Below are positions 1 through 64,000 of a stretch of DNA of 64,000 nt, piece after piece (position 1 is the stretch's first letter; each line of letters begins with the position of its first letter). The stretch is from Deltaproteobacteria bacterium. GTDB taxonomy: Bacteria > Desulfobacterota > Desulfarculia > Desulfarculales > Desulfarculaceae. The notes under the pieces are model-generated. The model was given only the letters and a program-made list of their open reading frames with translations. It did not search any database and was not told the DNA's origin. The stretch is taken from contig JAHLLK010000027.1 in the NCBI GenBank assembly GCA_020444165.1, positions 1-64,000 of the forward strand, given 5' to 3'. Both the position numbers and the translations under genes were made by a program.

Positions 1-248
1 GAGAGCATTGCACGGGGCGTCCTGCCCCGTGCAATGTCGGCTTGGCAAAAACGCGACTCCACCCCAGCAAGCAGAGCTTGCCGGGGGCCCGGGTTTTGCC
101 AAGCCTCACAAATTGCAAGCTTTTTGAAGCTTGCAATTTGGCGGGCCATCCTTGGCCCGCATCGGCCATTGCCTGCCGTAATCTTGTTTCACAGCCCTTT
201 TTGACATAATATCAACATGTTTTATGTGTTTCACCATGCAATGGCCTC
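1..248 (+). mobile_element. Small structured mobile element, copy M1 (MITE-like)
   Basis: The window opens on the left end of this repeat (GAGAGCATTGCACGG) and it ends in ATGCAATGGCCTC. It is almost identical to the copy at 32631-32877 and related to copies at 1513, 11862, 27154 and 35076. It encodes no protein. It contains successive hairpins: TTGCACGGGGC pairing with GCCCCGTGCAA, CTTGGCAAAA with TTTTGCCAAG, AAATTGCAAGCTT with AAGCTTGCAATTT, and GCGGGCCA with TGGCCCGC. A right-hand stem pairs GGCCATTGC with GCAATGGCC. The left target duplication would lie outside the window, so insertion cannot be confirmed for this copy. Confidence 0.85.
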
Positions 249-295
249 GTTCTGGAGGTTGGGCGCGCCTGCCGACCTGACCGCCCGGGGCCGGG

Positions 296-1420
296 TCAGG
301 TCTGGGGTCCCGGAGGTGGGGCGGCCTCGGTTTGATAGGCCGGGCCGGGGACACCCGGCGCTCCGAAGGAGGGGATGTGGAACACCCTGAGCCGCCGGGC
401 CAGGACCCTGCCGAGACTGATGCCCGGCTTTTCCACCGCGAAATAGGCCGCGGCGGATAGGGTCAAGAGCATTGATAAATACAAGAGGAGATAGTGTCCG
501 GTAGTAAGCTGGGCCGGGATGTTCAGCAACTTGTAAAACCCGATACCCATCAGAAGGTTACGAGCTTGCGTTACCAGCCTGAAATCCAAGATGATGCCGT
601 GGATCAGGTACATGGAATAGGATATGCGGCCGATGTTCACGGTCAGGGGGTTGTCGAACTTAAGGTTATTACTCATAGCCGTTGCGGCTATCACCGCTCC
701 CAAGATGGCGTAAGCTAGTTCGGAATACTCGCGCGTGAGGTTTTTGGACGGAAGGAAATTCATCAGCATCAGGACAAGCAGGCTAGCCAGGCATAAGGTA
801 TAGCCGAAGCCGCCCGCCAGGAAGCTGGTCTTGTCCCCGGATAGGTTGTGCTTCAATATATACAGGACGATGCCCACCGCGAAACAATGGAAATACCGTA
901 AAGTCAGAGAGAAGGGGTAACCGCCCAGGTCGAAACGGCCGAACCTGATGGCCAAGGCCAGGGCCGCCAGGGCCGCCACCAAGCCCAAGGTTATATAAAC
1001 CCCGTGCTCGAGCCGCCGCAGGGGGAAAAACAGCAGCGGGGCCAATATATAGAACCAAATCTCCGCGTGCAGGGTCCAAAGCACAGCCGTACCCACTCCC
1101 AACGTGCTGACCTTGTAAACCAGCACGTTGCCTAGGAGCATGTCAAACAGATCTCCCGTCGCGAACTTATCCCGGGCCAGAAACAGCCACACGGACAACA
1201 GAACCATCATGGGTATGTATATCCGGCAGATGCGCCTGGCCAGAAACGATAGGGTGGACTGGCGCTGCACCGTGAATGCGATCAAGTAACCGCTGATGAC
1301 GAAAAACAGATAGACGCCGAGGTAGCCGCCCGGAGCGCCCGGGCTGTAAGCGTGGTGAATAGCCACCGGCATTATAGCAAAAAACCTAAGAGTGTCAAAT
1401 ACATCAATGCGTTTGTCCAC
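296..1420 (-). CDS. Acyltransferase family 3 (OafA/YrhL-like) membrane protein
   Basis: A 374-residue integral membrane acyltransferase of the Acyl_transf_3 family, which O-acetylates or otherwise acylates surface polysaccharides or lipids in the inner membrane. The N-terminus has the family hallmark RFFAIMPVAIHHAY (catalytic-type His in the first segment), followed by GVYLFFVISGYLI and about ten hydrophobic segments; length fits the family. I chose the GTG start at 1420 because AAAAGG lies about 10 bases upstream; an upstream ATG would add residues encoded by the neighbouring repeat M2. The gene is flanked by two same-orientation mobile elements (M1 and M2) and faces the polysaccharide genes downstream. 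The substrate cannot be told from sequence. Confidence 0.85.
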   Translation of the reverse strand: MDKRIDVFDTLRFFAIMPVAIHHAYSPGAPGGYLGVYLFFVISGYLIAFTVQRQSTLSFLARRICRIYIPMMVLLSVWLFLARDKFATGDLFDMLLGNVLVYKVSTLGVGTAVLWTLHAEIWFYILAPLLFFPLRRLEHGVYITLGLVAALAALALAIRFGRFDLGGYPFSLTLRYFHCFAVGIVLYILKHNLSGDKTSFLAGGFGYTLCLASLLVLMLMNFLPSKNLTREYSELAYAILGAVIAATAMSNNLKFDNPLTVNIGRISYSMYLIHGIILDFRLVTQARNLLMGIGFYKLLNIPAQLTTGHYLLLYLSMLLTLSAAAYFAVEKPGISLGRVLARRLRVFHIPSFGAPGVPGPAYQTEAAPPPGPQT

Positions 1421-1512
1421 GCCGCGTTCACCTTTTCGCTGCTCACCGCCGACGGGGGCCGGGCCCGCGGACCGACCTCCCCAGGGCTCCCGCCTGATGT
1501 GTTTCCGATTTT

Positions 1513-1727
1513 GAGGGTGATGCACGGTGCGTCCTGCACCGTGCATCTTGGAGTTTTGGCAAAGCCGTGGTTTTGCCAAAACTCACAAATCACTTGCCTT
1601 TTAGAATCGTGATTTGGCGGGGCATCCTTGGCCCGCTTGGGGCCGATGGCGCACAACTAACCGTCTAAATATGACATAAGCGACTGTTTTAGATACAATA
1701 TATTTGCATTTGCCGTGCATCGGCCTC
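1513..1727 (+). mobile_element. Small structured mobile element, copy M2 with ATTTT target duplication
   Basis: A diverged copy of M1 of about 215 bp, beginning GAGGGTGATGCACGG and ending CCGTGCATCGGCCTC. The 5-bp ATTTT occurs immediately on both sides (1508-1512 and 1728-1732), a clear target-site duplication. Stems are preserved with different bases from M1: GATGCACGGTGC pairs with GCACCGTGCATC, AAATCAC with GTGATTT, and GGCCGATG with CATCGGCC. No coding capacity. The next 255 bases up to the IS element contain nothing I can assign. Confidence 0.85.
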
Positions 1728-1987
1728 ATTTTGGGTGGGCCCATTATCCAAGATCATGCGGCTGAGGCCGCCTACCACCCGGTTTGGGTCGCCCTGTGCT
1801 GCTTGGTGGATGGATTAACCCAGCCACAGAAACGGCACAAAGTGACCCCTCGCCTCCAGCTTGAGGTGTTTTCCCTTAAAATAACTATAAAAAACTGTAA
1901 GCCTCGAATTCTGGATATCGTAGCCCGTTCTGTTTTTCCCGTCAAGCGGCACCCAGGCCGTTCAGACCATGCCCAGCACCACACTAC

Positions 1988-3275
1988 GAGGCTGATGCAC
2001 CGCAAAACCGGGCCTGAAAAGCCTTAACTATGCTTAATAATTGCTTATAATGGCAGAAACGGTATGGATGGAGGGAGATAGTGTCCAATCGTTTCGAGCG
2101 TAGCGCGGGCGGATTTCTGGATTTGGCGGTTTCCCAGTTGAAGAAGGCCAACACCTTCCTGGAGGACGTGGATCGGGTGGTGGACTGGCGCCCCATGGAG
2201 AAGCTTTTGAAGAAAAAGCTGCGTCGCAACAAGGACGCCCTGGGCACCCTAGCATATCCGGCCCTGTCGATGTACAAGGTGCTGTTGCTGCAACGCTGTT
2301 GGGACTTGAGCGACCAGGGCATGGACGACGCCCTGGCCGACCGCATTTCCTTCAGCCGCTTCGCCGGGTTTCCATTTGAGCACGACACTCCCGACTCCAC
2401 CACCATCTGCCGCTTTCGCAATGCCCTGATGGAGCGCGGGCTGGACGAGAAGCTTTTCAATATCCTGGGGGAGCAGCTTACGGCCAAGGGTCTCATCGTC
2501 AAGCAGGGCGTCATCGTGGATGCCTCCATAGCGGAGTCCTCACGGCGTCCCCGGAAAGTGGAGGTGGTGGAGGAAAGCCCGGGCTCAGACGAGGAAGGGG
2601 TCGCCTACGACGTGAACACCACCTACTCGGAGGACCACGAGGCCCGGTGGACCATCAAGGCCAAAAAACCTATTATGGCTTCAAGATACACGTGGCCACC
2701 GATGCCGAGCATGGCTTCATCCTGGGCGGACACGCCACCCCGGCCAACCGAGCGGACACCAAGGAACTGCTGGAAGTGGTCGAGGAAGCGGCGACGTCCC
2801 CCGGGGCCATGGTGTTTGCGGACAAAGGCTACGACAGCCTGGACAACCGCTGCTCACTGGAGGAGATGGGTCTCACCGACGGCATCATGTACAGGGCAGC
2901 CAAGGGTAGGGAACTGACCGAGGCACAGCGGATCATGAACCGGGCCATTAGCCGCCTGCGAGGCAAGGTGGAGAGGGCTTTCGGCACCCTGAAGCGCGAT
3001 TACGGACTACAGCGGACCAGACACCTGGGCGTTTGCAAGGTCAAAATGCAGCTCTTGATGAGCGCCATGGCTTTCAACATCAAAAAGGCCACCCTGCTGG
3101 CTGGATAGTGCGCCCATCGGGCGCAAACCACCCCAAAAGGGGCATCAACCCCCCCCTCCGTGGGGTGCCGATGACTGCGGGTAATCAAGTATAAACGAAC
3201 TGATAAGCCCAGCCAGACCAAAAAATCCATCCCAAAACAGGTCAAAATACTAGGCCTGGCTTATGCAACGGCCTC
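1988..3275 (+). mobile_element. IS5-family insertion sequence with 5-bp duplication
   Basis: A 1288-bp insertion sequence bounded by imperfect inverted ends: GAGGCTGATGCA at the left and, read inward from the right, GAGGCCGTTGCA. The 5-bp ACTAC flanks both ends (1983-1987 and 3276-3280). It carries one transposase gene, frame-disrupted at 2663-2668. Downstream of the transposase, up to the right end, lies about 165 bases of non-coding sequence with short palindromes. The terminal GAG...CTC sequence and 5-bp duplication match the small non-coding elements M1-M6, so this IS or a close relative is the likely source of their transposase (inference). Confidence 0.85.
2081..3108 (+). pseudogene. 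IS5-family DDE transposase, frame-disrupted
   Basis: An IS5-type transposase in two overlapping frames. The first frame (GTG start after GGAGGGAG) carries the N-terminal DNA-binding region, SDQGMDDAL, DSTTICRFR and the first catalytic Asp in IVDASIAE. The second frame carries KTYYGFKIHVATDAEH, FADKGYDS (second Asp) and KVERAFGTLKR (catalytic Glu). The frames join at a run of six A (2663-2668): a seventh A would give one continuous protein of about 342 residues reading KKTYYGFK. This is either a one-base deletion, or slippage (transcriptional or a -1 ribosomal shift) on the A-run still makes active enzyme. All three DDE residues remain, so the inactivation would be recent. Confidence 0.85.
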
Positions 3276-3281
3276 ACTACA

Positions 3282-3800
3282 GTGATGGGCCACGGAAAAG
3301 AACGAGTCCAAAGGCACCGGGCGATGGGCGCGAGATTTGATCCGGCTTGGCGCTTTCTCCGCTCGGCAGAAGTCTTCCGGATCGCCGGGGGTGGCCCGGT
3401 TGGGCGGCCACCGAAAAGGGCCTGCCACACATGTCCATCCTTGGTCAATTTTTCCTTGCCCCAGTGGGGCTCCCATCGTAATTTAACCTTCGGCCGAAAT
3501 ATCGGCCCAGCCGGTTCGCGATATTTCTCCCACGCCGAATTGGTGGAACAGTTGGCGGCGGGGCTGCGGATTTCCGAGGCCCGGCGTGCGCTCCTGGGCG
3601 CATCGGCCGGCAGCACATTCGGCTCCGTACCGGGGACTTTTTTTTGGAACCGGGACGAAATCGCCTACCGGACTTACAGAGAACAGGCCGACATCTCCGC
3701 CGCCCGCCGTGATTTCGGTTACCACCCCCGGAGCCTCTGGGATTATTTGACACGCGTCTCTCCGGCCGACCCGGAAACGCCGCCCCAGGTGAAGGTATGA
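3282..3800 (+). pseudogene. Probable remnant of an NAD-dependent epimerase/dehydratase C-terminus
   Basis: This open frame starts 6 bases beyond the right end of the IS. Only its last 90 or so residues look like real protein: SHAELVEQLAAGL and then DEIAYRTYREQADIS and ARRDFGYHPRSL, which resemble the C-terminal end of extended short-chain dehydrogenases (typically DISKARRELGY.P). There is no Rossmann GxxGxxG nor YxxxK motif, so an intact enzyme is absent. The first 80 residues are low-complexity and probably not genuine. The stop overlaps the next start as ATGA, so translational coupling to the methyltransferase may keep the reading frame useful. Rearrangement around the mobile elements is the simplest explanation. 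Confidence 0.45.
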
Positions 3801-4483
3801 CCGCGCGGAAATTCGACGATTTTGCCGAGGACTACGACGACATCCACGTCAAGAACCTGGGGGTGTTCGGCGGCGAGGCCGAGGCCTTCACGGCCTACAA
3901 GATGGACTACCTGCGGGAGTTGGCGCCCACGGTGGCTGGCCCGGTGCTGGAGTTCGGCTGCGGCGTGGGCCGGAACCTGCCCTATTTGGCCGAGGCCTAC
4001 CCCGGGGCCGCCCTGGTGGGGGCGGACGTGTCCGGCGAGTCGCTGAAAGCGGCGGTCCGCCTCTGCCCGGCCTGCGAGTTCCGGCTGCTTTCCACCCCGG
4101 CCGATCTGGCGGCCCGGGGCCCAGAGTTCGACCTGATCTTCGTGAGCAACGTATTCCACCACATCCCGCCCCCCGAGGCCCCGGCCTGGGTGGGGGCCTT
4201 GCGCGCGGTTTGCCGCCCCGGGGCCCGGCTGGTGGTGTTCGAGCACAACCCCCTGAACCTCCTGACCCGGCTAATCGTGGCCCGCTGCCCCTTTGACGAG
4301 GACGCCGTGCTCTTGCAGCCCGCGCGGCTCATGGGCCTGGTGGAAGAGGGCGGGTTCCAGGTACGACGGGCGCGCTACACCCTGGTTTTCCCCTGGCGTA
4401 CCAAATTGTTACATAAAATTGAAAAAGTCCTGGGAATGCTTCCCCTGGGTTGTCAATATTATGTGCTGGCCCAGGCGGATTGA
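3797..4483 (+). CDS. Class I SAM-dependent methyltransferase
   Basis: A 228-residue soluble methyltransferase. The SAM-binding motif I is VLEFGCGVGRNLPYL at about residue 50, followed by an acidic residue in GADVSGESL (motif II) and FDLIFVSNVFHHIPPPEA (post-II region, UbiE/BioC style). It starts at an ATG that overlaps the previous stop (ATGA). It lies among cell-surface polysaccharide genes and precedes a large membrane protein by 35 bases, so it may methylate a sugar or lipid intermediate. The substrate is unknown. Confidence 0.85.
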   Translation: MTARKFDDFAEDYDDIHVKNLGVFGGEAEAFTAYKMDYLRELAPTVAGPVLEFGCGVGRNLPYLAEAYPGAALVGADVSGESLKAAVRLCPACEFRLLSTPADLAARGPEFDLIFVSNVFHHIPPPEAPAWVGALRAVCRPGARLVVFEHNPLNLLTRLIVARCPFDEDAVLLQPARLMGLVEEGGFQVRRARYTLVFPWRTKLLHKIEKVLGMLPLGCQYYVLAQAD

Positions 4484-4518
4484 CGGCCCCGGGCGTTCGA
4501 TTACACCGGAGAGCGAGC

Positions 4519-6630
4519 ATGGATCCCTCCCATAAAATCAGCCGTGTTTACGGGTGGTCCGTGTTCAATCTGCGGCGCGTGGCCCAGGAGGACGACGGGG
4601 TTCTGTGGCGGATGATCCTCCGCCGCTGGCCGGATTTGCTCATCATCTGCCTCTTGGCGGTGGGCTCCTATTGGGTTGGGCAGACTTACTTCGCCAACGT
4701 CATCAACCGGATCAATAATCCCCTGGTTTTTCACCAGCAGCAGGTGAACGCGGCGGTTATTTCCGCCTGCGGCCAAGGCTACCAGCACTGCCGGAACTGC
4801 CCGGAGCTGGAGGATTTTGCCAGGTTGCGCGTCAAGACGTTTTCCTGCGCCCAGCTTCCAGCCAAGCCGGCATTGTATCCTCCCAGCGTGATTCAGGAGA
4901 CATGCCGCAACCTGTTCGGACTGTTCGCCTGGGCCTGGCGGGACGGGAAGATGACCTGGCCGGCCCTGGCCCCGGTCTTCGCGGGCATCTTCGCGGTAAC
5001 TCAAGCGTTGATCTACCTGATCTTCCGCCTGGGCATGGGCCGGCTTTTGTCCCTGGCCGGCAGCGCCGTATTCGCCGTGGCCCATGTCACCCATTTGATT
5101 TATCTCCGCGATTACTCCAAAGCGCCCTTCATTTTGTTCGTGTTGTTCTTGTGCGGCGTGCTGCTGCTGAAAAAAATCAATTTTCGCGGGAAGTTGGTCT
5201 TGGGGGTTCTGGCGGGGTCGGCCCTGGGATATGGTTACGGTTTCCGGACCGACGTGCTCATCTGCCTCCCGGCCTTCGCGGCGGCGGTGGCCTTTTTCAC
5301 CCCCGAGGGGGTGTGGCGGCTGTGGAAACAAAAGCTGGCGGTGATCCTGGTGTTCCTGGCCTGTTTCACCGCGGTAGGCTGGCCCGCTATCTCCTTTTAT
5401 TCCCACTACTCCAACCTGGCCCACGTGACCCTTTTGGGCCTGACCGAGCGCCAGACTCCGGCTCTCAACGTGGAAAACCCCTTTTATTACTGGTCGGTGA
5501 TCCACAAGGATTCCTATACCAGCCTGCAAGTCGCCACCTACGCCTATTTGGCAACGGGGGACCAAAGACCCTATCCCACCCACCAATACGACTTGGCCTA
5601 CAATGCCGCCGGGATGAAGCTCCTGTTCGATTACCTGCTGCACTATCCCGCCGACGCCTTGGCCCGGGCCTATGCGGCCATTTTGGGCATAGCCAAGCTG
5701 CCGTTCCTCTTGTTGGCGCTATTTGTCGTCTTTTCCTTTTGCCGTATTCGCTACGGTCTTTTCTTTTTCCTAGCCGTGGCCTTTTTCATCGGCTACGCCA
5801 GCATCCAGTTCCAGGAGCGCAACTTTTTCCACATGGAGTTCGCACCGTTGTGGCTCTGGGGCGTGGCCTTGGCCCAACTGGCCGCCTTGGGACATCACCT
5901 GTTCCAGAAGCTGTGGCGCGAGAAGACCAGCCTGGCCGCCCTGGGGGCCGCGGCGCGCCAGGGTTTCCGCACCCATTACTGGAAAAACGCCCTGTTCGTG
6001 GTCCTGGCCGTGGCGTCGGTGTTCGTCCTGCTCGCCGGAGCGCGCTGGTACCAAGGCTGGGTGCTCGCCGGCATCTACGCCCAATATGAAGCGCCGGGGA
6101 ACCTGATCCCGGTAAAATACGAGAAGAGCGACCTGCCGGACGGACGGCTGAAGCTCTCGCCCCCGCCCCTCGATATGTTCACCCGCTTGGCCGGCAACGA
6201 CGAGCTGGACCACCGGGTGGGCTATATGGCGCTGCGCTTCGGGCCGGACCCGGGCCTGCCGGCCACCTTTGACGTGCGTCTGGACTTCGGCACGTCGCCC
6301 GACGACTACTCCGAAGACCTGGCGGTTACCGCCGGTCCCGAACATGGGGTGGCCCTCTTCGTGCCGGTTTACAATCGTTTGGTCTCCCGGTTTCCGGGGG
6401 AGTTCCGAGGGGTGATCTTCGATCGGTCGCTGGAGCCCTTTTTCCGGGGAATGAGCCTGGTCAAGGACTTGCACCGCACGCCCCCCATCCGGATCGTCAA
6501 CCTACACCAGGGATGGCAGAACGAGGACAAGTTCCAGACCATCAAGCCGCGAGACGGCTGGACGGAGACCTGGGCAATGGTTTGTTCGGCCGAGCGCCGT
6601 TGGGAGCAGCTTCGCCGGATGGGGCGTTAG
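4519..6630 (+). CDS. Large polytopic membrane protein, GT-C-like, unknown function
   Basis: A 703-residue protein with about eleven hydrophobic segments, from residue 34 to about 520, and a soluble C-terminal domain of some 170 residues. A loop after the first membrane segment carries a Cys cluster (CGQGYQHCRNC and a later FSC), likely disulfide-bonded outside the membrane. The layout resembles lipid-linked-sugar glycosyltransferases of the GT-C fold (GT39/GT83), but I see no diagnostic motif. The ATG at 4519 has GGAGAG 8 bases upstream; an earlier ATG would overlap the methyltransferase. Context suggests a role in surface glycan assembly or transfer. The name is a guess from topology. Confidence 0.75.
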   Translation: MDPSHKISRVYGWSVFNLRRVAQEDDGVLWRMILRRWPDLLIICLLAVGSYWVGQTYFANVINRINNPLVFHQQQVNAAVISACGQGYQHCRNCPELEDFARLRVKTFSCAQLPAKPALYPPSVIQETCRNLFGLFAWAWRDGKMTWPALAPVFAGIFAVTQALIYLIFRLGMGRLLSLAGSAVFAVAHVTHLIYLRDYSKAPFILFVLFLCGVLLLKKINFRGKLVLGVLAGSALGYGYGFRTDVLICLPAFAAAVAFFTPEGVWRLWKQKLAVILVFLACFTAVGWPAISFYSHYSNLAHVTLLGLTERQTPALNVENPFYYWSVIHKDSYTSLQVATYAYLATGDQRPYPTHQYDLAYNAAGMKLLFDYLLHYPADALARAYAAILGIAKLPFLLLALFVVFSFCRIRYGLFFFLAVAFFIGYASIQFQERNFFHMEFAPLWLWGVALAQLAALGHHLFQKLWREKTSLAALGAAARQGFRTHYWKNALFVVLAVASVFVLLAGARWYQGWVLAGIYAQYEAPGNLIPVKYEKSDLPDGRLKLSPPPLDMFTRLAGNDELDHRVGYMALRFGPDPGLPATFDVRLDFGTSPDDYSEDLAVTAGPEHGVALFVPVYNRLVSRFPGEFRGVIFDRSLEPFFRGMSLVKDLHRTPPIRIVNLHQGWQNEDKFQTIKPRDGWTETWAMVCSAERRWEQLRRMGR

Positions 6631-6762
6631 AACCGAGGTTTGGGAAGGCAGGGACAAGCGGGAGGAAAAACAGGAAAATTACTTTCCGCGGTGCTATCAT
6701 GCTCCGGCGAGAGGCCCAGGCGGCCTTTTGCGTTGTTTGACCGCTGAGCCGACAGGGGCACC

Positions 6763-8544
6763 TTGAACGCAACCACCCTAATCTACCTGGCTTTCTTGCT
6801 GCCCCTGGGCGTCTCCCTGGCCGCCACGCCGGTGATCATCGCCCTGGCCCGCCGCCATGGCTGGGTGGTGGAGCCCCGGGAGGACCGCTGGCATAGGAAA
6901 CCCACCGCGGTTTTCGGGGGGGTGGGCATCTACCTGGCCTTCACCAGCGCGCTGTTGGTCTTGGGCTGGCCCCTGAACCCCCACGAGTGGGCCCTGTTGG
7001 CCTGCGGTACGGCCATGTTCCTCCTGGGGCTGGCCGACGACATCCTGGACCTGAAGCCCCAGGTGAAGTTCCTGGGCCAGGTGCTCATCGCCACGGTGGC
7101 CGTGGTCCTGGGCATCCGGTTGGAGATCATCCCCTGGCCCTGGCTCAGCGTCCTGTTCACCGTGTTCTGGCTGGTGGGGGTCACCAACGCCCTGAACATC
7201 CTGGACAACATGGACGGCCTCAGCTCCGGCGTTACCTTCGTGGCCGGCACGGCCCTGGCCTTGGCCGGCTGGCTGGCCGGGCAGACCCACACCGGCATGG
7301 CCGGGGCCATGCTGGCCGGGGCCAGCCTGGGCTTCTTCTTCTACAACTTCAACCCGGCCAAGATCTTCATGGGCGACTGCGGCAGCCTGTTTTTGGGCTT
7401 CATCCTGGCCGCCACCACGGTCATGGGAGTCAAGGGCGGGGCCGGGCATTTGTTCCTCTCCCTGATCCTGCCCCTGGGCGCCCTGGTGGTGCCCATCTTC
7501 GACACCACCCTGGTGAGCTTCCAGCGCACCAGCCACGGCCGCTCCATCGCCCAGGGCGGCCGGGACCACACCAGCCACCGCCTGGTGTTCCTGGGGCTCT
7601 CGGAAAAACGGGCCGTGCTGGTGCTGTTGGCCATCAGCAGCATCTGCGGCCTGGGCTCCTTGTTCCTGGCCCATTTCGCCACTCCCCTGGCCGCGGTGGT
7701 GGTGGCCGCGGTGGTGCTGGTGCTCCTGGTCTTCTTCGGGGTGTTCCTGGGCGACGTCAAGGTCTACGACGCCACGGCCAAGAAGCCCGAGGACCGCTGG
7801 CACAGCCCCATCCTGGGCAAGGTGATCCTCTACAAGAAGCAGATCCTCCAGATGGTGGCCGACCTGATCCTCTTTTCCGCGGCCTACACCGCGGCCTGGC
7901 TGTTGCGCTTCGAGGGCCACCTCACCCCGGACCTGGTGGTGCTCCTGTCCACCTCCCTGCCGCTGTTGTTGGGGGCCAAGATGCTGGCCCTGTGGGCCTT
8001 TGGGGTCTACAAGGGCGATTGGCGCTACATCTCGGTCAGCGACATGATCCGCCTGGCCAAGGGCTGCTTCACCGGCTCCTTGTTGTTCGTGCTCTTGTTG
8101 GTGGTCATCTACCGCTTCGAGTGGTACTCGCGGGCCGTGATCATCATCGATTTCTTCCTGAGCTTCCTCATGGTGGCCGGCTCCCGCAGCCTCATCCGGG
8201 TGTTCCGGGAGAGCATCCGCTCCCGGCGGGGGGTGCCGGTCCTCATCATGGGGGCCGGCGACGGCGGCGAGCTCTTGATCCGTGAGCTCAGGAACAACCC
8301 CGGCCTGCCCTACCAGCCGGTGGGTTTCGTGGACGACGACCCGGCCAAGCGGGGCCAGGTGATCCACGGCATCCGGGTGCTGGGCAACCGTCAGGACCTG
8401 CCGGAATTGATCCAGGCCCACCAGGTGCAGCGGGTGTTCATCTCCATCCTTTCCCAGCCCCACAATGGCTTCGAGGACGTGTTCGCCACCTGCCGCAAGC
8501 TGGACGTGGAGTGCACCCGCATCCAGCCCATGATCAAGCTGTAG
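6763..8544 (+). CDS. Fusion: WecA/MraY-type phospho-sugar transferase + CapD/FlaA1-type N-terminal half
   Basis: A 593-residue fusion. Residues 1 to about 320 form a polyprenyl-phosphate sugar-1-phosphate transferase (GT4/PNPT family) with about ten membrane segments and the family motifs [20 protein letters not shown] (catalytic Asp pair), [12 protein letters not shown] and the basic GRDHTSHRL loop. Residues about 340-593 match the N-terminal half of CapD/FlaA1 dehydratases: four membrane segments, then an NAD-binding-like domain with [17 protein letters not shown] and [12 protein letters not shown]. The catalytic short-chain dehydrogenase domain of CapD is missing. Start is a TTG with AGGGG 4 bases upstream. 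It probably begins lipid-linked O-antigen or capsule synthesis, with the second half perhaps regulatory or scaffolding (inference). Confidence 0.85.
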
Positions 8545-8797
8545 AAAATATTCCCCAAATACCCGCCCAAGATGGGCCATTATGGTAACGGACCACCCGG
8601 CCGCCGCGGCGGCGGGACGGGTTTTGCTTCTGCCCGGACGGGACGATGGTCTATCATTTTTCCTTAGGGGTAACGGCCTCGGGCGGACGCCGGGGTGCGT
8701 TCCCGCCGGCCCCGGGGAGAGGCCGGGGCGAAGCGCCGCAAGCATCGCGCGGCACTCCCGGGGATGGACGGCAAGGCCAATTTTGAAGGAGGCCCTG

Positions 8798-9514
8798 ATG
8801 CCCAAACTGATCCTGGTGCGGCATGGCCAGAGCGAATGGAACCTGGAGAACCGCTTCACCGGCTGGACCGACGTGGACCTCTCCCCCCGGGGCGAGGCCG
8901 AGGCCCGGCGGGCCGGGGAGCTTTTGCGCCAGGCCGAGCTGGGCTTTGACCTGGCCTACACCTCGGTCCTCACCCGGGCCATCCGCACCCTGTGGCTGGT
9001 GATGGAAGAGACCAAGCTGGTCTGGGCGCCCCAGGTCGCCGCCTGGCGCTTGAACGAGCGGCACTACGGGGCCTTGCAGGGCCTGAACAAGGCGGAAACC
9101 GCCGAACGCCACGGCAAGGAGCAGGTGGCCGTTTGGCGGCGGAGCTACAGCACCCCGCCGCCACCCCTGGAGCCCATGGATCCCCGCCACCCCCGCTTCG
9201 ACCCCCGCTACGCCGGGGTGGATCCGGCCAGCCTGCCGGCGGCCGAGTCCCTGAAGGACACCCTGGAGCGGGTGCTGCCCTACTGGCAGGGCGACATCGC
9301 CCCCATGCTGGCCCGGGGCCGCCGCATAATCATCGCCGCCCACGGCAACAGCCTCCGCGCCTTGATCAAGCACCTGGAGCACGTGCCGGACGAAGTTATT
9401 ACCCACGTGGAGGTGCCCACCGGCAACCCCTTGGTGTACGATCTGCACCAGGATCTGAGCGTGGCCGGCCGGCGCTACCTGGACGCCGAGCGGGCTGCCC
9501 CCTTGCCGGGCTGA
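8798..9514 (+). CDS. gpmA: 2,3-bisphosphoglycerate-dependent phosphoglycerate mutase
   Basis: A 238-residue cytoplasmic glycolytic/gluconeogenic enzyme that interconverts 3- and 2-phosphoglycerate. The phosphohistidine motif [10 protein letters not shown] is at residues 5-14, followed by [12 protein letters not shown], the signature [28 protein letters not shown], and [15 protein letters not shown] with the second catalytic His. Length and motifs match GpmA throughout. The ATG at 8798 is preceded by GAAGGAGG at ideal distance; the open frame extends further upstream but that part is not protein-like. The 250-base gap before it contains a GC-rich palindrome near 8600 that may end the upstream operon. 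Confidence 0.95.
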
Positions 9515-9558
9515 GCCGGCCCGGCCGGCCCCGGACGCCCCCTGGACCCAAAGGACCC

Positions 9559-9993
9559 ATGATGCCCAATTCCTCCCAACCCGGCGCGGCCCTCCTGTTC
9601 ATCAACGAGGTTTCGCGCCTGGTGAACCTGTCCCAGAAGCGCATCCGCGAGTACGAAAAGGAAGGGTTCCTCAAGCCCGAGCGGGAGGAGCGCACCAACA
9701 ACCGCCTCTACAGTCCCTTTGAGATCATGCAGATCCGGGCCGTGAACCGGCTTCTCTCGGAAGAGGGCTTCACCCTTTCCTGCCTGCGGGCCCTGTTGGT
9801 GCTGGCCCCGTGCTGGAAGATCTTCGACTGCCCGCCGCGGGCCGCCTGCGCGGCCTACCACCATCCCCACCAGCCCTGCCACGAGGTGCGTCTGCTTGAG
9901 CCCACCCTGTGCCAGGGGCCTTGCTGCCGCTGCGCCATCTTCCTGAACCGGGAGCGGGAGGCCGCGGCGCCCCTGGGGGAGGTGGCCCATTGA
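9559..9993 (+). CDS. MerR-like regulator with cysteine-rich C-terminus
   Basis: A 144-residue protein. Residues 13-75 form a MerR-type winged helix (INEVSRLVNLSQKRIREYEKEG, then NRLYSPFEIMQIRAVNRLL). The remaining part is short and rich in Cys (eight Cys within about 45 residues, including PCWKIFDC, LCQGPCCRC and a His pair), quite unlike the long coiled dimer helix of classical MerR proteins. That suggests a bound metal or Fe-S cluster as the signal. AAAGGA precedes the ATG. It overlaps mobA by four bases, so it may sense molybdenum/tungsten supply or cofactor state (inference). The target operator was not identified. Confidence 0.8.
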   Translation: MMPNSSQPGAALLFINEVSRLVNLSQKRIREYEKEGFLKPEREERTNNRLYSPFEIMQIRAVNRLLSEEGFTLSCLRALLVLAPCWKIFDCPPRAACAAYHHPHQPCHEVRLLEPTLCQGPCCRCAIFLNREREAAAPLGEVAH

Positions 9994-10637
9994 GCCCCCC
10001 GGAGCTGAGCCCCCCGGCTCCCCCCCTGGGTGTCGTGCTGGCCGGGGGCCAGGGCCGACGCCTGGGCGGCGGCGGCAAGGCGCTGCGGGAAGTGGGCGGC
10101 CGCACCCTGGTGGAACTGGCCGTGGCCAAGCTCCAGAGCGTGTGCCCCCGGGTGGTGGTGGTCACCAGCCGGGTGACCGAGTTGGCCGGCCTGCCGGTGG
10201 AGCTTATCGCCGACCACCTGCCCGGCGAAGGGCCCCTGGCCGCCTTGGCCACGGCCCTGTGGTTCACCCGGGCCCCGGCGGTGTTGGTCTTGGCCGTGGA
10301 CCTGCCCCTGGCCCGGACCGAGTTCCTGTCCCTGTTGGCCCAGGGCGACCCCACGGCCAGGGCCCTGGTGCCCGTGGGACCCGAGGGGTTCCAGCCGCTC
10401 ATGGCCTGGTACAGCCGGGCCTGCCTGCCCATGGCCCAGAGCCTTTTGGCCCAGGGTGAGCGCAAGATCGGGCTGTTGGTACGGCGGGTGGCGGCCCGTA
10501 AGCTGGGGCCGGAGGTCTGGTCCGCGGTGGACCCCGAGGGGGAAAGCTTTTTCAACGTAAACTATCCGGAAGACTTGGCCAAAGTGCGCGCCCTCATCGC
10601 CCGGCGTGGGTTGTTTGACACACCGCTGCCGGCCTAG
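9990..10637 (+). CDS. mobA: Molybdenum cofactor guanylyltransferase (MobA-like)
   Basis: A 215-residue nucleotidyltransferase that adds GMP to molybdopterin to make the bis-MGD cofactor used by enzymes such as the molybdoenzyme at 40-42 kb. The N-terminal LAGGQGRRLGGGGKAL is the nucleotide-binding signature, followed by IADHLPGEGPLAAL and VLAVDLPLA (metal-binding DxP region), with FNVNYPEDL near the end. A TTG start at 9990 overlaps the stop of the upstream regulator and follows GGGAGGTGG, so the pair is translationally coupled. A CTP/UTP-utilising relative (MocA) is possible but the motifs favour MobA. Confidence 0.85.
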   Translation: MSPPELSPPAPPLGVVLAGGQGRRLGGGGKALREVGGRTLVELAVAKLQSVCPRVVVVTSRVTELAGLPVELIADHLPGEGPLAALATALWFTRAPAVLVLAVDLPLARTEFLSLLAQGDPTARALVPVGPEGFQPLMAWYSRACLPMAQSLLAQGERKIGLLVRRVAARKLGPEVWSAVDPEGESFFNVNYPEDLAKVRALIARRGLFDTPLPA

Positions 10638-10855
10638 TGTGGCCCAGAACCCACAACCCCTTAGCGCCCCTGGGGATTAATTCTTAGAAGCCACCTACCC
10701 AAAATGCCTTAGAATGGGGCCTCTGGAAGATTTACCCCTGCTCGACCTTCCTTGGGAACAAAAGTTGCATGCCTCATAGGGCGCGCGGGCCCCGGGGTCC
10801 GCCAACTGCGGGACCACCTGCCTCGGTCCCGGCCAGAAGGGAGGCGATAAGGGCC

Positions 10856-11794
10856 ATGCAACAACATCAGCGCACTTTGAAACGCCCGGTTTCCTGCATC
10901 GGCATCGGCTTGCACTCCGGCAAGCGGGTGAACCTCTGCCTGCGCCCGGCCGAGCCGGACACCGGCGTCATGTTCAAGCGGACCGATTTGCCCGGCGCCC
11001 CCCTCATCCCCGGCGACGTGCACCACGTGGTGGACACCACCATGTGCACCACCGTGGGCGAAGGCGAAGTCACCGTCTCCACCGTGGAACACCTCATGAG
11101 CGCCCTGTTCGGCCTGGGCGTGGACAACGTCCTGGTGGAAGTGGACGCCCCGGAGCTGCCGGTGATGGACGGCTCGGCCGCCCCCTTCGTGTTCCTGATC
11201 AAGAACACCGGCCTGGTGGATCAGCCGGCCCTTCGCCAGTACTACGTGGTCAAACGGGACTTCACCTGGCAGTCCGCCAGCGGGGACAAGGTCCTGTCCG
11301 TGTCGCCGGCCCCGGAAACCAAGGTGGACTTCACCATCGAGTACCAGCACCCCCTGATCCGCACCCAGAAAATGGCTTTCCGGTTCTCCCAGAAAGCCTA
11401 TGACAAGGAGATCAGCCGGGCCCGCACCTACGGCTTCCTGGCCGATATCCAGGCCCTGCACGCCGCCAACCTGGGTCTGGGCGGTTCCTTGGACAACGCC
11501 GTGGTGCTGGACGAGTACCACGTGCTGAACGATGACGGGCTGCGCTTCTCCGACGAGTTCGTGCGCCACAAGGTGCTGGACTTCATCGGCGACATGGCCC
11601 TGGTGGGCCGGCCGATCCTGGGCTCGTTCAAGGCCTTGCGGTCCGGGCACCAGTTGAACAACGAAATGCTCCGGGCCTTTTTGGCCGATCCCCAGGCCTG
11701 GCAGTTGGTCCCCGCCCCGCTCACCGGCGAGGAGGCCCCCCTGCCGCGCCTCTCCGCGCCGGAACTCCACCTGGGCCAGGCCGCCGTAGCCTGA
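10856..11794 (+). CDS. lpxC: UDP-3-O-acyl-N-acetylglucosamine deacetylase
   Basis: A 312-residue zinc enzyme for the committed step of lipid A synthesis. Zinc ligands and catalytic motifs are visible: STVEHLMSAL (first His), ELPVMDGSAAPFVFLI, the FRHKVLDFIGDMAL-type sequence (His and Asp ligands) and SGHQLNNEML (general acid His). It starts at an ATG after GGGAGG. The 218-base gap upstream shows no strong promoter. It is followed after 67 bases by mobile element M3, so it is probably transcribed alone. It shows that the cell makes LPS. Confidence 0.95.
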   Translation: MQQHQRTLKRPVSCIGIGLHSGKRVNLCLRPAEPDTGVMFKRTDLPGAPLIPGDVHHVVDTTMCTTVGEGEVTVSTVEHLMSALFGLGVDNVLVEVDAPELPVMDGSAAPFVFLIKNTGLVDQPALRQYYVVKRDFTWQSASGDKVLSVSPAPETKVDFTIEYQHPLIRTQKMAFRFSQKAYDKEISRARTYGFLADIQALHAANLGLGGSLDNAVVLDEYHVLNDDGLRFSDEFVRHKVLDFIGDMALVGRPILGSFKALRSGHQLNNEMLRAFLADPQAWQLVPAPLTGEEAPLPRLSAPELHLGQAAVA

Positions 11795-11861
11795 TCCTCC
11801 GCACCCCCAGGCCCATCCAGGCGGTCAGCGGCTCCCGGCCCCTCCGGGAGCTGGTCGAGTT

Positions 11862-12112
11862 GAGAGCAAGGCACGGTGCGTCCTGCACGGTGCCTCTTGG
11901 AGTTTTGCCAAAAGCGTGACTCCACCCCAGCAAACAGAGCTTGCTGGGGGCCCGGCTTTTGCCAAAACTCACAAATCACTCGCCTTTAAGTATCGCGATT
12001 TGGCGGGCCATCCATGGCCCGCATGAGGCCGGTGCACACAACCAACCGACAAAATGTTGCGTAACTGGCTGTCTATACATCGATACTTTCGCAAAGGCCG
12101 TGCATCGGCCTC
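11862..12112 (+). mobile_element. Small structured mobile element, copy M3
   Basis: A 251-bp copy between lpxC and the sensor kinase gene, from GAGAGCAAGGCACGG to CGTGCATCGGCCTC. The flanking 5-mers GAGTT (left) and CAGTT (right) differ at one base, an eroded target duplication. Its first stem is AAGGCACGGTGC with GCACGGTGCCTT (one mismatch), and it has an internal inverted copy of its own right end (GAGGCCGGTGCAC versus GAGGCCGATGCAC). It separates lpxC from the NtrYX operon, and the region between its right end and 12242 is about 130 bases. Confidence 0.85.
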
Positions 12113-12241
12113 CAGTTTGGCCAAGGCCCCGGCCGCCTCGCCGCCCGGGCCGGCTTCTGCCGCTTGCCTAAGCCCTGCTCCTCCCGTAACATAGCCTTAC
12201 TCTTGGCTTCCGGCCCCCGCCCGACCGCGAAAGGATGAGGC

Positions 12242-14515
12242 TTGGATCCCGCCGAACTGCGTCTGCAGAAAAAGGAGCTGGCCCGCCGCAAGCGGGAGCG
12301 CATCATCATCGCCGTGGTGGTGGTCCTGGTGGTGGTGGTCACCTATTTGGAAACCCGGGTGGTGGACCTGCCGGGAGACCTGCCGCTCGGCTCCTCCATC
12401 CTCATCTTCGCCCTGATCAACATCAACGCCCTGCTGCTCCTCCTCTTGATCTTCCTGGTGTTCCGCAACCTGGTGAAGCTCATGGTGGAGCGGCGGCGGG
12501 GGGTGTTGGGGGCGCGGCTGCGCACCAAGCTGGTGGTGGCCTTTGTCATCCTCTCCCTGGCCCCCAGCATCCTGTTGTTCTTCGCGGCCTTCCAGTTCGT
12601 GGGCACCTCCATGGAGTATTGGTTCAGCGCCCAGGTGGAGCGCTCCTTGTACGACGCCCTGGACGTGGCCGAAGCCTTCAACCAGCATTTCGCCGACACC
12701 ACGGCCCATTTCGCCGAGGTGGTGGCCCAGGACGTGTTGCAGCGGGGCGGCGAGCTGGAGGCGGGAAACCACCGCCTGGCCGCCCTGGCCGCCGAACGCC
12801 TGGGGCGCTATGACCTCACGGCCATCCGCATCTTCGACCGCCACCTGAACGAAGTGGCCCAGGCCATCCGCTCCGGCACCCACATCAGCCATCTGCAAAG
12901 CTTCCCCCTGGACCTGGTGAGCCGGGCCATCACCAACGGCCAATCCCTCACTCATTTGCAGACCGCGCCCACCGGGGACTTCGCCGCGGCGGTGCATCCC
13001 CTGACCTACCCCAAGGAGGGTGGCGGCGGGGTGGTGGCCGGGGCCCTGGCCGTTTTCCGGCTCATGCCGCCCGGGGCCCTGGAGAGCACGGCCGAGATCC
13101 GCCAGGGCCTGGCCGGCTACCGCCAGCTCAAGGCCTTCAAGGGCCCCATCAAGACCAACCAGTACATCACCCTGTCCATCGTGACCCTGTTGATCATCTT
13201 CGCGGCCACCTGGTTCGGCTTCTACCTGGCCAAGACCATCACCGTGCCCCTGATGGAGGTGGCCCAGGGCACCCAGCGGGTGGCCGGCGGAGACTACGAC
13301 TTCTTCATCCAGGCCGAGGGACCCGACGAGATCGGCACCCTGGTCAACGCCTTCAACCGCATGACCGCGGACCTGAAGACATCGAAGGCCCGTCTGGACG
13401 AGGCCCAGCGCGAGATGCGGCGCACCAACCTGGAGTTGGAGGAGCGGCGCCGCAATATGGAGATCATCCTGGCCAACGTGGCCGCCGGGGTCATCGCGGT
13501 GGACTCCACCGGCGCGGTGTCCATCTTCAACCCCTCGGCCGAGCGCCTGCTGAAAACCCAGGGCGAAGCCGTGTTGGGCCAGCAGTGGGACAGCCTCCTG
13601 GCCGCGGAGCACCGCCAGCTGGTGGAGAACATGCTCCAGGGCCTCACCCCCGGCGGCCGGGGCGCGGTGAACCAGCAGGTGCGCCTGAACCTGGGCGGCG
13701 AGACCCTGACCCTCATGGTGCACATGAGCGCCCTCAGGGACGAGCTGGGTCAGGACCTGGGCCTGGTGGTGGTGTTCGAGGACCTGACCGAGCTGGAAAA
13801 GGCCCAGCGCATGGCCGCCTGGCGCGAGGTGGCCCGCCGCATCGCCCACGAGGTGAAGAACCCCCTGACCCCCATCAAGCTCTCGGCCCAGCGGCTCATG
13901 CGGCGCTACGGCGAGCTGGTGCCCCCCGAGGACACCGTGTTCGAGGAATGCGTGCAGACCATCATCCGCCAGGTGGAGGAGCTGCGGAAATTGGTCAGCG
14001 AGTTCTCCACTTTCGCCCGCCTGCCCGCGGCCCGCCTGGCCCCGGCCGATTTGGTGTCCATCGCCGAGGAGACCCTGTCGCTCTTCAAGAGCGCCCACAG
14101 CGACCTGACCTTCCAACTGGAGGTGGACGACGACATCCCCATCTTCGAGCTGGACCGCGAGCAGATCTCCCGGGCCCTCATCAACCTGGTGGACAACGCC
14201 GTGGCCGCGGTGGAGGCCACCGGCCGCCCCGGGCAGGTCACCATCCGGCTTTCCCATGATGATATCTTGAAAATAGTCCGCCTGGAGGTGGAGGACACCG
14301 GGCCGGGGGTGCGGCCGGAGGACAAGCTTCGGCTGTTCGAACCCTATTACTCCACCAAGAAGACCGGCACCGGGCTGGGGCTCACCATCGTCAGCACCAT
14401 CGTGGCCGATCACGGCGGCTACGTCCGGGTGCAGGACAACGATCCCCAGGGAGCCCGGATCATCATCGAACTGCCGGCCAAGGGCGGCCGTCCGGCCCGG
14501 AGCGAGGCTTCATGA
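12242..14515 (+). CDS. NtrY-like membrane sensor histidine kinase
   Basis: A 757-residue sensor kinase. Three N-terminal membrane segments (residues about 20-40, 50-75, 95-120) and a fourth at about 300-325 bracket an extracytoplasmic sensing region. A HAMP linker, a PAS domain (from about residue 400, VAAGVIAVDSTGAVSIFN), the H-box RIAHEVKNPLTPIKL, the N-box NLVDNAVAAVE, and G-boxes DTGPGVRPED and GTGLGLTIV follow. A TTG start after AAAGGATGAGG is used. The layout is that of NtrY. It overlaps the response regulator by ATGA, so the two are coupled. Relatives respond to nitrogen, redox or envelope status; the signal here is not known. Confidence 0.9.
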   Translation: MDPAELRLQKKELARRKRERIIIAVVVVLVVVVTYLETRVVDLPGDLPLGSSILIFALININALLLLLLIFLVFRNLVKLMVERRRGVLGARLRTKLVVAFVILSLAPSILLFFAAFQFVGTSMEYWFSAQVERSLYDALDVAEAFNQHFADTTAHFAEVVAQDVLQRGGELEAGNHRLAALAAERLGRYDLTAIRIFDRHLNEVAQAIRSGTHISHLQSFPLDLVSRAITNGQSLTHLQTAPTGDFAAAVHPLTYPKEGGGGVVAGALAVFRLMPPGALESTAEIRQGLAGYRQLKAFKGPIKTNQYITLSIVTLLIIFAATWFGFYLAKTITVPLMEVAQGTQRVAGGDYDFFIQAEGPDEIGTLVNAFNRMTADLKTSKARLDEAQREMRRTNLELEERRRNMEIILANVAAGVIAVDSTGAVSIFNPSAERLLKTQGEAVLGQQWDSLLAAEHRQLVENMLQGLTPGGRGAVNQQVRLNLGGETLTLMVHMSALRDELGQDLGLVVVFEDLTELEKAQRMAAWREVARRIAHEVKNPLTPIKLSAQRLMRRYGELVPPEDTVFEECVQTIIRQVEELRKLVSEFSTFARLPAARLAPADLVSIAEETLSLFKSAHSDLTFQLEVDDDIPIFELDREQISRALINLVDNAVAAVEATGRPGQVTIRLSHDDILKIVRLEVEDTGPGVRPEDKLRLFEPYYSTKKTGTGLGLTIVSTIVADHGGYVRVQDNDPQGARIIIELPAKGGRPARSEAS

Positions 14516-15867
14516 GCGCCAATATCCTGATCGTGGACGACGAGCCCTCCATCCGCCGCTCCCTGGAGGGCATCCTGGCCGACGAGGGCTATGCCTGCCG
14601 CGCCGCGCCCTCGGGCGAGGCGGCCCTGGAGGCGGTGGAGGACGAGGAGCCGGATCTGCTCCTCCTGGACGTGTGGCTGCCGGGCATGGACGGGCTCACC
14701 GTGCTGGAGCGCCTGAAGGCGGCCCGGCCCCATCTGCCGGTGGTGATGATCTCGGGCCACGGCACGGTGGAGACCGCGGTGAAGGCCACCCGCCTGGGGG
14801 CCTTTGACTTCATCGAAAAGCCCCTGGACATGGACAAGATCCTCTTGTCCATCCGGAACGGCCTGGAGCTGGGCCGGCTGTCCCAGGAGCTTTCGCTGCT
14901 CAAAGCCAAGGCCGCCCCGCCCACCCTCATCGGCCAAAGCCCGGCCATGGACCAGGTGCGCCGGGCCATCGCCATGGTGGCTCCCACGGATTCCTGGGTG
15001 CTCATCACCGGCGAAAACGGCACCGGCAAGGAGCTGGTGGCCCAGGCCATCCACCGCCAGAGCAAGCGGGCCCGGGGGCCCTTCGTGGACGTGAACTGCG
15101 CGGCCATCCCCGAGGAGCTGATCGAGAGCGAGCTGTTCGGCCACGAGAAAGGCGCCTTCACCGGGGCCACCGGCAGCAAGCGGGGCAAGTTCGACCTGGC
15201 CCACAAGGGCACCATCCTGCTGGACGAGATCGGGGACATGAGCCTGAAGACCCAGGCCAAGATCCTCCGCATCCTCCAGGAGCGGCGCTTCGAGCGGGTG
15301 GGCGGCACCCGCACCATCGCGGTGGACGTGCGGGTCCTGGCCGCCACCAACAAGGACCTCACCGCCGAGATCGCGGCCGGGCGCTTCCGCGAGGACCTGT
15401 ACTACCGCCTCAACGTGATCCCCATCGAGGTGCCGCCCCTCCGCGAGCGGACCGAGGACATCCCGCTGTTGGCCGAGCAGTTTCTGGGCGAGCAGTGCCG
15501 CCGGGCCCACACCCCCAAGAAGGCCTTCTCACCCGCCGCCCTGGAGCTGTTGAAACGCCAGGCCTGGCCCGGCAACGTGCGGGAGCTGAAGAACCTGGTG
15601 GAACGCCTGGTGATCCTCTCGCCGGGCGCGGAAATCGGCCCCGAGAACCTGCCCGGCGCCGCGCGGGCCGAGGCCCAGGCGGGCGGGTCCCTGCCCCCGG
15701 AGCTGTTGGTGGACGACTTCAAGGAGGCCCGCCAGGCCTTCGAGCGCCATTACCTGGACCACAAACTCAAGGAAAACGAGGGCAACATCAGCCAGACCGC
15801 CGAGGTCATCGGCCTGGAGCGCAGCCACCTGCACAAGAAGTTGAAAAGCCTGGGTATCCGCGACTGA
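14512..15867 (+). CDS. NtrX-like sigma-54-dependent response regulator
   Basis: A 451-residue cytoplasmic regulator. Residues 1-120 are a receiver domain ([10 protein letters not shown], phospho-acceptor Asp in [13 protein letters not shown], and FDFIEKPLD). Residues about 140-370 form an AAA+ sigma-54 activation domain with Walker A GENGTGKE, the sigma-54 contact loop GAFTGA, Walker B ILLDEIGD, and the arginine-rich sensor region. The C-terminus is a Fis-type helix-turn-helix ([19 protein letters not shown]). It pairs with the kinase just upstream. It should activate sigma-54 promoters when phosphorylated; no target in this window is evident. Confidence 0.9.
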
Positions 15868-15885
15868 TTCCCCCCGGGAGTTGCC

Positions 15886-17274
15886 ATGGACTTCATGCAC
15901 ATAGCCGCGGTGGTGCTGGTCCTCGCCGCGGCCTTCTCCTTCCTGGCCCAGCTGGCCCCCCGGGTGCCCTTGAAGATCGGCATCCTGCTCCTCTCCCTGG
16001 CCGCCTTCCTGGTCCTGTTGGGCCTGGACCGCTGGACCGGGGCGGATCTGGCCGGCTGGGCCTCCCGCCTGGCCTCCTCGGTGGACTTCAGCCAAGTGGT
16101 GCTGGAGGGGTTCCTGGGCTTCCTCCTCTTTGCCGGGGCCCTGGAAGTGGAGCTGGCGGACCTGTGGGATCACCGCCGCGAGGTGAGCATCCTGGCCACC
16201 CTGGGGGTTTTGGTTTCCACCTTCCTGGTGGGCGGCGCGGTGTACGCCCTGGCCCGGGCTCTGGGGCTGGGCCTGGACCTGGTGCACGCCCTGCTGTTCG
16301 GCGCCCTCATCTCCCCCACCGACCCCATCGCGGTCATGGCTCTGTTCCGCTCCCTGGGCGCCCCCCGGGCCCTGCAGACCAAGGTCACCGGCGAGTCCCT
16401 GTTCAACGACGGCATCGGCGTGGTGGTCTTCCTGGTCATCCTGGGCCTTCTCACCCGGCCCGCGGAAGTCACCGTCTCTTCGGTGCTGCTGCTCCTGGTG
16501 GTGGAGGTGCTGGGCGGCGTCGCATTCGGCCTGGCCGCCGGCCTGCTGGCCTACCTCATGCTGCGGCGGGTGGACAACTACCCCGTGGAGGTGCTCATCA
16601 CCCTGGCCCTGGTGGTGGGCGGCTACGTGCTGGCCGGCGACCTGCACGTGTCCGCGCCCATCGCCATGGTGGTGGCCGGGCTGTTCATCGGCAACCGGGG
16701 CCGCCGCCTGGCCATGAGCGAGAACACCCGCCTGCACCTGGATCATTTCTGGGAGATGGTGGACGACCTCCTGAACGTGGTGCTGTTCGTGCTCATCGGC
16801 CTGGAGGTCTTGGTCATCGCCTTTGACCACCAGCGCCTGTGGGCCGGGGCCCTGGCCGTACCCCTGGTGCTCTTGGCCCGCTGGCTCAGCGTGCGCCTGT
16901 CCCTGGGGCTGTTGGGCCAAGGGCGGGCCAACGGCCCGGCCGTGGTGCGGGTCCTCATCTGGGGCGGGCTGCGGGGCGGCATCTCGGTGGCCCTGGCCCT
17001 TTCCCTGCCGGCCGACGCCTCCCGGGAGCTGATCCTCACCATGACCTACGTGGTGGTGGTGTTCTCCATCGGGGCGCAGGGCCTCACCCTGCCGCTCCTC
17101 TTGCCCGCGGCCCGCCGGGAGCTGGGCACCGGCCCGGCACCGCCGGAGCCCATGCCCGGGGAAGCCTCCGCCTCGGCCAACGCCGAAGGCTCCGCCCTCG
17201 AACCCCACCCGGCCCCCGACCCCGCCCCCCACCCAGCCCCTGACCGGGCTTCCGCCCCGGAACCCCGGCCGTGA
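15886..17274 (+). CDS. CPA1-type cation/proton antiporter (NhaP-like)
   Basis: A 462-residue inner-membrane antiporter with about twelve hydrophobic segments. Core ion-binding motifs are SPTDPIAVMALF and GESLFNDGIGVVVF, both typical of CPA1/NhaP Na+/H+ or K+/H+ exchangers, and GGLRGGISVALALSLP appears near the last helices. The last 50 residues are a Pro/Ala/Glu tail with PAPDPAPHPAPD, probably disordered. It starts 19 bases after ntrX and ends overlapping the EamA gene as GTGA, so it is likely in the same transcript. It serves pH or ion homeostasis; the ion is not determinable. Confidence 0.88.
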   Translation: MDFMHIAAVVLVLAAAFSFLAQLAPRVPLKIGILLLSLAAFLVLLGLDRWTGADLAGWASRLASSVDFSQVVLEGFLGFLLFAGALEVELADLWDHRREVSILATLGVLVSTFLVGGAVYALARALGLGLDLVHALLFGALISPTDPIAVMALFRSLGAPRALQTKVTGESLFNDGIGVVVFLVILGLLTRPAEVTVSSVLLLLVVEVLGGVAFGLAAGLLAYLMLRRVDNYPVEVLITLALVVGGYVLAGDLHVSAPIAMVVAGLFIGNRGRRLAMSENTRLHLDHFWEMVDDLLNVVLFVLIGLEVLVIAFDHQRLWAGALAVPLVLLARWLSVRLSLGLLGQGRANGPAVVRVLIWGGLRGGISVALALSLPADASRELILTMTYVVVVFSIGAQGLTLPLLLPAARRELGTGPAPPEPMPGEASASANAEGSALEPHPAPDPAPHPAPDRASAPEPRP

Positions 17275-18212
17275 GCCAGGAAACGGGGGGGGTGACGCCG
17301 GTCGCCCCGCCCGCCGACCCCTGGCGCTCCCGGCTGGTGGGCGTGGCCCTGGTGAACACGGCCACCCTGGCCTGGGCCACCAACGTGGCCCTGGGCCGCT
17401 GGCTCCGGGCCGACATCGGGCCCTTGACCCTGGCCGCGCTGCGCTTCAGCGTGGTGGGCCTGGTGTTCCTGGCGCTGCTGCGCCGCCTGCCGCCCTGGGA
17501 GCGGCGGCTCGGCCCGGAAAAATGGTGGCTCGTCGGCATGGCGCTGACCGGAGTGGCCGCCTTCAGCCCGCTTCTCTACTGGGGGCTCCACTCCAGCACC
17601 GCCGTGAACTGCGCCCTGATCCAGGGCTTCGCCCCCCTCATCACCGCGCTCATCGCCGGAGTGCTCATCGCCGAGCCCGTCACCCGCCGCCAGATAGCCG
17701 GCGCCGTGCTGGGGCTGGTGGGCGTGCTGGGCCTCCTGGCCAGCGGCTCCGGCGGCTTTTTCCAGCACTTCACGGTCAACCCCGGCGATGTCATCCTCCT
17801 GGCCTCGGCCGGGGTCTGGGCCCTGTACTCGGTCCTGGGCCGCCGGGTCATGCGCACCCGCTCCCCCCTGGCCGCCACCGCCTTCTCCGTCTTCCTGGCC
17901 CTGCCGCTCCTCTGGGCCGCCGCCACCGCCGAAATGCTCCTGGTCCAGCCGCCCCACTTCACCCCGGCCACCGGGCTCGCCGTGCTGCACATCTGCCTGG
18001 TGCCCACCCTGGTGGGCTTCTGGGCCTGGAACCAGGCCGTGCGCGCCCTGGGCGCCGGCGGAGCCATGGTCTTCTATAACACCCTGCCCCTCTACGGCGT
18101 GCTCCTGGGCGCCCTGCTCCTCCACGAACCCCTCGGCTTCGGCCACCTCGGCTTCGGCGGCCTCATCCTGGCCGGCGGCGTCTGGGCCACTTTGGAGCGG
18201 AGTAAGAGTTAA
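17271..18212 (+). CDS. EamA-family (DMT superfamily) transporter
   Basis: A 313-residue protein with ten hydrophobic helices arranged as two EamA repeats. The first repeat has TLAWATNVALGRWL and LTLAALRFSVVG; the second starts near ILLASAGVWALYSVLGRR. This family exports amino acids or metabolites, but no substrate is predicted. The GTG start overlaps the antiporter stop. The gene ends just before a strong hairpin terminator at 18233-18280. Confidence 0.85.
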   Translation: MSQETGGVTPVAPPADPWRSRLVGVALVNTATLAWATNVALGRWLRADIGPLTLAALRFSVVGLVFLALLRRLPPWERRLGPEKWWLVGMALTGVAAFSPLLYWGLHSSTAVNCALIQGFAPLITALIAGVLIAEPVTRRQIAGAVLGLVGVLGLLASGSGGFFQHFTVNPGDVILLASAGVWALYSVLGRRVMRTRSPLAATAFSVFLALPLLWAAATAEMLLVQPPHFTPATGLAVLHICLVPTLVGFWAWNQAVRALGAGGAMVFYNTLPLYGVLLGALLLHEPLGFGHLGFGGLILAGGVWATLERSKS

Positions 18213-18232
18213 GATTTGGGAGAGGAGGAAGA

Positions 18233-18280
18233 TGTGGGGGGAAACCCCTTTTTTTGAAAAAAAAGGGGTTTCCCCCCACA
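18233..18280 (+). terminator. Long hairpin terminator, family copy H1
   Basis: A perfect 23-bp stem (TGTGGGGGGAAACCCC plus seven T on the left arm) closed by a two-base loop, followed by a conserved tail of CCCCCCTTCCCCC and AAAAAACTTTA. It lies 20 bases after the EamA stop. Related hairpins with different but still paired stems occur at 29241, 30310, 38727 and 45755. Confidence 0.85.
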
Positions 18281-18513
18281 CCCCCCTTCCCCCAAAAAAC
18301 TTTAGTGGATTTAGGGGGAAGGTTCTCGGAGAAATCGCAAAATGATTCTTTTATGCCTGTCCCAGAGTTGGCTCTATGGGCGACGCTTTGATTCGGTCTG
18401 ATTCTTCAATAGAATCCTACCGATTTCTCAGACGGCCTTTCGCCCCGGACCGGCACAGCCAGATGTTCGCCGGCAAGGCGACGGACAAGCGACAACCGGA
18501 GGCGTAGCTGAAG

Positions 18514-18671
18514 CTACGTCGAGGTTGGAGCGCGGTCCGCAACGCAGCCGGCGGGCATCTGGCGCAGCCGCCCCCGTCATGAAATGACAAACCCTACGTC
18601 GAGGTTGGAGCGCAGGCCCGGACGCAGCCGGCGGGCATCTGGCGCAGCCGCCCCCGTTCAAAATACCCACC
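18514..18671 (+). repeat. Two tandem copies of an 80-bp REP-like unit
   Basis: The unit beginning CTACGTCGAGGTTGGAGCGC and ending GGCGCAGCCGCCCCCGT occurs at 18514 and again at 18594, a period of 80 bases with about 65 well-conserved positions. It is preceded by a small palindrome (GTAGCTGAAGCTAC). It fills the gap between convergent EamA and MscS genes together with hairpin H1. It has no coding potential and looks like an intergenic repeat cluster. Confidence 0.75.
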
Positions 18672-19493
18672 CTAAGCAGCGGGGAACAAGTGCACGTCTT
18701 GCTGCGGATAGGGGATGTTCACCCCGGCCTGGTCCAGGGCCGCCTTGCTCGCTTCCAACAGCTCGCAGCGCGCGTCCCAGTAGTCGCCCCGGGCCACCCA
18801 GGCCCGCGCCGTGAGGTTCACGCTGGAGTCGGCCAGGTCGGTGACGTACACGGCCGGGGCAGGGTCGGCCAGCACCCGGGAATCGGCCGCGAGCACGCCC
18901 AGGAGCGCCGCCTTGGCCCGGGGCAGGTCATCGCCATAACCCACGCCCACGGCGAGGTCGATGCGCCGCCGGGGATTGGTGCTGTAGTTGATCACTTGAT
19001 CGCCGAAAAGCTTGTTGTTGGGCATCATGACGGCCCGGCCGTCCACCGTGGTGAGGCGGGTGTAGACCAGGGTCATCTCCTCCACCGTGCCCATGGCGCC
19101 GGCGGCCTCGATGAAATCCCCCAGGGTGAAGGGCCGGAAAACCAGGATCAGCACCCCGGCCGCCACGGCCGAGAGCTGGCCTTGCAACGAAAGGGCCACG
19201 GCCAGGCTGGCTGCGCCCAGGGCCGTGATGAGGCTGGTGGTCTGGAAGCCCAGTTGGTTCAAGGCCGCGATGAGCACCACCACCCACAGGGCGTATTTGG
19301 CCAGATTGCCGGTGAAGGAAACCAGGGCCCGATCCAGGCGGGTCTTTGCCAGCATGCGGCCGAAGCCCCGGCCCAGGCCCCGGGAAATCCACCAGCCCAG
19401 GAGCAGGATGACCCCCGCCCCCAGGATCTTGAGCCCGTAAAGGGCCAGCCATTGCATCACCACGTTCACGATTTCCCGCAGGGTTTCCTCCAC
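18672..19493 (-). CDS. Small-conductance mechanosensitive channel (MscS family)
   Basis: A 273-residue inner-membrane channel that opens on hypo-osmotic shock. Three N-terminal helices include the pore helix with the Ala/Gly pattern LGAASLAVALSLQGQLSAVA, followed by LVFRPFTLGDFIE and the beta domain (MPNNKLFGDQVINYS), then the alpha/beta C-terminal cage. The length is that of the E. coli MscS type. It stands alone on the minus strand with about 200 bases to its upstream neighbour. Confidence 0.92.
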   Translation of the reverse strand: MEETLREIVNVVMQWLALYGLKILGAGVILLLGWWISRGLGRGFGRMLAKTRLDRALVSFTGNLAKYALWVVVLIAALNQLGFQTTSLITALGAASLAVALSLQGQLSAVAAGVLILVFRPFTLGDFIEAAGAMGTVEEMTLVYTRLTTVDGRAVMMPNNKLFGDQVINYSTNPRRRIDLAVGVGYGDDLPRAKAALLGVLAADSRVLADPAPAVYVTDLADSSVNLTARAWVARGDYWDARCELLEASKAALDQAGVNIPYPQQDVHLFPAA

Positions 19494-19694
19494 GATGGCC
19501 TTCTCCTGTCCAGGTTGGGGGATGGCGGGCGCGCACCTGCGCCCGCTGGGTCAGCCCTCTGATTCTAGACCGGGCCACGGGGAGGAGTCAAAACCGGGCC
19601 GGGCCGGGGCCTCTGGCGACGGCCCGGCGGCGGGGGTATCTCGCGGACGACCGGAAGAATATCGCGCTTTGGGGAGGCTCCGGGGGCCGAGTCC

Positions 19695-20435
19695 CTACTT
19701 GACCCGCTCCAAGGTGGTGACCCGGCCGTGGCCGGCCAGGGCCTGCCGGCCCAGCGGTCCGGTCTCCGGGGGGGCCACCAGGGGCAGGGCCCTGAGCCGG
19801 GGGGTGACCGCGGCACAGACGCCCACCAGGGAATGGAAGGGCCAGCGGCCCACCAGGGGGCGGGGCCAGAGGGAGGCTCCCGCCCAGGTCAGGGGCACCG
19901 GGCCCAGCACCTCGCGCACCAGGCGCAAGAGGGAGAACAAGGCCAGGGAGTGGCCTTTTTTGAGGGGGTTCTTGGAGCCGGCCAGCCGGAGCCGCCAGCC
20001 ATAGGGCCCCAGGGAGTTGACCGTGACCAGGCAGACCCGGCTGGCCGCCACCCGGGCGGCCTCGGCCAGGACCTGGGCCCGCCGGTCCAACAACTCCAGG
20101 GTGCCCACCATGATAACCGCGTCAAAGGCGTTGTCCTCGTAGGGCAGGTCGTGGGCGTCGCCCAACTCCACCTCGGCCCGGGAGCCCAGCCGGCGGCTGG
20201 CCAGCTTGGCCATGACCGGCCCCGCCTCCAGGCCGTAGGCCAAAAGCCCGCGCTCCACCAGGTGCTCCAGGTGCACGCCCAGGCCGCAGCCCACGTCCAG
20301 GACCCGCCAGCCCGGCCGGTAATCCAACACCCGGTCCACCAGGGCGTTGGAAGCCTCCAGGTAGCGGCGGCCCCAAGTGGTATCCAGCCACGACTCGTAG
20401 AGAGCGGCCTCGGGGGATTCGAAAACACGGTCCAT
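19695..20435 (-). CDS. Class I SAM-dependent methyltransferase (UbiE-like)
   Basis: A 246-residue cytoplasmic methyltransferase. Motif I VLDVGCGLGVHLEHL is at about residue 40, with an acidic motif II in ELGDAHDLPYEDNAFDAVIMVGTLELL, the arrangement of the Methyltransf_11/UbiE group. A C-terminal part of about 100 residues rich in Pro and Leu is less conserved. The ATG at 20435 begins MDRVFESPEAALYESW, a typical family N-terminus; upstream codons are not protein-like. It is monocistronic and its substrate is unknown. Confidence 0.82.
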   Translation of the reverse strand: MDRVFESPEAALYESWLDTTWGRRYLEASNALVDRVLDYRPGWRVLDVGCGLGVHLEHLVERGLLAYGLEAGPVMAKLASRRLGSRAEVELGDAHDLPYEDNAFDAVIMVGTLELLDRRAQVLAEAARVAASRVCLVTVNSLGPYGWRLRLAGSKNPLKKGHSLALFSLLRLVREVLGPVPLTWAGASLWPRPLVGRWPFHSLVGVCAAVTPRLRALPLVAPPETGPLGRQALAGHGRVTTLERVK

Positions 20436-20757
20436 CCCATCAAGATATCCCGGCCGGGCGGAGCGGGCAAGGGGGATCACGCCGGAGCCTGAGAATGCCT
20501 GGTTTCCGGCCGAAAATGGCCTCAAATGACATTTGTTCCCAATGGTGTCGGGGCCTGGATTTGGTTTCGGCCATGTGATAAGGTTTGGAAGCCCAGACAA
20601 ACGGAAGAAGCGGCGGCTGAGGTTCTTCGGAGGAGCCGCGGCCGCCGGACCGCCGGGGTGGTGACAGCCCCGGGGGTGATCCGCTCCGGGCAGGGGTTGC
20701 GGGCCGGTCAGGCCCGTGGCTTTTGCCTGGGGGAGACCAAAAGAAACAGGACAGGAC

Positions 20758-21009
20758 ATGCCCCGCCCATCTCGACGAGCCCATGGGCCCGACCGGTTCC
20801 ACGGAACTTTCAGTTTCGAGGAAGTGACGTCGCACCGTCATTTGGCTTGCGGCCTGTATAACCTCTGCCTGGAGCTGGTGGTGCGCCGGGGCTGGGGAAA
20901 TTTCTCCTGCCAGGGTTGCTCCCTGATGCAGGGCACCTGGGCCCGGGCCGCGACCAACCCCACCGGCGCCACCATTCTGCCGCTGCGGGCGGCGGGCCAG
21001 AGGTCCTAG
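20758..21009 (+). CDS. Small cysteine-containing protein, unknown function
   Basis: An 83-residue protein whose middle looks conserved: HLACGLYNLCLELVVRRGW followed by FSCQGCSLM, a CxxxxxC and CxxC pair that could bind one zinc ion or an Fe-S cluster. The ATG at 20758 follows AGGACAGG. It lies between two minus-strand genes, reading toward phoH. The 320 bases before it, back to the methyltransferase start, hold no other gene I can support. I do not recognise the family by name. Confidence 0.5.
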   Translation: MPRPSRRAHGPDRFHGTFSFEEVTSHRHLACGLYNLCLELVVRRGWGNFSCQGCSLMQGTWARAATNPTGATILPLRAAGQRS

Positions 21010-21062
21010 GAACCGGCCCCCGGCCCGCCCCGGTCCGGCAGCGGCCGTCTTTCTTTCCTCCC

Positions 21063-22430
21063 CTACAACAACCGGGCTCCCAGCTCCGCCACCTCGGAGC
21101 GCTCGCCCTTTTGCAGGGTCACGTGCCCGGCCAGGACGGCGCCCTTCAGCCGCTCCACCAGGATGGTGAAGCCGTTGCTGTCCGCGTCCAGGTAGGGGTG
21201 GTCTATCTGCTCTATATCCCCGGTGAACACGATCTTGGACCGCTCGCCCACCCGGGTGAGCAGGGTCTTGATGGCGTGCGGGGTGCAGTTCTGGGCCTCG
21301 TCCACCAGGATGAACTGGCCGGGAATGGAGCGGCCCCGGATGTAGGTCAGGGCTTCCATCTCCAGCTGCCCGGTGAGGGAGAGGTAATCCTCGGGGTCCA
21401 CCGTGCCGCCCGTGGCGCCCTTGCCCCGGAACAGCCCGGGCTGGCGGGGCTTGGCATAGCCGAACAACAGCTCCAGGTTGTCGTGGATCGGCTGCATCCA
21501 GGGCCGCAGCTTCTCGTCCTTGTCCCCGGGCAAAAAGCCCAGCTCCTGGCCCTCCAGGGGGATCACCGGCCGGGTGACCAGGAGCTTGTGATAGGCTCCC
21601 TCCTCCACCACCAGCTCCAGGCCGGCGGCCAGGGCCAACAGGGTCTTGCCGGTGCCGGCGCCGCCGGCCAGGGTCACCACCTTCACCCGCTCGTCCAAGA
21701 GCAGGTCCAGGGCGAAAAGCTGCTCCTTGTTGCGGGATTTGACCCCAAAGCACTCGGCCCGGCCCTGCAGGGCCAAGGGGGTCAACTGGCCGTCCAGATG
21801 CCGGGCCAGGGCTGAGGAGGATCCGTTGCCCGCGTTCTTGAGCACCACGAACTGGTGGGGGTGCAGGTCCTCCGCGCCGGGCAGCTCGGCCGCGGCCAGG
21901 CATTTTTGGCGGTAGAGCCGGTCCAGGGTGTCCTGGTCCACCGCAAACTCGGCCTGGCCCGGGTAGAGCCGGGCGAAATCCACCTTGTCGTTGTTGAAGT
22001 CCTCGGCGGTCAGGCCCAGCACGTCGGCCTTGAGGCGGAGGTTCAGGTCCTTGGACACCAGGGTCACCTGACTGCCGTTCTGGCGGGCCAGGTTCAGGGC
22101 CACGGCCAGGATGCGGTTGTCCGGTTTGCCGCCGTCCAGGGCGTCCAGGGACAGGGGCAGGTTTTCCAGGCTGCGGTGATTCACCTCGATCTGCAGGGTG
22201 CCGCCACCGGGCAGTTCCACGCCCTGGGCCAACTGGCCCTGCCGCCGGAGCTGATCCAGGTGGCGGGAGACTTCGCGGGCGTTGCGGCCGATCTCGTCCT
22301 GGCGGCGTTTCTGGTTGTCGATCTCCTCGATGACCGCCAGGGGCAGGACCACCCGGTTATCCTGAAAGACAAAGATGGCGCGGGGGTTGTGCAGGAGCAC
22401 GTTGGTGTCCAGGACGTAAGTTTTGGGCAT
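21063..22430 (-). CDS. PhoH-like ATPase with N-terminal PIN domain
   Basis: A 455-residue protein of the PIN-PhoH type. Residues 1 to about 150 are a PIN nuclease domain (YVLDTNVLLHNP, LAVIEEIDNQKR, and acidic residues in DNRILAVAL and SKDLNLRLKA). Residues about 235-455 form a PhoH ATPase with Walker A GGAGTGKTLLAL and Walker B FILVDEAQN, plus FTGDIEQID. Such proteins are RNA-associated NTPases/nucleases, probably in RNA turnover. All key acidic and Walker residues are present. Confidence 0.9.
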   Translation of the reverse strand: MPKTYVLDTNVLLHNPRAIFVFQDNRVVLPLAVIEEIDNQKRRQDEIGRNAREVSRHLDQLRRQGQLAQGVELPGGGTLQIEVNHRSLENLPLSLDALDGGKPDNRILAVALNLARQNGSQVTLVSKDLNLRLKADVLGLTAEDFNNDKVDFARLYPGQAEFAVDQDTLDRLYRQKCLAAAELPGAEDLHPHQFVVLKNAGNGSSSALARHLDGQLTPLALQGRAECFGVKSRNKEQLFALDLLLDERVKVVTLAGGAGTGKTLLALAAGLELVVEEGAYHKLLVTRPVIPLEGQELGFLPGDKDEKLRPWMQPIHDNLELLFGYAKPRQPGLFRGKGATGGTVDPEDYLSLTGQLEMEALTYIRGRSIPGQFILVDEAQNCTPHAIKTLLTRVGERSKIVFTGDIEQIDHPYLDADSNGFTILVERLKGAVLAGHVTLQKGERSEVAELGARLL

Positions 22431-22753
22431 TGACTTGTCTCCTGGTGGGAAAAGCCAAGGCCGGGTCCGGTCGGCGGCGACCAGGAACCCGGCCTGGGGT
22501 GGGGTCCGGCGGAGACGGGGCTGCCCCCGCCGGTGAGGGGGACCATACTCTAGGTGCAGGGGGCACTCTCATACCCATCAGTGTAGCACGGAGCAGCGGG
22601 TCTTTTGTTAATTCTTTGCGACAGTTGGGGCATATTATCCGCAAGGGGTGGCCAGCCCTGGGATACTCGGCAGGTTCACTGGAAGGGTCAGGCGGCTCCC
22701 GCCGGGGGTGGCGGAAGCGGCCCTCCGGCCGGGGCCGGCCGGCCCCGGAGCGG

Positions 22754-22960
22754 CTATTTCCGCCTTGGCGCCAGTTCGCAGCGGCAGCCCTGGTGGGGAA
22801 TCAGGGCCGCCAATTGATCCAGTTCCGCCTTGGGGAAGGTGCGGCCCTCCTGCGCCCGGCGCCAGGGGCAGACCAGCTGGTCGCCCCGGGTGGACCAGGT
22901 GAGCCCGGCCAGCCCGCCCCGGCCGCGGCGCGGTGAGACTGGCCTTCCTGGCGGGACCCC
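22754..22960 (-). other. Possible small ORF without a clear start
   Basis: In the 545-base gap between phoH and the lipoprotein gene, one minus-strand frame reads GLTWSTRGDQLVCPWRRA and ends HQGCRCELAPRRK. This looks more protein-like than its surroundings and includes three Cys. The frame is open only back to a TAA at 22961-22963 and contains no ATG, GTG or TTG upstream of that segment, so it may be a gene remnant, use a CTG start, or not be coding. The rest of the gap shows nothing else. Confidence 0.25.
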
Positions 22961-22976
22961 TTACGAAACCAGGTGC

Positions 22977-24074
22977 TCAGGGTTTGGGCGCCCCCGGTTG
23001 GGGCTTGCCGCCCGGGCCTGCCGGCCGCGCGGGCTTGGGGGGCTTGGCCGCCGCTGGAGCCGCGGCCGCCTCGGTTTTGGGAGCGGCCGGAGAGGGCATG
23101 GGGGCCACCGTCAATTTGGACTGGGCGAAGAATTTCTCCGCGTCGGTCCGGCCGGCGCCATAGGCGATCATCTGGGCCGCGGTGGCCGAAAGGCGCACCT
23201 TGAGGTTCTCGGGGGCGGCCATGGTGTCGGCGGGGTTGGGCTGTTCCCCAAGGAAGGCCAGGGTCAGGCGGTCGATGCCGGGCAGGGGCAGGAGGTCCTT
23301 GCCCGCGGCCACGGCCACGGGCAGGGCCGCGCCCACCACCATGCGGGCGTACAGGGGCCCGTAGGCCAAGCCGCCCCAGGCGGCCTTGACCCAGCGGAGG
23401 CGGAGCGTCAACTCCTTACCCCGCCGCCCAAAGGCGGGATAGGAGAACTCCACCCCCAGGAAGGGGGCCACCTGGCGATATTTCTCAAAAAACTTGAAGC
23501 ACTTGTCCCGGATCTCCGCCGAGCCTTTGACCCCGGCCAACTCCCCGGAAAACAACTCGGCGGGTTTATGCAACACCGCCACTTCCACCAGTTCGGGCAG
23601 ATAGGCGTTGCGGGCCAGGCTGGCCAGTTCCTTGGAGAAGAGGAGGTGGGAGCGGTCCTGGCTGCTCAGGGAGCCAAAGGCGGGCAGGTAGCCCGGGAAA
23701 TCCACCTGATAGGCCAGGGCGGTGCGATAGAGCTTCACCCGGTCCCGGGCGCCGGTGCCCACGGACTCCTCGGTCACCTCCGGCTGCCACACCAGCTTCA
23801 CCTCGCCGGCCTGGTTGGTGATCTGGACCCCGGCCCGCGTGGGCTGCCCCTGCCGGGGAAGGAGGGTGATCTTGGCCCCGGACAGGGGGCGGTCGGTGCT
23901 GGAGAGGACCCGGAAAGTGAGGTTCTGCTCGGCCCGCATGGCCGGCAGGGGTTGGGGCGCTTCCACCGGCGGCGCGCTGGCGCAGGCCGCCGCAACACCG
24001 GCCACGGCCAGGAAAAAGACGCGCAGGACCGCCTTCCGGAGCGGGGCTCCGGAGCCGACCACGGGGAATTTCAT
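22977..24074 (-). CDS. Predicted lipoprotein, unknown function
   Basis: A 365-residue protein with a signal sequence ending in the lipobox VAGVAAAC (Cys at about residue 31). Residues 50-130 resemble a beta-sandwich (FRVLSSTDRPLSGAKITL, then a Thr/Gly-rich stretch), a mixed alpha/beta centre follows, and the last 50 residues are Pro/Ala-rich (low complexity). Likely anchored in the outer or inner membrane, facing the periplasm. It starts two bases after the stop of the gene at 24077, so the two form an operon. I do not recognise the family. Confidence 0.75.
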   Translation of the reverse strand: MKFPVVGSGAPLRKAVLRVFFLAVAGVAAACASAPPVEAPQPLPAMRAEQNLTFRVLSSTDRPLSGAKITLLPRQGQPTRAGVQITNQAGEVKLVWQPEVTEESVGTGARDRVKLYRTALAYQVDFPGYLPAFGSLSSQDRSHLLFSKELASLARNAYLPELVEVAVLHKPAELFSGELAGVKGSAEIRDKCFKFFEKYRQVAPFLGVEFSYPAFGRRGKELTLRLRWVKAAWGGLAYGPLYARMVVGAALPVAVAAGKDLLPLPGIDRLTLAFLGEQPNPADTMAAPENLKVRLSATAAQMIAYGAGRTDAEKFFAQSKLTVAPMPSPAAPKTEAAAAPAAAKPPKPARPAGPGGKPQPGAPKP

Positions 24075-24076
24075 GC

Positions 24077-24496
24077 TCAGGCCTCCGCGGGGACTGCCGT
24101 TTTAGCTTGCTTCAACAGCCTCTTGACGTTCTTGAGGCCGCGATGGTCCTTTTCCTTCTGGGAGACCCACTCCAACTCCAACAGGAAGTTGGAACCGGCG
24201 GGCCCGTACAGGAGATCGTAGCACACGATGCTGCCCAAAAGGCTGCGCCCGTCCGCCACCTGGGAGCTGTCGTCGGGGAAGCGCACCTCAGCCAGTTTGG
24301 GGGTGATATTGTGCACGTCCATGACCACGTGCACCCCGTCGATGAACGCGGCGTCGAGATAAAGCAGGGCTCCTTTGTGGTTCAATCTCCCCAATCCCGC
24401 ACTGACCGTGGAGGTTAGAGGACTATGGTCATTGGCCTTCAGGATGGTCAACGCGACGCGAGGCAGATTGCTGGTATCCATACTTTTACGCGCCAT
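24077..24496 (-). CDS. Hypothetical protein, possibly PilZ-like
   Basis: A 139-residue cytoplasmic protein without signal or membrane segments. The predicted start (ATG after GGGAGGAAG) gives MARKSMDTSNLPRVALTIL. The pattern of alternating beta strands (ALLYLDAAFIDGVHVVMDV, FLLELEWVSQ) and a small Ser/Gly region vaguely recalls PilZ domains, but the RxxxR and DxSxxG motifs are absent, so this is weak. It is co-transcribed with the downstream lipoprotein. Confidence 0.65.
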   Translation of the reverse strand: MARKSMDTSNLPRVALTILKANDHSPLTSTVSAGLGRLNHKGALLYLDAAFIDGVHVVMDVHNITPKLAEVRFPDDSSQVADGRSLLGSIVCYDLLYGPAGSNFLLELEWVSQKEKDHRGLKNVKRLLKQAKTAVPAEA

Positions 24497-24631
24497 TGGC
24501 ACTTCCTCCCTATTGATTTCATTATGGTGCCCCCCGGGGGGGCCGTCAAGAAAATGGAACCGCCTCCGGAGCGCCGGGTAGCCATTTGACCGGAATTCCA
24601 AAGGATTATCCTGCGAGGCATCGCGGCTGCA

Positions 24632-24660
24632 TTGACTTGGGACCCGGGGCGTGCTAACTT
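24632..24660 (+). promoter_or_regulatory. Sigma-70-type promoter for ppiD
   Basis: TTGACT and TAACTT separated by 17 bases, about 100 bases before the ppiD start, in the gap between divergent genes. Confidence 0.5.
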
Positions 24661-24758
24661 TTAGCCCCGATTGTCAGGAGAATTCCGAAACAGGTTTCGC
24701 AAGGCTTTTCATCCGCTTACCAGGCCGGCGGCTGCGCTCGGCGGAAAGATTTTGGGCC

Positions 24759-26717
24759 ATGCTTCAATTGATGCGTAAGCACGCGGGCAGTTGGATCATC
24801 AAAATTCTCTTGGGAGCCATCGCCTTGGCTTTCGCCCTGTCCTGGGGCGTATCCAACTACGACGAACGGCCGCTCCGGCTGGCCATGAAGATCAACGGCG
24901 AGGCCGTGCCCCAGTCGGACGTGGACCAGGTGCAGACCCGCCTGGTGGAGCAAGCCCGCGAACAGTTCGGACCTAATTACGACCAGATAGCGCCCATGCT
25001 CAACCTGGGGCAGCGCGCCAAGGACACCGTGGCCGAGCGGGTGCTGTTGAATCAGGCTGCCCAGGACATGGGCCTGACCGTGTCCGACGCCGAGATCCGG
25101 GCCAAGCTCATGAGCATGCCGGCCTTCCAGGAAAATGGCGCCTTCAACCTGCGCCGCTACGAGGCCATCCTGGCCGCCAACCGCCTGGGCCCCGAGGAGT
25201 TCGAGGCTTCGCTCCGGGGGCAGTTGATGCTGGAGAAGCTCTCGGCCCTGGTGGCCGGCGGCGCCCAGGTCACTCCCCTGGAGGTGGACCAAGCCCTTTT
25301 GGCCCAGCTCTCCCAGATCAAGGCCGCCTATTTGATCATCAAGCCCGATGAATTCAAGGACCAGGTGAAGCTGGACGAGGGCGAGTACGAGAAGTACTAC
25401 AAGGATGACCAGAAACTGTTCATGAACCCCGAGTCCCTGGTGGTGAACTATCTGCTGTTCCCCTGGGCCGATTACCGGGACCAGGCCCAGGTGAGCGATG
25501 ACGACGTCAAGGAGGCCTACGAGGAGGCCCGGAGCAAGTACGCCAAGCCCGAGGAGGTGCGGGCCCGCCACATCCTCCTGAAGCTTTCCCCGGACGCCAC
25601 TCCCGAACAGGTGAAAGCCGCCGAGACCAAGGCCAAGGAACTTTTGGCCCTGTTGCAGGCCGGGGCCGACTTCGCCACCCTGGCCAAGGAAAAATCCCAA
25701 GGCCCCTCCGCGCCTCAGGGCGGCGACCTGGGCTACTTCAAGCGCGGCGACATGGTGGCTCCCTTTGAGAAGGCCGCCTTTGCCATGAAGACCGGCGAGA
25801 TGAAGATCATCCAAAGCCCCTTTGGCATCCATATCATCAAGGTGGAAGACCACCGGCCCGCTCGGGTGGTGCCCCTGGAGGAAGTGGAAGGCGAAATCCG
25901 GCAGGGCCTGGTGGAAAAGCAGGCCAAGGAGCTGGCCCAGGCCGCGGCCGAGCGGGCCTTTGATCGCCTGGCCCAGGGCGGGGACCCGGCCAAGTTGGCC
26001 CGGGAGCTGAAGAAGGATCTCAAGACCTCCGAAAGCCTGACCTCGGGCCAGACCCCCGCGGGACTGCCCGGACTCAACGGGGTGTTCCGCCTGGCCGAGG
26101 GCCTGCACCCCGGACAGCCGGTGCCGGCCACGCCTTACGCCCAGGGCAGCGTGGTCATGCTCATCAAGAGCCGCCAGGCGGCCAACCCCAAACCCCTGGC
26201 CGAGGTGAAGGACCAGATCAAGGTGATGCTCACCGACCAGAAAGCCGCCCAATTGGCCCAGGAAAAGGCGCGGGAGATCATCGCCTCCCTGCAAGGCAAA
26301 CCCGCGCCGGCTCAGGGCCTGGCCGAAATGCCGGGGGCCGTCACCACCGGCTGGTTGAAGCCCGACGCGGACATCCCCGAATTGCCCGGTTCCCGGACCC
26401 TGGTGCAGGCGTTGTTCCTGGTGCCGGGCGGGGTGGGGCTGGTGGCCGAGCCGCAGGTCCAGGGCCGGGAGTTCGCGGTGGCCGGCGTGCTGGAGCGCCA
26501 GGCCCCCGACGCCAAGGCCATGGAGGAGGCCAAGGCCGCCACCCAGGAGCGCCTCCTGGCCGCCAAGCAGCAGGGGATATTGCAGGGCTTCCTGGAAGAC
26601 CTCCGGAGCCGGGCCGAGATCCTGGTCCCCGTGCAGGTCACCCGCCAGGGCTGGCGCCTGCCGGGCTGCCAGGGCGGCACCGAGACCACCTGGGTGAAGG
26701 AAGGGCAGGCCCAGTGA
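24759..26717 (+). CDS. ppiD: PpiD-like peptidyl-prolyl isomerase/periplasmic chaperone
   Basis: A 652-residue protein anchored by one N-terminal helix (IIKILLGAIALAFALSWGV) with the rest in the periplasm. A SurA-N type domain (VNGEAVPQSDVDQ-like start at about residue 50) is followed by a parvulin domain at about 265-370 with EEVRARHILLKL, DLGYFKRGDMVAPFEKAAF and SPFGIHIIKVED. It helps fold exported and outer-membrane proteins. The start at 24759 is preceded by GGAAAG; an in-frame ATG 12 bases later is possible. It overlaps trmO by GTGA, giving translational coupling. Confidence 0.9.
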   Translation: MLQLMRKHAGSWIIKILLGAIALAFALSWGVSNYDERPLRLAMKINGEAVPQSDVDQVQTRLVEQAREQFGPNYDQIAPMLNLGQRAKDTVAERVLLNQAAQDMGLTVSDAEIRAKLMSMPAFQENGAFNLRRYEAILAANRLGPEEFEASLRGQLMLEKLSALVAGGAQVTPLEVDQALLAQLSQIKAAYLIIKPDEFKDQVKLDEGEYEKYYKDDQKLFMNPESLVVNYLLFPWADYRDQAQVSDDDVKEAYEEARSKYAKPEEVRARHILLKLSPDATPEQVKAAETKAKELLALLQAGADFATLAKEKSQGPSAPQGGDLGYFKRGDMVAPFEKAAFAMKTGEMKIIQSPFGIHIIKVEDHRPARVVPLEEVEGEIRQGLVEKQAKELAQAAAERAFDRLAQGGDPAKLARELKKDLKTSESLTSGQTPAGLPGLNGVFRLAEGLHPGQPVPATPYAQGSVVMLIKSRQAANPKPLAEVKDQIKVMLTDQKAAQLAQEKAREIIASLQGKPAPAQGLAEMPGAVTTGWLKPDADIPELPGSRTLVQALFLVPGGVGLVAEPQVQGREFAVAGVLERQAPDAKAMEEAKAATQERLLAAKQQGILQGFLEDLRSRAEILVPVQVTRQGWRLPGCQGGTETTWVKEGQAQ

Positions 26718-27160
26718 GCCCGGCGGAAACCACCCCCCTCCGGACCCTCTGCCTGGAACCCATAGGTTGGGTGCATTCCGGCCTCAACGGCCGGGGCCAG
26801 GCCCCTCACCAGGGGCCGGAGGCCGGGCTCCTGTCCGATATCGAGGTGGACCCCCGCTGGGCCGACGGGCTGACCGGGCTCTCCCCCGGCCAGGATTTGT
26901 GGGTGGTGGGGTATCTGGATCAGGCCGGGACCCCCGAGGTCCTGGTGCATCCCCGCCGCGACCCCAACCGGCCGGTGACCGGGATCTTCAACACCCGGGC
27001 TCCCCTGCGGCCCTGCCCCATTTCCCTGACCCTGGTGCGCCTGGAGGCGGTGAACGGCCTCCGCCTCACCGTGCGGGGGCTGGAGCTTTTGGACGGCACC
27101 CCGGTGCTGGACCTGAAACCCTGGCTGCCCGGGGTGGACGAGCCTCTATCAGGGAGTTGA
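26714..27160 (+). CDS. trmO: TsaA/TrmO-type tRNA (t6A37) methyltransferase
   Basis: A 148-residue protein of the UPF0066/TsaA fold, which N6-methylates threonylcarbamoyladenosine at position 37 of certain tRNAs with SAM. The signature GIFNTRAPLRPCPISLTLVRL is present (spanning about residues 92-112), followed by GLELLDGTPVLDLKPW; the N-terminus has PIGWVHSG. GTG start overlaps the ppiD stop. The last residues and stop codon fall inside mobile element M4, which begins at 27154, so the original C-terminus was probably replaced; the catalytic core is intact. Confidence 0.88.
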   Translation: MSPAETTPLRTLCLEPIGWVHSGLNGRGQAPHQGPEAGLLSDIEVDPRWADGLTGLSPGQDLWVVGYLDQAGTPEVLVHPRRDPNRPVTGIFNTRAPLRPCPISLTLVRLEAVNGLRLTVRGLELLDGTPVLDLKPWLPGVDEPLSGS

Positions 27161-27345
27161 AAAAGTCCGTCCGTGGCCTTTTTCAACCAAATTTGGCCAA
27201 AGCGCGGCTCCACCCCGGCATGCGAAGCTTGCCGGGGGCTCGGGTTTTGCCAAACTTGACAAATTGCTTGCTTTTGCAAAGCCGCGCAATCTGGCGCACC
27301 GTCCCCGGCGCGCCTGGCAGGCGGCTTTTCAACCGCCTGCCACCG
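27154..27345 (+). mobile_element. Degenerate small mobile element, copy M4
   Basis: A diverged and probably right-truncated member of the M family. It starts GAG at 27154 and has the same architecture: first hairpin GTTGAAAAAG with CTTTTTCAAC, a GCTCCACCCCGGCATGCG-containing middle and CGGGTTTTGCCAAAC, aligning with 11914-11972 of M3. The recognisable part fades after about 27322; a 9-bp hairpin (GGCAGGCGG/CCGCCTGCC, 27316-27341) follows. It supplies the stop codon of trmO and may end its transcription. Confidence 0.6.
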
Positions 27346-27353
27346 AGGGAAGC

Positions 27354-27638
27354 ATGAGCCAGCCACTGGATCATTACGACGCCGTAGGGCATTTCTGGTG
27401 CCCCATGCTGGGCCAGCCCCTCCACTTCGGCTATTGCCGGCGGGCGGCCGAGGGCCGGCCCTGCCCCAAGATCATCGATTGCTACACCCCCCATTTCGCC
27501 GTGGAGGAGTTCCTCCTGGCCCATTTCGGGCCCGAGGAGCTGGCCCGCATCCTGGCTCCGCCCAAGAGCCGCCTGGAACGGGTGGCCGAGGCCCTGGCCC
27601 AGGCCGAAGCGGTGCGCCCAGGCAAGGAGGAATCATGA
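27354..27638 (+). CDS. Small conserved cysteine-containing protein
   Basis: A 94-residue soluble protein with two paired cysteines near the N-terminus (FWCPMLGQPLHFGYCRR, then CPKIIDCY), a likely zinc or Fe-S site. A charged helical region follows. ATG after GAGGGA. The stop overlaps the start of the next gene (ATGA), so it is in the same operon as the MBL hydrolase. No family name recognised; similar short Cys proteins are common in sulfate reducers. Confidence 0.7.
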   Translation: MSQPLDHYDAVGHFWCPMLGQPLHFGYCRRAAEGRPCPKIIDCYTPHFAVEEFLLAHFGPEELARILAPPKSRLERVAEALAQAEAVRPGKEES

Positions 27639-28465
27639 GCCGCTTGACCGTGGTGGTGGACAACCTGGCCAGCCAGGGCGATCTGACCCCTGAGCATGGC
27701 CTGGCCATCTGGGTGGAGCACCAGGGCCGGGAGTATCTCCTGGACACGGGAGCCGGCGCGGCTTTGCTGCCCAACCTGGCGGCCCTGCACCTGGACCCGG
27801 CCCGCCTGACCGGGGTGATCCTGAGTCACGGCCATTTTGACCACGGCGGCGGCCTGGCCGCCCTGATGGAGGCCCGGGACCACGCGCCCCTGGGCTTGTG
27901 GTGTCACCGGGGGGTGTTCGACCGCCATCTCCTGCAATCGGGCGAAGAGCTTTTGCCCATCGGCCTGCCGGCCGGCGACGAGGCGGCCCACCGGGCCCTG
28001 GGCCTGGAGTTCCACTGGGTGGAAGGCCGGGGCTCCCTGGCCGAGGGCCTCACCGTGCTGGCCCCCATCCCCCGGCTCACCGATTTCGAGGGCCCGGCTC
28101 CGCTCTTGATGACCCAGCGCTCCGACGGGGAGGTGCTGCCCGATCCCTTCCACGACGATCTGGCCCTGGTGGTGGAAGGCCAGAAGCTCACCGCCGTGGT
28201 TTCGGGCTGCGCCCACGCCGGCATGGTCAACGTGATCCTGGCCGCCCAAGACGCCCTGGGCCGCCCGCCGGACCTGTTCGTGGGCGGCACCCACCTGGGC
28301 CCCGCCCCCCAGGACCAGGTGGACGCCACCCTGGCCTGGCTGAGCGGCCAGCCCGGCATCCGGGTGGTGGCCGGCCACTGCACCGGCGAGCGCGCCGGGG
28401 ACCTGGCCCGGGTCCTGGAAGACGGCTTCCGGCAACTCGCGGGCGGGCTGACGCTGGAACTGTAG
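27635..28465 (+). CDS. Metallo-beta-lactamase fold hydrolase
   Basis: A 276-residue cytoplasmic enzyme of the MBL superfamily, with motif SHGHFDHGGG (metal ligands), a downstream SGCAHAGMVN and a C-terminal GGTHLG...VVAGHCTG. This pattern resembles the group annotated as dihydromethanopterin/aminobenzene phosphate synthases, whose actual reaction varies. It begins in the ATGA overlap with the small Cys protein and is followed closely by a TtcA-like gene. Metal type (Zn or Fe) cannot be told. Confidence 0.85.
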   Translation: MSRLTVVVDNLASQGDLTPEHGLAIWVEHQGREYLLDTGAGAALLPNLAALHLDPARLTGVILSHGHFDHGGGLAALMEARDHAPLGLWCHRGVFDRHLLQSGEELLPIGLPAGDEAAHRALGLEFHWVEGRGSLAEGLTVLAPIPRLTDFEGPAPLLMTQRSDGEVLPDPFHDDLALVVEGQKLTAVVSGCAHAGMVNVILAAQDALGRPPDLFVGGTHLGPAPQDQVDATLAWLSGQPGIRVVAGHCTGERAGDLARVLEDGFRQLAGGLTLEL

Positions 28466-28467
28466 AA

Positions 28468-29217
28468 TTGGCCTATCTGGAAAGCCAGATCAAGAGCCTG
28501 GTGGGCCAGGCCGTGCACGGCTGGAGGCAGATCAAGAACGGCGACCGGGTGGCCGTGGGGCTCTCGGGCGGCAAGGACTCGCTCACCATGCTGAAAATGC
28601 TGGCCGAGCGCCGCGCCCGGGTGCCCATCGACTACCACCTGGAGGCCCTGCACATCGAGATGGGCTATGGCGCCGTGGACTTGGCCGCCCTGGCAGAGTT
28701 CTGCCGCGGTCTGGGCGTGAACTTCCATGTGTTCCACAGCGATTTCGGCCCCCGGGCCCACAGCCCGGAAAACCGCAAGAACAGCCCCTGCTTTTTCTGC
28801 ACCCTGCACCGCCGCAAGGAGCTGTTCATCCTGGCCGACCAGCTCTCCTGCAACAAGCTGGCCCTGGCCCACCACCAGGACGACATCCACGAAACCCTGC
28901 TCATGAACCTGTTCTACGCCGGCAACCTGGCCACCATGCTGCCGGTGCAGCCCTTGTTCCACGGGCGGCTGACCATCATCCGCCCCCTGAGCCTGGTGAC
29001 CGCGGACCAGTGCCGGCGCTTCGCCGCCCGCCAGGGCCTGCCGGTGCAGCCGCCGTGCTGCCCCTCGGCCGGCCACACCAAGCGGGCCGAGGTGGGGGCC
29101 CTGTTGGAATCCCTGTACCGCGGCAACAAGAAGGTCCGCCCCAACCTCTGGCACGCCCTGACCCACGCCGGCCTGGCCTCCCTGCCGCCGCCGCCGTTCC
29201 GGGGCAAGCGCGACTAG
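28468..29217 (+). CDS. TtcA-like tRNA thiolase / PP-loop ATPase
   Basis: A 249-residue protein with the PP-loop SGGKDS (about residue 32), CxxC in PCFFCTLHRRKELF and a third Cys in QPPCCPSAGH, the Fe-S ligand pattern of TtcA, which makes 2-thiocytidine in tRNA. LALAHHQDDIHETLLMNLFY is the other family signature. TTG start two bases after the MBL stop, with a weak ribosome site; a GTG at 28501 is an alternative. It ends just before hairpin H2. Confidence 0.85.
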   Translation: MAYLESQIKSLVGQAVHGWRQIKNGDRVAVGLSGGKDSLTMLKMLAERRARVPIDYHLEALHIEMGYGAVDLAALAEFCRGLGVNFHVFHSDFGPRAHSPENRKNSPCFFCTLHRRKELFILADQLSCNKLALAHHQDDIHETLLMNLFYAGNLATMLPVQPLFHGRLTIIRPLSLVTADQCRRFAARQGLPVQPPCCPSAGHTKRAEVGALLESLYRGNKKVRPNLWHALTHAGLASLPPPPFRGKRD

Positions 29218-29240
29218 GAAGTTTTCGGAAAAATGGGAAT

Positions 29241-29286
29241 GTGGGGGGAGACCCTTTTTTTGAAAAAAAAGGGGTCTCCCCCCCCA
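29241..29286 (+). terminator. Long hairpin terminator, family copy H2
   Basis: GTGGGGGGAGACCC plus T7 pairs across a short loop with A-run GGGTCTCCCCCC, followed by CCCCCCTTCCCC and AAAAAAACTT, as in H1. The stem differs from H1 (AGACCC/GGGTCT instead of AAACCCC/GGGGTTT) but stays paired. It follows the ttcA-like stop by about 20 bases. The remaining 280 bases to the SOD gene hold no other gene. Confidence 0.85.
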
Positions 29287-29569
29287 CCCCCCTTCCCCAA
29301 AAAAACTTCATGGTTTCAATTGGCTTGGGCCAGGGACGTCCCTTGTCGGGAATTCCCCAAAACAGTTAAGCGGCCCAAAACGACTACGGCACAATTACCC
29401 CCACCAGCTCCTGGCCGACGGCCAATCCGGCCGGCCGGCTCCCGACCTCCCCGGGTAAAATTCCCTTTCCCTGGCCCGTCAAACGCGTATCGTGGGAGAT
29501 AGGTATTCGAAATAGCGCCTGCTGGCGCTGTCCTCTGCCCCTATTCCCCTTGCTTTGGAGGACCGTTCC

Positions 29570-30289
29570 ATGAGCGAAAAAGCATCCCGCGCGGGTCTCA
29601 CCCGCCGCGAGTTCGTGACCGCCGCCGCCGTGGCCGCCGGCGCCGCCGCCCTGAGCCTGGCCGGGGCTCCGGCCCAGGCCGCTCCGGCCATGTCCGAGGA
29701 GGTGGTGCTGCCGCCCCTGCCCTGGAAAGAGAACGCCCTGGAGCCCATCATCTCCGCCCGCACCATCAGCTTCCATTACGGCAAGCACCACGCGGGTTAC
29801 GTCAAGAACACCAACAAACTCCTGGCCAGCTCGCCCCTGAAGGGCCTGCCCCTGCCGGAGATCATCGCCAAGACCTATGACAAGCAGGATCAGGTCGATC
29901 TGTTCAACAACGCGGCCCAGGTGTGGAATCACACCTTCTATTGGAACAGCCTGAGCCCGGTGCCCGGTGAGCCCAACGCGGACTTCATGGCCAAGGTCAA
30001 GGAGTCCTTCGGCAGCCTGCCGGTCTTGAAGGCCACCATCCAGCAAGCCGCCGCCCGGCGCTTTGGCAGCGGCTGGGCCTGGGTGGTGTTGGTGGACGGC
30101 AAGCTGAAGGTCTGGAACACGGCCAACGCCGACACCCCCCTGGCCCACGGCGCCAAGCCGCTGCTGACCGTGGACGTCTGGGAGCACGCCTATTACCTGG
30201 ATTACCAGAACCGGCGGGGCGACTACGTGAAGGGGGTGCTGGACCACCTGGCCAACTGGGGCTTTGCCTCGCAGAATTTGACCAGCTAG
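29570..30289 (+). CDS. Fe/Mn superoxide dismutase with Tat signal peptide
   Basis: A 239-residue superoxide dismutase. A twin-arginine signal (LTRREFVTAAAVAAG) precedes a mature enzyme that has all four metal ligands in typical settings (ISFHYGKHHAGYV, NHTFYWNS, DVWEHAYYLDY). The FGSGWAWVV stretch and QVWNHTFY favour the Fe type. Tat export means the metal is loaded in the cytoplasm and the enzyme works in the periplasm, protecting an anaerobe's exposed metalloenzymes. ATG after GGAGG. It is flanked by hairpins H2 and H3, so it is a single-gene unit. Confidence 0.92.
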   Translation: MSEKASRAGLTRREFVTAAAVAAGAAALSLAGAPAQAAPAMSEEVVLPPLPWKENALEPIISARTISFHYGKHHAGYVKNTNKLLASSPLKGLPLPEIIAKTYDKQDQVDLFNNAAQVWNHTFYWNSLSPVPGEPNADFMAKVKESFGSLPVLKATIQQAAARRFGSGWAWVVLVDGKLKVWNTANADTPLAHGAKPLLTVDVWEHAYYLDYQNRRGDYVKGVLDHLANWGFASQNLTS

Positions 30290-30309
30290 GTCGGAGAAAT
30301 GGGAAGATA

Positions 30310-30360
30310 TGGGGGGGGAACCCGCGGTGTCCCCCCCCACGCGCCTTCCCCCCAAAAAAA
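30310..30360 (+). terminator. Hairpin terminator, family copy H3 (degenerate)
   Basis: GGGGGGGG and CCCCCCCC arms at 30311-30338 followed by CGCCTTCCCCCC and an A-run, directly after the SOD gene. It keeps the GAAGAT lead-in and CTTCCCCCC-A tail of the family, but the stem is shorter and imperfect. Confidence 0.6.
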
Positions 30361-30540
30361 TAATAAATTCAAAGAGCAGTGGTTGAAAACAGCCCGCTGA
30401 ACCGGCCTGGGAGCCTGCCGCCGCCGCGCTTCCACCAGGCTCCGCGGTAGCATTTCCCCACCGGGCCGCCGGGCCTCCCGGCGGCCTCCGGCCCCGGGGA
30501 GCCCGGCGGAGCACCCCGCGGCCTGGTCGGCTTTTTCACC

Positions 30541-30569
30541 TTGACAAGGCACTTCCGTCTCTTTAATGT
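30541..30569 (+). promoter_or_regulatory. Strong sigma-70-type promoter for sat
   Basis: Perfect TTGACA, 17-base spacer, TAATGT, about 290 bases before sat. This leaves a long leader, which includes the Rex-like site. The 180 bases before it, back to H3, hold nothing recognisable. Confidence 0.6.
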
Positions 30570-30687
30570 ATCGGAGATCGGAGGAAAAAAAGGGGTGCGC
30601 CCAAGGTGCGGGAATTCCCGCGCGGCGGGGAACATCCCTCGGAAGCGGAGAGCGACGGGGCGAGGGCCCCGCTTTCTTGGCAACCTG

Positions 30688-30705
30688 TTGTTAAGATTTG
30701 CACAA
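30688..30705 (+). promoter_or_regulatory. Rex-like operator in the sat leader
   Basis: TTGTTAAGATTTGCACAA has two 7-base arms related by inversion at 5 of 7 positions, matching the Rex pattern TTGTKAANNNNTTMACAA closely. Rex is known to repress sat in Desulfovibrio by sensing NADH/NAD+, so the site is biologically sensible. It is about 120 bases beyond the predicted -10, so it would act as a roadblock or a nearer promoter may exist. Confidence 0.5.
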
Positions 30706-30856
30706 GGGGCCCTACCCTCAAACGAAAAGTCGCTCTTAGCCGCGGCTCCGGCCGCGGATTTCGCAGAGGCAGCTCTCAATATGGTAAGCCGCCGTACCCC
30801 GGCGGGCGCCGCCCCCGCGGGAGGCGCAGGAGATTCTTAACTGAAGGAGGAAGGTA

Positions 30857-32071
30857 ATGGCACTGGTTCCCCCCCATGGTGGAGGCGATCTTAAGCCGCT
30901 GTTGTTGGAAGGTGATGCTCTTAAGGCCGAGATCAAAGCCGCCGAGGGCTACAAGAAGCTCAACGTGACCTCCCGTGAAGCCTGCGACTGCTTCATGCTG
31001 GGCATCGGCGCTTTCACCCCCCTGCCGGGTTTCATGGGCAAGGCCGACTGGCAGGGCGTCTGTGACAAGATGCAGCTGACCACCGGCGTGTTCTGGCCGA
31101 TTCCGATCACCTGCAGCGCCGACGACTCCGACGGCATCGAGGTGGGCGACAAGGTCGCTCTGTACAATGACGAGTACGGAGGACTCATCGCTACCCTGGC
31201 CGTGACCGAGAAATACGAGATCGACAAGGCTCACGAGTGCCGCAAGGTCTTCACCACCGATGACATGGAACACCCCGGTGTCCAGAAGGTCATGGCCCAG
31301 AAGAAATACAATCTGGCCGGCACGGTGAAGGTGGTGAGCGAGGGCGGCTTCCCCGAGGAGTACGGCGACCTGTACGCCCGTCCCGTCGAGACCCGGAAGC
31401 TGTTCGAGGAGCTGGGCTGGTCCCGCGTGGCCGCTTTCCAGACCCGCAACCCCATGCACCGCAGCCACGAGTACCTGGCCAAGATCGCGGTCGAGGTTAT
31501 GGACGGCGTGATCATTCACCAGATCCTGGGCAAGCTGAAGGCCGGCGACATTCCCGCCGACGTCCGCGTCCAGGCCATCAACGCCCTGGTGGACAACTAC
31601 TTCGTGAAGGGCACCGTGGTTTCCAAGGGCTACCCCATGGAAATGCGTTACGCCGGTCCCCGTGAGGCCCTGCTGCACGCCGTGTTCCGTCAAAACTTCG
31701 GCTGCTCCCACCTGATCGTGGGCCGCGACCACGCCGGCGTGGGCGACTACTACGGCCCCTTCGACGCCCAGAAGATCTTCTACGAGTTGCCCGCGGGCAG
31801 CCTGGTCCTGGAGCCCCTGCCGATCGACTGGACCTTCTACTGCCGCAAGTGCGAGGGCATGGCCTCCATGAAGACCTGCCCCCACGGCAAGGAAGACCGC
31901 ATGCTCCTGTCCGGCACCATGGTCCGCAAGACCCTCTCCGAGGGTGGCGACCTGCCCCGGGAGTTCTCCCGTCCCGAGATCGTCAAGATCCTGCAGCACT
32001 ACTACCAGAACCTGGACGAAAAGGTGGAGATCAAGCTCCACGGCGCCGCCACTGGCGACGTGAAAAAGTAA
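30857..32071 (+). CDS. sat: Sulfate adenylyltransferase (dissimilatory ATP sulfurylase)
   Basis: A 404-residue cytoplasmic enzyme that activates sulfate to APS with ATP, the first step of dissimilatory sulfate reduction. Active-site motifs [12 protein letters not shown] (QxRNPxHxxH) and [11 protein letters not shown] are intact. A zinc-binding [13 protein letters not shown] motif is typical of the homo-oligomeric form from sulfate reducers. Strong SD (AAGGAGGAAGG). Codon choice (many CGT, GGC, AAG and few rare codons) suggests high expression. It is monocistronic, with a leader promoter upstream and a perfect terminator downstream. Confidence 0.97.
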
Positions 32072-32094
32072 GCCAGGTTTTTTCCGGCTGAAAT

Positions 32095-32128
32095 GCGGCG
32101 GCCCCCTGCGGGGGGCCGCCGCTGTTTT
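32095..32128 (+). terminator. Intrinsic terminator after sat
   Basis: GCGGCGGCCCCC and GGGGGCCGCCGC form a 12-base stem over a TGCG-type loop, followed by TGTTTT, 24 bases beyond the sat stop. Confidence 0.9.
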
Positions 32129-32424
32129 ACGCCGGCCGAAAAAGGTGGCTCGCGGCCGGGGCGCGTGCCCCTGGCCCCGCCTCATAGGGCTATGCCTGGC
32201 GCCAGCAGGCTGTGGAAAAACATCCTGTCGGCGAAGCGGGGCACATGGTTGACCGGGAAAAAGAAAATGGTCTACCATGCTAAAAATTCAAAAGATTGCC
32301 CTCACAGAGGAGGTTTCGGCGAGAAATCGCCAAAAGCCAGAGGCCAGGTGGCCTAGGGAGCCCATCCGCGGAAGGAACCAAGGGAAGCGGGGCGACGGAT
32401 GCCTGATTCGCCGCAGATCCAAAG

Positions 32425-33465
32425 ATGGAAATGATGGATATAACATTTTTCCAAGTTGACGCGTTCGCCTCCCGGGTCTTTTCCGGCAACCCGGCCGGAG
32501 TCTGTTTGCTGGCCTCCTGGTTGCCCGACGAAGTTCTGCAGTCCCTTGCCGCCGAGAACAATCTCTCCGAGACCGCGTTCTTGGTGGAGCGGGACCGCGG
32601 TTACGACCTGCGCTGGTTCACCCCCAAAGTGAGAGCATTGCACGGGGCGTCCCGCCCCGTGCAATGTCGGCTTGGCAAAAACGCGACTCCACCCCAGCAA
32701 GCAGAGCTTGCCGGGGCCCGGGTTTTGCCAAGCCTCACAAATTACAAGCTTTTTGAATCCTGCAATTTGGCGGGCCATCCTTGGCCCGCATCGGCCATTG
32801 CCTGCCGTAATCATGTTTCACAGCCATTTTTGACATAATATCAACACGTTTAGTGGGTTTCACCATGCAAAGGCCTCAAAGTGGAAGTGGACCTGTGTGG
32901 TCATGCCACGCTGGCCAGCGGTCACGTCATCTTCGAATATGTGAACCGCGGCTTGGCCAGCATTGTCTTCAGTAGCAGGAGCGGCGATTTGCTTGTGGAG
33001 CGTAAAGAGAATCTGCTGTTCATGGATTTTCCGTCCCGCAAGCCGGCGCCCTGCGTTCCCCCGGCGGGTCTCGCCTCCCTGCTCGGCGCGTCTCCCTCTC
33101 CGGTGTTTTCCTCCCGGGATATAATGGCGGTGTTCGAGGATGAAAACACGGTCAGGAACCTCGCGCCTGACCTGGCTCGGGTGGCGGAACTCGCAACCTT
33201 CGCCCTGATCGTGACCGCCCCGGGAAAAGAAGCGGATTTTGTTTCCCGTTTTTTTGCGCCGGGCGCGGGGGTTCCCGAAGATCCGGTGACCGGCTCGTCG
33301 CATTGCACGCTCATTCCATATTGGGCGGAGCGACTGGGCAAAACGAACCTGCGAGCCCTTCAGCTGAGCAAACGTGGGGGCGAACTTTTCTGTGCGCACA
33401 AGAAAGACCGGGTCTCCATAGGAGGAGCCTGTGTAACTTATCTGGCCGGGACTATCACCATATAA
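32425..33465 (+). pseudogene. PhzF-family isomerase gene split by mobile element M5
   Basis: A PhzF/YddE-type epimerase (phenazine-biosynthesis-like) interrupted by a 247-bp insertion. The first part (32425-32630) reads ITFFQVDAFASRVFSGNPAG and ends RWFTPK; the second (from 32881) resumes VEVDLCGHATLASGHV, exactly the expected continuation. PEDPVTGSSHCTL near the end is also typical. The AAAGT on both sides is a target duplication. Element plus duplication is 252 bases, so the frame is kept, but the element contributes in-frame TAA (32836) and TAG (32851). Removing it would restore a protein of about 262 residues with its catalytic Glu in NNLSETAF. A TTGACC/TACCAT promoter (32249-32278) precedes it. 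Recent inactivation is likely. Confidence 0.92.
32631..32877 (+). mobile_element. Small structured mobile element, copy M5, inserted in phzF
   Basis: A 247-bp element nearly identical to M1 by eye, inserted in phzF with AAAGT duplicated at 32626-32630 and 32878-32882. Its ends are GAGAGCATTGCACGGGG and CATGCAAAGGCCTC. All internal hairpins of M1 are present. The coding sequence on either side is intact, so the ends and duplication are defined to the base. This is the anchor copy for the element family. Confidence 0.95.
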
Positions 33466-33600
33466 AAGCTCGACCGGGCGGACGTCGTTGACGAATCATC
33501 ACGGTGCGTTCAGGCGCACAGGCCCAAAGACGTTCGTGTCCGCAACCGCGCCTGTTGGCCAAACGTGGTCTGCACCAGGCGGTATTTAAAGGCAAGAGTC

Positions 33601-34320
33601 ATGGCTTTGAAGATCGGCATCGTGGGCGGTATCGGCCCGGAATCCACCCTGGATTATTACAAGGGCATTATCCAGGCATGCAAAAAGCGTGGCTTGGGTA
33701 TGAACTTTCCGGAAGTGGTGCTTTACAGCGCCAGCCTGGGCGAACTCATGGAGCTGATGGACTCCGGGCGTTGGGATGAGCTGGTGGATTGGCTGGTCGC
33801 CAAGCTCGGGTTTCTGCAGCGGGCAGGGGCCGACTTCGCCGCCATAGCCTCCAACTCACCCCACCTGGTTTTCGACCAGGTGGCGCGCCGCTCGCCCCTG
33901 CCGCTGATCAGCATCGTGGAGGCCGCCAGGGCCCAGGCCGTCCGCTTGGGGCTGCAACAGCCGGGCCTCTTGGGCACCCGCTTCACCATGTCCTCGGACT
34001 TTTTTCCCAAGGTGTTCGCCCCGGCGGGCCTGCAGCTCTCCGTGCCCCCGCCGGCGGAGCAGGATCTTATTCACCAGCGGCTTTTCGCGGAAATCGAGCT
34101 GGGCATCATCAAGGACTCCACCCGGCAGGAACTACTGGCGATCGTCGACGGCATGAAACAGCGCCAGGGCATAGACGGCCTTATCCTGGGCTGCACCGAA
34201 TTGCCCCTTATCCTGCCGGAAGAGAGCTACCTGGGCCTGCCGGTCATCAACACCACGGCCGTGCATGTGGAAGCCATGGTGCGGTGCTGTTTGCAGGGCG
34301 ACGCCCAGTCTGCCCTTTGA
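33601..34320 (+). CDS. Aspartate/glutamate racemase-family protein
   Basis: A 239-residue two-domain protein of the cofactor-independent amino acid racemase family. The N-terminal GIVGGIGPESTLDYY is the family signature. The C-terminal catalytic Cys is present in LILGCTELPL. The first catalytic Cys (usually CNT) is replaced by Ser-Asn-Ser in IASNSPHLV, so activity may be altered or one-sided, as in some broad-specificity racemases. AAAGGCAAGAG precedes the ATG. It sits 136 bases after the broken phzF and before an isochorismatase-like gene; joint function is unclear. Confidence 0.88.
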   Translation: MALKIGIVGGIGPESTLDYYKGIIQACKKRGLGMNFPEVVLYSASLGELMELMDSGRWDELVDWLVAKLGFLQRAGADFAAIASNSPHLVFDQVARRSPLPLISIVEAARAQAVRLGLQQPGLLGTRFTMSSDFFPKVFAPAGLQLSVPPPAEQDLIHQRLFAEIELGIIKDSTRQELLAIVDGMKQRQGIDGLILGCTELPLILPEESYLGLPVINTTAVHVEAMVRCCLQGDAQSAL

Positions 34321-34367
34321 GTTGATTTAACGTAAGCTCCTGAGAGGGTACCCAAGGAGGACTTCGC

Positions 34368-34937
34368 ATGAAAACAGCCGTGGTGGTGGTGGATATGGTA
34401 AAGGACAACCTGGAGCTGTCGGCCCATCCCCGCCTGGCCGAGCGCTGCCAGGCCATCGTGCCGGCCGTGAACCGCCTCCTGGCCGGGGCGCGGCAGCGGG
34501 GCTGGCCCGTGGTGTTCGCCACCGACTCCTTCCTGCCCGGCGACTTCCTGTTTGGCGGGCGCATGAAGGAGCATTCCCTCCGGGGCACCGAGGGGGCGGA
34601 GGTCAGCGGGTTGTTGGAACAGAAGCCCGGCGATGTGTGGCTGCCCAAGCGCCGGCTCTCGGCCTTTTACAAGACCGACCTGGACCAGACGCTCCGCCTC
34701 TGGGGGGTGGAGCGGGTGGCGGCCTGCGGGCTCATGACCAACTTCTGCGTGCTGGCCACCGCCCTGGACGCCATCAGCCACGACTTCCGCGCCGTGTTGG
34801 TGGAGGACGCCTCGGCCGCCCACAAGGACGAATTGCACACCGGCTGCCTGGACCTCTACCGGTCCAACCCCCTGGCGCCCTTGTTCCAGGTGCAGACCGT
34901 GGCCCAGCTCCTGGCTGGAGATGGGGAGGGGGCCTGA
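34368..34937 (+). CDS. Isochorismatase-like cysteine hydrolase
   Basis: A 189-residue cytoplasmic hydrolase. The catalytic triad is visible: Asp in VVVVDMVKDN (about residue 9), Lys in WLPKRRLSAFY, and Cys in GLMTNFCVLATALDA. This family includes nicotinamidases and ureidohydrolases; the substrate cannot be assigned. It starts with an ATG after AAGGAGG, 47 bases after the racemase gene, so the two may be co-transcribed. The 450 bases downstream hold the composite element M6 and no gene. Confidence 0.87.
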   Translation: MKTAVVVVDMVKDNLELSAHPRLAERCQAIVPAVNRLLAGARQRGWPVVFATDSFLPGDFLFGGRMKEHSLRGTEGAEVSGLLEQKPGDVWLPKRRLSAFYKTDLDQTLRLWGVERVAACGLMTNFCVLATALDAISHDFRAVLVEDASAAHKDELHTGCLDLYRSNPLAPLFQVQTVAQLLAGDGEGA

Positions 34938-35075
34938 TCCCCGGCGGTTGGCCGGGATTGCCTGCGAAGGCTGACGGGTGTAATAATCCTGTACAGAATA
35001 TCAAGCAAGTACGTCCACCCCGCTTGGGTGGCCGCAGTTTTTCAGATGTGCTTCCGGCGGCCGATATCGCCGAAC

Positions 35076-35329
35076 GAGGCCGATGCACGACGATTGCAAA
35101 AATGTCTGATAATGAACGAGGCCATTGCATGGTGAAACACATAAATCATGTTGATATTATGTCAAAACTGGCTGTGGAACATGATTACGGCAGGCAATGG
35201 CCGATGCGGGCCATGGATGGCCCGCCAAATAGCGAGCCTTAAAGGCGAGTGATTTGCGAGTCTTGGCAAAATCGCACTTTTGCCAAGACTCCAGAATGCA
35301 CGGTGCAGGACGCACCGCGCATCATTCTC
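35076..35329 (-). mobile_element. Small structured mobile element, copy M6 with duplicated end
   Basis: A minus-strand copy whose outer boundary at 35329 is CATTCTC. At the other side there are two successive right-end sequences: GAGGCCATTGCATGG at 35118 (M1/M5 type) and a second GAGGCCGATGCACGA at 35076 (M2/M3 type), 42 bases apart. Helix GAGTCTTGGCAAAA with TTTTGCCAAGACTC is perfect. The two end types suggest recombination or nested insertion. No matching 5-bp duplication is visible. It lies 60 bases before the NuoE-like gene and could affect its transcription. Confidence 0.75.
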
Positions 35330-35388
35330 AGAAGATGCCCGGCAGGGTGTTGCCCGACAACCTGCTGAAGCCACAAGGAGGGCCCTAG

Positions 35389-35883
35389 ATGAGTTCTTCC
35401 CAGCATGCCTTGGCCGAGGCGGAGGTGTTGGACCCCGCGGTGCTGGACCGCATCATCATGCAGGATTTCCAAGGCGATAAATCCAACCTGGTGATGATCC
35501 TGCAAGCCATTCAAGCCGCGTTCGGCTATCTGCCCCAAGAGGCCCTGCGCCACACCGCGTCCCAACTGGCCATCCCCCTCAGCCACGTCTACTCGGTGGG
35601 AACCTTCTACTCCACCTTCAGCTTCGAGCCCAAGGGCCGCCACGTCGTCACCGTGTGCATGGGCACCGCCTGCCACGTGCGCGGCGCCGGCCGCATCCTG
35701 GACAGCCTCTCCAAAAGCCTGGCCGTGGCCCCGGGCGGCACCACGGGTGACCAGCGCTTCACCCTGGAGACGGTCCGTTGCGTGGGTTGCTGCTCCCTGG
35801 GCCCGGTGGTCCGGGTGGACAACGACACTCACGGCCGGGTGGATCAGGACGACCTGGCGTCGATCATGGACCACTACGAGTAG
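35389..35883 (+). CDS. NuoE-like [2Fe-2S] thioredoxin-fold subunit
   Basis: A 164-residue subunit of a NADH-dehydrogenase-type complex (24-kDa/HndA/HydC family). Residues 20-80 form a helical domain, then a thioredoxin-like ferredoxin with ligands in VCMGTACHVRGA and RCVGCCSLGP. ATG after AAGGAGG. It is followed by the NuoF-like gene after 30 bases. The three-gene unit (35389-38704) has the make-up of the diaphorase part of soluble hydrogenases, formate dehydrogenases or electron-bifurcating enzymes; no catalytic partner lies nearby on this strand. Confidence 0.9.
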   Translation: MSSSQHALAEAEVLDPAVLDRIIMQDFQGDKSNLVMILQAIQAAFGYLPQEALRHTASQLAIPLSHVYSVGTFYSTFSFEPKGRHVVTVCMGTACHVRGAGRILDSLSKSLAVAPGGTTGDQRFTLETVRCVGCCSLGPVVRVDNDTHGRVDQDDLASIMDHYE

Positions 35884-35913
35884 GCCGGACCTGCCGGGAA
35901 AGGCGAGGATTGC

Positions 35914-37833
35914 ATGGCATCGCGCATCGAATCTCTGGAACAGCTGACCGCCATCAAGGACCGGGTCGTGGAGGAGATCTCCCGGCCGGGCCTTTTGACC
36001 CTGAACATCGGCCTGGCCTCCTGCGGCATCGCGGCCGGGGCCCAAGCCACCGCCGATCTGGTGCAACAGGAAATGGACCCGGCTGAAGTGCTGCTCCGCC
36101 GCACCGGCTGCCTGGGCGACTGCGAGGCCGAGCCCCTGGTGGAGATCCTGGGCCCCGACCCGGACGCCCCCCGCATCCTGTACAAGCACGTCACCCCGGA
36201 CAAGGTCCTGGACCTGGTGGCCGCCCACCGCCAGGGCGACTTCCCCGGCAAGCTGGCCCTGGGCTGGATGGCCGACGCCTGGTCGTTGTTGGCCCAGAAC
36301 TACGGCGAACTGCCCGCCCCGGCCCAGCAGTGGGGCCTGCCCCATCTCTCCCAGACCCCCTTCTACGCCAAGCAGTTCAAGGTCGCCCTGCGGAACTGCG
36401 GCTACATCGACCCGGAGAACCTGGAGCACTACATCTCCCGGGGCGGTTACCAGGCCCTGTGGAAGGCCCTCAGGGAGATGGCGCCCGGCGACATCATCGA
36501 GACCATGCTGGAGTCGGGCCTCCGGGGCCGCGGCGGGGCCGGCTTCCCCACCGGCATGAAGTGGAAGTTCATGGCCGCCAGCCCCGGCGACCAGAAATAC
36601 GTCATCGTCAACGCCGATGAAGGCGACCCCGGGGCCTACATGGACCGCTCCGTGCTGGAAGGCGACCCCCACAGCGTGCTGGAGGGCCTGGCCATCGCCG
36701 CCCGGGCCACCGGGGCCAACCAGGGCTACATCTACGCCCGCCACGAATACCCCCTGGCGGTCAAGCGCCTCAAGATCGCCATCGCCCAGGCCCGCGAACA
36801 CGGCCTCTTGGGCCGGAACATCCTGGGCAGCGGCTTCGACTTCGACGTCACCATCTCCACCGGCGCCGGCGCCTTTGTCTGCGGCGAGGAAACCGCGCTC
36901 ATGGCCTCCATCATGGGTGAGCCCGGCCGCCCCCGCCCCCGCCCGCCCTTCCCGGCCCAGTCCGGCCTTTGGGGCAAGCCCTCCAACATCAACAACGTGG
37001 AGACCATGGCCAACGTGCCGGCCATCCTCTTCAAGGGCGGCGGCTGGTACAAAAAGATCGGCGCGGGCCACGAAGGCGGCTCTTCCGGCACCAAGGTCTT
37101 TTCCCTGGTGGGCAAGATCAAGAACACCGGCCTGGTGGAGGTGCCCATCGGCATCTCGCTCCGGGAGATCGTCTTCGACATCGGCGGCGGGGTGCCCAAG
37201 AAGAAGAACTTCAAGGCCGTGCAGACCGGCGGCCCCTCGGGCGGCTGCATCACCAACGAGCACCTCGACACCCCGGTGGACTACCACACCCTGGGCCAGC
37301 TCGGCTCCATCATGGGCTCCGGCGGCATGATCGTCATGGACCAGAGCACCTGCATGGTGGACCTGGCCCGCTACTTCATCGAGTTCCTCATCGAGGAATC
37401 CTGCGGCAAATGCGTGCCCTGCCGCGAAGGCCTGCAACTCCTGCACGAAATCCTGGTCCGCATCTCCCGCGGCGAAGGCCTGGAGGAGGACATGGCGCGC
37501 CTGGAAGAGCTGGCCCTGGCCATGAAGGACTTCTCCCTCTGCGGCCTGGGCCAGACCGCGCCCAACCCTGTCCTCTCCACCCTGCAATACTTCCGCGAGG
37601 AATACCTGGCCCATATCCGGGACAAGCACTGCCCCGCCGGGGTCTGCGAGGCCCTGTACCACTACCGCATTTCCCCCGAGAAATGCACGGGCTGCCACCT
37701 CTGCGCCCTGAAATGCCCCCAAGCCTGCATCACCGGCGAGAAACGCAAGCCCCACGAGCTGAACCCCGAACTCTGCGTGAAGTGCGGACTTTGCTATAAC
37801 TCCTGTAAGTTCGACGCCATCGAGATCGTATGA
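35914..37833 (+). CDS. NuoF-like NADH-binding Fe-S flavoprotein (HydB/HndC type)
   Basis: A 639-residue protein in three parts. Residues 1-125 are a thioredoxin-like [2Fe-2S] domain (ASCGIAAGA, RTGCLGDCEAEPL). Residues about 150-560 are the 51-kDa NuoF core: NADH/FMN site GLRGRGGAGFPTGMKW, NADEGDPGAYMDR, GAGAFVCGEETAL, and the [4Fe-4S] ligands CGKCVPCREG plus a later LCGLG. Residues 580-639 carry two ferredoxin clusters (CTGCHLCALKC and CVKCGLCYNSC). This composition (NuoF plus N- and C-terminal extensions) is shared with HydB of electron-bifurcating hydrogenases and HndC. It binds NAD(P) and passes electrons; the pathway is not defined. Confidence 0.93.
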   Translation: MASRIESLEQLTAIKDRVVEEISRPGLLTLNIGLASCGIAAGAQATADLVQQEMDPAEVLLRRTGCLGDCEAEPLVEILGPDPDAPRILYKHVTPDKVLDLVAAHRQGDFPGKLALGWMADAWSLLAQNYGELPAPAQQWGLPHLSQTPFYAKQFKVALRNCGYIDPENLEHYISRGGYQALWKALREMAPGDIIETMLESGLRGRGGAGFPTGMKWKFMAASPGDQKYVIVNADEGDPGAYMDRSVLEGDPHSVLEGLAIAARATGANQGYIYARHEYPLAVKRLKIAIAQAREHGLLGRNILGSGFDFDVTISTGAGAFVCGEETALMASIMGEPGRPRPRPPFPAQSGLWGKPSNINNVETMANVPAILFKGGGWYKKIGAGHEGGSSGTKVFSLVGKIKNTGLVEVPIGISLREIVFDIGGGVPKKKNFKAVQTGGPSGGCITNEHLDTPVDYHTLGQLGSIMGSGGMIVMDQSTCMVDLARYFIEFLIEESCGKCVPCREGLQLLHEILVRISRGEGLEEDMARLEELALAMKDFSLCGLGQTAPNPVLSTLQYFREEYLAHIRDKHCPAGVCEALYHYRISPEKCTGCHLCALKCPQACITGEKRKPHELNPELCVKCGLCYNSCKFDAIEIV

Positions 37834-37891
37834 CGCCCAGGCCCGCCCCCACCCCCGGCTGGCCCGCCGGGAGGGGCCGGAAAGGATCAGC

Positions 37892-38704
37892 ATGCTCACC
37901 CTGACCATTGACGGAAAAGAGGTCACCGCAGAACCCGGAGCCCTGCTCCTGGACGTGTGCCGCGCTCACGGCTGCGAGGTGCCGGCCCTGTGCCACCACC
38001 CCGCCCTGCCCGCCCACGGCGCCTGCCGCCTGTGCACCGTGGAAATCACCGAGGGCGGCCGCTCCCGCCTGGGCGCCTCCTGCTGCACCATCGTCTCCCA
38101 GGACATGGCCGTGATCACCGACTCCCCCCGGGTCAAACGCGGCCGCAAGGTCGTGGCCGAACTCCTCCTGCGCCGCTGCCCCGAAAACCAAACCGTGCGT
38201 AACTTGGCCGCCCGCCTCGGCGTGGACGTCGACGCGGTCACGGGCTCCCTCACCCCCACCGATGACAACAAGGACCACAACTGCGTGCTCTGCGCCCGCT
38301 GCACCCGCGCCTGCGCCCAAGTCGGCGCCTTCGCCATCGCCATGGTGGACCGCGGCCCCCAAATGCACGTGGGCACCCCCTTCAACGCCCTGTCCGAGGC
38401 CTGCATCGGCTGCGGCTCCTGCGCCGAAATCTGCCCCACCGGCGCCATCTGCCTCGACGACCACGACGGCCTGCGCAAAGTGGTCCGCGGCGACGGCGTA
38501 ACCTCCGAACAACCCCTGGTCCGCTGCTCCCGCTGCCACCAATACTTCGCCACCCAAAAAATGCTCGACCACCTGGCCGCCAAACAACCCCTCGGACCCG
38601 ATGTCCCCTACCAACCCGAACTCTGCCCCGCCTGTAACCGCCTCGCCTGGTCCGAAAAACTCTCCGGCTGGCCGGAAGAGCTGCGGAAGCAGGAAGAGGG
38701 GTAA
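37892..38704 (+). CDS. HoxU/NuoG-N-type Fe-S subunit
   Basis: A 270-residue electron carrier. A [2Fe-2S] ferredoxin (CHHPALPAHGACRLC) comes first, then a His/Cys-ligated [4Fe-4S] (DHNCVLCARCTRAC), then two classical motifs (CIGCGSCAEICP and a partner). The C-terminus adds two CxxC pairs (CSRCHQYF and CPACNRL) that could bind zinc or another cluster. There is no H-cluster domain, so it is not an Fe-Fe hydrogenase large subunit. It is 58 bases after the NuoF-like gene. It likely links the diaphorase to a catalytic subunit encoded elsewhere. Hairpin H4 ends the operon. Confidence 0.9.
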   Translation: MLTLTIDGKEVTAEPGALLLDVCRAHGCEVPALCHHPALPAHGACRLCTVEITEGGRSRLGASCCTIVSQDMAVITDSPRVKRGRKVVAELLLRRCPENQTVRNLAARLGVDVDAVTGSLTPTDDNKDHNCVLCARCTRACAQVGAFAIAMVDRGPQMHVGTPFNALSEACIGCGSCAEICPTGAICLDDHDGLRKVVRGDGVTSEQPLVRCSRCHQYFATQKMLDHLAAKQPLGPDVPYQPELCPACNRLAWSEKLSGWPEELRKQEEG

Positions 38705-38726
38705 GAAGGCGAGGAAGGGTAAGAAA

Positions 38727-38778
38727 TGTGGGGGAAACCCTTTCCTTTTGAAGCCAAAAGGAAAGGGTTTCCCCCACA
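38727..38778 (+). terminator. Long hairpin terminator, family copy H4
   Basis: A perfect 24-bp stem: TGTGGGGGAAACCCTTTCC plus TTTTG on the left arm, with its complement ending GTTTCCCCCACA, loop AAGC, followed by CCCCCTTCCTAAAGG. It lies 22 bases after the HoxU-like stop. The stem body (AAACCCTTTCC) differs from H1, H2 and H5 but pairing is perfect. Confidence 0.88.
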
Positions 38779-38829
38779 CCCCCTTCCTAAAGGAAAAGCA
38801 TAGGTTGTGAGGTAGTTAGGCTGGGAGAG

Positions 38830-39320
38830 GGACGTGGGGCCCCGCCTCCGGGCGGGGGGCCGGCTGCCTGGGTGGTCGCGGTCTCCAGCCCCCCTGCGCC
38901 TTCCCCGCCGCGCACTCTCCGCTCTCCAGCGCCCTGCCAATAGCCCCGTCACCTGCCCGTGCCGTTCTCGTCTCCCGCGCCCCAGAGCCCCGTTCCTCCC
39001 AACCCCCAGCCACGCCCGCGAATCTCTCCCCTCTCCGAACCCAGGCCGTTCCCCGTTTCCTTCTGCCCCACTGCCCTTTCCCCTCCCGTGCCCCGCGCCC
39101 CCTGCCGGCCGAAAATGTCCGCCGGCGCGACCCCTTCGTGGGCCGCACTCCCGCGCAACCCCGGCCCAATTTCCCACCCCACCCCCCCAGGACATTTTCG
39201 CCGGCCAAGGGGGCCACAGCTTTCTCCAGCAAGTCCCGCCGGGGCGGGTCAACGCCGCCCGCAGTGCGCCGCAGGGCAGCCTTGACCCGGCCCGGCGGAC
39301 TTGCTATTTCACTCTCTCCC
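38830..39320. other. Gene-free, pyrimidine-rich spacer between convergent operons
   Basis: About 490 bases with a strong C-over-G bias on the plus strand (long runs such as CTCTCCCCTCTCC), and no credible gene. A 14-base inverted repeat, GGCCGAAAATGTCC (near 39107) and GGACATTTTCG (near 39190), could close a loop of about 70 bases. It separates the diaphorase operon and the molybdoenzyme operon, whose own terminator is at 39325. Confidence 0.5.
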
Positions 39321-39324
39321 GCCC

Positions 39325-39359
39325 CAAAAAAAGAAGGGACGCGGCTTTCACCGCGTCCC
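39325..39359 (-). terminator. Intrinsic terminator of the molybdoenzyme operon
   Basis: On the minus strand, GGGACGCGG and CCGCGTCCC form a 9-bp stem followed by TTCTTTTTTT. It lies about 50 bases after the Fe-S subunit stop. Confidence 0.88.
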
Positions 39360-39407
39360 CATCATCATCTCAGGAATAGCCGCGCCGCAGGGGCGCTCCC
39401 CAGTGGA

Positions 39408-39932
39408 TCAGGCCACGTCGCCGGGCCGCATCCAGGGGTTGGCCACCATCTGGGCGAAGCGCTCCCGCCGGTCGTCCTTCACTTCCGTGGCCAGGCCGAA
39501 GTCCAGGCATCCGGTGAGGCACTTGGTCACGCAGGCCGGTTTGAGGCCCTTGTCCACCCGGTCCTTGCAGTAGTCGCACTTGACTGCCTTGCCCGCTGCG
39601 GGGTTCCACTGGCAGGCGCCCCAGGGGCAGGCGGTGATGCAGCTCTTGCACCCGATGCACAGGTTCTGGTCGATGTAGACGATGCCGTCCTCTGCCCGCT
39701 GCTTGATTGCCCCGGAGGGGCAGACGTTCTTGCAGGCCGGGACTTCGCAATGGAAGCAGGGCATGAACACGAAGCGGAGCCGGGGCAGCCCGTCCAGGGC
39801 CACCGGCCCCACGGCCAGGTTCTGGCAGAGGCGCGGCCCCGGGGCCAGGCCCTTGTTGGTCTTGCAGTGCACCTCGCAGGCCAGGCAACCGATGCAGCTC
39901 TGGGCGTCTTGCCGCAGGTAGTATTTACTCAT
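39408..39932 (-). CDS. Four-cluster ferredoxin subunit (PsrB/DmsB type)
   Basis: A 174-residue electron-transfer subunit with four [4Fe-4S] motifs: SCIGCLACEVHC, CFHCEVPACKNVCP, CIGCKSCITACP and CDYCKDRV...CVTKCLTGC. No signal peptide. It lies 73 bases downstream of the molybdoenzyme gene on the same strand and should relay electrons to or from its cofactor. No membrane anchor subunit (NrfD/PsrC type) accompanies them, so the pair probably stays soluble. Confidence 0.92.
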   Translation of the reverse strand: MSKYYLRQDAQSCIGCLACEVHCKTNKGLAPGPRLCQNLAVGPVALDGLPRLRFVFMPCFHCEVPACKNVCPSGAIKQRAEDGIVYIDQNLCIGCKSCITACPWGACQWNPAAGKAVKCDYCKDRVDKGLKPACVTKCLTGCLDFGLATEVKDDRRERFAQMVANPWMRPGDVA

Positions 39933-40005
39933 GGGTTATGCTTCCCTTTCTGGTCCGGGACTGGGGAGCGGGGCGTGAGCCAACCGCCCGTCAGTCCCCC
40001 GGGCC

Positions 40006-42138
40006 TCAGGCCGGGTTCACCGTGACGATGCACTCGCAAAGGGTGGCGCCGCCGCCGGCCGGATCGTATTCGCCCAACAGGCCCTTTTGCAGCCGCTGAT
40101 CGGCCACTCCGTTGTTGAAGGCCCGGGTCTGCCAGGGGACGGTGCGGCCGAAGCCGTGCAGCAGGAACACCGCGTCCGGGTGGATCCACATGGTCACCCG
40201 CACGGGGGCCGTGGCCTCGTAACCCTGGCGGGCGATCTTCACCTGATCCCCGTCCTTCAGCCCCAGGGCCTTGGCCCGGTCCGGGTGCATCCACAGGGGG
40301 TTGTCGTGCAACAGCTCGAACAACAGCGGGTTGTTGGCGGTGTGGGCGTGGTTGTGCACCGCGGCCCGGCCGAACAACAGCCGGAACTCGTGGCCGGTGA
40401 GGGGGGCCGGGGCCTCCACCGGAGCCAGGTCCGGCAGCCCGGCCTCGGCCAAGACGGCCGAGGTGAACTCGATCTTGCCCGAGGGGGTCTTGAACTTGAG
40501 GCCTTCCAGCCGGTCGAACAACAGGGGCTTGTCGGCCAGGGACAAGACCCCCTTGCCCCGGATGTCGTCGATGGCGATGCCGGTGCCATCCAACTGCCGC
40601 GCCCATACGTCCTCGATGGTCTCGTAGTCAAAGAACTCACCCTTGCCCAGGCGGCGGGCCAGTTCCTTGAAGATCCACCAGGAAGGCCGGCTGTCGAAGC
40701 GCGGGGCCAGCACCTGGTCGCGCATGTGGAGGCTGGGCTTGGCCCCGTTCTTTTGGGCCAGCAGGGTGGCCCGCTCCAGATAGGTGGCCTCGGGCAGGAT
40801 CACGTCCGCGAACCAGGCCGTCTCCGAGTAGTTGACGTCGATGGACACGATGAGGTCCAGCTTGTCCAGGATGGCCTTCTGGGCGTCCGGGTCGGGCAGG
40901 CTGGAGAGGACGTCGTGGCGGTAGGCGATGTAGGCCCCCACCTGGTAGGGGTCGCCGCTCTCGATGGCCGGGTACAGCATATTGATGAGACCGGGGCCGC
41001 CGTCCCAGTGGCGGTATTTCCAGCCGCAGCCGTCCACCCGCTGGTCCGCCACCTTGGGCATCTTGGCCCCCAGGGAGTTGAGGCCCTTCCGGCCCACGTC
41101 GCCCGGCTTCTTGGCCAGGATCAGCCCGCCCGGGGTCTCGATGGCCCCCAGGAGCACGTTCAGCATGTGGGCGGTGCGGGCGGTGTAGAAGGAGTTCTTG
41201 TAGCGGGCGGTCATCCACCCGGCGTGGAACATCACCGCCGGGGCGTCGGCGGCTATTTCACGGGCAAAGGCCGCCACCTCGGCGGCGGGGATGCCGGTGA
41301 TGGCTTCCTGCCAGGCGGGGGTCTGGTCCTTCACGAAATCCCGCACGGCGTCCAGGCCGCTCACCCAGCGCTCCACGAACGCCTTGTCGTAGAGTCCCTC
41401 GGCCAGCACCACGTGGATCAGGGCCAGGTTCAGGGCATAGTCCGTGCCCGGCCGGATCTGCCAGTACCGGGTGGCCTTGGTGGCGGTCAGGGAGGCGCGG
41501 GGGTCGATGTAGGTGCACTTGGCCCCGGCCTTCAGGGCCCCCATGAACTCCTTGGCCTCTTTCACCTGCAAGGCCTCGATGAGGTTGCGGCCGTAGAGCA
41601 CGATGTGCTTGGTGTTCTTGATGTCGTAGCCCAGGCCGGTGCGGCCCAGGCCGAAAAGGCTCATGGTGGCGTGGTGGGTGTTGCGGCCGCAGGTGGCGTC
41701 GTGGTTGAAGTAGTTGGGCGAGCCCAGGGCCTTCAGGAAGCTCTTGGTCAGGTCGTTGAAGGGCCCGCCCCGGTCCGAGAGGGCCACGCCCTTGGCGCCG
41801 TACTTGGCGATCACCTGGGCCAGGCCGTCGGCCACGTAGTCCAGGGCCTCGTCCCAGGAGGCCGGCCGCCACTCGCCTCCGCCGCGGGCTCCCGTGCGGA
41901 TCAGGGGGTGTTGGGGGCGTTCCGGATCGGTCTCCAGGGCCACGCCGGCCGCACCCTTGGCGCACAGGCTGGCGCCCAGGGCCTTGTCATGGGGGTTGCC
42001 CGAGAGCCAGGTGACCTTGCCGTCCTCCACCTCCACCTGGATGGGGCAGCGCACCGCGCACATGCCGCACATGCTGTAGACCGTGCGCGGTCCCGGCTGG
42101 TCCACTCCCGCCACGTTGGGTGCTTCAGTGCTTTTCAT
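40006..42138 (-). CDS. Molybdopterin oxidoreductase, thiosulfate/polysulfide reductase-like
   Basis: A 710-residue Mo-bisMGD enzyme of the DMSO-reductase family. An N-terminal [4Fe-4S] site is formed by CGMCAVRC and a later LCAKG. The region DATCGRNTHHATM supplies the probable Mo-ligand Cys, typical of Phs/Psr enzymes, and the C-terminal domain (GDQVKIARQGYEA) is the molydop-binding fold. There is no Tat signal, unlike most Phs/Psr catalytic subunits, so it is likely cytoplasmic. The partner Fe-S subunit follows. The substrate may be a sulfur compound (thiosulfate, polysulfide) but arsenate, tetrathionate or another oxo-transfer substrate is possible. Needs the guanylyl cofactor made by MobA. 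Confidence 0.88.
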   Translation of the reverse strand: MKSTEAPNVAGVDQPGPRTVYSMCGMCAVRCPIQVEVEDGKVTWLSGNPHDKALGASLCAKGAAGVALETDPERPQHPLIRTGARGGGEWRPASWDEALDYVADGLAQVIAKYGAKGVALSDRGGPFNDLTKSFLKALGSPNYFNHDATCGRNTHHATMSLFGLGRTGLGYDIKNTKHIVLYGRNLIEALQVKEAKEFMGALKAGAKCTYIDPRASLTATKATRYWQIRPGTDYALNLALIHVVLAEGLYDKAFVERWVSGLDAVRDFVKDQTPAWQEAITGIPAAEVAAFAREIAADAPAVMFHAGWMTARYKNSFYTARTAHMLNVLLGAIETPGGLILAKKPGDVGRKGLNSLGAKMPKVADQRVDGCGWKYRHWDGGPGLINMLYPAIESGDPYQVGAYIAYRHDVLSSLPDPDAQKAILDKLDLIVSIDVNYSETAWFADVILPEATYLERATLLAQKNGAKPSLHMRDQVLAPRFDSRPSWWIFKELARRLGKGEFFDYETIEDVWARQLDGTGIAIDDIRGKGVLSLADKPLLFDRLEGLKFKTPSGKIEFTSAVLAEAGLPDLAPVEAPAPLTGHEFRLLFGRAAVHNHAHTANNPLLFELLHDNPLWMHPDRAKALGLKDGDQVKIARQGYEATAPVRVTMWIHPDAVFLLHGFGRTVPWQTRAFNNGVADQRLQKGLLGEYDPAGGGATLCECIVTVNPA

Positions 42139-42387
42139 ATATTGTGTCCCTTTTCCACGCCTGGACCGGCGGCGGATGGGCCGGCGGCCCTTGCCGCCGA
42201 TTCTCCGTCCCCCGCGGGGAGAGCCAGGCTGTTGAAGCGCAGCCTGGTGCGGGCTTGGGAAGACCTCGCGGTCCAAGCGCCATGATTTACTTGGAAAAAC
42301 GGCAAGCGGCGCGATGGGCCGGGCAAACTTTCGGCCGAAGGGATCGGCAAAACGCCGGCCCCGCGGCCAAGCTCGCACCTGGTTTCA

Positions 42388-42418
42388 ATAATAGGCCATT
42401 TACCCCAAAAGCCGTCAA
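42388..42418 (-). promoter_or_regulatory. Possible promoter of the molybdoenzyme operon
   Basis: On the minus strand, TTGACG and TATTAT separated by 19 bases, about 250 bases before the start codon. Spacing is longer than ideal. The 360 bases between the molybdoenzyme start and the TPR gene hold nothing else I recognise. Confidence 0.35.
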
Positions 42419-42500
42419 CCGGCAATATCCCCGGACGGCTGCGGGTTGGCGGCGGCCGCCGGGGAGAGCCTGGTGGCGGAGAGGCATTACAGCGGTCCGC

Positions 42501-42959
42501 CTACTTGTGCTTGCTCACCTGGTCCTTCAGGTATTCCCGGCGCTGGGAGTAAAGCGGGTCCGCGGGGTCCAGGGAAGCGGCCTTTTTCACGTCGGCCAGG
42601 GCCTTGGCGAACTCCTTCTTCTTTTCGTAGGCAAAGCTGCGGTTGTAATAGGCTTCGGCGTAGGACGGGTCCAGCTTCACGGCCTTGGTGTAGTCCACGA
42701 TGGCCTGGTCCACCTGACCCGAGTCGTCCAGGGCGCTGCCCCGGTTGTTGTACACCACGGCCAGGTTTCCGGGGCTCAAGAGGCCGGACTCGATGGCTCG
42801 GTTGTACAGCTCGATGGCCCGCTCGAAGTTGCCCTCCCGGGCGGCTTCGTTGCCGGCCTGGATGTCATCCACCGGATCGGCGGCCAGGGCCGGGGCCACG
42901 GCAAAAAAGAGGGCCAGAGTCAGGGCGAGGAAGGGGACGGCGAAGACTTTTTTGTTCAT
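42501..42959 (-). CDS. Periplasmic TPR-repeat protein
   Basis: A 152-residue protein with a signal peptide (LALTLALFFAVAPALA then cleavage) and about three tetratricopeptide repeats (AREGNFERAIELYNRAI, VVYNNRGSALDDSGQVDQAI, AEAYYNRSFAYEKKKEFAKA). It is probably an adaptor in the periplasm. ATG after AGGGAG. It lies downstream of pspF on the same strand; whether it belongs to that transcript is uncertain. Confidence 0.85.
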   Translation of the reverse strand: MNKKVFAVPFLALTLALFFAVAPALAADPVDDIQAGNEAAREGNFERAIELYNRAIESGLLSPGNLAVVYNNRGSALDDSGQVDQAIVDYTKAVKLDPSYAEAYYNRSFAYEKKKEFAKALADVKKAASLDPADPLYSQRREYLKDQVSKHK

Positions 42960-43041
42960 CGGGGGCTCCCTTGGGGATGCGTTTCGGCACAACGCCGCGG
43001 GAAGGGGCGGCGGGCGGCCAAGGCGGCCCATCTGGGCCCGG

Positions 43042-44079
43042 CTACCGCGAGGCGGCTGTTTCCGCGAGCTTTTTCACGCCACCATGCTTGCGCAATAGTC
43101 CTCTGAATTGGTCATAAGTCAAGCCCAGAATGCGGGCCGCTTCTTTTTGCTGCTGCCCGGCTTTGGTCAGGGCCGCCCCCAAGATAGCGGCCTCGTGAAC
43201 CCGCATGGCGGCCTTGAAATCCCCGGGTTCGGGCGGGGCCGGGCGCGGCCCGGCAGGGGCCGTGGCGGGGGCCGTGGCAGGGGCCGCGGCGGGGGCCGGC
43301 GGCGGGGCGTAGGCGGCAAAGGGATCGAAGTCGATTCCCTCGATCACCGGGCCCTCGGCCCGGAACACCGCCCGCTCCACCACGTTCTTCAACTCGCGCA
43401 CGTTGCCCGGCCAGGGGTAGGCCAAGAGCGCGTCCGCGGCCCGGGGGGCCAGGGGCGGGGCCTCGTCCCGCCCCAGCTCCCGGGCCATGCGGGCGGCGAA
43501 GTGCCGGGCCAGGAGCAGGATGTCCTCGCCCCGCTCCCGCAGCGGCGGGGTCACCAGCACCTCGAAGGAGAGGCGGTCCAGGAGGTCGGGCTGGAAGCGG
43601 CCCCGGGCGGCCAGGTCCCGGAGGTTGCGGTTGGTGGCGGCCACGATGCGCACGTTCACCTGCACCGGGGCCGTGCCGCCCACCCGCTCGAACACCCCGT
43701 ACTCCACCACCCGCAGGATCTTCTCCTGCACCAGGCGGGGGGTGTTGCCCAGCTCGTCCAGGAACAGGGTGCCGCCGTCGGCCGTCTCGAAGCGGCCCGC
43801 CCGGCGGCGGGCCGCGCCGGTGAAGGCCCCGGCCTCATAGCCGAACAGCTCCGACTCTTGCAGGGAGGGGGCCAGGGCGGCCAGGTTCAGGGTGATCAGG
43901 GGACCCTGCCAGCGGGGCGAGAGGTAGTGCAGCTTCAGGGCGGCCAACTCCTTGCCGGTGCCGCGCTCGCCCAGGATCAGCACCGGGCGGTCCACCCGGG
44001 CCACCCGGGAGAGGCGTTCGTTGAAAGCCAGGAAGGCCTCGGAGGCGCCCAGGGCTTCGGGGCGAGAGTTCGTGTCCAT
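43042..44079 (-). CDS. pspF: Phage shock protein activator, sigma-54 AAA+ type
   Basis: A 345-residue activator that lacks a receiver domain. Walker A is GERGTGKELAAL, the sigma-54 loop is GAFTGA, Walker B is GGTLFLDELG, and the C-terminus has a Fis-type helix-turn-helix (EAARILGLTYDQFRGLL). A Pro/Ala linker (about residue 255-285) joins the two. It is divergent from pspABC, with a sigma-54 promoter and palindrome between them, the classical PspF arrangement. In E. coli PspA inhibits PspF until the membrane is stressed; the same is expected here. Confidence 0.93.
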   Translation of the reverse strand: MDTNSRPEALGASEAFLAFNERLSRVARVDRPVLILGERGTGKELAALKLHYLSPRWQGPLITLNLAALAPSLQESELFGYEAGAFTGAARRRAGRFETADGGTLFLDELGNTPRLVQEKILRVVEYGVFERVGGTAPVQVNVRIVAATNRNLRDLAARGRFQPDLLDRLSFEVLVTPPLRERGEDILLLARHFAARMARELGRDEAPPLAPRAADALLAYPWPGNVRELKNVVERAVFRAEGPVIEGIDFDPFAAYAPPPAPAAAPATAPATAPAGPRPAPPEPGDFKAAMRVHEAAILGAALTKAGQQQKEAARILGLTYDQFRGLLRKHGGVKKLAETAASR

Positions 44080-44097
44080 GGCTTATTTTACCTCTCG

Positions 44098-44112
44098 TGG
44101 TCATTTTGACCA
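44098..44112. promoter_or_regulatory. Likely PspF-binding upstream activation site
   Basis: A perfect palindrome with a 3-base centre, TGGTCATTTTGACCA, about 100 bases upstream of the sigma-54 promoter and 18 bases before pspF. It is placed to serve both activation of pspABC and autorepression of pspF. Confidence 0.6.
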
Positions 44113-44209
44113 ACAAATGGTTAATCGCGCCGCCAAAAACCTGGACCCGCCGGGCCTCGCTGCCGGCCATCAGCTTGATTCCGCACCAAAATCCCCGCCC
44201 CGCCCCGTT

Positions 44210-44225
44210 TGGCCCGGGTCTTGTA
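44210..44225 (+). promoter_or_regulatory. Sigma-54 promoter of pspABC
   Basis: TGGCCC, five bases, then TTGT fits the -24/-12 consensus TGGCAC-N5-TTGC with invariant GG and the second-element TTG. It is about 65 bases before the pspA start. Confidence 0.7.
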
Positions 44226-44288
44226 TTAACCAGGGGCAGCGAACGAACAACCCCGGAGGTGAGAACCTCCGCCAGCGAGGAGGCAGTA

Positions 44289-44960
44289 ATGGGCATCTTC
44301 ACCCGCTTACGGGACATCATCAATTCCAACATCGGGGCCATGCTGGATCGGGCCGAGGATCCGGAAAAGCTCATCCGCCTGATGATCCAGGAAATGGAAG
44401 ACACCCTGGTGGAGATCAAGGCCTCCTGCGCCGGGGCCATGGCCGAGGCCAAGAAGATCCAGCGCGAGCTGGACCAGGTGTCGGCCCGGGTGGCCGAGTG
44501 GGAGACCCGGGCGAGCCTGGCCCTGGACCGGGGCCGCGAGGACCTGGCCCGCGAGGCCCTGTTGGAGAAGCGCCGCCTCTCCCACCGCCTGGAAGGCCTG
44601 GACCGGGAATGGGCCGAGGCCAGCACTCTGGTGGAACGTTACCAGGAGGACATCGTACAATTGGAGGAAAAGCTGGCCGCGGTGCGCGAGAAGCAGCGCC
44701 TGTTGATCCAGCGGCATATGGCGGCCCAGCACCAGAAGCGGGCCCGCCAGGATCTGCGGCGGGCCGATTCCTCCGAGGTGCTCCTCAGATTCGCCCAGTT
44801 CGAGAACCGGGTGGAGCGCATGGAAGCCGAGGCCGAGCTGGTGAACCTGGGGCGGCAGGGCGCGGCGGAAAAGGCCTTCACCAACCTGGAGGATGCGGAG
44901 GAGATCGAGCGCGAGCTGACCGCCCTGAAGGAAAAGCAGGCCGGAACCGGCGCCGAGTAG
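44289..44960 (+). CDS. pspA: Phage shock protein A
   Basis: A 223-residue coiled-coil protein that maintains inner-membrane integrity and inhibits PspF. It starts MGIFTRLRDIINSNI with an amphipathic helix, followed by RAEDPEKLIRLMIQEMEDTL, the family signature, and long heptad-rich helices to the end. Length matches. SD GAGGAGG. First gene of pspABC. Confidence 0.95.
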   Translation: MGIFTRLRDIINSNIGAMLDRAEDPEKLIRLMIQEMEDTLVEIKASCAGAMAEAKKIQRELDQVSARVAEWETRASLALDRGREDLAREALLEKRRLSHRLEGLDREWAEASTLVERYQEDIVQLEEKLAAVREKQRLLIQRHMAAQHQKRARQDLRRADSSEVLLRFAQFENRVERMEAEAELVNLGRQGAAEKAFTNLEDAEEIERELTALKEKQAGTGAE

Positions 44961-45025
44961 GCCCGGGGGTCCGGCGCTGACCCGCCGGACCACCCCGCCT
45001 GCCGGCGGGGGCGAAAGGAGCGAAA

Positions 45026-45259
45026 GTGCACGCTGTGTTCTCCCTGATACTCGGCTTCGGCCTTCTGGTGTTGGCGGTCTTGGGGTTGGTGGCCTTGGCC
45101 ATTGTGCGGGCCGTGCGGGGCAAGGGCCCCGGCGCCGCCCCGGGCCTGGATGAAGAAGAGGCCCGCTTGATCCAGGAGCTGCACCAAGGCCTGGAGCGCA
45201 TGGAAAAGCGGGTGGAGTCCCTGGAGACCATCCTCCTGGACCGGCCTGGAAAGGATTGA
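45026..45259 (+). CDS. pspB: Phage shock protein B
   Basis: A 77-residue protein with one N-terminal membrane helix (FSLILGFGLLVLAVLGLVALAIV) and a charged C-terminal helix (LIQELHQGLERMEKRVESLETIL), the layout of PspB. GTG start after GAAAGGAG. It works with PspC as membrane sensor and partner of PspA. Confidence 0.85.
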   Translation: MHAVFSLILGFGLLVLAVLGLVALAIVRAVRGKGPGAAPGLDEEEARLIQELHQGLERMEKRVESLETILLDRPGKD

Positions 45260-45263
45260 CGCC

Positions 45264-45641
45264 ATGAACACTTATACTTATCCCCGGGGGCTCTACCGCT
45301 CCCGCCACGGCATGGTCCTGGGTGTTTGCCGGGGCTTGGCCGAATACTTCGACCTCTCGGTGGGCTGGGTGCGCTTTTTCTCGGTCCTGGCCTTTGTCTT
45401 CACCGGCTTCTGGCCGGTGGGCGTGGTGTATTTGATCCTGGCGCTTCTCATGAAGCCCGCCCCGGTGATCCCGCCCCACAATCCCGAGGAGGCGGAGTTC
45501 TACAACTCCTACACCCACTCCCGGCACATGGCGGTGAACCGCCTGCGGAAGACCTATCAGAACCTGGACCGGCGGCTCCGGCGCATGGAGGACACCGTCA
45601 CTTCCCGGGACTTCTCCTGGCAGTCCCGGGCCAACCGCTGA
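45264..45641 (+). CDS. pspC: Phage shock protein C
   Basis: A 125-residue PspC domain protein (LYRSRHGMVLGVCRGLAEYFDLSVGWVR) with a membrane segment in VVYLILALLMK and a cytoplasmic tail that includes a basic helix. It starts four bases after pspB. With PspB it relieves PspA inhibition of PspF under membrane stress. Confidence 0.92.
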   Translation: MNTYTYPRGLYRSRHGMVLGVCRGLAEYFDLSVGWVRFFSVLAFVFTGFWPVGVVYLILALLMKPAPVIPPHNPEEAEFYNSYTHSRHMAVNRLRKTYQNLDRRLRRMEDTVTSRDFSWQSRANR

Positions 45642-45685
45642 GCCGGCTTCTCTTCCCGCCTCCCGCCACCCCACTCCCTCCAACC

Positions 45686-45725
45686 CCCCGCGGCGGGCCC
45701 TCCCGGCCCGCCGCGGGGCGGTTTT
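45686..45725 (+). terminator. Intrinsic terminator after pspC
   Basis: A perfect 14-bp stem (CCCCGCGGCGGGCC with its complement) over a 5-base loop, followed by CGGTTTT, about 45 bases after the pspC stop. Confidence 0.92.
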
Positions 45726-45754
45726 AAGGGATCTTTCTCTCAACTAACCAAAAC

Positions 45755-45812
45755 TATAAAGTTTTTTGGGGGAAGGACCTTGTTTTTCAAAAAAAGGTCC
45801 TTCCCCCCACAT
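45755..45812 (-). terminator. Long hairpin terminator, family copy H5
   Basis: Read on the minus strand, ATGTGGGGGGAAGGACC is followed by TTTTTTTGA and an A-rich complement ending GGTCCTTCCCCC, then AAAAAACTTTATAG. It belongs to the H family, with yet another paired stem (AAGGACC/GGTCCTT). It lies just after the porin stop, between convergent genes. Confidence 0.85.
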
Positions 45813-45823
45813 CTTCTCTTTAT

Positions 45824-47077
45824 TTAGAAGCCCACCGCCAGTTGGGTGGTGATCAGGTCGCGTTCGTCGTCGTTGTCGTATTCGCCGTGCAGGTATTCCA
45901 GGCTGAGGGTGGTGTCGGTCAGGAAGGCCCAAGACACGGTGGCGCCGTACTGGCGTTCGGGCATGAGGGTGCCCAGGTCGCTGCCGCCCTCATAGCGGCA
46001 GGCGAAGGTCCAGTCCTCCCAGGGCAGGAAGGCCACCTCGAAGTTCCAGGCTTCGGGCCGGGCGGCGCGGCCCTCGATGAAGTACAGCTCACCGGCCTGG
46101 AAGTCGTCCAGGGCGGCGAGGTATTCCGCGGTCATGGCCACCCAGTGGTAGCGGCCGTCCACCATCACCGACCAGCCGCCCACCAGCTCGTGGATCCGCT
46201 CGCCGGGCACCTCTTCGCTCAGGTTGCCGCCGGCGATGTTGTTGGTGTAGGCCACGCCGGCGTTCACGTCCACCGCCTCGCCCAAGGCGCCTTCCGGCGC
46301 GTCGAACTGCAGGCGGGTGTACCAGGTGTTGATCATGTAGTCGGGGTCGTCGCTGTTTTCGTGCACCGCGGCGTTGTACCCGCCCACGCCCACGTTGAAC
46401 CAGTCCTGGGCCCAGCCCACCTGGGCGGCGGTGGCCTGGGTTTCGAACACCTCCTGGGTGATGGGGTCGCTGACCATGTAGGTCTGGAACAAGCCGATGG
46501 AGGGGTACATGCGGCCGGCCAGGAGGTAATAGGGCACGTCCGGGGTCTGGCCGAGCAGGATGAAGCCCTCGTCCACGTTGAGGGGATCGGTTTCGCCCTG
46601 CTCATACAACAGATGGATGAGGCCCCGGGTCCATTCGTTGATATTGGCCTCGAAGAAGATCTCGGCCGTGGACAGGGTGATGTCGCTGGTGTTGGTGTCC
46701 TGGCCGGTCTTGGGCCGGTAGCGCTGGTAGCTGGCTTCCACCTCCACCGCGCCGTAGACGTTGATGCGCTTGGCCGCCTCGGACAACAGCCCCTCGGGCT
46801 GGGCCTTCACGGTCTTGGAAAGCTCCTGGGAAACCTTCAGCGAGTTGGCGCTGGTCTGGCGGGCCTCTTGGGCCGCCTTGTTGGCTTCATCGCTGGCGCA
46901 CTGCGCGTCGACGAGCTTTTTCTCCAGGTCGGCCACCCGGGTCTTCAGGGCCTGGACTTCCTTTATGAGCGCTTCCACCTGGGGGTCCAGGGCCCAGGCG
47001 GGACCGGGCAGAGCGATGAGCCCGGCAAAAAAGATGACCCCGACCAGCCACAGGGTCAAAGGTAGCTGTTTTTTCAC
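45824..47077 (-). CDS. LbtU-type outer-membrane porin
   Basis: A 417-residue beta-barrel protein. A signal peptide (LTLWLVGVIFFAGLIALPGPAWA) is followed by a coiled coil (about residues 28-85, EALIKEVQALKTRVADLEKK) and a barrel of alternating strands that ends in Phe (TTQLAVGF), the outer-membrane assembly signal. The pattern matches the LbtU siderophore-porin family. A GTG start at 47077 follows AAGGAGG. A cobalamin riboswitch and tandem terminators precede it, so it may take up cobalamin, cobinamide or cobalt rather than a siderophore (inference). It is the only gene in its transcript. Confidence 0.85.
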   Translation of the reverse strand: MKKQLPLTLWLVGVIFFAGLIALPGPAWALDPQVEALIKEVQALKTRVADLEKKLVDAQCASDEANKAAQEARQTSANSLKVSQELSKTVKAQPEGLLSEAAKRINVYGAVEVEASYQRYRPKTGQDTNTSDITLSTAEIFFEANINEWTRGLIHLLYEQGETDPLNVDEGFILLGQTPDVPYYLLAGRMYPSIGLFQTYMVSDPITQEVFETQATAAQVGWAQDWFNVGVGGYNAAVHENSDDPDYMINTWYTRLQFDAPEGALGEAVDVNAGVAYTNNIAGGNLSEEVPGERIHELVGGWSVMVDGRYHWVAMTAEYLAALDDFQAGELYFIEGRAARPEAWNFEVAFLPWEDWTFACRYEGGSDLGTLMPERQYGATVSWAFLTDTTLSLEYLHGEYDNDDERDLITTQLAVGF

Positions 47078-47108
47078 GTTGATCCTCCTTGGGGGGCAAA
47101 GCCCCGGA

Positions 47109-47176
47109 CAAAAAAAACCGGCCCCGCACTGGACCGGGATCCGGCAAAAAAACCCGGGCCCTGCCGGACCCGGGTT
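47109..47176 (-). terminator. Two tandem intrinsic terminators in the porin leader
   Basis: On the minus strand, a hairpin AACCCGGGTCC/GGGCCCGGGTT with T7 (47146-47176) is followed directly by CCGGTCC/GGGGCCGG with T8 (47109-47137). Both lie between the riboswitch and the gene, so they are expected to be the expression platform, i.e. the OFF state when the ligand is bound. Confidence 0.75.
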
Positions 47177-47214
47177 GATACCCTTTTCCACAACAAACTA
47201 TGACCCGCGGGGTA

Positions 47215-47436
47215 TGCCGCGGGGAACCTCTCCTCCGTCCAGCGCGGCGGAAGGCCCAAGGCGAATGACCAAGTCTTCTGGCTCCCGGTTCATCCTGCCC
47301 ACCGCGCCTTCCCGCCCTTCCTGGGCAGTGGCGATAGTGCGGTGGTCGTCCCCGGTTACAGCGGCGCGACCGCGACGGAGTTTCACCGTCTTATCTTGTG
47401 TGCCCTTCTTGGGCCATCCTTCGCCGGTATTTGTAC
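47215..47436 (-). promoter_or_regulatory. Cobalamin riboswitch
   Basis: Read on the minus strand, the leader contains GGTGAAACTCCGTCGCGGT then CGCCGCTGTAACC, and further on GGGAGCCAGAAGACTTGG (the B12-box at 47268-47285), in the correct order and spacing of about 115 bases for a cobalamin aptamer. It lies 180 bases before the porin start. It should switch the porin off when cobalamin is plentiful. A proper covariance search would settle its class. Confidence 0.85.
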
Positions 47437-47437
47437 C

Positions 47438-47466
47438 CTTCTAAAGGGGTCGCGCGGCTTTGTCAA
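47438..47466 (-). promoter_or_regulatory. Promoter driving the riboswitch leader
   Basis: On the minus strand, perfect TTGACA, 17-base spacer, TAGAAG, ending directly before the aptamer. The 200 bases between this and the next minus-strand gene hold no recognisable feature. Confidence 0.65.
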
Positions 47467-47677
47467 GATTTCTCGACCAGCCCCGAGCGGCGGCCTTCAG
47501 GGAAAGTGTATTTAACTCGTTGTTTTGTCGGGGAATAACAATGGAACTACGAGGCCAAAATTTTTTCCGCAACTTAAATCCCTGGATTTGCGGTTATTTC
47601 TCGCCAGCTTTCCGGTCGGCGGCGACCACGAAAAAATCTGTAAGTCATAGGTGTATGTCGGATTATGTGACGACGGA

Positions 47678-48970
47678 TTAAGATTTTCGCCGCCAAAGGC
47701 GGGGCCACCACCAATAGAGGGCCAGGATGGCCAGGCCCACGGGCAGGGCCCAGGGCCAGAGGGTGGGGAAGTTCCGCTCCAGACGGCAGCCGGGCGTGGT
47801 GCCGCCGCCGGCCCAGGCGGCCCAGACGCACAAGATGTCGCTCAGGGCCTGGTCGCCGCCCGCGCCGTTGGCCAACACGGCCAGGCCGGCTTTTTTTTGG
47901 GGCAGGGCCGCCACCAGGCAATACCAGCCCGGCGGGTTGGTTCCCAGATCGGAGACCATGGTCTGCCAACTGCCCGAGAGCACTTGCACGGCCAGGCCCA
48001 GGCCCCAGCGCCCGCCTCCCACGGCCAGGGGCACCTGGGTGCCGGGCTGGGCGGTGAACATCTCCTCGATGGTGGCCGGCTGCAACACGCCACGGCCCGG
48101 GGCCTGGCCCTCGGGCCCGGGCAGGGAGGCGGCCAGCCAGGCGGCCAGGTCCCGGCTGGTGGTGTAGAGACCGGAGGCGGCCCGGGCGGTGTAGGTCCGG
48201 GGCTCCACCTGGGCGTTGGTCTGGTCATAGGACACGGCCAGGTGGCGGGCCATCGCCGGGGTCAGTTCATAGCCGGAGAAATCCATGCCCAGGGGCTCCA
48301 GCACCTCCCGGCGCATGAACACCGCGAAGTCCTCGCCGGAGACTTTCTCGATCAGGTACTCCAACAGGGCGTAGCCGCCGCCGGAATAGCGCCAGGTGCG
48401 GCCCGCCGGCTCCTGGGGGGTGACCGCCAGACCCCCGGCGTCGGCCGCCCCCAGGAGCGAGTCGGCCAGGGGCTGGGGCTGGCGGCCCGGGCCGAAGCCC
48501 TGGTATCCCCCCAGGCTGAGCCCGGCGGTGTGGGACAAGACCCGGCGGAGGGTGATCTCCTCGGCCGGGAAGCGGCCGGGCCCCAGCGGCCAGGGGTCCA
48601 GGTAGGCGGTCAAGGGGGTGTCCAGATCCAGCTTGCCCTGCTCCACCAGCTTCATGGCCCCCCAGGCGGCCACCGCGCCGCTTACCCCACCGGCCTGGAA
48701 CACGGTGTCGGCGTCCACCGGCCTTTCGGTCGCGCGGTCGGCCAGGCCATAGGAGCGGGGGGCCAGCACCCGGCCGTTGTCCACCAGGCACAACGAAGCC
48801 CCGGGCAGGACAAAGGCCCGCCGGAAGCTCCGCATGGCCGTATCCGCCCAGGCCCCAAAGGCGACCACCGAGCCGTCGGGCACGGGAGAGCGGGGCAGGA
48901 AGGTGGCCACCAGGGTCATCACGCACAGGAACAAGGCCAACAGGACCAGACGGACCCAACGAGACTTCAT
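47678..48970 (-). CDS. Serine-hydrolase (class C beta-lactamase fold) protein, probably catalytically inactive
   Basis: A 430-residue protein with an N-terminal signal/anchor (VRLVLLALFLCVMTLVATFL), a beta-lactamase/D-alanyl-carboxypeptidase-like domain, and a C-terminal membrane helix (WALPVGLAILALYWWW). The S-x-x-K motif normally found in FQxxSxSK is here FQAGGVSGAV, so both the nucleophile Ser and the Lys are Gly. A YSGGGYALLEYL motif is kept. It is therefore likely a non-enzymatic, periplasm-facing protein. The ATG overlaps the vanZ stop (ATGA), so it is the last gene of a four-gene coupled operon. The fold assignment is firm; the role is not. Confidence 0.83.
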   Translation of the reverse strand: MKSRWVRLVLLALFLCVMTLVATFLPRSPVPDGSVVAFGAWADTAMRSFRRAFVLPGASLCLVDNGRVLAPRSYGLADRATERPVDADTVFQAGGVSGAVAAWGAMKLVEQGKLDLDTPLTAYLDPWPLGPGRFPAEEITLRRVLSHTAGLSLGGYQGFGPGRQPQPLADSLLGAADAGGLAVTPQEPAGRTWRYSGGGYALLEYLIEKVSGEDFAVFMRREVLEPLGMDFSGYELTPAMARHLAVSYDQTNAQVEPRTYTARAASGLYTTSRDLAAWLAASLPGPEGQAPGRGVLQPATIEEMFTAQPGTQVPLAVGGGRWGLGLAVQVLSGSWQTMVSDLGTNPPGWYCLVAALPQKKAGLAVLANGAGGDQALSDILCVWAAWAGGGTTPGCRLERNFPTLWPWALPVGLAILALYWWWPRLWRRKS

Positions 48971-49524
48971 GGCAGGGCGATATCCCTTCCGCGGGTGGCC
49001 GCGCCCCCGCCCGCGGCCCAGGCCGCGGCCACGCACACCAGACCGGCCGCGCCGTTGGTGGCCACATCACGCCAGTCCCCCACCCGGTCGGGCAGAAGGT
49101 GCTGGATAAATTCATCCAGGCCGCCCAGACAGAAGCAGGCCAGGGCCGCGGCCGCCGCGCGCCCCGGCCCGCCCAGGCGGCGGCCGGCCAGATGGTAGAG
49201 GAGGAGGCCCAGGACGCCGTAGAGCACCACGTGGGTGCGCTCCACCGGATTGCCCTGGGCCCAGGCCAGGAGCCCCAGGGCCAGCCCGGCCAGCAGCGCG
49301 GCCAGGAACAGCCGGGGCCGGGCCGCGGGGGGCCTGCGCCGGGAGCCCCAGAGGAGCCCCGCCCCGGCCGCCGCCCCCGCCAGGGCCAGGAACCAGGTCA
49401 CCCAGTCCAGGCCGGAGCGGTCCAACCAGGCCACCAGGGCCCGGCCCTGGAAAGTGACCAGGACGATGCCCCCCAGCCACCCCGGGGTGAGCCAGAGGTC
49501 CCAATTGCGGGGCAGGCTGGGCAA
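48967..49524 (-). CDS. VanZ-family membrane protein
   Basis: A 185-residue protein with about five membrane helices. The C-terminal half carries the VanZ-like signature GGLDEFIQHLLPDRVGDWRDVATNG (in parts). The TTG start at 49524 lies 3 bases after the rpe stop; there is no strong ribosome site, so it depends on coupling. VanZ proteins affect teicoplanin resistance in Gram-positives, but in Gram-negatives their role is unknown. Confidence 0.75.
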   Translation of the reverse strand: MPSLPRNWDLWLTPGWLGGIVLVTFQGRALVAWLDRSGLDWVTWFLALAGAAAGAGLLWGSRRRPPAARPRLFLAALLAGLALGLLAWAQGNPVERTHVVLYGVLGLLLYHLAGRRLGGPGRAAAAALACFCLGGLDEFIQHLLPDRVGDWRDVATNGAAGLVCVAAAWAAGGGAATRGRDIALP

Positions 49525-49526
49525 AC

Positions 49527-50197
<671 letters not shown>

Positions 50198-50201
<4 letters not shown>

Positions 50202-51511
50202 GACGAAACCTCCTCGGGAGAGGGGGGAGGGTTGGGGGGGCCGGCCAAGGCTTGGCTCGCCAGGGGCGCGGCCGGCAGCGGGGCCGGAGCCCGCCAGGCC
50301 AGGGCCAGGGCCAGCAAGAGGGCCGCGCCGGCCAGGGGCGGCAGGAAGGCATAGCCCAACAGCCCGGCCAGCACGCCGGCGGCCAGGGCCCCGCCCACCC
50401 CGGCCAGGGCCGTGGCCAAGTGCCACAGACCGCGCCGGTGGGCGGGAGTGAGGCCCGGGGCGGCCGGCGCCCGGCCGAACACCGCGGCAATGAGGCAGGG
50501 CCAGGCCAGGGGCAAGAGCCCCAGGCAAACCAGGGGGAGGTGGAAGGGCCGGGCTCCGGGGACCCAGGCGGTCCAGGTGAGCCCCAGCCAGGCCAAAAAG
50601 GCCAGCCCTCCTCCCAAGAAAAAGCCGCCGCGCGGCCCCAGGCGGCCCACCAGCCAGCCGGCCGGGCGGTGCAGGGCCAGGGCCAGGGCCAAGCCCGCGG
50701 CCAGGACAAAGCACACGGTTTCCGGCGGCAGGCCCCAGGCCTGGCGGGCCAACAGCGGCAAAAGGCTGAAAAGCAGGGCAAAGCCGGCCACGGCCAGGAA
50801 CCAGGCCGCCCACCAATGGCCCAGCCCGTCCCGCCGCTCGCGCCACAGCCGACGGCAGGCCGCCAGGTCGGGCCATTCATAGCGCCACAGGCCGTGGGCC
50901 AAGCCGGCCGGCGGGGACCAGGGCCGGCGGTCCAGGGCCAGGGGCGGGCAGGCCGGGCATTTCTCCGCCGTGGGCAGCCAGGCAAAGCCGAAGTAGAGCC
51001 CAGGCACCAGGAGGGCGGCGGCCAGGATGAGGCCCCAGTCGGCCCGGGCGGCCAGGAACCCGGCCAGCAAGAGGCCCAGCACCTGGCCGGCTCCCCAGTA
51101 GGCCAACAGCCAGCCCAAACGGCCGGGCCACTCCGCCGGCGGACGATGTTCCACGATGTACATGGCGGCCACGGTGTTGCCGGCCGCCGCGCCGGCCCCT
51201 TGCACCAGGGCCAGGATCAGCCACAAGACCAGTTCGCCCGACAAGGGGAACAGGCCCACCCCCAGGCCCAGGAGCACGTAGCCGCCCAGTTGGAACAGGC
51301 CGAAAAGCCCGGTCCGGGCGGCCAACAGGCCCCACAGGGGGCCGCTGACCTGGCCCAGGTAAAAGCAGGCCATCACCAGGCCCACCCGCGGAGCCGGGCC
51401 AAGGGGGGCCAGGTACAGGGGCAGCAAGATGGGCAAGGCCCCCGAGGCCACGGCCCCCAAGATCAGTTCTCCCCCGTACCAACGTTCGGCCACGGGTTTG
51501 CGGATCGGCAT
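50198..51511 (-). CDS. Major facilitator superfamily transporter
   Basis: A 437-residue protein with twelve hydrophobic segments. Typical features are [10 protein letters not shown] in the loop between helices 2 and 3 and a long central cytoplasmic loop with CPACPP. Residue composition is Leu/Ala/Gly-rich with no clear substrate motif. First gene of the coupled rpe-vanZ-serine hydrolase operon. The direction of transport and the substrate are unknown. The ATG at 51511 is in a GC-rich region without a strong SD. Confidence 0.85.
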
Positions 51512-51727
51512 GCTTGGCTTACCTCGCGGAGAAAGATGCCCGGGGCAGCCCAAGTGGGCTGTCCCTTGGATGGCATAATCGCGCGGCGGGCCGCCCCGGT
51601 CAATCGGAGAGTTGCCCCGGCCGGGGCGTCCGGGCCGGGAGCGCGGGGCCGGAACGGGCCGGGCCCGCGGAGCGGCGGCGCGCCGCCCCGGGGGCCCGGG
51701 GGGGTAACTTGGCGTGAGGCCGGTTAT

Positions 51728-53485
51728 TTACTTGCTGAAACCGTACACCGGGATGTTGCCCGCGTTGGCCGGCTGGCTGGAGGCCTGGGCGTCCACCTCC
51801 TTCAGGAATTGCATGCTGGGCGTGGCGTCGGCCCAGCTGTTGGGCACGATGGTCCAGGTGAGGTCGGCGGTCAGCTCGATCTGGCAGGAGTTGGTGTCCC
51901 CGGTGGCGAGGTTCTGGGCGTTCACCGTGAGCACGGTGCCGGTGTCCCCCCAGAAGGGAGCCAGGTTGGTGAAGTTGTAGGAGTTGGCCTGCACGAAGCT
52001 CTGGCCCGGCTCGTCGATGGTCACCAGGATGTTGTCCGTGCTGCTGGCGTCCGCGCCCCGCACCATGGTCAGGTAGTAGTAGTCCTGGGTGGGGAAGTAG
52101 TCGGTGTCCCACTTGGCCATGCTGAACTCGATGGCCCCCTGGCCGTCGGGGGTGGAGCCCTGGGTGCCGTCCTGCCACTTGGTCAGGGAGGGGAAGGACT
52201 GGAAGGTGGGCAGCCCTCCGCCGGGGGTATTGTAGATGCCGTCCAGGTCCAGGTAGAAGTTCTTTTGCAGGTTGTAGCGGGCGTCGGCCGCGGTCCAGGT
52301 GCTGGCGTCGAAGTAGAACACGTCGGGGTTGCTGGGGTCGGTGATGAAGTCCGCCGCGGTGAAGGTGGTGTTCTGGGCGGAGGCGGCGTCCTTGAAGGGG
52401 TACTGGGCCATGGAGCGGACAAAGGTGCGGGCCCGCTCGAAGTCCGCGCCCAGGGTGCCGCCCCAGCCGTCAAAGGGGTAGACGTTCACGATCATCAAGA
52501 GATTGTTCAGCTTTTTTTCCATCCCGTTGCAGTACCAGGTCTCCTCGCCGCCGGGCGCGTCCAGGCTGCTCTCGAAGAGGGAGGGGTAGTCGTCCTTGGT
52601 GAAGGTGCGCACCGGGGCGAGACCGTCCACTCCCGTGCCGTCCTCCGGCGCGTCGATGTAATAGTTCACCGCGTTGGGCCCCCACACCACGGTGTAGGTG
52701 TGCAGGCCGGTGGGGTCGTAGGCATAGTCGCCTTTGGCGTCCTTGGCCCAATAGAAGGCCTGGTTGGTGATGTTGGCCCCGGAGACCGCGGTGCTCACCG
52801 AGGGCACGAAATCGCTGGTGACGCCCCCGGCGGTCACGGCCTGTTGGCCCTGGGGCATGCGGAACAGGTTCAGGGCAACCGAGTTTTCCAGGTCATTCCG
52901 GCTGGGCTGGGCCAGGGAGGGAGGGAAGCCCCAGGTGGGGGAGCCGCCGTCGCCGGCCGCCCAGTAATCGCCGGCCTGGGTGTGGTTCACCAGGTCCTGC
53001 CAGGAGGTCACGTCGGGGTGATTGCCGTTCAGGCCGATGGCCTGGGCCACCAGGTCGTCGGTCCACTCGCCGGAGACCTGGCTGGCGTCGTTGTAGGCCT
53101 TGGAACGGTACATGTTGTAGGTCAGGTTGCCTTTGCTGTCCTGGACTCCCTCGATGAGTTCGCGGGAGGAGGACAGGGTCTGGGGCACGAATTCCCAGTC
53201 TATCTCGGTCCAGCGCCACAGCTCGGCCTGGTCGGGGTAATAGTCGGCCCCAGGCTGCTGGGACTGCATGAAGTAGCCCACCACCACCGGCTGGTTGTCA
53301 TAGTTGCCCCAGCCCTGGAACACGTACATGCCGTAATCGTAATTGCCCCGGGCATAGGCCTGGCTCATGGCGGTGTCCTGCAGGCCCAGGGCCCAGGCCG
53401 GAGCCGCGGTCACGAGGCCGGCCAAGCAGCCGGCCAGACAGCCGGCAAAGCAGAGCAGCCCAACAAAACCTCGGAATTTTCGCAT
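51728..53485 (-). CDS. Secreted glycoside hydrolase family 16-like protein
   Basis: A 585-residue exported protein. The signal peptide spans about residues 1-32 (cleavage after APAWA). The GH16 active-site motif is present as EIDWEF (E94, D96, E98) in RWTEIDWEFV, and a second typical piece, GLHTYTVVWGPNAVNYYID, lies further on. The C-terminal half (from about 340) has no recognised domain and may bind glycan. Such enzymes cleave beta-1,3/1,4-glucans or galactans. ATG after GGAGG. The 377-base gap upstream holds no gene; a TATATATGG near 53670 on the minus strand may be its -10. Confidence 0.85.
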   Translation of the reverse strand: MRKFRGFVGLLCFAGCLAGCLAGLVTAAPAWALGLQDTAMSQAYARGNYDYGMYVFQGWGNYDNQPVVVGYFMQSQQPGADYYPDQAELWRWTEIDWEFVPQTLSSSRELIEGVQDSKGNLTYNMYRSKAYNDASQVSGEWTDDLVAQAIGLNGNHPDVTSWQDLVNHTQAGDYWAAGDGGSPTWGFPPSLAQPSRNDLENSVALNLFRMPQGQQAVTAGGVTSDFVPSVSTAVSGANITNQAFYWAKDAKGDYAYDPTGLHTYTVVWGPNAVNYYIDAPEDGTGVDGLAPVRTFTKDDYPSLFESSLDAPGGEETWYCNGMEKKLNNLLMIVNVYPFDGWGGTLGADFERARTFVRSMAQYPFKDAASAQNTTFTAADFITDPSNPDVFYFDASTWTAADARYNLQKNFYLDLDGIYNTPGGGLPTFQSFPSLTKWQDGTQGSTPDGQGAIEFSMAKWDTDYFPTQDYYYLTMVRGADASSTDNILVTIDEPGQSFVQANSYNFTNLAPFWGDTGTVLTVNAQNLATGDTNSCQIELTADLTWTIVPNSWADATPSMQFLKEVDAQASSQPANAGNIPVYGFSK

Positions 53486-53862
53486 GTGATCCTCCGCGTG
53501 GTGGTGGACCGCCCTCCGGCGGCCCGGCCGGAGAACGGCGCTGAGCCGTGGCCGGGATGGCTTGGTCCCGGCGGGGGTGGAGAAGTCGGCGGCCCGCAAA
53601 GGGGACTGTCAGGCCGCGGGCGGCCCCTGGTGCGGACCGCGCCAGGAGGTTACGTGGAATCGCGACCATATATAGTCCTATCGGCAGGAGGCCTATTAAT
53701 CTTAACAACGACGCTAGTCTTTTTTCGTCAGGGCCGCTCATTGGCCTTTAGACTATTGATTAGGGATCATGCATCGAAAGTGGTGATGCGTCCGACGGCC
53801 GGCGCCCCGGCCACCGGGCGGCAGCCACCCACCGGCGGGGGAGCCCGCCAAGGAGAGGAAGC

Positions 53863-54276
53863 ATGCCGAGACCGTTCAAAAACGCGGGCGTCCTGGCCCT
53901 GGCCTTGGCTTTGGTGGCCGGGCTCTGGGCTCTGGCCCTGGCCCAGGAGGCGCCGCGCATGAGCCTGGACGAGTTGAAGAGCCTCTTGGAAAAAGGGCCG
54001 GTGAACGTGGTGGACGTGCGCCAGCCGGCGGACTGGGCCGCCAGCGACCAGATGATCAAGGGGGCGGTGCGCCAACTGCCCGGCGCGGTGGAGGAGTGGG
54101 CCGGCCAATACCCCAAGGACCAGACCCTGGTCCTCTATTGCGCCTGAACCCACGAGGCCACGTCCGCCCGGGTGGCGGAGGATCTCATGAAAATGGGGTA
54201 CACCAAGGTTTACGCCCTGAAGGGGGGCTGGAAGGCCTGGGCGAAGGCCGGGTATCCCACCCAGAGCAAGAAATAA
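53863..54276 (+). CDS. Periplasmic rhodanese-domain protein with a candidate selenocysteine (in-frame UGA)
   Basis: A 137-residue protein, if the internal TGA at 54145-54147 is read as selenocysteine. An N-terminal signal (VLALALALVAGLWALALA) precedes a rhodanese domain: SLDELKSLL, VNVVDVRQPADWA, and the active-site region LVLYCA-U-THEATSARVAEDL, then YALKGGWKAWAKAGYP. Related rhodaneses read YCACPxEA here, so UGA aligns with a Cys. A hairpin starts 15 bases after the UGA (see next entry). The downstream 42 codons keep full rhodanese similarity, which argues against a decayed pseudogene. SD AAGGAGAGG. Alternatively it is a nonsense mutation. Sec-containing rhodanese relatives are known in Desulfobacterota. 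Confidence 0.8.
54145..54182 (+). promoter_or_regulatory. Candidate bacterial SECIS element
   Basis: The UGA is followed 15 bases later by a perfect stem TCCGCC/GGCGGA (54163-54168 with 54174-54179) closing the 5-base loop CGGGT. The loop begins 21 bases after the UGA, and a G is within the first two loop bases, which fits the bacterial SECIS consensus (distance about 16-37 bases). Confidence 0.65.
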
Positions 54277-54314
54277 CTTCAGCGGTTTCGTGTTGGCGGC
54301 GGCCCGGGCGGGGA

Positions 54315-55562
54315 TCAGGCCCCGGCCGGGCCGTCGGCCAGATACCCCGCATCCCGGGCCACGCCCAGCCGCCAACCCAGGGCCCGGACCCGGGCGTAGA
54401 ACTCCTCCCGGGCTCCCGGGCCAGCGGTCCAGGGGCGAGACGGCCAACCCGCCGCGCGGAGGAGCCCACCCGGCAGCAGCACCCCGCCGGGCGGCAGGAA
54501 ATCCACCCCGGTCACCAACACCTTGGCCTGGTTGGCCTGGAAAAAGGCCCGCCGGGCCGCCTGATCCGCCCCGCGAAGGAGCCGGGGCCACCGTTCCCAC
54601 GCCGGCTGGCCCGGGCCGGGCAGGTACTGCCGGTTGGCGGCCACCACGGCCCGTTCCCGCCGGGCCCAAGCCAGGAGCCGGGCGGGACTGTCCGGGGGCA
54701 ACAGCGCCCCCGGCTCGGCCAGGAACACGGCGTCCTCCTCGTCCAAAGCGCGGCGGGCATAGGCCAAGCCGAGGTTCCAGGCTTCCGCCGGCCCAGGGGC
54801 CGGGGAGCCCGGCGCCAACTGGGTCACCCGGGGGCCCCGGGGCCCGGGCCGGGGGGCTTCGTCCGCCTCTCCCCCGCAAAGAACCAGCTCCAGGTCCGCT
54901 AGGGGCCAGCCGGCCATCTGGCTGAGCCAGAGCCAGGCGGCCACCCGCCCCGCGGGGGGCAGGAGCACCAGGAGGCGGGGGCCGGCCGCCAGATCCCGGG
55001 GCCGCGGCGGCGGGGGCAGGGCGCCCGGCGGCCGCAAGCCGTCCATGATCAGCGAGGTGTAGCAGACCGGGCCCAGGCGGAACTCCTCCCGGCAGTCCCG
55101 GCGGGCCGTGCGCCGCACCGGGCCGTGCTCCTCCTGCCAGGGCCGGGACACAAAATGGCCCCGGGAGTTGAAGAACTCCAGGGGCCGTACCCGAAAACCA
55201 GCCTCACGCAACAAACCGCCCAGGTCCGCGGCCCGGAACAGGGCCTGATGGCCGTCCCGGGGCGGGCTCACGTAGTCCAGATAGCGGCGGTCGGGCCGGC
55301 CGCCGTCGGGCACCGCGACCCGGAAGCGGCCGCCGGGGGCCAGGTGGGCCAGGACCAGGCGCGCGGCGTACCCCGCCTGCCAGGGCGGGAAATGCTCCAG
55401 CACGTGCTCGGCCAACACCGCGGCCAGGCCGCCGGCCGGGTACAGGGCGCGCCAGTCCCGGAGGGAAAGCAGGTTCAATTCCCCGATGTCGGTGGAGCGC
55501 CAGCCGGGCCAGGTTTCCCTGGCCGCGCCGACCATGAGCTTGGCGCCCGGGAGGTTGGCCAC
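54315..55562 (-). CDS. Methyltransferase-like / glycosyltransferase-like two-domain protein
   Basis: A 415-residue soluble protein. The first 170 residues look like a degraded class I methyltransferase (IGELNLLSL, EHVLEHFPP, HLAPGGRFRVAVPDGG, WQEEHGPVRR), resembling proteins with a SAM fold but without a clear glycine motif I. Residues about 195-415 resemble a GT2-type nucleotide-sugar fold (LLVLLPPAGRVAAWLWL, LVLCGGEADEA, AWNLGLAYARRALDEEDAVFLAEPG, with a possible ExD-like turn). GTG start after AAGGAG, excellent spacing. No partner genes adjacent except the downstream rhodanese on the other strand. Function unknown. Confidence 0.65.
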   Translation of the reverse strand: MANLPGAKLMVGAARETWPGWRSTDIGELNLLSLRDWRALYPAGGLAAVLAEHVLEHFPPWQAGYAARLVLAHLAPGGRFRVAVPDGGRPDRRYLDYVSPPRDGHQALFRAADLGGLLREAGFRVRPLEFFNSRGHFVSRPWQEEHGPVRRTARRDCREEFRLGPVCYTSLIMDGLRPPGALPPPPRPRDLAAGPRLLVLLPPAGRVAAWLWLSQMAGWPLADLELVLCGGEADEAPRPGPRGPRVTQLAPGSPAPGPAEAWNLGLAYARRALDEEDAVFLAEPGALLPPDSPARLLAWARRERAVVAANRQYLPGPGQPAWERWPRLLRGADQAARRAFFQANQAKVLVTGVDFLPPGGVLLPGGLLRAAGWPSRPWTAGPGAREEFYARVRALGWRLGVARDAGYLADGPAGA

Positions 55563-55596
55563 GCGTCTCCTTGGGGCGGCCGGGGCCGCTGCCCTG

Positions 55597-55623
55597 AAAA
55601 ACCCTCCCCGGGGCGGGGAGGGT
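55597..55623 (-). terminator. Intrinsic terminator after the DUF1573 gene
   Basis: On the minus strand, CCCTCCCC and GGGGAGGG form an 8-bp stem over a 5-base loop followed by TTTTT, about 33 bases after the stop. Confidence 0.85.
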
Positions 55624-55656
55624 TCTCTGTTCAGCCGGGCAAGGGGCGGCTCCGCC

Positions 55657-56637
55657 TCAGTACACGCTGCCCTTCAGGATCACCCGGAACATCTTGTCGC
55701 CCTGGCGGATGCCCAGCTCCCCATTGAAGGGGCCCTTGGGCAGCTTGTCGGCCAGGGGGGTGACCACCAGCAAGAGCTCCTCGCCGGGCTTGCGCCAGTG
55801 GCGCTCCACCTTGAACTTGTTGGCGTCATAGGCCAACTCGTCGATCTCCAGTTTGTCGGCGCAGGCCTTCTTGACCAGGACGGAGCGGGCCGCGGCGAAC
55901 ATCTTGTCCTTGTTCACCCCGCCGAAGAACACCTGCTTGGGCTGCACCTCAAAGGGCCCGCGCACGTTCACCACCACCCAGAGGCTGACCCGGGGCGAGC
56001 CCGGCACCTGCAGGAACACCGGCCCGGCGAACTCCAGCGGCGTGGCCGCCTTGACCTTCAGGTGCAGCTTGTAGGCCTTGCCGCCGGGCACCGGCTCCAG
56101 GCTGGTCTGGAGGTACTGGGGCATGGGGTTCTCCACCCCGGAGATGATGACGCCCCGGCCGTCGGGGTCGGTGAGGGTGGCGATGGTGGAGATGTCCGTG
56201 CCCAGGCAGCCGATCAGGTCGATGCGGCGGCCCTTGTCCACCTTGATCCGGCTGATGGTCTCACCGGTCAGGACCAGGGTCACGAAGGGGTTGGTGGGGT
56301 CGTTGGTGGCCACCACCGCGGTCTTGCGGAAGGAGCCGGTAATGCCCACGGTGTCCAGGATCAGCTTGATCTTGCCCTGCTTGCCGGGTTCGGTCACCTT
56401 GTCATACTCGGCCACGGTGCAACCGCAGGAGGGGCTGACCTTGTCGATGATCAGGTTTTGCTCACCGGTGTTGGTAAAGGGAAACTCGGCCGTGAGCTTC
56501 TGGCCTTCCTTGACCTCGGGGTATATTCTTTCGTTCTTGTCGAATTTCACCCGGGGACCCTGGGACGCCGGCGCGGCGAGGGCCAGGGAGGGGACCAGAC
56601 AAGCCAAAACGAGCAGCATTTTAACGAGCCTGGACAT
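55657..56637 (-). CDS. DUF1573-family periplasmic protein
   Basis: A 326-residue protein with a signal peptide (VKMLLVLACLVPSLALA). The DUF1573 motif is visible at residues 50-120: FPFTNTGEQNLIIDKVSPSCGC, followed by LVLTGET. DUF1573 domains are immunoglobulin-like and common in Bacteroidota and Desulfobacterota; their function is unknown. The C-terminal half has two further beta-rich stretches, perhaps additional Ig-like domains. ATG after GGAGAG. Confidence 0.88.
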   Translation of the reverse strand: MSRLVKMLLVLACLVPSLALAAPASQGPRVKFDKNERIYPEVKEGQKLTAEFPFTNTGEQNLIIDKVSPSCGCTVAEYDKVTEPGKQGKIKLILDTVGITGSFRKTAVVATNDPTNPFVTLVLTGETISRIKVDKGRRIDLIGCLGTDISTIATLTDPDGRGVIISGVENPMPQYLQTSLEPVPGGKAYKLHLKVKAATPLEFAGPVFLQVPGSPRVSLWVVVNVRGPFEVQPKQVFFGGVNKDKMFAAARSVLVKKACADKLEIDELAYDANKFKVERHWRKPGEELLLVVTPLADKLPKGPFNGELGIRQGDKMFRVILKGSVY

Positions 56638-56762
56638 ACGCTCTCCGATCAGGCATTTATTTGGGAAGCACATCAGGGCCGGGTGACGCCCAGCCTTGGT
56701 GCGAAAGATAGCACACCACAAACCCGGCTCCAAGATGTAAACTGCCGGGCTGGAACGGGGTA

Positions 56763-57419
56763 ATGACAGGCAAGGAAATCAACAAGACCAGGGTTTTTCT
56801 TTGGCGCCACCCGGAAGTGCGCGGTGTGTCCGACGGCCGGGTTTATGGTCATCTGGACGTGGCCCTCACCCGCCGGGGCCAGGAGCAACTGAAGGCCATT
56901 GCCAGCCGCATGGCCGGGCGGAGCCTGGGGGCGGTGTATTGCTCGGACCTGCAACGCACCCATCTGGTGGCCGAGGCGGTGGCCAAGGAGCAGAAGGGCC
57001 GGCTGAAGCCCCAGCCCCTGCCGGGGCTCCGGGAGCTGAACCTGGGCATCTGGGAGGGCCTGACCTACCAGGAGATCTCCCGCCGCTTCCCCGAGGAGCT
57101 GGCCGCCCGTTACCGGGACCTGCCCAGCTTCCGCATCGCCAAGGGCGAATCCCTGGCCGACCTGGCGGACCGGGCCTGGCCGGTGTTCCAGCAGATTGTC
57201 AAGGACACCCCCGGGGAGGAAATCTGCGTCATCAGTCACTCCGGAGTGAACCGGGTGCTGTTGTGCCACATCCTGGGCGCGCCCCTGTCCCACGTGTTCC
57301 GGGTGGAGCAGGACTTCGCCTGCCTGAACGTCATTGACGTGTATCCCGACGGCCTGGCCGTGGTCAAACAGGTGAACCTGACCCTGGAGGACCCGGTGCC
57401 CCGGGAGTGGACGGCGTGA
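56763..57419 (+). CDS. Histidine phosphatase-family protein
   Basis: A 218-residue phosphatase of the phosphoglycerate mutase-like superfamily. Catalytic His is in LWRHPEV (the usual RHGE reads RHPE), the acidic partner in RELNLGIWEGLTYQEI, and the second His in VISHSGVNRVLL. Family members include alpha-ribazole phosphatase (CobC) and sugar or nucleotide phosphatases. It overlaps the enoyl-CoA hydratase-like gene by GTGA. Substrate unknown. Confidence 0.85.
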   Translation: MTGKEINKTRVFLWRHPEVRGVSDGRVYGHLDVALTRRGQEQLKAIASRMAGRSLGAVYCSDLQRTHLVAEAVAKEQKGRLKPQPLPGLRELNLGIWEGLTYQEISRRFPEELAARYRDLPSFRIAKGESLADLADRAWPVFQQIVKDTPGEEICVISHSGVNRVLLCHILGAPLSHVFRVEQDFACLNVIDVYPDGLAVVKQVNLTLEDPVPREWTA

Positions 57420-58126
57420 GCGGGCGCCTGGAAGCCGGAGTGAGCCGGGAGACGCGGGGGGCGGTGACCCTCCTGCACCTGCCGCTGCCGGCCGCCGGCC
57501 TGGACCCGGCCACCCTGGCCCAGCTCACCGCCCGGCTGGAGGAGATCGACCGGGCGGACCAGGCCCGGGCCGTGGTGCTCACCGGCCCGGCCGGGGCCTG
57601 GGACCTGCCGCCGGCCGGCGGGCCGGGCCTCACCGAGGCCCTGGCCTGGCTGAACCGGGCCGTGATCACCCTGCGCCGCCTGGCCCGGCCGGTGGTGGCC
57701 GGATTGGCCGGCCCGGCCCGGGGCGGGGGGCTGGCCCTGGTCCTGGCCGCCGATCTGGTGGCTGCCGAGGCCACGGCCAGCCTGGCGGCCGGCGACTGGC
57801 CCGGCGCGCCCTGCCCCGTGGGCGGGGCTTCAGCCTTGGTGGCCCGCCTGGCCGGGCACAAGCGGGCCAGCCGCTTTTTCCTGGCCGGCCTGCGGCTCAG
57901 CGCGGCCGAGGCCCAGGCCTGGGGCCTGGTGAACGAGGCCGTGCCCCCGGGCGCCGCCCCGGAGACCGCCCTGACCTGGGCCCAGGACCTGGCCGGCGGC
58001 CCGGTCCAGGCCCTGGCCGCCGCCAAGGCCCTGTTGCACCGCGCGGTGTGGGGCGATTTGGAGACCATCCTGGAAGAGGAAAGACGCGCCGCCTGCCGTC
58101 TGGCCGGGGGAAGCGAGGCCCTATGA
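57416..58126 (+). CDS. Enoyl-CoA hydratase/isomerase-family protein
   Basis: A 236-residue crotonase-fold protein. ARPVVAGLAGPARGGGLALVLAADLV is the oxyanion-hole region and GLRLSAAEAQAWGLVNEAVPP the family helix. Typical catalytic Glu positions (GxxxxE around residue 125) are not obvious here, so catalytic ability is uncertain. GTG start in the overlap with the phosphatase gene; it overlaps the YIP1 gene in turn. Such tight coupling of three unlike proteins is notable. Confidence 0.85.
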   Translation: MSGRLEAGVSRETRGAVTLLHLPLPAAGLDPATLAQLTARLEEIDRADQARAVVLTGPAGAWDLPPAGGPGLTEALAWLNRAVITLRRLARPVVAGLAGPARGGGLALVLAADLVAAEATASLAAGDWPGAPCPVGGASALVARLAGHKRASRFFLAGLRLSAAEAQAWGLVNEAVPPGAAPETALTWAQDLAGGPVQALAAAKALLHRAVWGDLETILEEERRAACRLAGGSEAL

Positions 58127-58833
58127 GCGAGGAAAAAACCAAGGATCAGCCGGCCGGCAAAGCGGCGGACAGACCTGCCCCGGGGGAGACCGCGGCCGGC
58201 GACCCCGGCCCGGCCTTGGAGACGAACCAGGCGGTGACCCCGGAATCCGGCCCCGCGTCCGGCCCGGACCAGGCCAAGGGCCCGGGCTCCCAGGCCCCCC
58301 CGCCGCCCCCGCCCTTGCCCGGCCTGCCCTGGGAGACCCGCAAAGGCATTCTTTTCGGCTTCCCGGGCACCCTCCGGGTGGTGTTGTTCCACCCGGTGCG
58401 GGCCTTTGACGCCCCGGCCCAGGGCTGGTTGCCGGCCCTGGCCTTCGCGGTGCTCATCACCCTCCTCACCGCGGTGCTGGCCCTGGTCTTCAAACAGGCG
58501 TCCGAGGCCTCGCTGTGGGTCGATGCCCTGATAGCGCTTCCCGTGAACGCGGTGGTGGTGCACGTGCTGTTGTGGGCTTTGGGCAGCGCGCACGCGCCGT
58601 TCCTGAGCGGCACCTTCCGCACGGCCTGTTACGCCATGGCCCCCATCCTGGCCACCCTGGTGCCCCAGCAGGGCACGGTGATCATTTTTGTGGTCTGGAA
58701 CCTGGTGATCATGATCCTGGGCCTGGCCCGGGTGCACCGCGTCTCCTACGGGCTTTCCACGGCGGTCAATCTGTTCCCGCTGCTGATCGGCGTGGGGCTC
58801 AAATATTTCATGGTCCACATGGGGTGGATGTAG
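58123..58833 (+). CDS. YIP1-family membrane protein
   Basis: A 236-residue protein with a disordered Pro/Ala/Glu-rich N-terminal region (about 80 residues) followed by five hydrophobic helices (ALAFAVLITLLTAVLALVF, VWNLVIMILGLARVH, FPLLIGVGLKYFMV among them), which matches the YIP1 domain. Its function in bacteria is unknown. Start overlaps the previous stop (ATGA). Confidence 0.8.
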   Translation: MSEEKTKDQPAGKAADRPAPGETAAGDPGPALETNQAVTPESGPASGPDQAKGPGSQAPPPPPPLPGLPWETRKGILFGFPGTLRVVLFHPVRAFDAPAQGWLPALAFAVLITLLTAVLALVFKQASEASLWVDALIALPVNAVVVHVLLWALGSAHAPFLSGTFRTACYAMAPILATLVPQQGTVIIFVVWNLVIMILGLARVHRVSYGLSTAVNLFPLLIGVGLKYFMVHMGWM

Positions 58834-58865
58834 GAGTCCCGGCGTCTTCGTCCGAGTGAGGAATC

Positions 58866-59888
58866 ATGCACATACCGCCTGCCTATCTGCCCGAGAACAA
58901 CGTCATCGCCCTCAGCTTCGCCACCCGGCTCATCCTGGCCGAGCATGACTGGGACCAGGTGGTGGACCGCTCTCTGGAGAGTCTGGCCGACTTTGCCCTC
59001 TCCCCCCGGGTGGCCCTGTTCCTCCTGGATGAACAGGAGGAAGCCTTGGTCCTGCAAGGGCTCATGGCCGAGCACCGCATCAGCCGGCCCCAGGTGAGCC
59101 TCCCCGCCGCGGACGGGCCCCTGGGCGAGGTCTGCCGCCGCAAGATCATGGAGGTGTTCGGCCTGGTGCCGGCCTCCAGCCTGCCCCTGCCCCAGTTCCC
59201 CACGGGCCACGCCGCCAGCCAGTGCCTGGCCGCGCCCCTGGTGGCGGTGGACAACCGGGTCATCGGAGTGGTGACCATGGAGCAGCCGGACTGGGGGGAG
59301 CTGACCCCTGAGATCGCCCAGCCGCTCCTGGTGCTCCTCACCGTGGTGGCCCTGGGCCTGGAAAACGCCCGTTTGTTCCGGGTGGCCCTGAAGGACGATC
59401 TCACCGGACTGTATCTCCGCCGCTATTTCGACCACCGGCTGAACGAGGAGTATCACCGCCTCCGGCGCAGCCCCGGCCGGTTGGCGCTGCTCATGTTCGA
59501 CGTGGATGATTTCAAGAGCTACAACGACACCTTCGGGCATCCCACCGGGGACGCCCTGTTGTGCCAGGTGGCTGATCTGGTGCGGAGACTGGTGCGGGAA
59601 AAGCTGGACGCGGTTTGCCGCTACGGGGGGGACGAGTTCGCGGTGATCATGCCCGAGGCCGACCTGGAGGCCGCCCGGGCCGTGGCCCAGCGCATCCTGG
59701 ACGCCACCCGGGCCCAGGAGTTCGCCGGCCCCGCCGGGCCGCTCAAGGTGACCCTGTCCTGCGGGGTGGCCGGCTCGGTCTCGCCCACGCCCCTGACCGG
59801 GCCGGAGTTGGTGACCCGGGCCGACCAGGCGCTTCTGGCGGCCAAGCACTCCGGCCGCGACCGGGTGACGCTGGCCCCGCCGGACTAA
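58866..59888 (+). CDS. GAF-GGDEF diguanylate cyclase
   Basis: A 340-residue cytoplasmic enzyme that makes cyclic di-GMP. A GAF-like domain occupies residues 15-175. The GGDEF domain follows with DDLTGLYLRRYF, FDVDDFKSYNDTFGHPTGD and the intact catalytic RYGGDEFAV. The RxxD allosteric inhibition motif before GGDEF is absent (EKLD), so it should not be product-inhibited at that site. It lies after the YIP1 gene by 32 bases and precedes a short tandem repeat. Confidence 0.92.
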   Translation: MHIPPAYLPENNVIALSFATRLILAEHDWDQVVDRSLESLADFALSPRVALFLLDEQEEALVLQGLMAEHRISRPQVSLPAADGPLGEVCRRKIMEVFGLVPASSLPLPQFPTGHAASQCLAAPLVAVDNRVIGVVTMEQPDWGELTPEIAQPLLVLLTVVALGLENARLFRVALKDDLTGLYLRRYFDHRLNEEYHRLRRSPGRLALLMFDVDDFKSYNDTFGHPTGDALLCQVADLVRRLVREKLDAVCRYGGDEFAVIMPEADLEAARAVAQRILDATRAQEFAGPAGPLKVTLSCGVAGSVSPTPLTGPELVTRADQALLAAKHSGRDRVTLAPPD

Positions 59889-59889
59889 A

Positions 59890-59944
59890 CTCGCACCCGG
59901 CTCGCACCCGGCTCGCACCCGGCCTGAACCCGGCCTGAACGCCG
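59890..59944 (+). repeat. Five 11-bp tandem repeats
   Basis: CTCGCACCCGG occurs three times, followed by CCTGAACCCGG and a near-copy CCTGAACGCCGG. It begins right after the diguanylate cyclase stop. It probably arose by slippage; it has no other recognised meaning. Confidence 0.85.
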
Positions 59945-60032
59945 GGAGGCGGGCCGGCCCAGCGGGAAGCGATCCCCCCGGGGAGGCGGGGCCGGGGGAA
60001 GAGGCGCGGGGCGGGCGTCACCCCGGCGGGGC

Positions 60033-62378
60033 TCAGGCCGGCAGGTCCCGGGCCAAAATCCCCCGCACCTTTTCCATGAGCTGCTTGGGGGTGTAGGGCT
60101 TCTGGATGAAGCCGGCCAGGCCCTTGCCCGCGAAACGGGTCACGGTTTCCTCCTCGTTGTACCCGCTGGACAGGAGCACCCGCACCTCCGGGCTCAGCCG
60201 CCGGAGGTTGGCGAAGGTCTCCACCCCGTTCATGCGGGGCATGGTGAGATCCAGGATCACCAGGCCGATCTCCCCCAGGCGCTCGCCGTACAGCTCCAGG
60301 GCCTCCAGGCCGTCCACCGCCTGCCAGACCCGGCAGCCCAGGCGCTCCAGGCTCAGGGCGGCCACGTCGCGCACCATCTCCTCGTCATCCACCACCAACA
60401 CCGTGGCCCGGTCCCCGGCCCGGGCCCCCGGGGCCTCGCTGGCGGCCTGGGCCGCCGGGACCGGGGCCGCCGGCAGGAGCACCTTCACCGTGGTGCCGCT
60501 GTTCACCTCGCTGTAGACCTTCAGCGCCCCCTTGTGGCCCCGCACGATGCCGAGCACCGCGGCCATGCCCAGGCCGCGGCCCGTGAACTTGGTGGAGAAG
60601 AAGGGGTCGCACAGGTTGGCCCGGGTGGCCGGGTCCATGCCCCGGCCGGTGTCCGAGACCTCCAGGAAGACATAGGTCCCGGCCGGCAGGTCCTCCTCCA
60701 GAAAGGTCCCGGCCAGATAGCCGGCGTCGGCCTCCACCACCCCGGTGGTCAGGGTGATGGTGCCCTGGTGGTCTTCCAGGGCGTCGGAGGCGTTGGTCAC
60801 CAGGTTCATCACCACCTGCTGGAGCTGGGAGGCGTCGCCCTCCACCCGGGGCAGGTCCGGGGCCAGGTTGCAGCGCACCACCGCCTTTTTGGTGACCACG
60901 GTCTTCACCAGGTCCAACATGTCCTGGGTCAGACCCGAGAGGTCCAGGGAGCTGATCAGGAACTTGCCTTTGCCGGCGTAGGCCAGGAGTTGGTTGGTCA
61001 GCTCGGCCAGGCGCTTGGCCGCGGCCTCCACCGCCAAGAGGTGCTCCACGGCCGGGGACTCCCCGGGCAGGTCCATCAGGGCCAGGCCGGTCTGGCCCAG
61101 CACCCCCATGAGGATGTTGTTGAACTCGTGGGCCAGCCCGCCGGCCAACATGCCCAGGCTTTCCAGCTTCTGGAGGTTCTGCATCTGGCCCAGGAGGCGG
61201 CGGCGCTCCTCCTCCTGCTCCTTGAGGCGGGTGATGTCCTGGGAGATGGACAACAGGCAGGGTTCGCCGTCGATGGTCACCAGCTCCCCGGAAAACAGCA
61301 TGGTCAGGGGGCGGCCGTCCTTGGTGCGGCGCACCACCTCCCGCCCCCGCACCCGCCCGGTCTGCCGCAGGGTGGCCACCATCCGCTCCCGGTCGGCCGG
61401 GTCGTCCCAGGTGCCCAGATCCAGGGAGCTGCGGCCCAGCACCTCCTCGCGGGTGAAGCCGGTCTCCTCCAGGAAGCTGGCGTTAACCTCCAGATACCGG
61501 CCGTCGGCCAGGTTGCTCAGCACCATCCACACCGGGGCGGCGGCAAAGGCCCTCTGGAACAGCTCCCGGGATTTCCGGAGTTCCCGCTCGGCTTTCTGGC
61601 GGGCGGTGATGTCGCTGGCCAGGGCAAAGGACCCGGCCGGGGTGCCGTCCGGGTGGTTGAGGGCGGTGGCGGTGACCCGGAGGCAGATCTCCTCCCCGTC
61701 CCGGCGCCGGAAGCGGCGCTCATACTCCCCGTGCCGCAGCTCGCGGTGGGAGGCCAGGGAAAGTTCGTGGGCCTGGTGCTCGCCCGGGGAAAGGAAGCGG
61801 GCCAGGGGCTGGCCCCACAGCTCGGCCGGCTCCCGGTCCAGCATGGCCGCCAGTTTGGGGTTCACAAAGGTCAGCCGGCCCTGGGGGTCCAATTCCCAGA
61901 TGCCTTCCTGGGCCAGCTCCACCAGACGGCGGTAGCGCTCCTCGCTGGCGGCCAGGGCGGCTCTCGCCTCCACCTCGGCGGTGACGTCGCGGACCAGGGA
62001 GAACAGGACCAGGCGCCCGTCCTCCAGGGGGATGGCCGTGGACTCCACGTCCACCTCGCGCCGCCGGCCGTCGGCCAGGGCGTGGGTGAAGCGGAAGCGG
62101 CCCTGGCCCTCCGCGCCCACCTGATCCACCCGCTGGCGCACTTCGGTTTCGGGCAGCGTGTTCAGATCGGGGGCCCGGCGGGCCAAGAGCTCCTGGCGGG
62201 TGTAGCCGTAGAACTTCAACGCGGCCTGGTTGGCCTCCAGGATGCGGAGGCTCTCCGGGTCGATCAAAAGCATGACCGCGGAATGGTCAAGAAACAGACT
62301 CCGTACGGCCTCGGGGGCCAAATCTAGAGAAAACTCGACGGGATCGGCCTCCAGCGGGCCGCCATGCGGATCGTTCAT
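60033..62378 (-). CDS. PAS hybrid sensor histidine kinase
   Basis: A 781-residue soluble protein. Three PAS domains span about residues 20-130, 140-270 and 280-400 (RILEANQAALKFYGYTRQE; GRLTFVNPKLAAML; YLEVNASFLEETGFTREEV). The HisKA box is GLAHEFNNILMG, the ATPase has N-box NLVTNASDALE and G-box DTGRGMDPA, and the C-terminal receiver has VVDDEEMVRD and LDLTMPRMNGVE. No membrane segment, so it senses a cytoplasmic or redox signal. ATG at 62378 after GGGAGG. No partner regulator adjacent. Confidence 0.9.
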   Translation of the reverse strand: MNDPHGGPLEADPVEFSLDLAPEAVRSLFLDHSAVMLLIDPESLRILEANQAALKFYGYTRQELLARRAPDLNTLPETEVRQRVDQVGAEGQGRFRFTHALADGRRREVDVESTAIPLEDGRLVLFSLVRDVTAEVEARAALAASEERYRRLVELAQEGIWELDPQGRLTFVNPKLAAMLDREPAELWGQPLARFLSPGEHQAHELSLASHRELRHGEYERRFRRRDGEEICLRVTATALNHPDGTPAGSFALASDITARQKAERELRKSRELFQRAFAAAPVWMVLSNLADGRYLEVNASFLEETGFTREEVLGRSSLDLGTWDDPADRERMVATLRQTGRVRGREVVRRTKDGRPLTMLFSGELVTIDGEPCLLSISQDITRLKEQEEERRRLLGQMQNLQKLESLGMLAGGLAHEFNNILMGVLGQTGLALMDLPGESPAVEHLLAVEAAAKRLAELTNQLLAYAGKGKFLISSLDLSGLTQDMLDLVKTVVTKKAVVRCNLAPDLPRVEGDASQLQQVVMNLVTNASDALEDHQGTITLTTGVVEADAGYLAGTFLEEDLPAGTYVFLEVSDTGRGMDPATRANLCDPFFSTKFTGRGLGMAAVLGIVRGHKGALKVYSEVNSGTTVKVLLPAAPVPAAQAASEAPGARAGDRATVLVVDDEEMVRDVAALSLERLGCRVWQAVDGLEALELYGERLGEIGLVILDLTMPRMNGVETFANLRRLSPEVRVLLSSGYNEEETVTRFAGKGLAGFIQKPYTPKQLMEKVRGILARDLPA

Positions 62379-62668
62379 GCAACCTCCCCAGGCGGGAAGG
62401 AAAAAGAGCAGTCCTCTTTCTCCGCCCGGCATCCCCCTATATTAGGGCAGGCGACAGCTCCCGCGGCCGGGCCGCGCTGTGGCCGGCGGGGGCGCGGCCT
62501 GCGGGGAGCGTGAGTTTGTATTAGCAGGATTGGGCCCCAATGTCCAGGCGGCTCCCCCCGCTGGCCGGCCCGTTCCCCAGGCTGCTCCATGCTACACTGA
62601 GACCAGTCGGCGCGGCTCCCCCGAGGCCGCGGCCGGAAGGGCCGGCCCGCGGACCGGCGGGCCGGCTG

Positions 62669-64000
62669 ATGTTCCATCGCTTGCCGGAGCAGGGGAGAAC
62701 CGCCATAGAACCGCGCTTCCAAGCCTTGCGGCACGTCTTTCTCCTGGGCTATTCCGTGGTGATCGGGCTGTTGGCCGGCGCCGGCGCCCTGGTCTTCCGC
62801 CTGTTGATCGAGATCTTCCAAAAAATTTTCTGGGGCAGCACCGGCCCCCTGGAGCCGGTGGCCGCGGCCAGCCCCTGGTGGATGATCCTGGGCCTGCCCG
62901 CCCTGGGCGGGCTCATCGCCGGTCCCCTCATCACCTACCTGGCCCCGGAGGCCAAGGGCCCCGGGGTGCCCGAAGTCATCGCCGCGGTGGCCATCCGCCA
63001 GGGCCGCATCCGCCACCGGGTCACTTTCCTGAAAGCCCTCATCTCCAGCCTGCTGATCGGCGCCGGGGCCAGCGTGGGCCGCGAGGGCCCCATCGTGCAG
63101 ATCGGGGCCAGCGTGGGCTCCTCCCTGGCCCAGTTGGCCGGGCTGGGGCCGGAACTCCGGCGGGCCCTGTTGGCCGCCGGCGCGGCGGCGGGCATCGGCG
63201 CCACCTTCAACGCCCCCATCGCCGGCACCCTGTTCGCCATGGAAATCATCCTCATGGACCTGGAGGTGGCCTACATCAGCCACATCATCATCGCCGCGGT
63301 GAGCGGGTCCTTTTTCGCCCGCTTCTTCTGGGGCGAGTTCCCCCACCTGGCCGTGGAAGGCTTCCGCCTGGCCCACTACTGGGAGCTGGGGGCCTACCTC
63401 CTGTTGGGCCTGGCCGCCGGGGGCCTGGCCGTGGTCTTCAACCGCCTCTTGTTCCTGGCCGACCGGGCCTTCAACGGCTCGCCCCTGCCGGAGTGGCTGC
63501 GGCCGGCCGTGGGCGGGCTCCTCCTGGGGCTCTTGGCCCTGGCCCTGCCCCAGGTCCTGGGGGTGGGCTACGGCACGGTGAACCTGGGCCTGGCCGGCAC
63601 CCTGGGCCTGGGCGCGGCGGCGCTCCTGTTGGCGGGCAAGCTCCTGGCCACCACCTTCTGCGTGGGCTCGGGCATGAGCGGGGGCATCTTCGCGCCCTCG
63701 GTGGTCATCGGCGCGGCCCTGGGCACCACCGTGGCCCTGGGCCTCAACACCCTGTGGCCCGGCCTGGCCCTCACCCCGGCCAACTATGCCCTGGCCGGCA
63801 TGGGCGCCCTGGTGGCCGGCACCACCCTGGCCCCCATCACCGCCATCCTCACCGTGTTCGAGATGTCCTCCAACTACGCGGTGATCTTCCCCATGATGGT
63901 GGCGGCCATCTCCGCCACCCTGGTGGTGCGGCTCACCCTGGGCTACTCGGTGTACGAGATGAAGCTCCTGGCCCGGGGCATTCGCCTGGAGCGGGGCATG
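62669..64000 (+). CDS. CLC-type anion channel/transporter, C-terminus off the window
   Basis: A CLC-family protein, running off the end after 444 codons. Signature motifs GREGPIVQ (gating Glu, E139), GPGVPEV (residues 97-103) and GGIFAPS are present, with about twelve hydrophobic segments. The Ser that coordinates chloride in the usual GSGIP motif is Pro (P98), as in nitrate-selective plant CLCs. The ATG at 62669 is preceded by a poor SD; translation might instead begin near 62712 after AGGGGAG. A C-terminal CBS region, if present, is beyond the window. It is likely an anion/proton exchanger. Confidence 0.88.
   Translation, partial: MFHRLPEQGRTAIEPRFQALRHVFLLGYSVVIGLLAGAGALVFRLLIEIFQKIFWGSTGPLEPVAAASPWWMILGLPALGGLIAGPLITYLAPEAKGPGVPEVIAAVAIRQGRIRHRVTFLKALISSLLIGAGASVGREGPIVQIGASVGSSLAQLAGLGPELRRALLAAGAAAGIGATFNAPIAGTLFAMEIILMDLEVAYISHIIIAAVSGSFFARFFWGEFPHLAVEGFRLAHYWELGAYLLLGLAAGGLAVVFNRLLFLADRAFNGSPLPEWLRPAVGGLLLGLLALALPQVLGVGYGTVNLGLAGTLGLGAAALLLAGKLLATTFCVGSGMSGGIFAPSVVIGAALGTTVALGLNTLWPGLALTPANYALAGMGALVAGTTLAPITAILTVFEMSSNYAVIFPMMVAAISATLVVRLTLGYSVYEMKLLARGIRLERGM

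Follow-up and report, generated by a model that had tools for sequence, protein, structure and literature searches.

The window, as we call the whole 64,000-nucleotide stretch of DNA analysed here, contains a reading frame that begins with ATG at 53863, passes through an in-frame UGA at 54145-54147 and ends with TAA at 54274-54276. If the UGA is read as selenocysteine (Sec), translation gives a 137-residue product with U95, referred to below as Sec95. The rhodanese domain of the read-through product is one continuous Pfam match (PF00581) to residues 34-128, spanning the UGA, with an E-value of 5e-17 and 62.7 bits against a cut-off of 22.2. The same product scores 164.2 bits (cut-off 115) with the profile NF041203, named rhodanese_LYCAU, 'rhodanese-related (seleno)protein', and it matches over the full length, residues 17-136 aligning with profile positions 7-126 of 126, including the eponymous LYCAU motif at residues 91-95, whose U codon is the UGA at 54145. 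No feature of the window product excludes it from membership of this family. The AAGGAG motif upstream of the ATG is presumably the ribosome-binding site, and the N-terminal hydrophobic stretch suggests that the product is probably exported (Table 1).

Table 1. Features of the rhodanese gene and of its surroundings in the window.
Feature	Position	Strand	Basis
Predicted selenoprotein gene, complete; probably secreted single-domain rhodanese, 137 residues, Sec95	53863..54276	+	PF00581, NF041203
Putative signal peptide, residues 1-28	53863..53946	+	Hydrophobic stretch ending ALAQ, judged by eye
AAGGAG, 7 nt 5' of ATG	53850..53855	+	Sequence
Active-site CxU, Cys93-Ala94-Sec95	54139..54147	+	Column conservation; strand-helix position in model
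In-frame UGA, predicted to be read as Sec95	54145..54147	+	Translation, homologue column
42 sense codons 3' of UGA, C-terminal part of rhodanese domain	54148..54273	+	Coding-like composition, protein constraint
Bacterial SECIS hairpin within coding sequence	Stem 54163-54168 with 54174-54179, loop 54169-54173	+	Conservation, covariation, review constraints
623-aa ORF, divergent from rhodanese gene	51728-53599	-	Pfam: none over cut-off, GH16 weak at E 0.0038
Cobalamin riboswitch RF00174	47250-47436	-	85.9 bits; sole window Rfam match at gathering score
ORF just downstream of cobalamin riboswitch	45824-47191	-	Best Pfam DUF3573, E 1.8e-05, under cut-off
Molybdoenzyme most like thiosulfate reductase PhsA, with DmsB-like iron-sulfur protein	39408-42378	-	PhsA 563 bits, cut-off 694
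Sulfate adenylyltransferase (Sat)	30857-32071		
Three genes resembling HoxE/NuoE, NuoF and the N-terminal part of HoxU/NuoG	35389-38704	+	

The initial annotation had described an in-frame UGA inside an otherwise intact rhodanese, followed by 42 codons of rhodanese before the TAA, and had predicted that automatic annotation would yield a truncated protein of 94 residues. The Pfam match runs straight across the UGA, the codon count is reproduced in the translation, and the protein record P0002 is the window's own product, ending at exactly 94 residues. All TGA codons on both strands of the window were scanned for coding-like flanks of at least 25 codons before and at least 20 codons after, thresholds that are blind to Sec codons near the end of a gene, and two sites passed, 15865 and 54145. 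The TGA at 15865 was rejected as a Sec codon, being an ordinary gene junction with a new gene that begins at 15886, and with these thresholds no selenoprotein besides that at 54145 was detected in the window.

No clear partner gene adjoining the rhodanese gene is seen in the window, and neither a sigma-70-like promoter nor a terminator was found in 53600-54400. Further away, the ORF below the cobalamin riboswitch probably encodes a B12-controlled protein of no clear family, and the three genes at 35389-38704 look like a diaphorase module belonging to a hydrogenase or a complex of that kind. The host of the window is placed near Thermodesulfobacteriota by its sulfate adenylyltransferase, for which the closest named matches, among the 120 listed, come from Thermodesulfobacteriota and Desulfarculaceae bacteria.

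Conservation of the UGA codon among relatives

A scan of genome contigs returned one relative, L001, from an uncultured-bacterium MAG, which is 48% identical and has a UGA at the same place. The sample searched with NF041203 comprised 395 genomes of the phylum to which that MAG belongs, a phylum that may or may not be that of the window. The profile scored over its cut-off in 60 of these genomes, at 83 loci, and matched none of 14 control genomes at an E-value of 1e-15. Only matches over the cut-off were taken in, and all 83 were kept in the comparison; the closest to the window gene is L010, with 61% identity over 108 columns.

The alignment of homologues across the UGA, which the initial annotation had proposed as a check, gives a clear pattern: the Sec95 column contains UGA at 72 of the 83 loci, a Cys codon at two and a Ser codon at nine, and the Cys93 column contains a Cys codon at 71, UGA at 11 and Ser at one. 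A protein search, with C substituted for U in the query, returned 23 matches. Eleven of the matching proteins (P0009-P0018 and P0020), seen as protein records only, end after YC plus one residue, at the same place. The statement that many relatives have YCAC, that is, Cys at the Sec position, is true of P0007 and P0019, but 'many' was an overstatement, given two Cys codons against 72 UGA codons among the loci. Four metagenome proteins have another residue at this position (Q in P0003, L in P0004, F in P0005 and W in P0008), and each may be either a real substitution or a mis-translated UGA, alternatives that are indistinguishable without DNA. The YCAU residues are absent from P0006, which its source names a rhodanese-related (seleno)protein.

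The stretch that follows the UGA behaves as coding sequence. In the 20 comparisons made with the 20 best-scoring UGA loci, the mean pN/pS was 0.42 after the UGA against 0.50 before it, at synonymous sites that are near saturation, and third codon positions after the UGA were the most variable in all 20. Extra stop codons lie within the aligned stretch of three loci, a TAA in L016 and in L069 and a TGA elsewhere in L079, so a few copies of the family may be broken.

A conserved and covarying SECIS hairpin

The hairpin at 54163-54179 (TCCGCC-CGGGT-GGCGGA) was found as the initial annotation had drawn it, with six perfect pairs closing the loop CGGGT and a start 15 nt after the UGA; the spacing from UGA to loop is 21 nt. 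Its proposed fit to bacterial SECIS geometry also holds: the legend to Fig. 2 of a 2026 review (PMC13188914) gives a loop of 3-9 nt with a G within its first two positions, an upper stem of 4-16 bp, a UGA-to-loop spacing of 16-37 nt and an MFE of at most -7.5, and the window hairpin has a 5-nt loop, a 6-bp stem, G at loop position 2, the 21-nt spacing and an MFE of -12.4 kcal/mol over 40 nt. This stability is nevertheless what shuffled sequence would give (z = 0.16; 110 of 200 dinucleotide shuffles of the 51-nt segment fold as well), and the 6-bp stem also forms when the window stretch is recoded synonymously, in about 11% of cases. The window hairpin was for these reasons dropped as stand-alone evidence, and its weight derives from its conservation in relatives, not from its own stability.

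That conservation is nearly complete, since a 5-bp stem with a 5-nt loop has all five pairs at the identical distance after the UGA in 71 of the 72 UGA loci. When the sequences were recoded synonymously in 1000 rounds, the hairpin was kept by 4.7 of the 72 on average and by 13 at most; with pooled codon usage the mean was 3.9 and the maximum 10 of 72 (300 rounds), and at 24 other offsets the same hairpin was present at three loci of 72 or fewer. Of the 11 loci that lack UGA in the column, one (L059, with Ser) has all five pairs and two (L069 and L071) have four. In an alignment of 73 rows, 99.7% of cells are paired, four of the five pairs show two-sided changes, and the second loop base is G in every row. 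The observed pairing and covariation values were reached in none of 500 shuffles, a control that ignores the relatedness of the sequences. Structures slid by 1-3 columns paired at most 63.3% of cells against the 99.7% observed and gave a covariation score of at most 0.134 against 0.291, although the slide of +2 likewise produced three pairs with two-sided changes. The apical stem of the window hairpin, CCGCC/GGCGG, is rare in the family, recurring at one other (L086) of the 72 UGA loci, most of which have GTGCC/GGCAC (42 of 72) or GCGCC/GGCGC. With 71 of 72 hairpins intact and two-sided changes in the stem, the comparative set is clean evidence for a SECIS element within a coding region.

Selenocysteine machinery in the family genomes

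The selA gene is present in 58 of the 60 family genomes (all but G273 and G389) and a tRNA-Sec with an E-value below 1e-10 in 54 of 60, both counted by eye, and at least one of the two is present in all 60. The E-value limit was adopted because the tRNA-Sec model passes its gathering score in five of the 14 control genomes as well as in 354 of the 395. As selA is common across the sample (355 of 395 genomes overall and 297 of 335 outside the family), its co-occurrence with the family is consistent with Sec insertion and discriminates little. A selB match over the cut-off was found in 14 of 14 chosen family genomes, including the eight that lack one of the two, selA or a strong tRNA-Sec; the match in G195 covers under half of the model. 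Within the window, no tRNA genes were found and selA, selB and selD were absent from the listed matches (NCBIfam on 10 ORFs, Pfam on 13 distinct ORFs).

Predicted structure and the active-site loop

The AlphaFold2 model, built with 52 aligned sequences, has a pLDDT of 94.4. The best PDB match found by Foldseek is 6mxv (E 2.6e-09), E. coli GlpE (1gmx) is matched with a TMq of 0.82, and the best structural matches listed are mostly rhodaneses. In the model, whose residue numbers are those of the protein minus 28, strand E61-64 precedes the CxU motif and helix H71-82 follows it. Cys93 directly follows the central strand; Sec95 comes two residues later and precedes the next helix.

Compared with 6mxv, the loop that contains these residues has about two extra residues by phmmer, and either C93 or the Sec position is placed opposite the 6mxv Cys, depending on a 2-residue gap, so sequence alignments leave it ambiguous which of the two stands for the usual catalytic Cys. 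Since 82 of the 83 loci have Cys or Sec at position 93, and position 95 is sometimes Ser, we favour Cys93 as the sulfur carrier, with Sec95 as a helper nucleophile.

Variation of the active-site residues

UGA codons occupy both active-site positions (UxU) at 11 of the 83 loci (L015, L020, L024, L035, L044, L053, L054, L056, L058, L065 and L086). The family tree was built with both Sec columns coded as Cys, so these columns do not drive it. Its 131 columns leave many forks unresolved with the bootstrap not settled, and on it the UxU form requires at least seven changes, four of which are forced by well-supported branches. The UxU forms are scattered, some having CxU sisters, as with L054 (UxU) and L029 (CxU), which pair with support of 100/92; their labels are nevertheless more clustered than shuffled labels (mean 10.5 changes, none of 500 as low). 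On the whole we incline to the reading that the first active-site residue of the family changes repeatedly between Cys and Sec, so that CxU enzymes stand beside double-Sec UxU enzymes. If this is true, nature provides a series, CxC, CxU, UxU and CxS, with which to ask what part Sec plays in sulfane-sulfur chemistry. The table of PMC13188914 gives NF041203 as CxU with a '1', which we take as the number of Sec residues, and a text search of that review returned no occurrence of 'UxU'. No double-Sec rhodanese of this family is named in the cited review passages, a literature search covering listed titles and the first lines of abstracts showed nothing on two-Sec or persulfide rhodaneses, and the UxU forms may be new.

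At eight loci (L059, L069, L072, L077, L079, L080, L084 and L085) the Sec UGA is replaced by TCA or TCC, both Ser codons. They belong to five genomes, of which G168, G193, G216 and G280 also hold an over-cut-off UGA copy and G356 does not. One supported group unites seven of the eight loci, which keep only between one and four of the five hairpin pairs, while L059 keeps five. L071 has Ser at the Sec column and a UGA one codon further on (YCCSU), with four of five hairpin pairs, and is a paralog with a possibly shifted Sec position.

Discussion

A bacterial SECIS hairpin is bound by SelB carrying Sec-tRNA(Sec), and the UGA that precedes it is thereby recoded. The proposal of the initial annotation that UGA 54145 specifies selenocysteine stands on the NF041203 match of 164.2 bits, the UGA column, the constraint on the stretch after it and the covarying hairpin, and we conclude that the codon is very probably read as Sec in this organism. 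The complete gene, the predicted rhodanese fold and the Sec machinery in relatives belong to the same computational picture.

What else might a UGA within this rhodanese be? As a true stop, it would mark either a recent nonsense pseudogene or a functional truncated protein, the 94-residue P0002 that standard gene calling yields, and the hairpin of the window taken alone is not unusual. Termination here would, however, leave the rhodanese domain short by about a third and without the helix that follows the active-site loop, and it does not account for a UGA in the same column at 72 of 83 loci, for a downstream stretch constrained as protein or for a hairpin that is both kept and covarying, all of which make a stop very unlikely. 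We give almost no credence to decoding as an ordinary residue, for example Trp, through a changed genetic code or a suppressor. The Trp of P0008 could reflect such a reading, or a database translation with another code, but TGA ends many coding-like ORFs of the window, the sole other TGA that passed the scan is an ordinary gene junction, and a plain change of code needs no conserved, covarying hairpin.

With Sec as the preferred reading of the codon, SelB and its Sec-tRNA(Sec), bound to the hairpin at 54163-54179, would direct ribosomes to insert Sec at UGA 54145, and the resulting protein, small and probably exported, would be a rhodanese whose active-site loop contains a Cys-x-Sec pair. In the periplasm this enzyme would most likely take up sulfane sulfur (persulfide, polysulfide or thiosulfate) and pass it on, or reduce such species. 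Cys93, directly after the central strand, would carry the sulfur, and Sec95, as the second and faster nucleophile, would act by way of a selenenyl-sulfide or selenopersulfide step. We rate this mechanism, conjectural in all of its chemistry, at about even chances. A different chemistry, equally compatible with Sec insertion and a rival to the proposed chemistry only, is that of a thiol/selenol oxidoreductase or peroxidase in which the CxU pair works on a rhodanese scaffold without sulfurtransferase activity. The longer loop, with either C93 or Sec opposite the 6mxv Cys, and the occurrence of UxU and CxC forms in the family would fit an oxidoreductase, as would the statement in a 2022 review (PMC9312934) that predicted selenoproteins are mostly homologous to thiol-based oxidoreductases. 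Against it are the mostly rhodanese character of the best structural matches listed and the sulfur-cycle genes in the window, Sat and the PhsA-like enzyme that scores under its model cut-off, neither of them adjacent to the rhodanese gene. We hold the oxidoreductase to be a real possibility, if not the one to be expected. No biochemical function of this Sec rhodanese that has been tested is given in the cited literature passages; the CxC/CxU/UxU/CxS series would allow such a test.

How does the window product compare with known rhodaneses? Its fold is like that of E. coli GlpE, and its match to the GlpE profile is weak, both GlpE and PspE scores lying far under the cut-offs (37.5 of 102 and 17 of 102, respectively). 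The active site of GlpE and PspE has a single catalytic Cys, in contrast to the CxU loop of the window product. Judged by its sequence, the window gene is a new, mis-annotated member of a selenoprotein family that is already listed; since NF041203 is present in databases and reviews, the finding is known in kind. The outcome corrects a mis-annotated gene and bears out the selenoprotein candidate that the initial annotation had singled out without tools; for the window itself, it is an ordinary one.

In PMC13188914, NF041203 appears as 'rhodanese-like domain-containing protein form 3', with the motif CxU and the example TKB26178.1, and form 3 is credited there to Zhang and Gladyshev 2005; PMC9312934 lists a 'COG0607 form 2', also CxU. 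The window product has the CxU motif in common with both and the accession in common with form 3, a likeness at the level of accession and motif. A Sec rhodanese-like domain is also named in a study of marine Deltaproteobacteria (PMC8318568), and a rhodanese-related selenoprotein appears under another COG in the 2005 Sargasso Sea study (PMC1088965). The other Sec rhodaneses of PMC13188914 are form 1 (UxxS), forms 2 and 4 (UxxG) and form 5, TsoB (UxxxxU, NF045694). They combine a rhodanese domain with Sec, as the window product does, but their motifs are unlike its CxU, and with the TsoB profile it scores 30.4 bits against a cut-off of 805.
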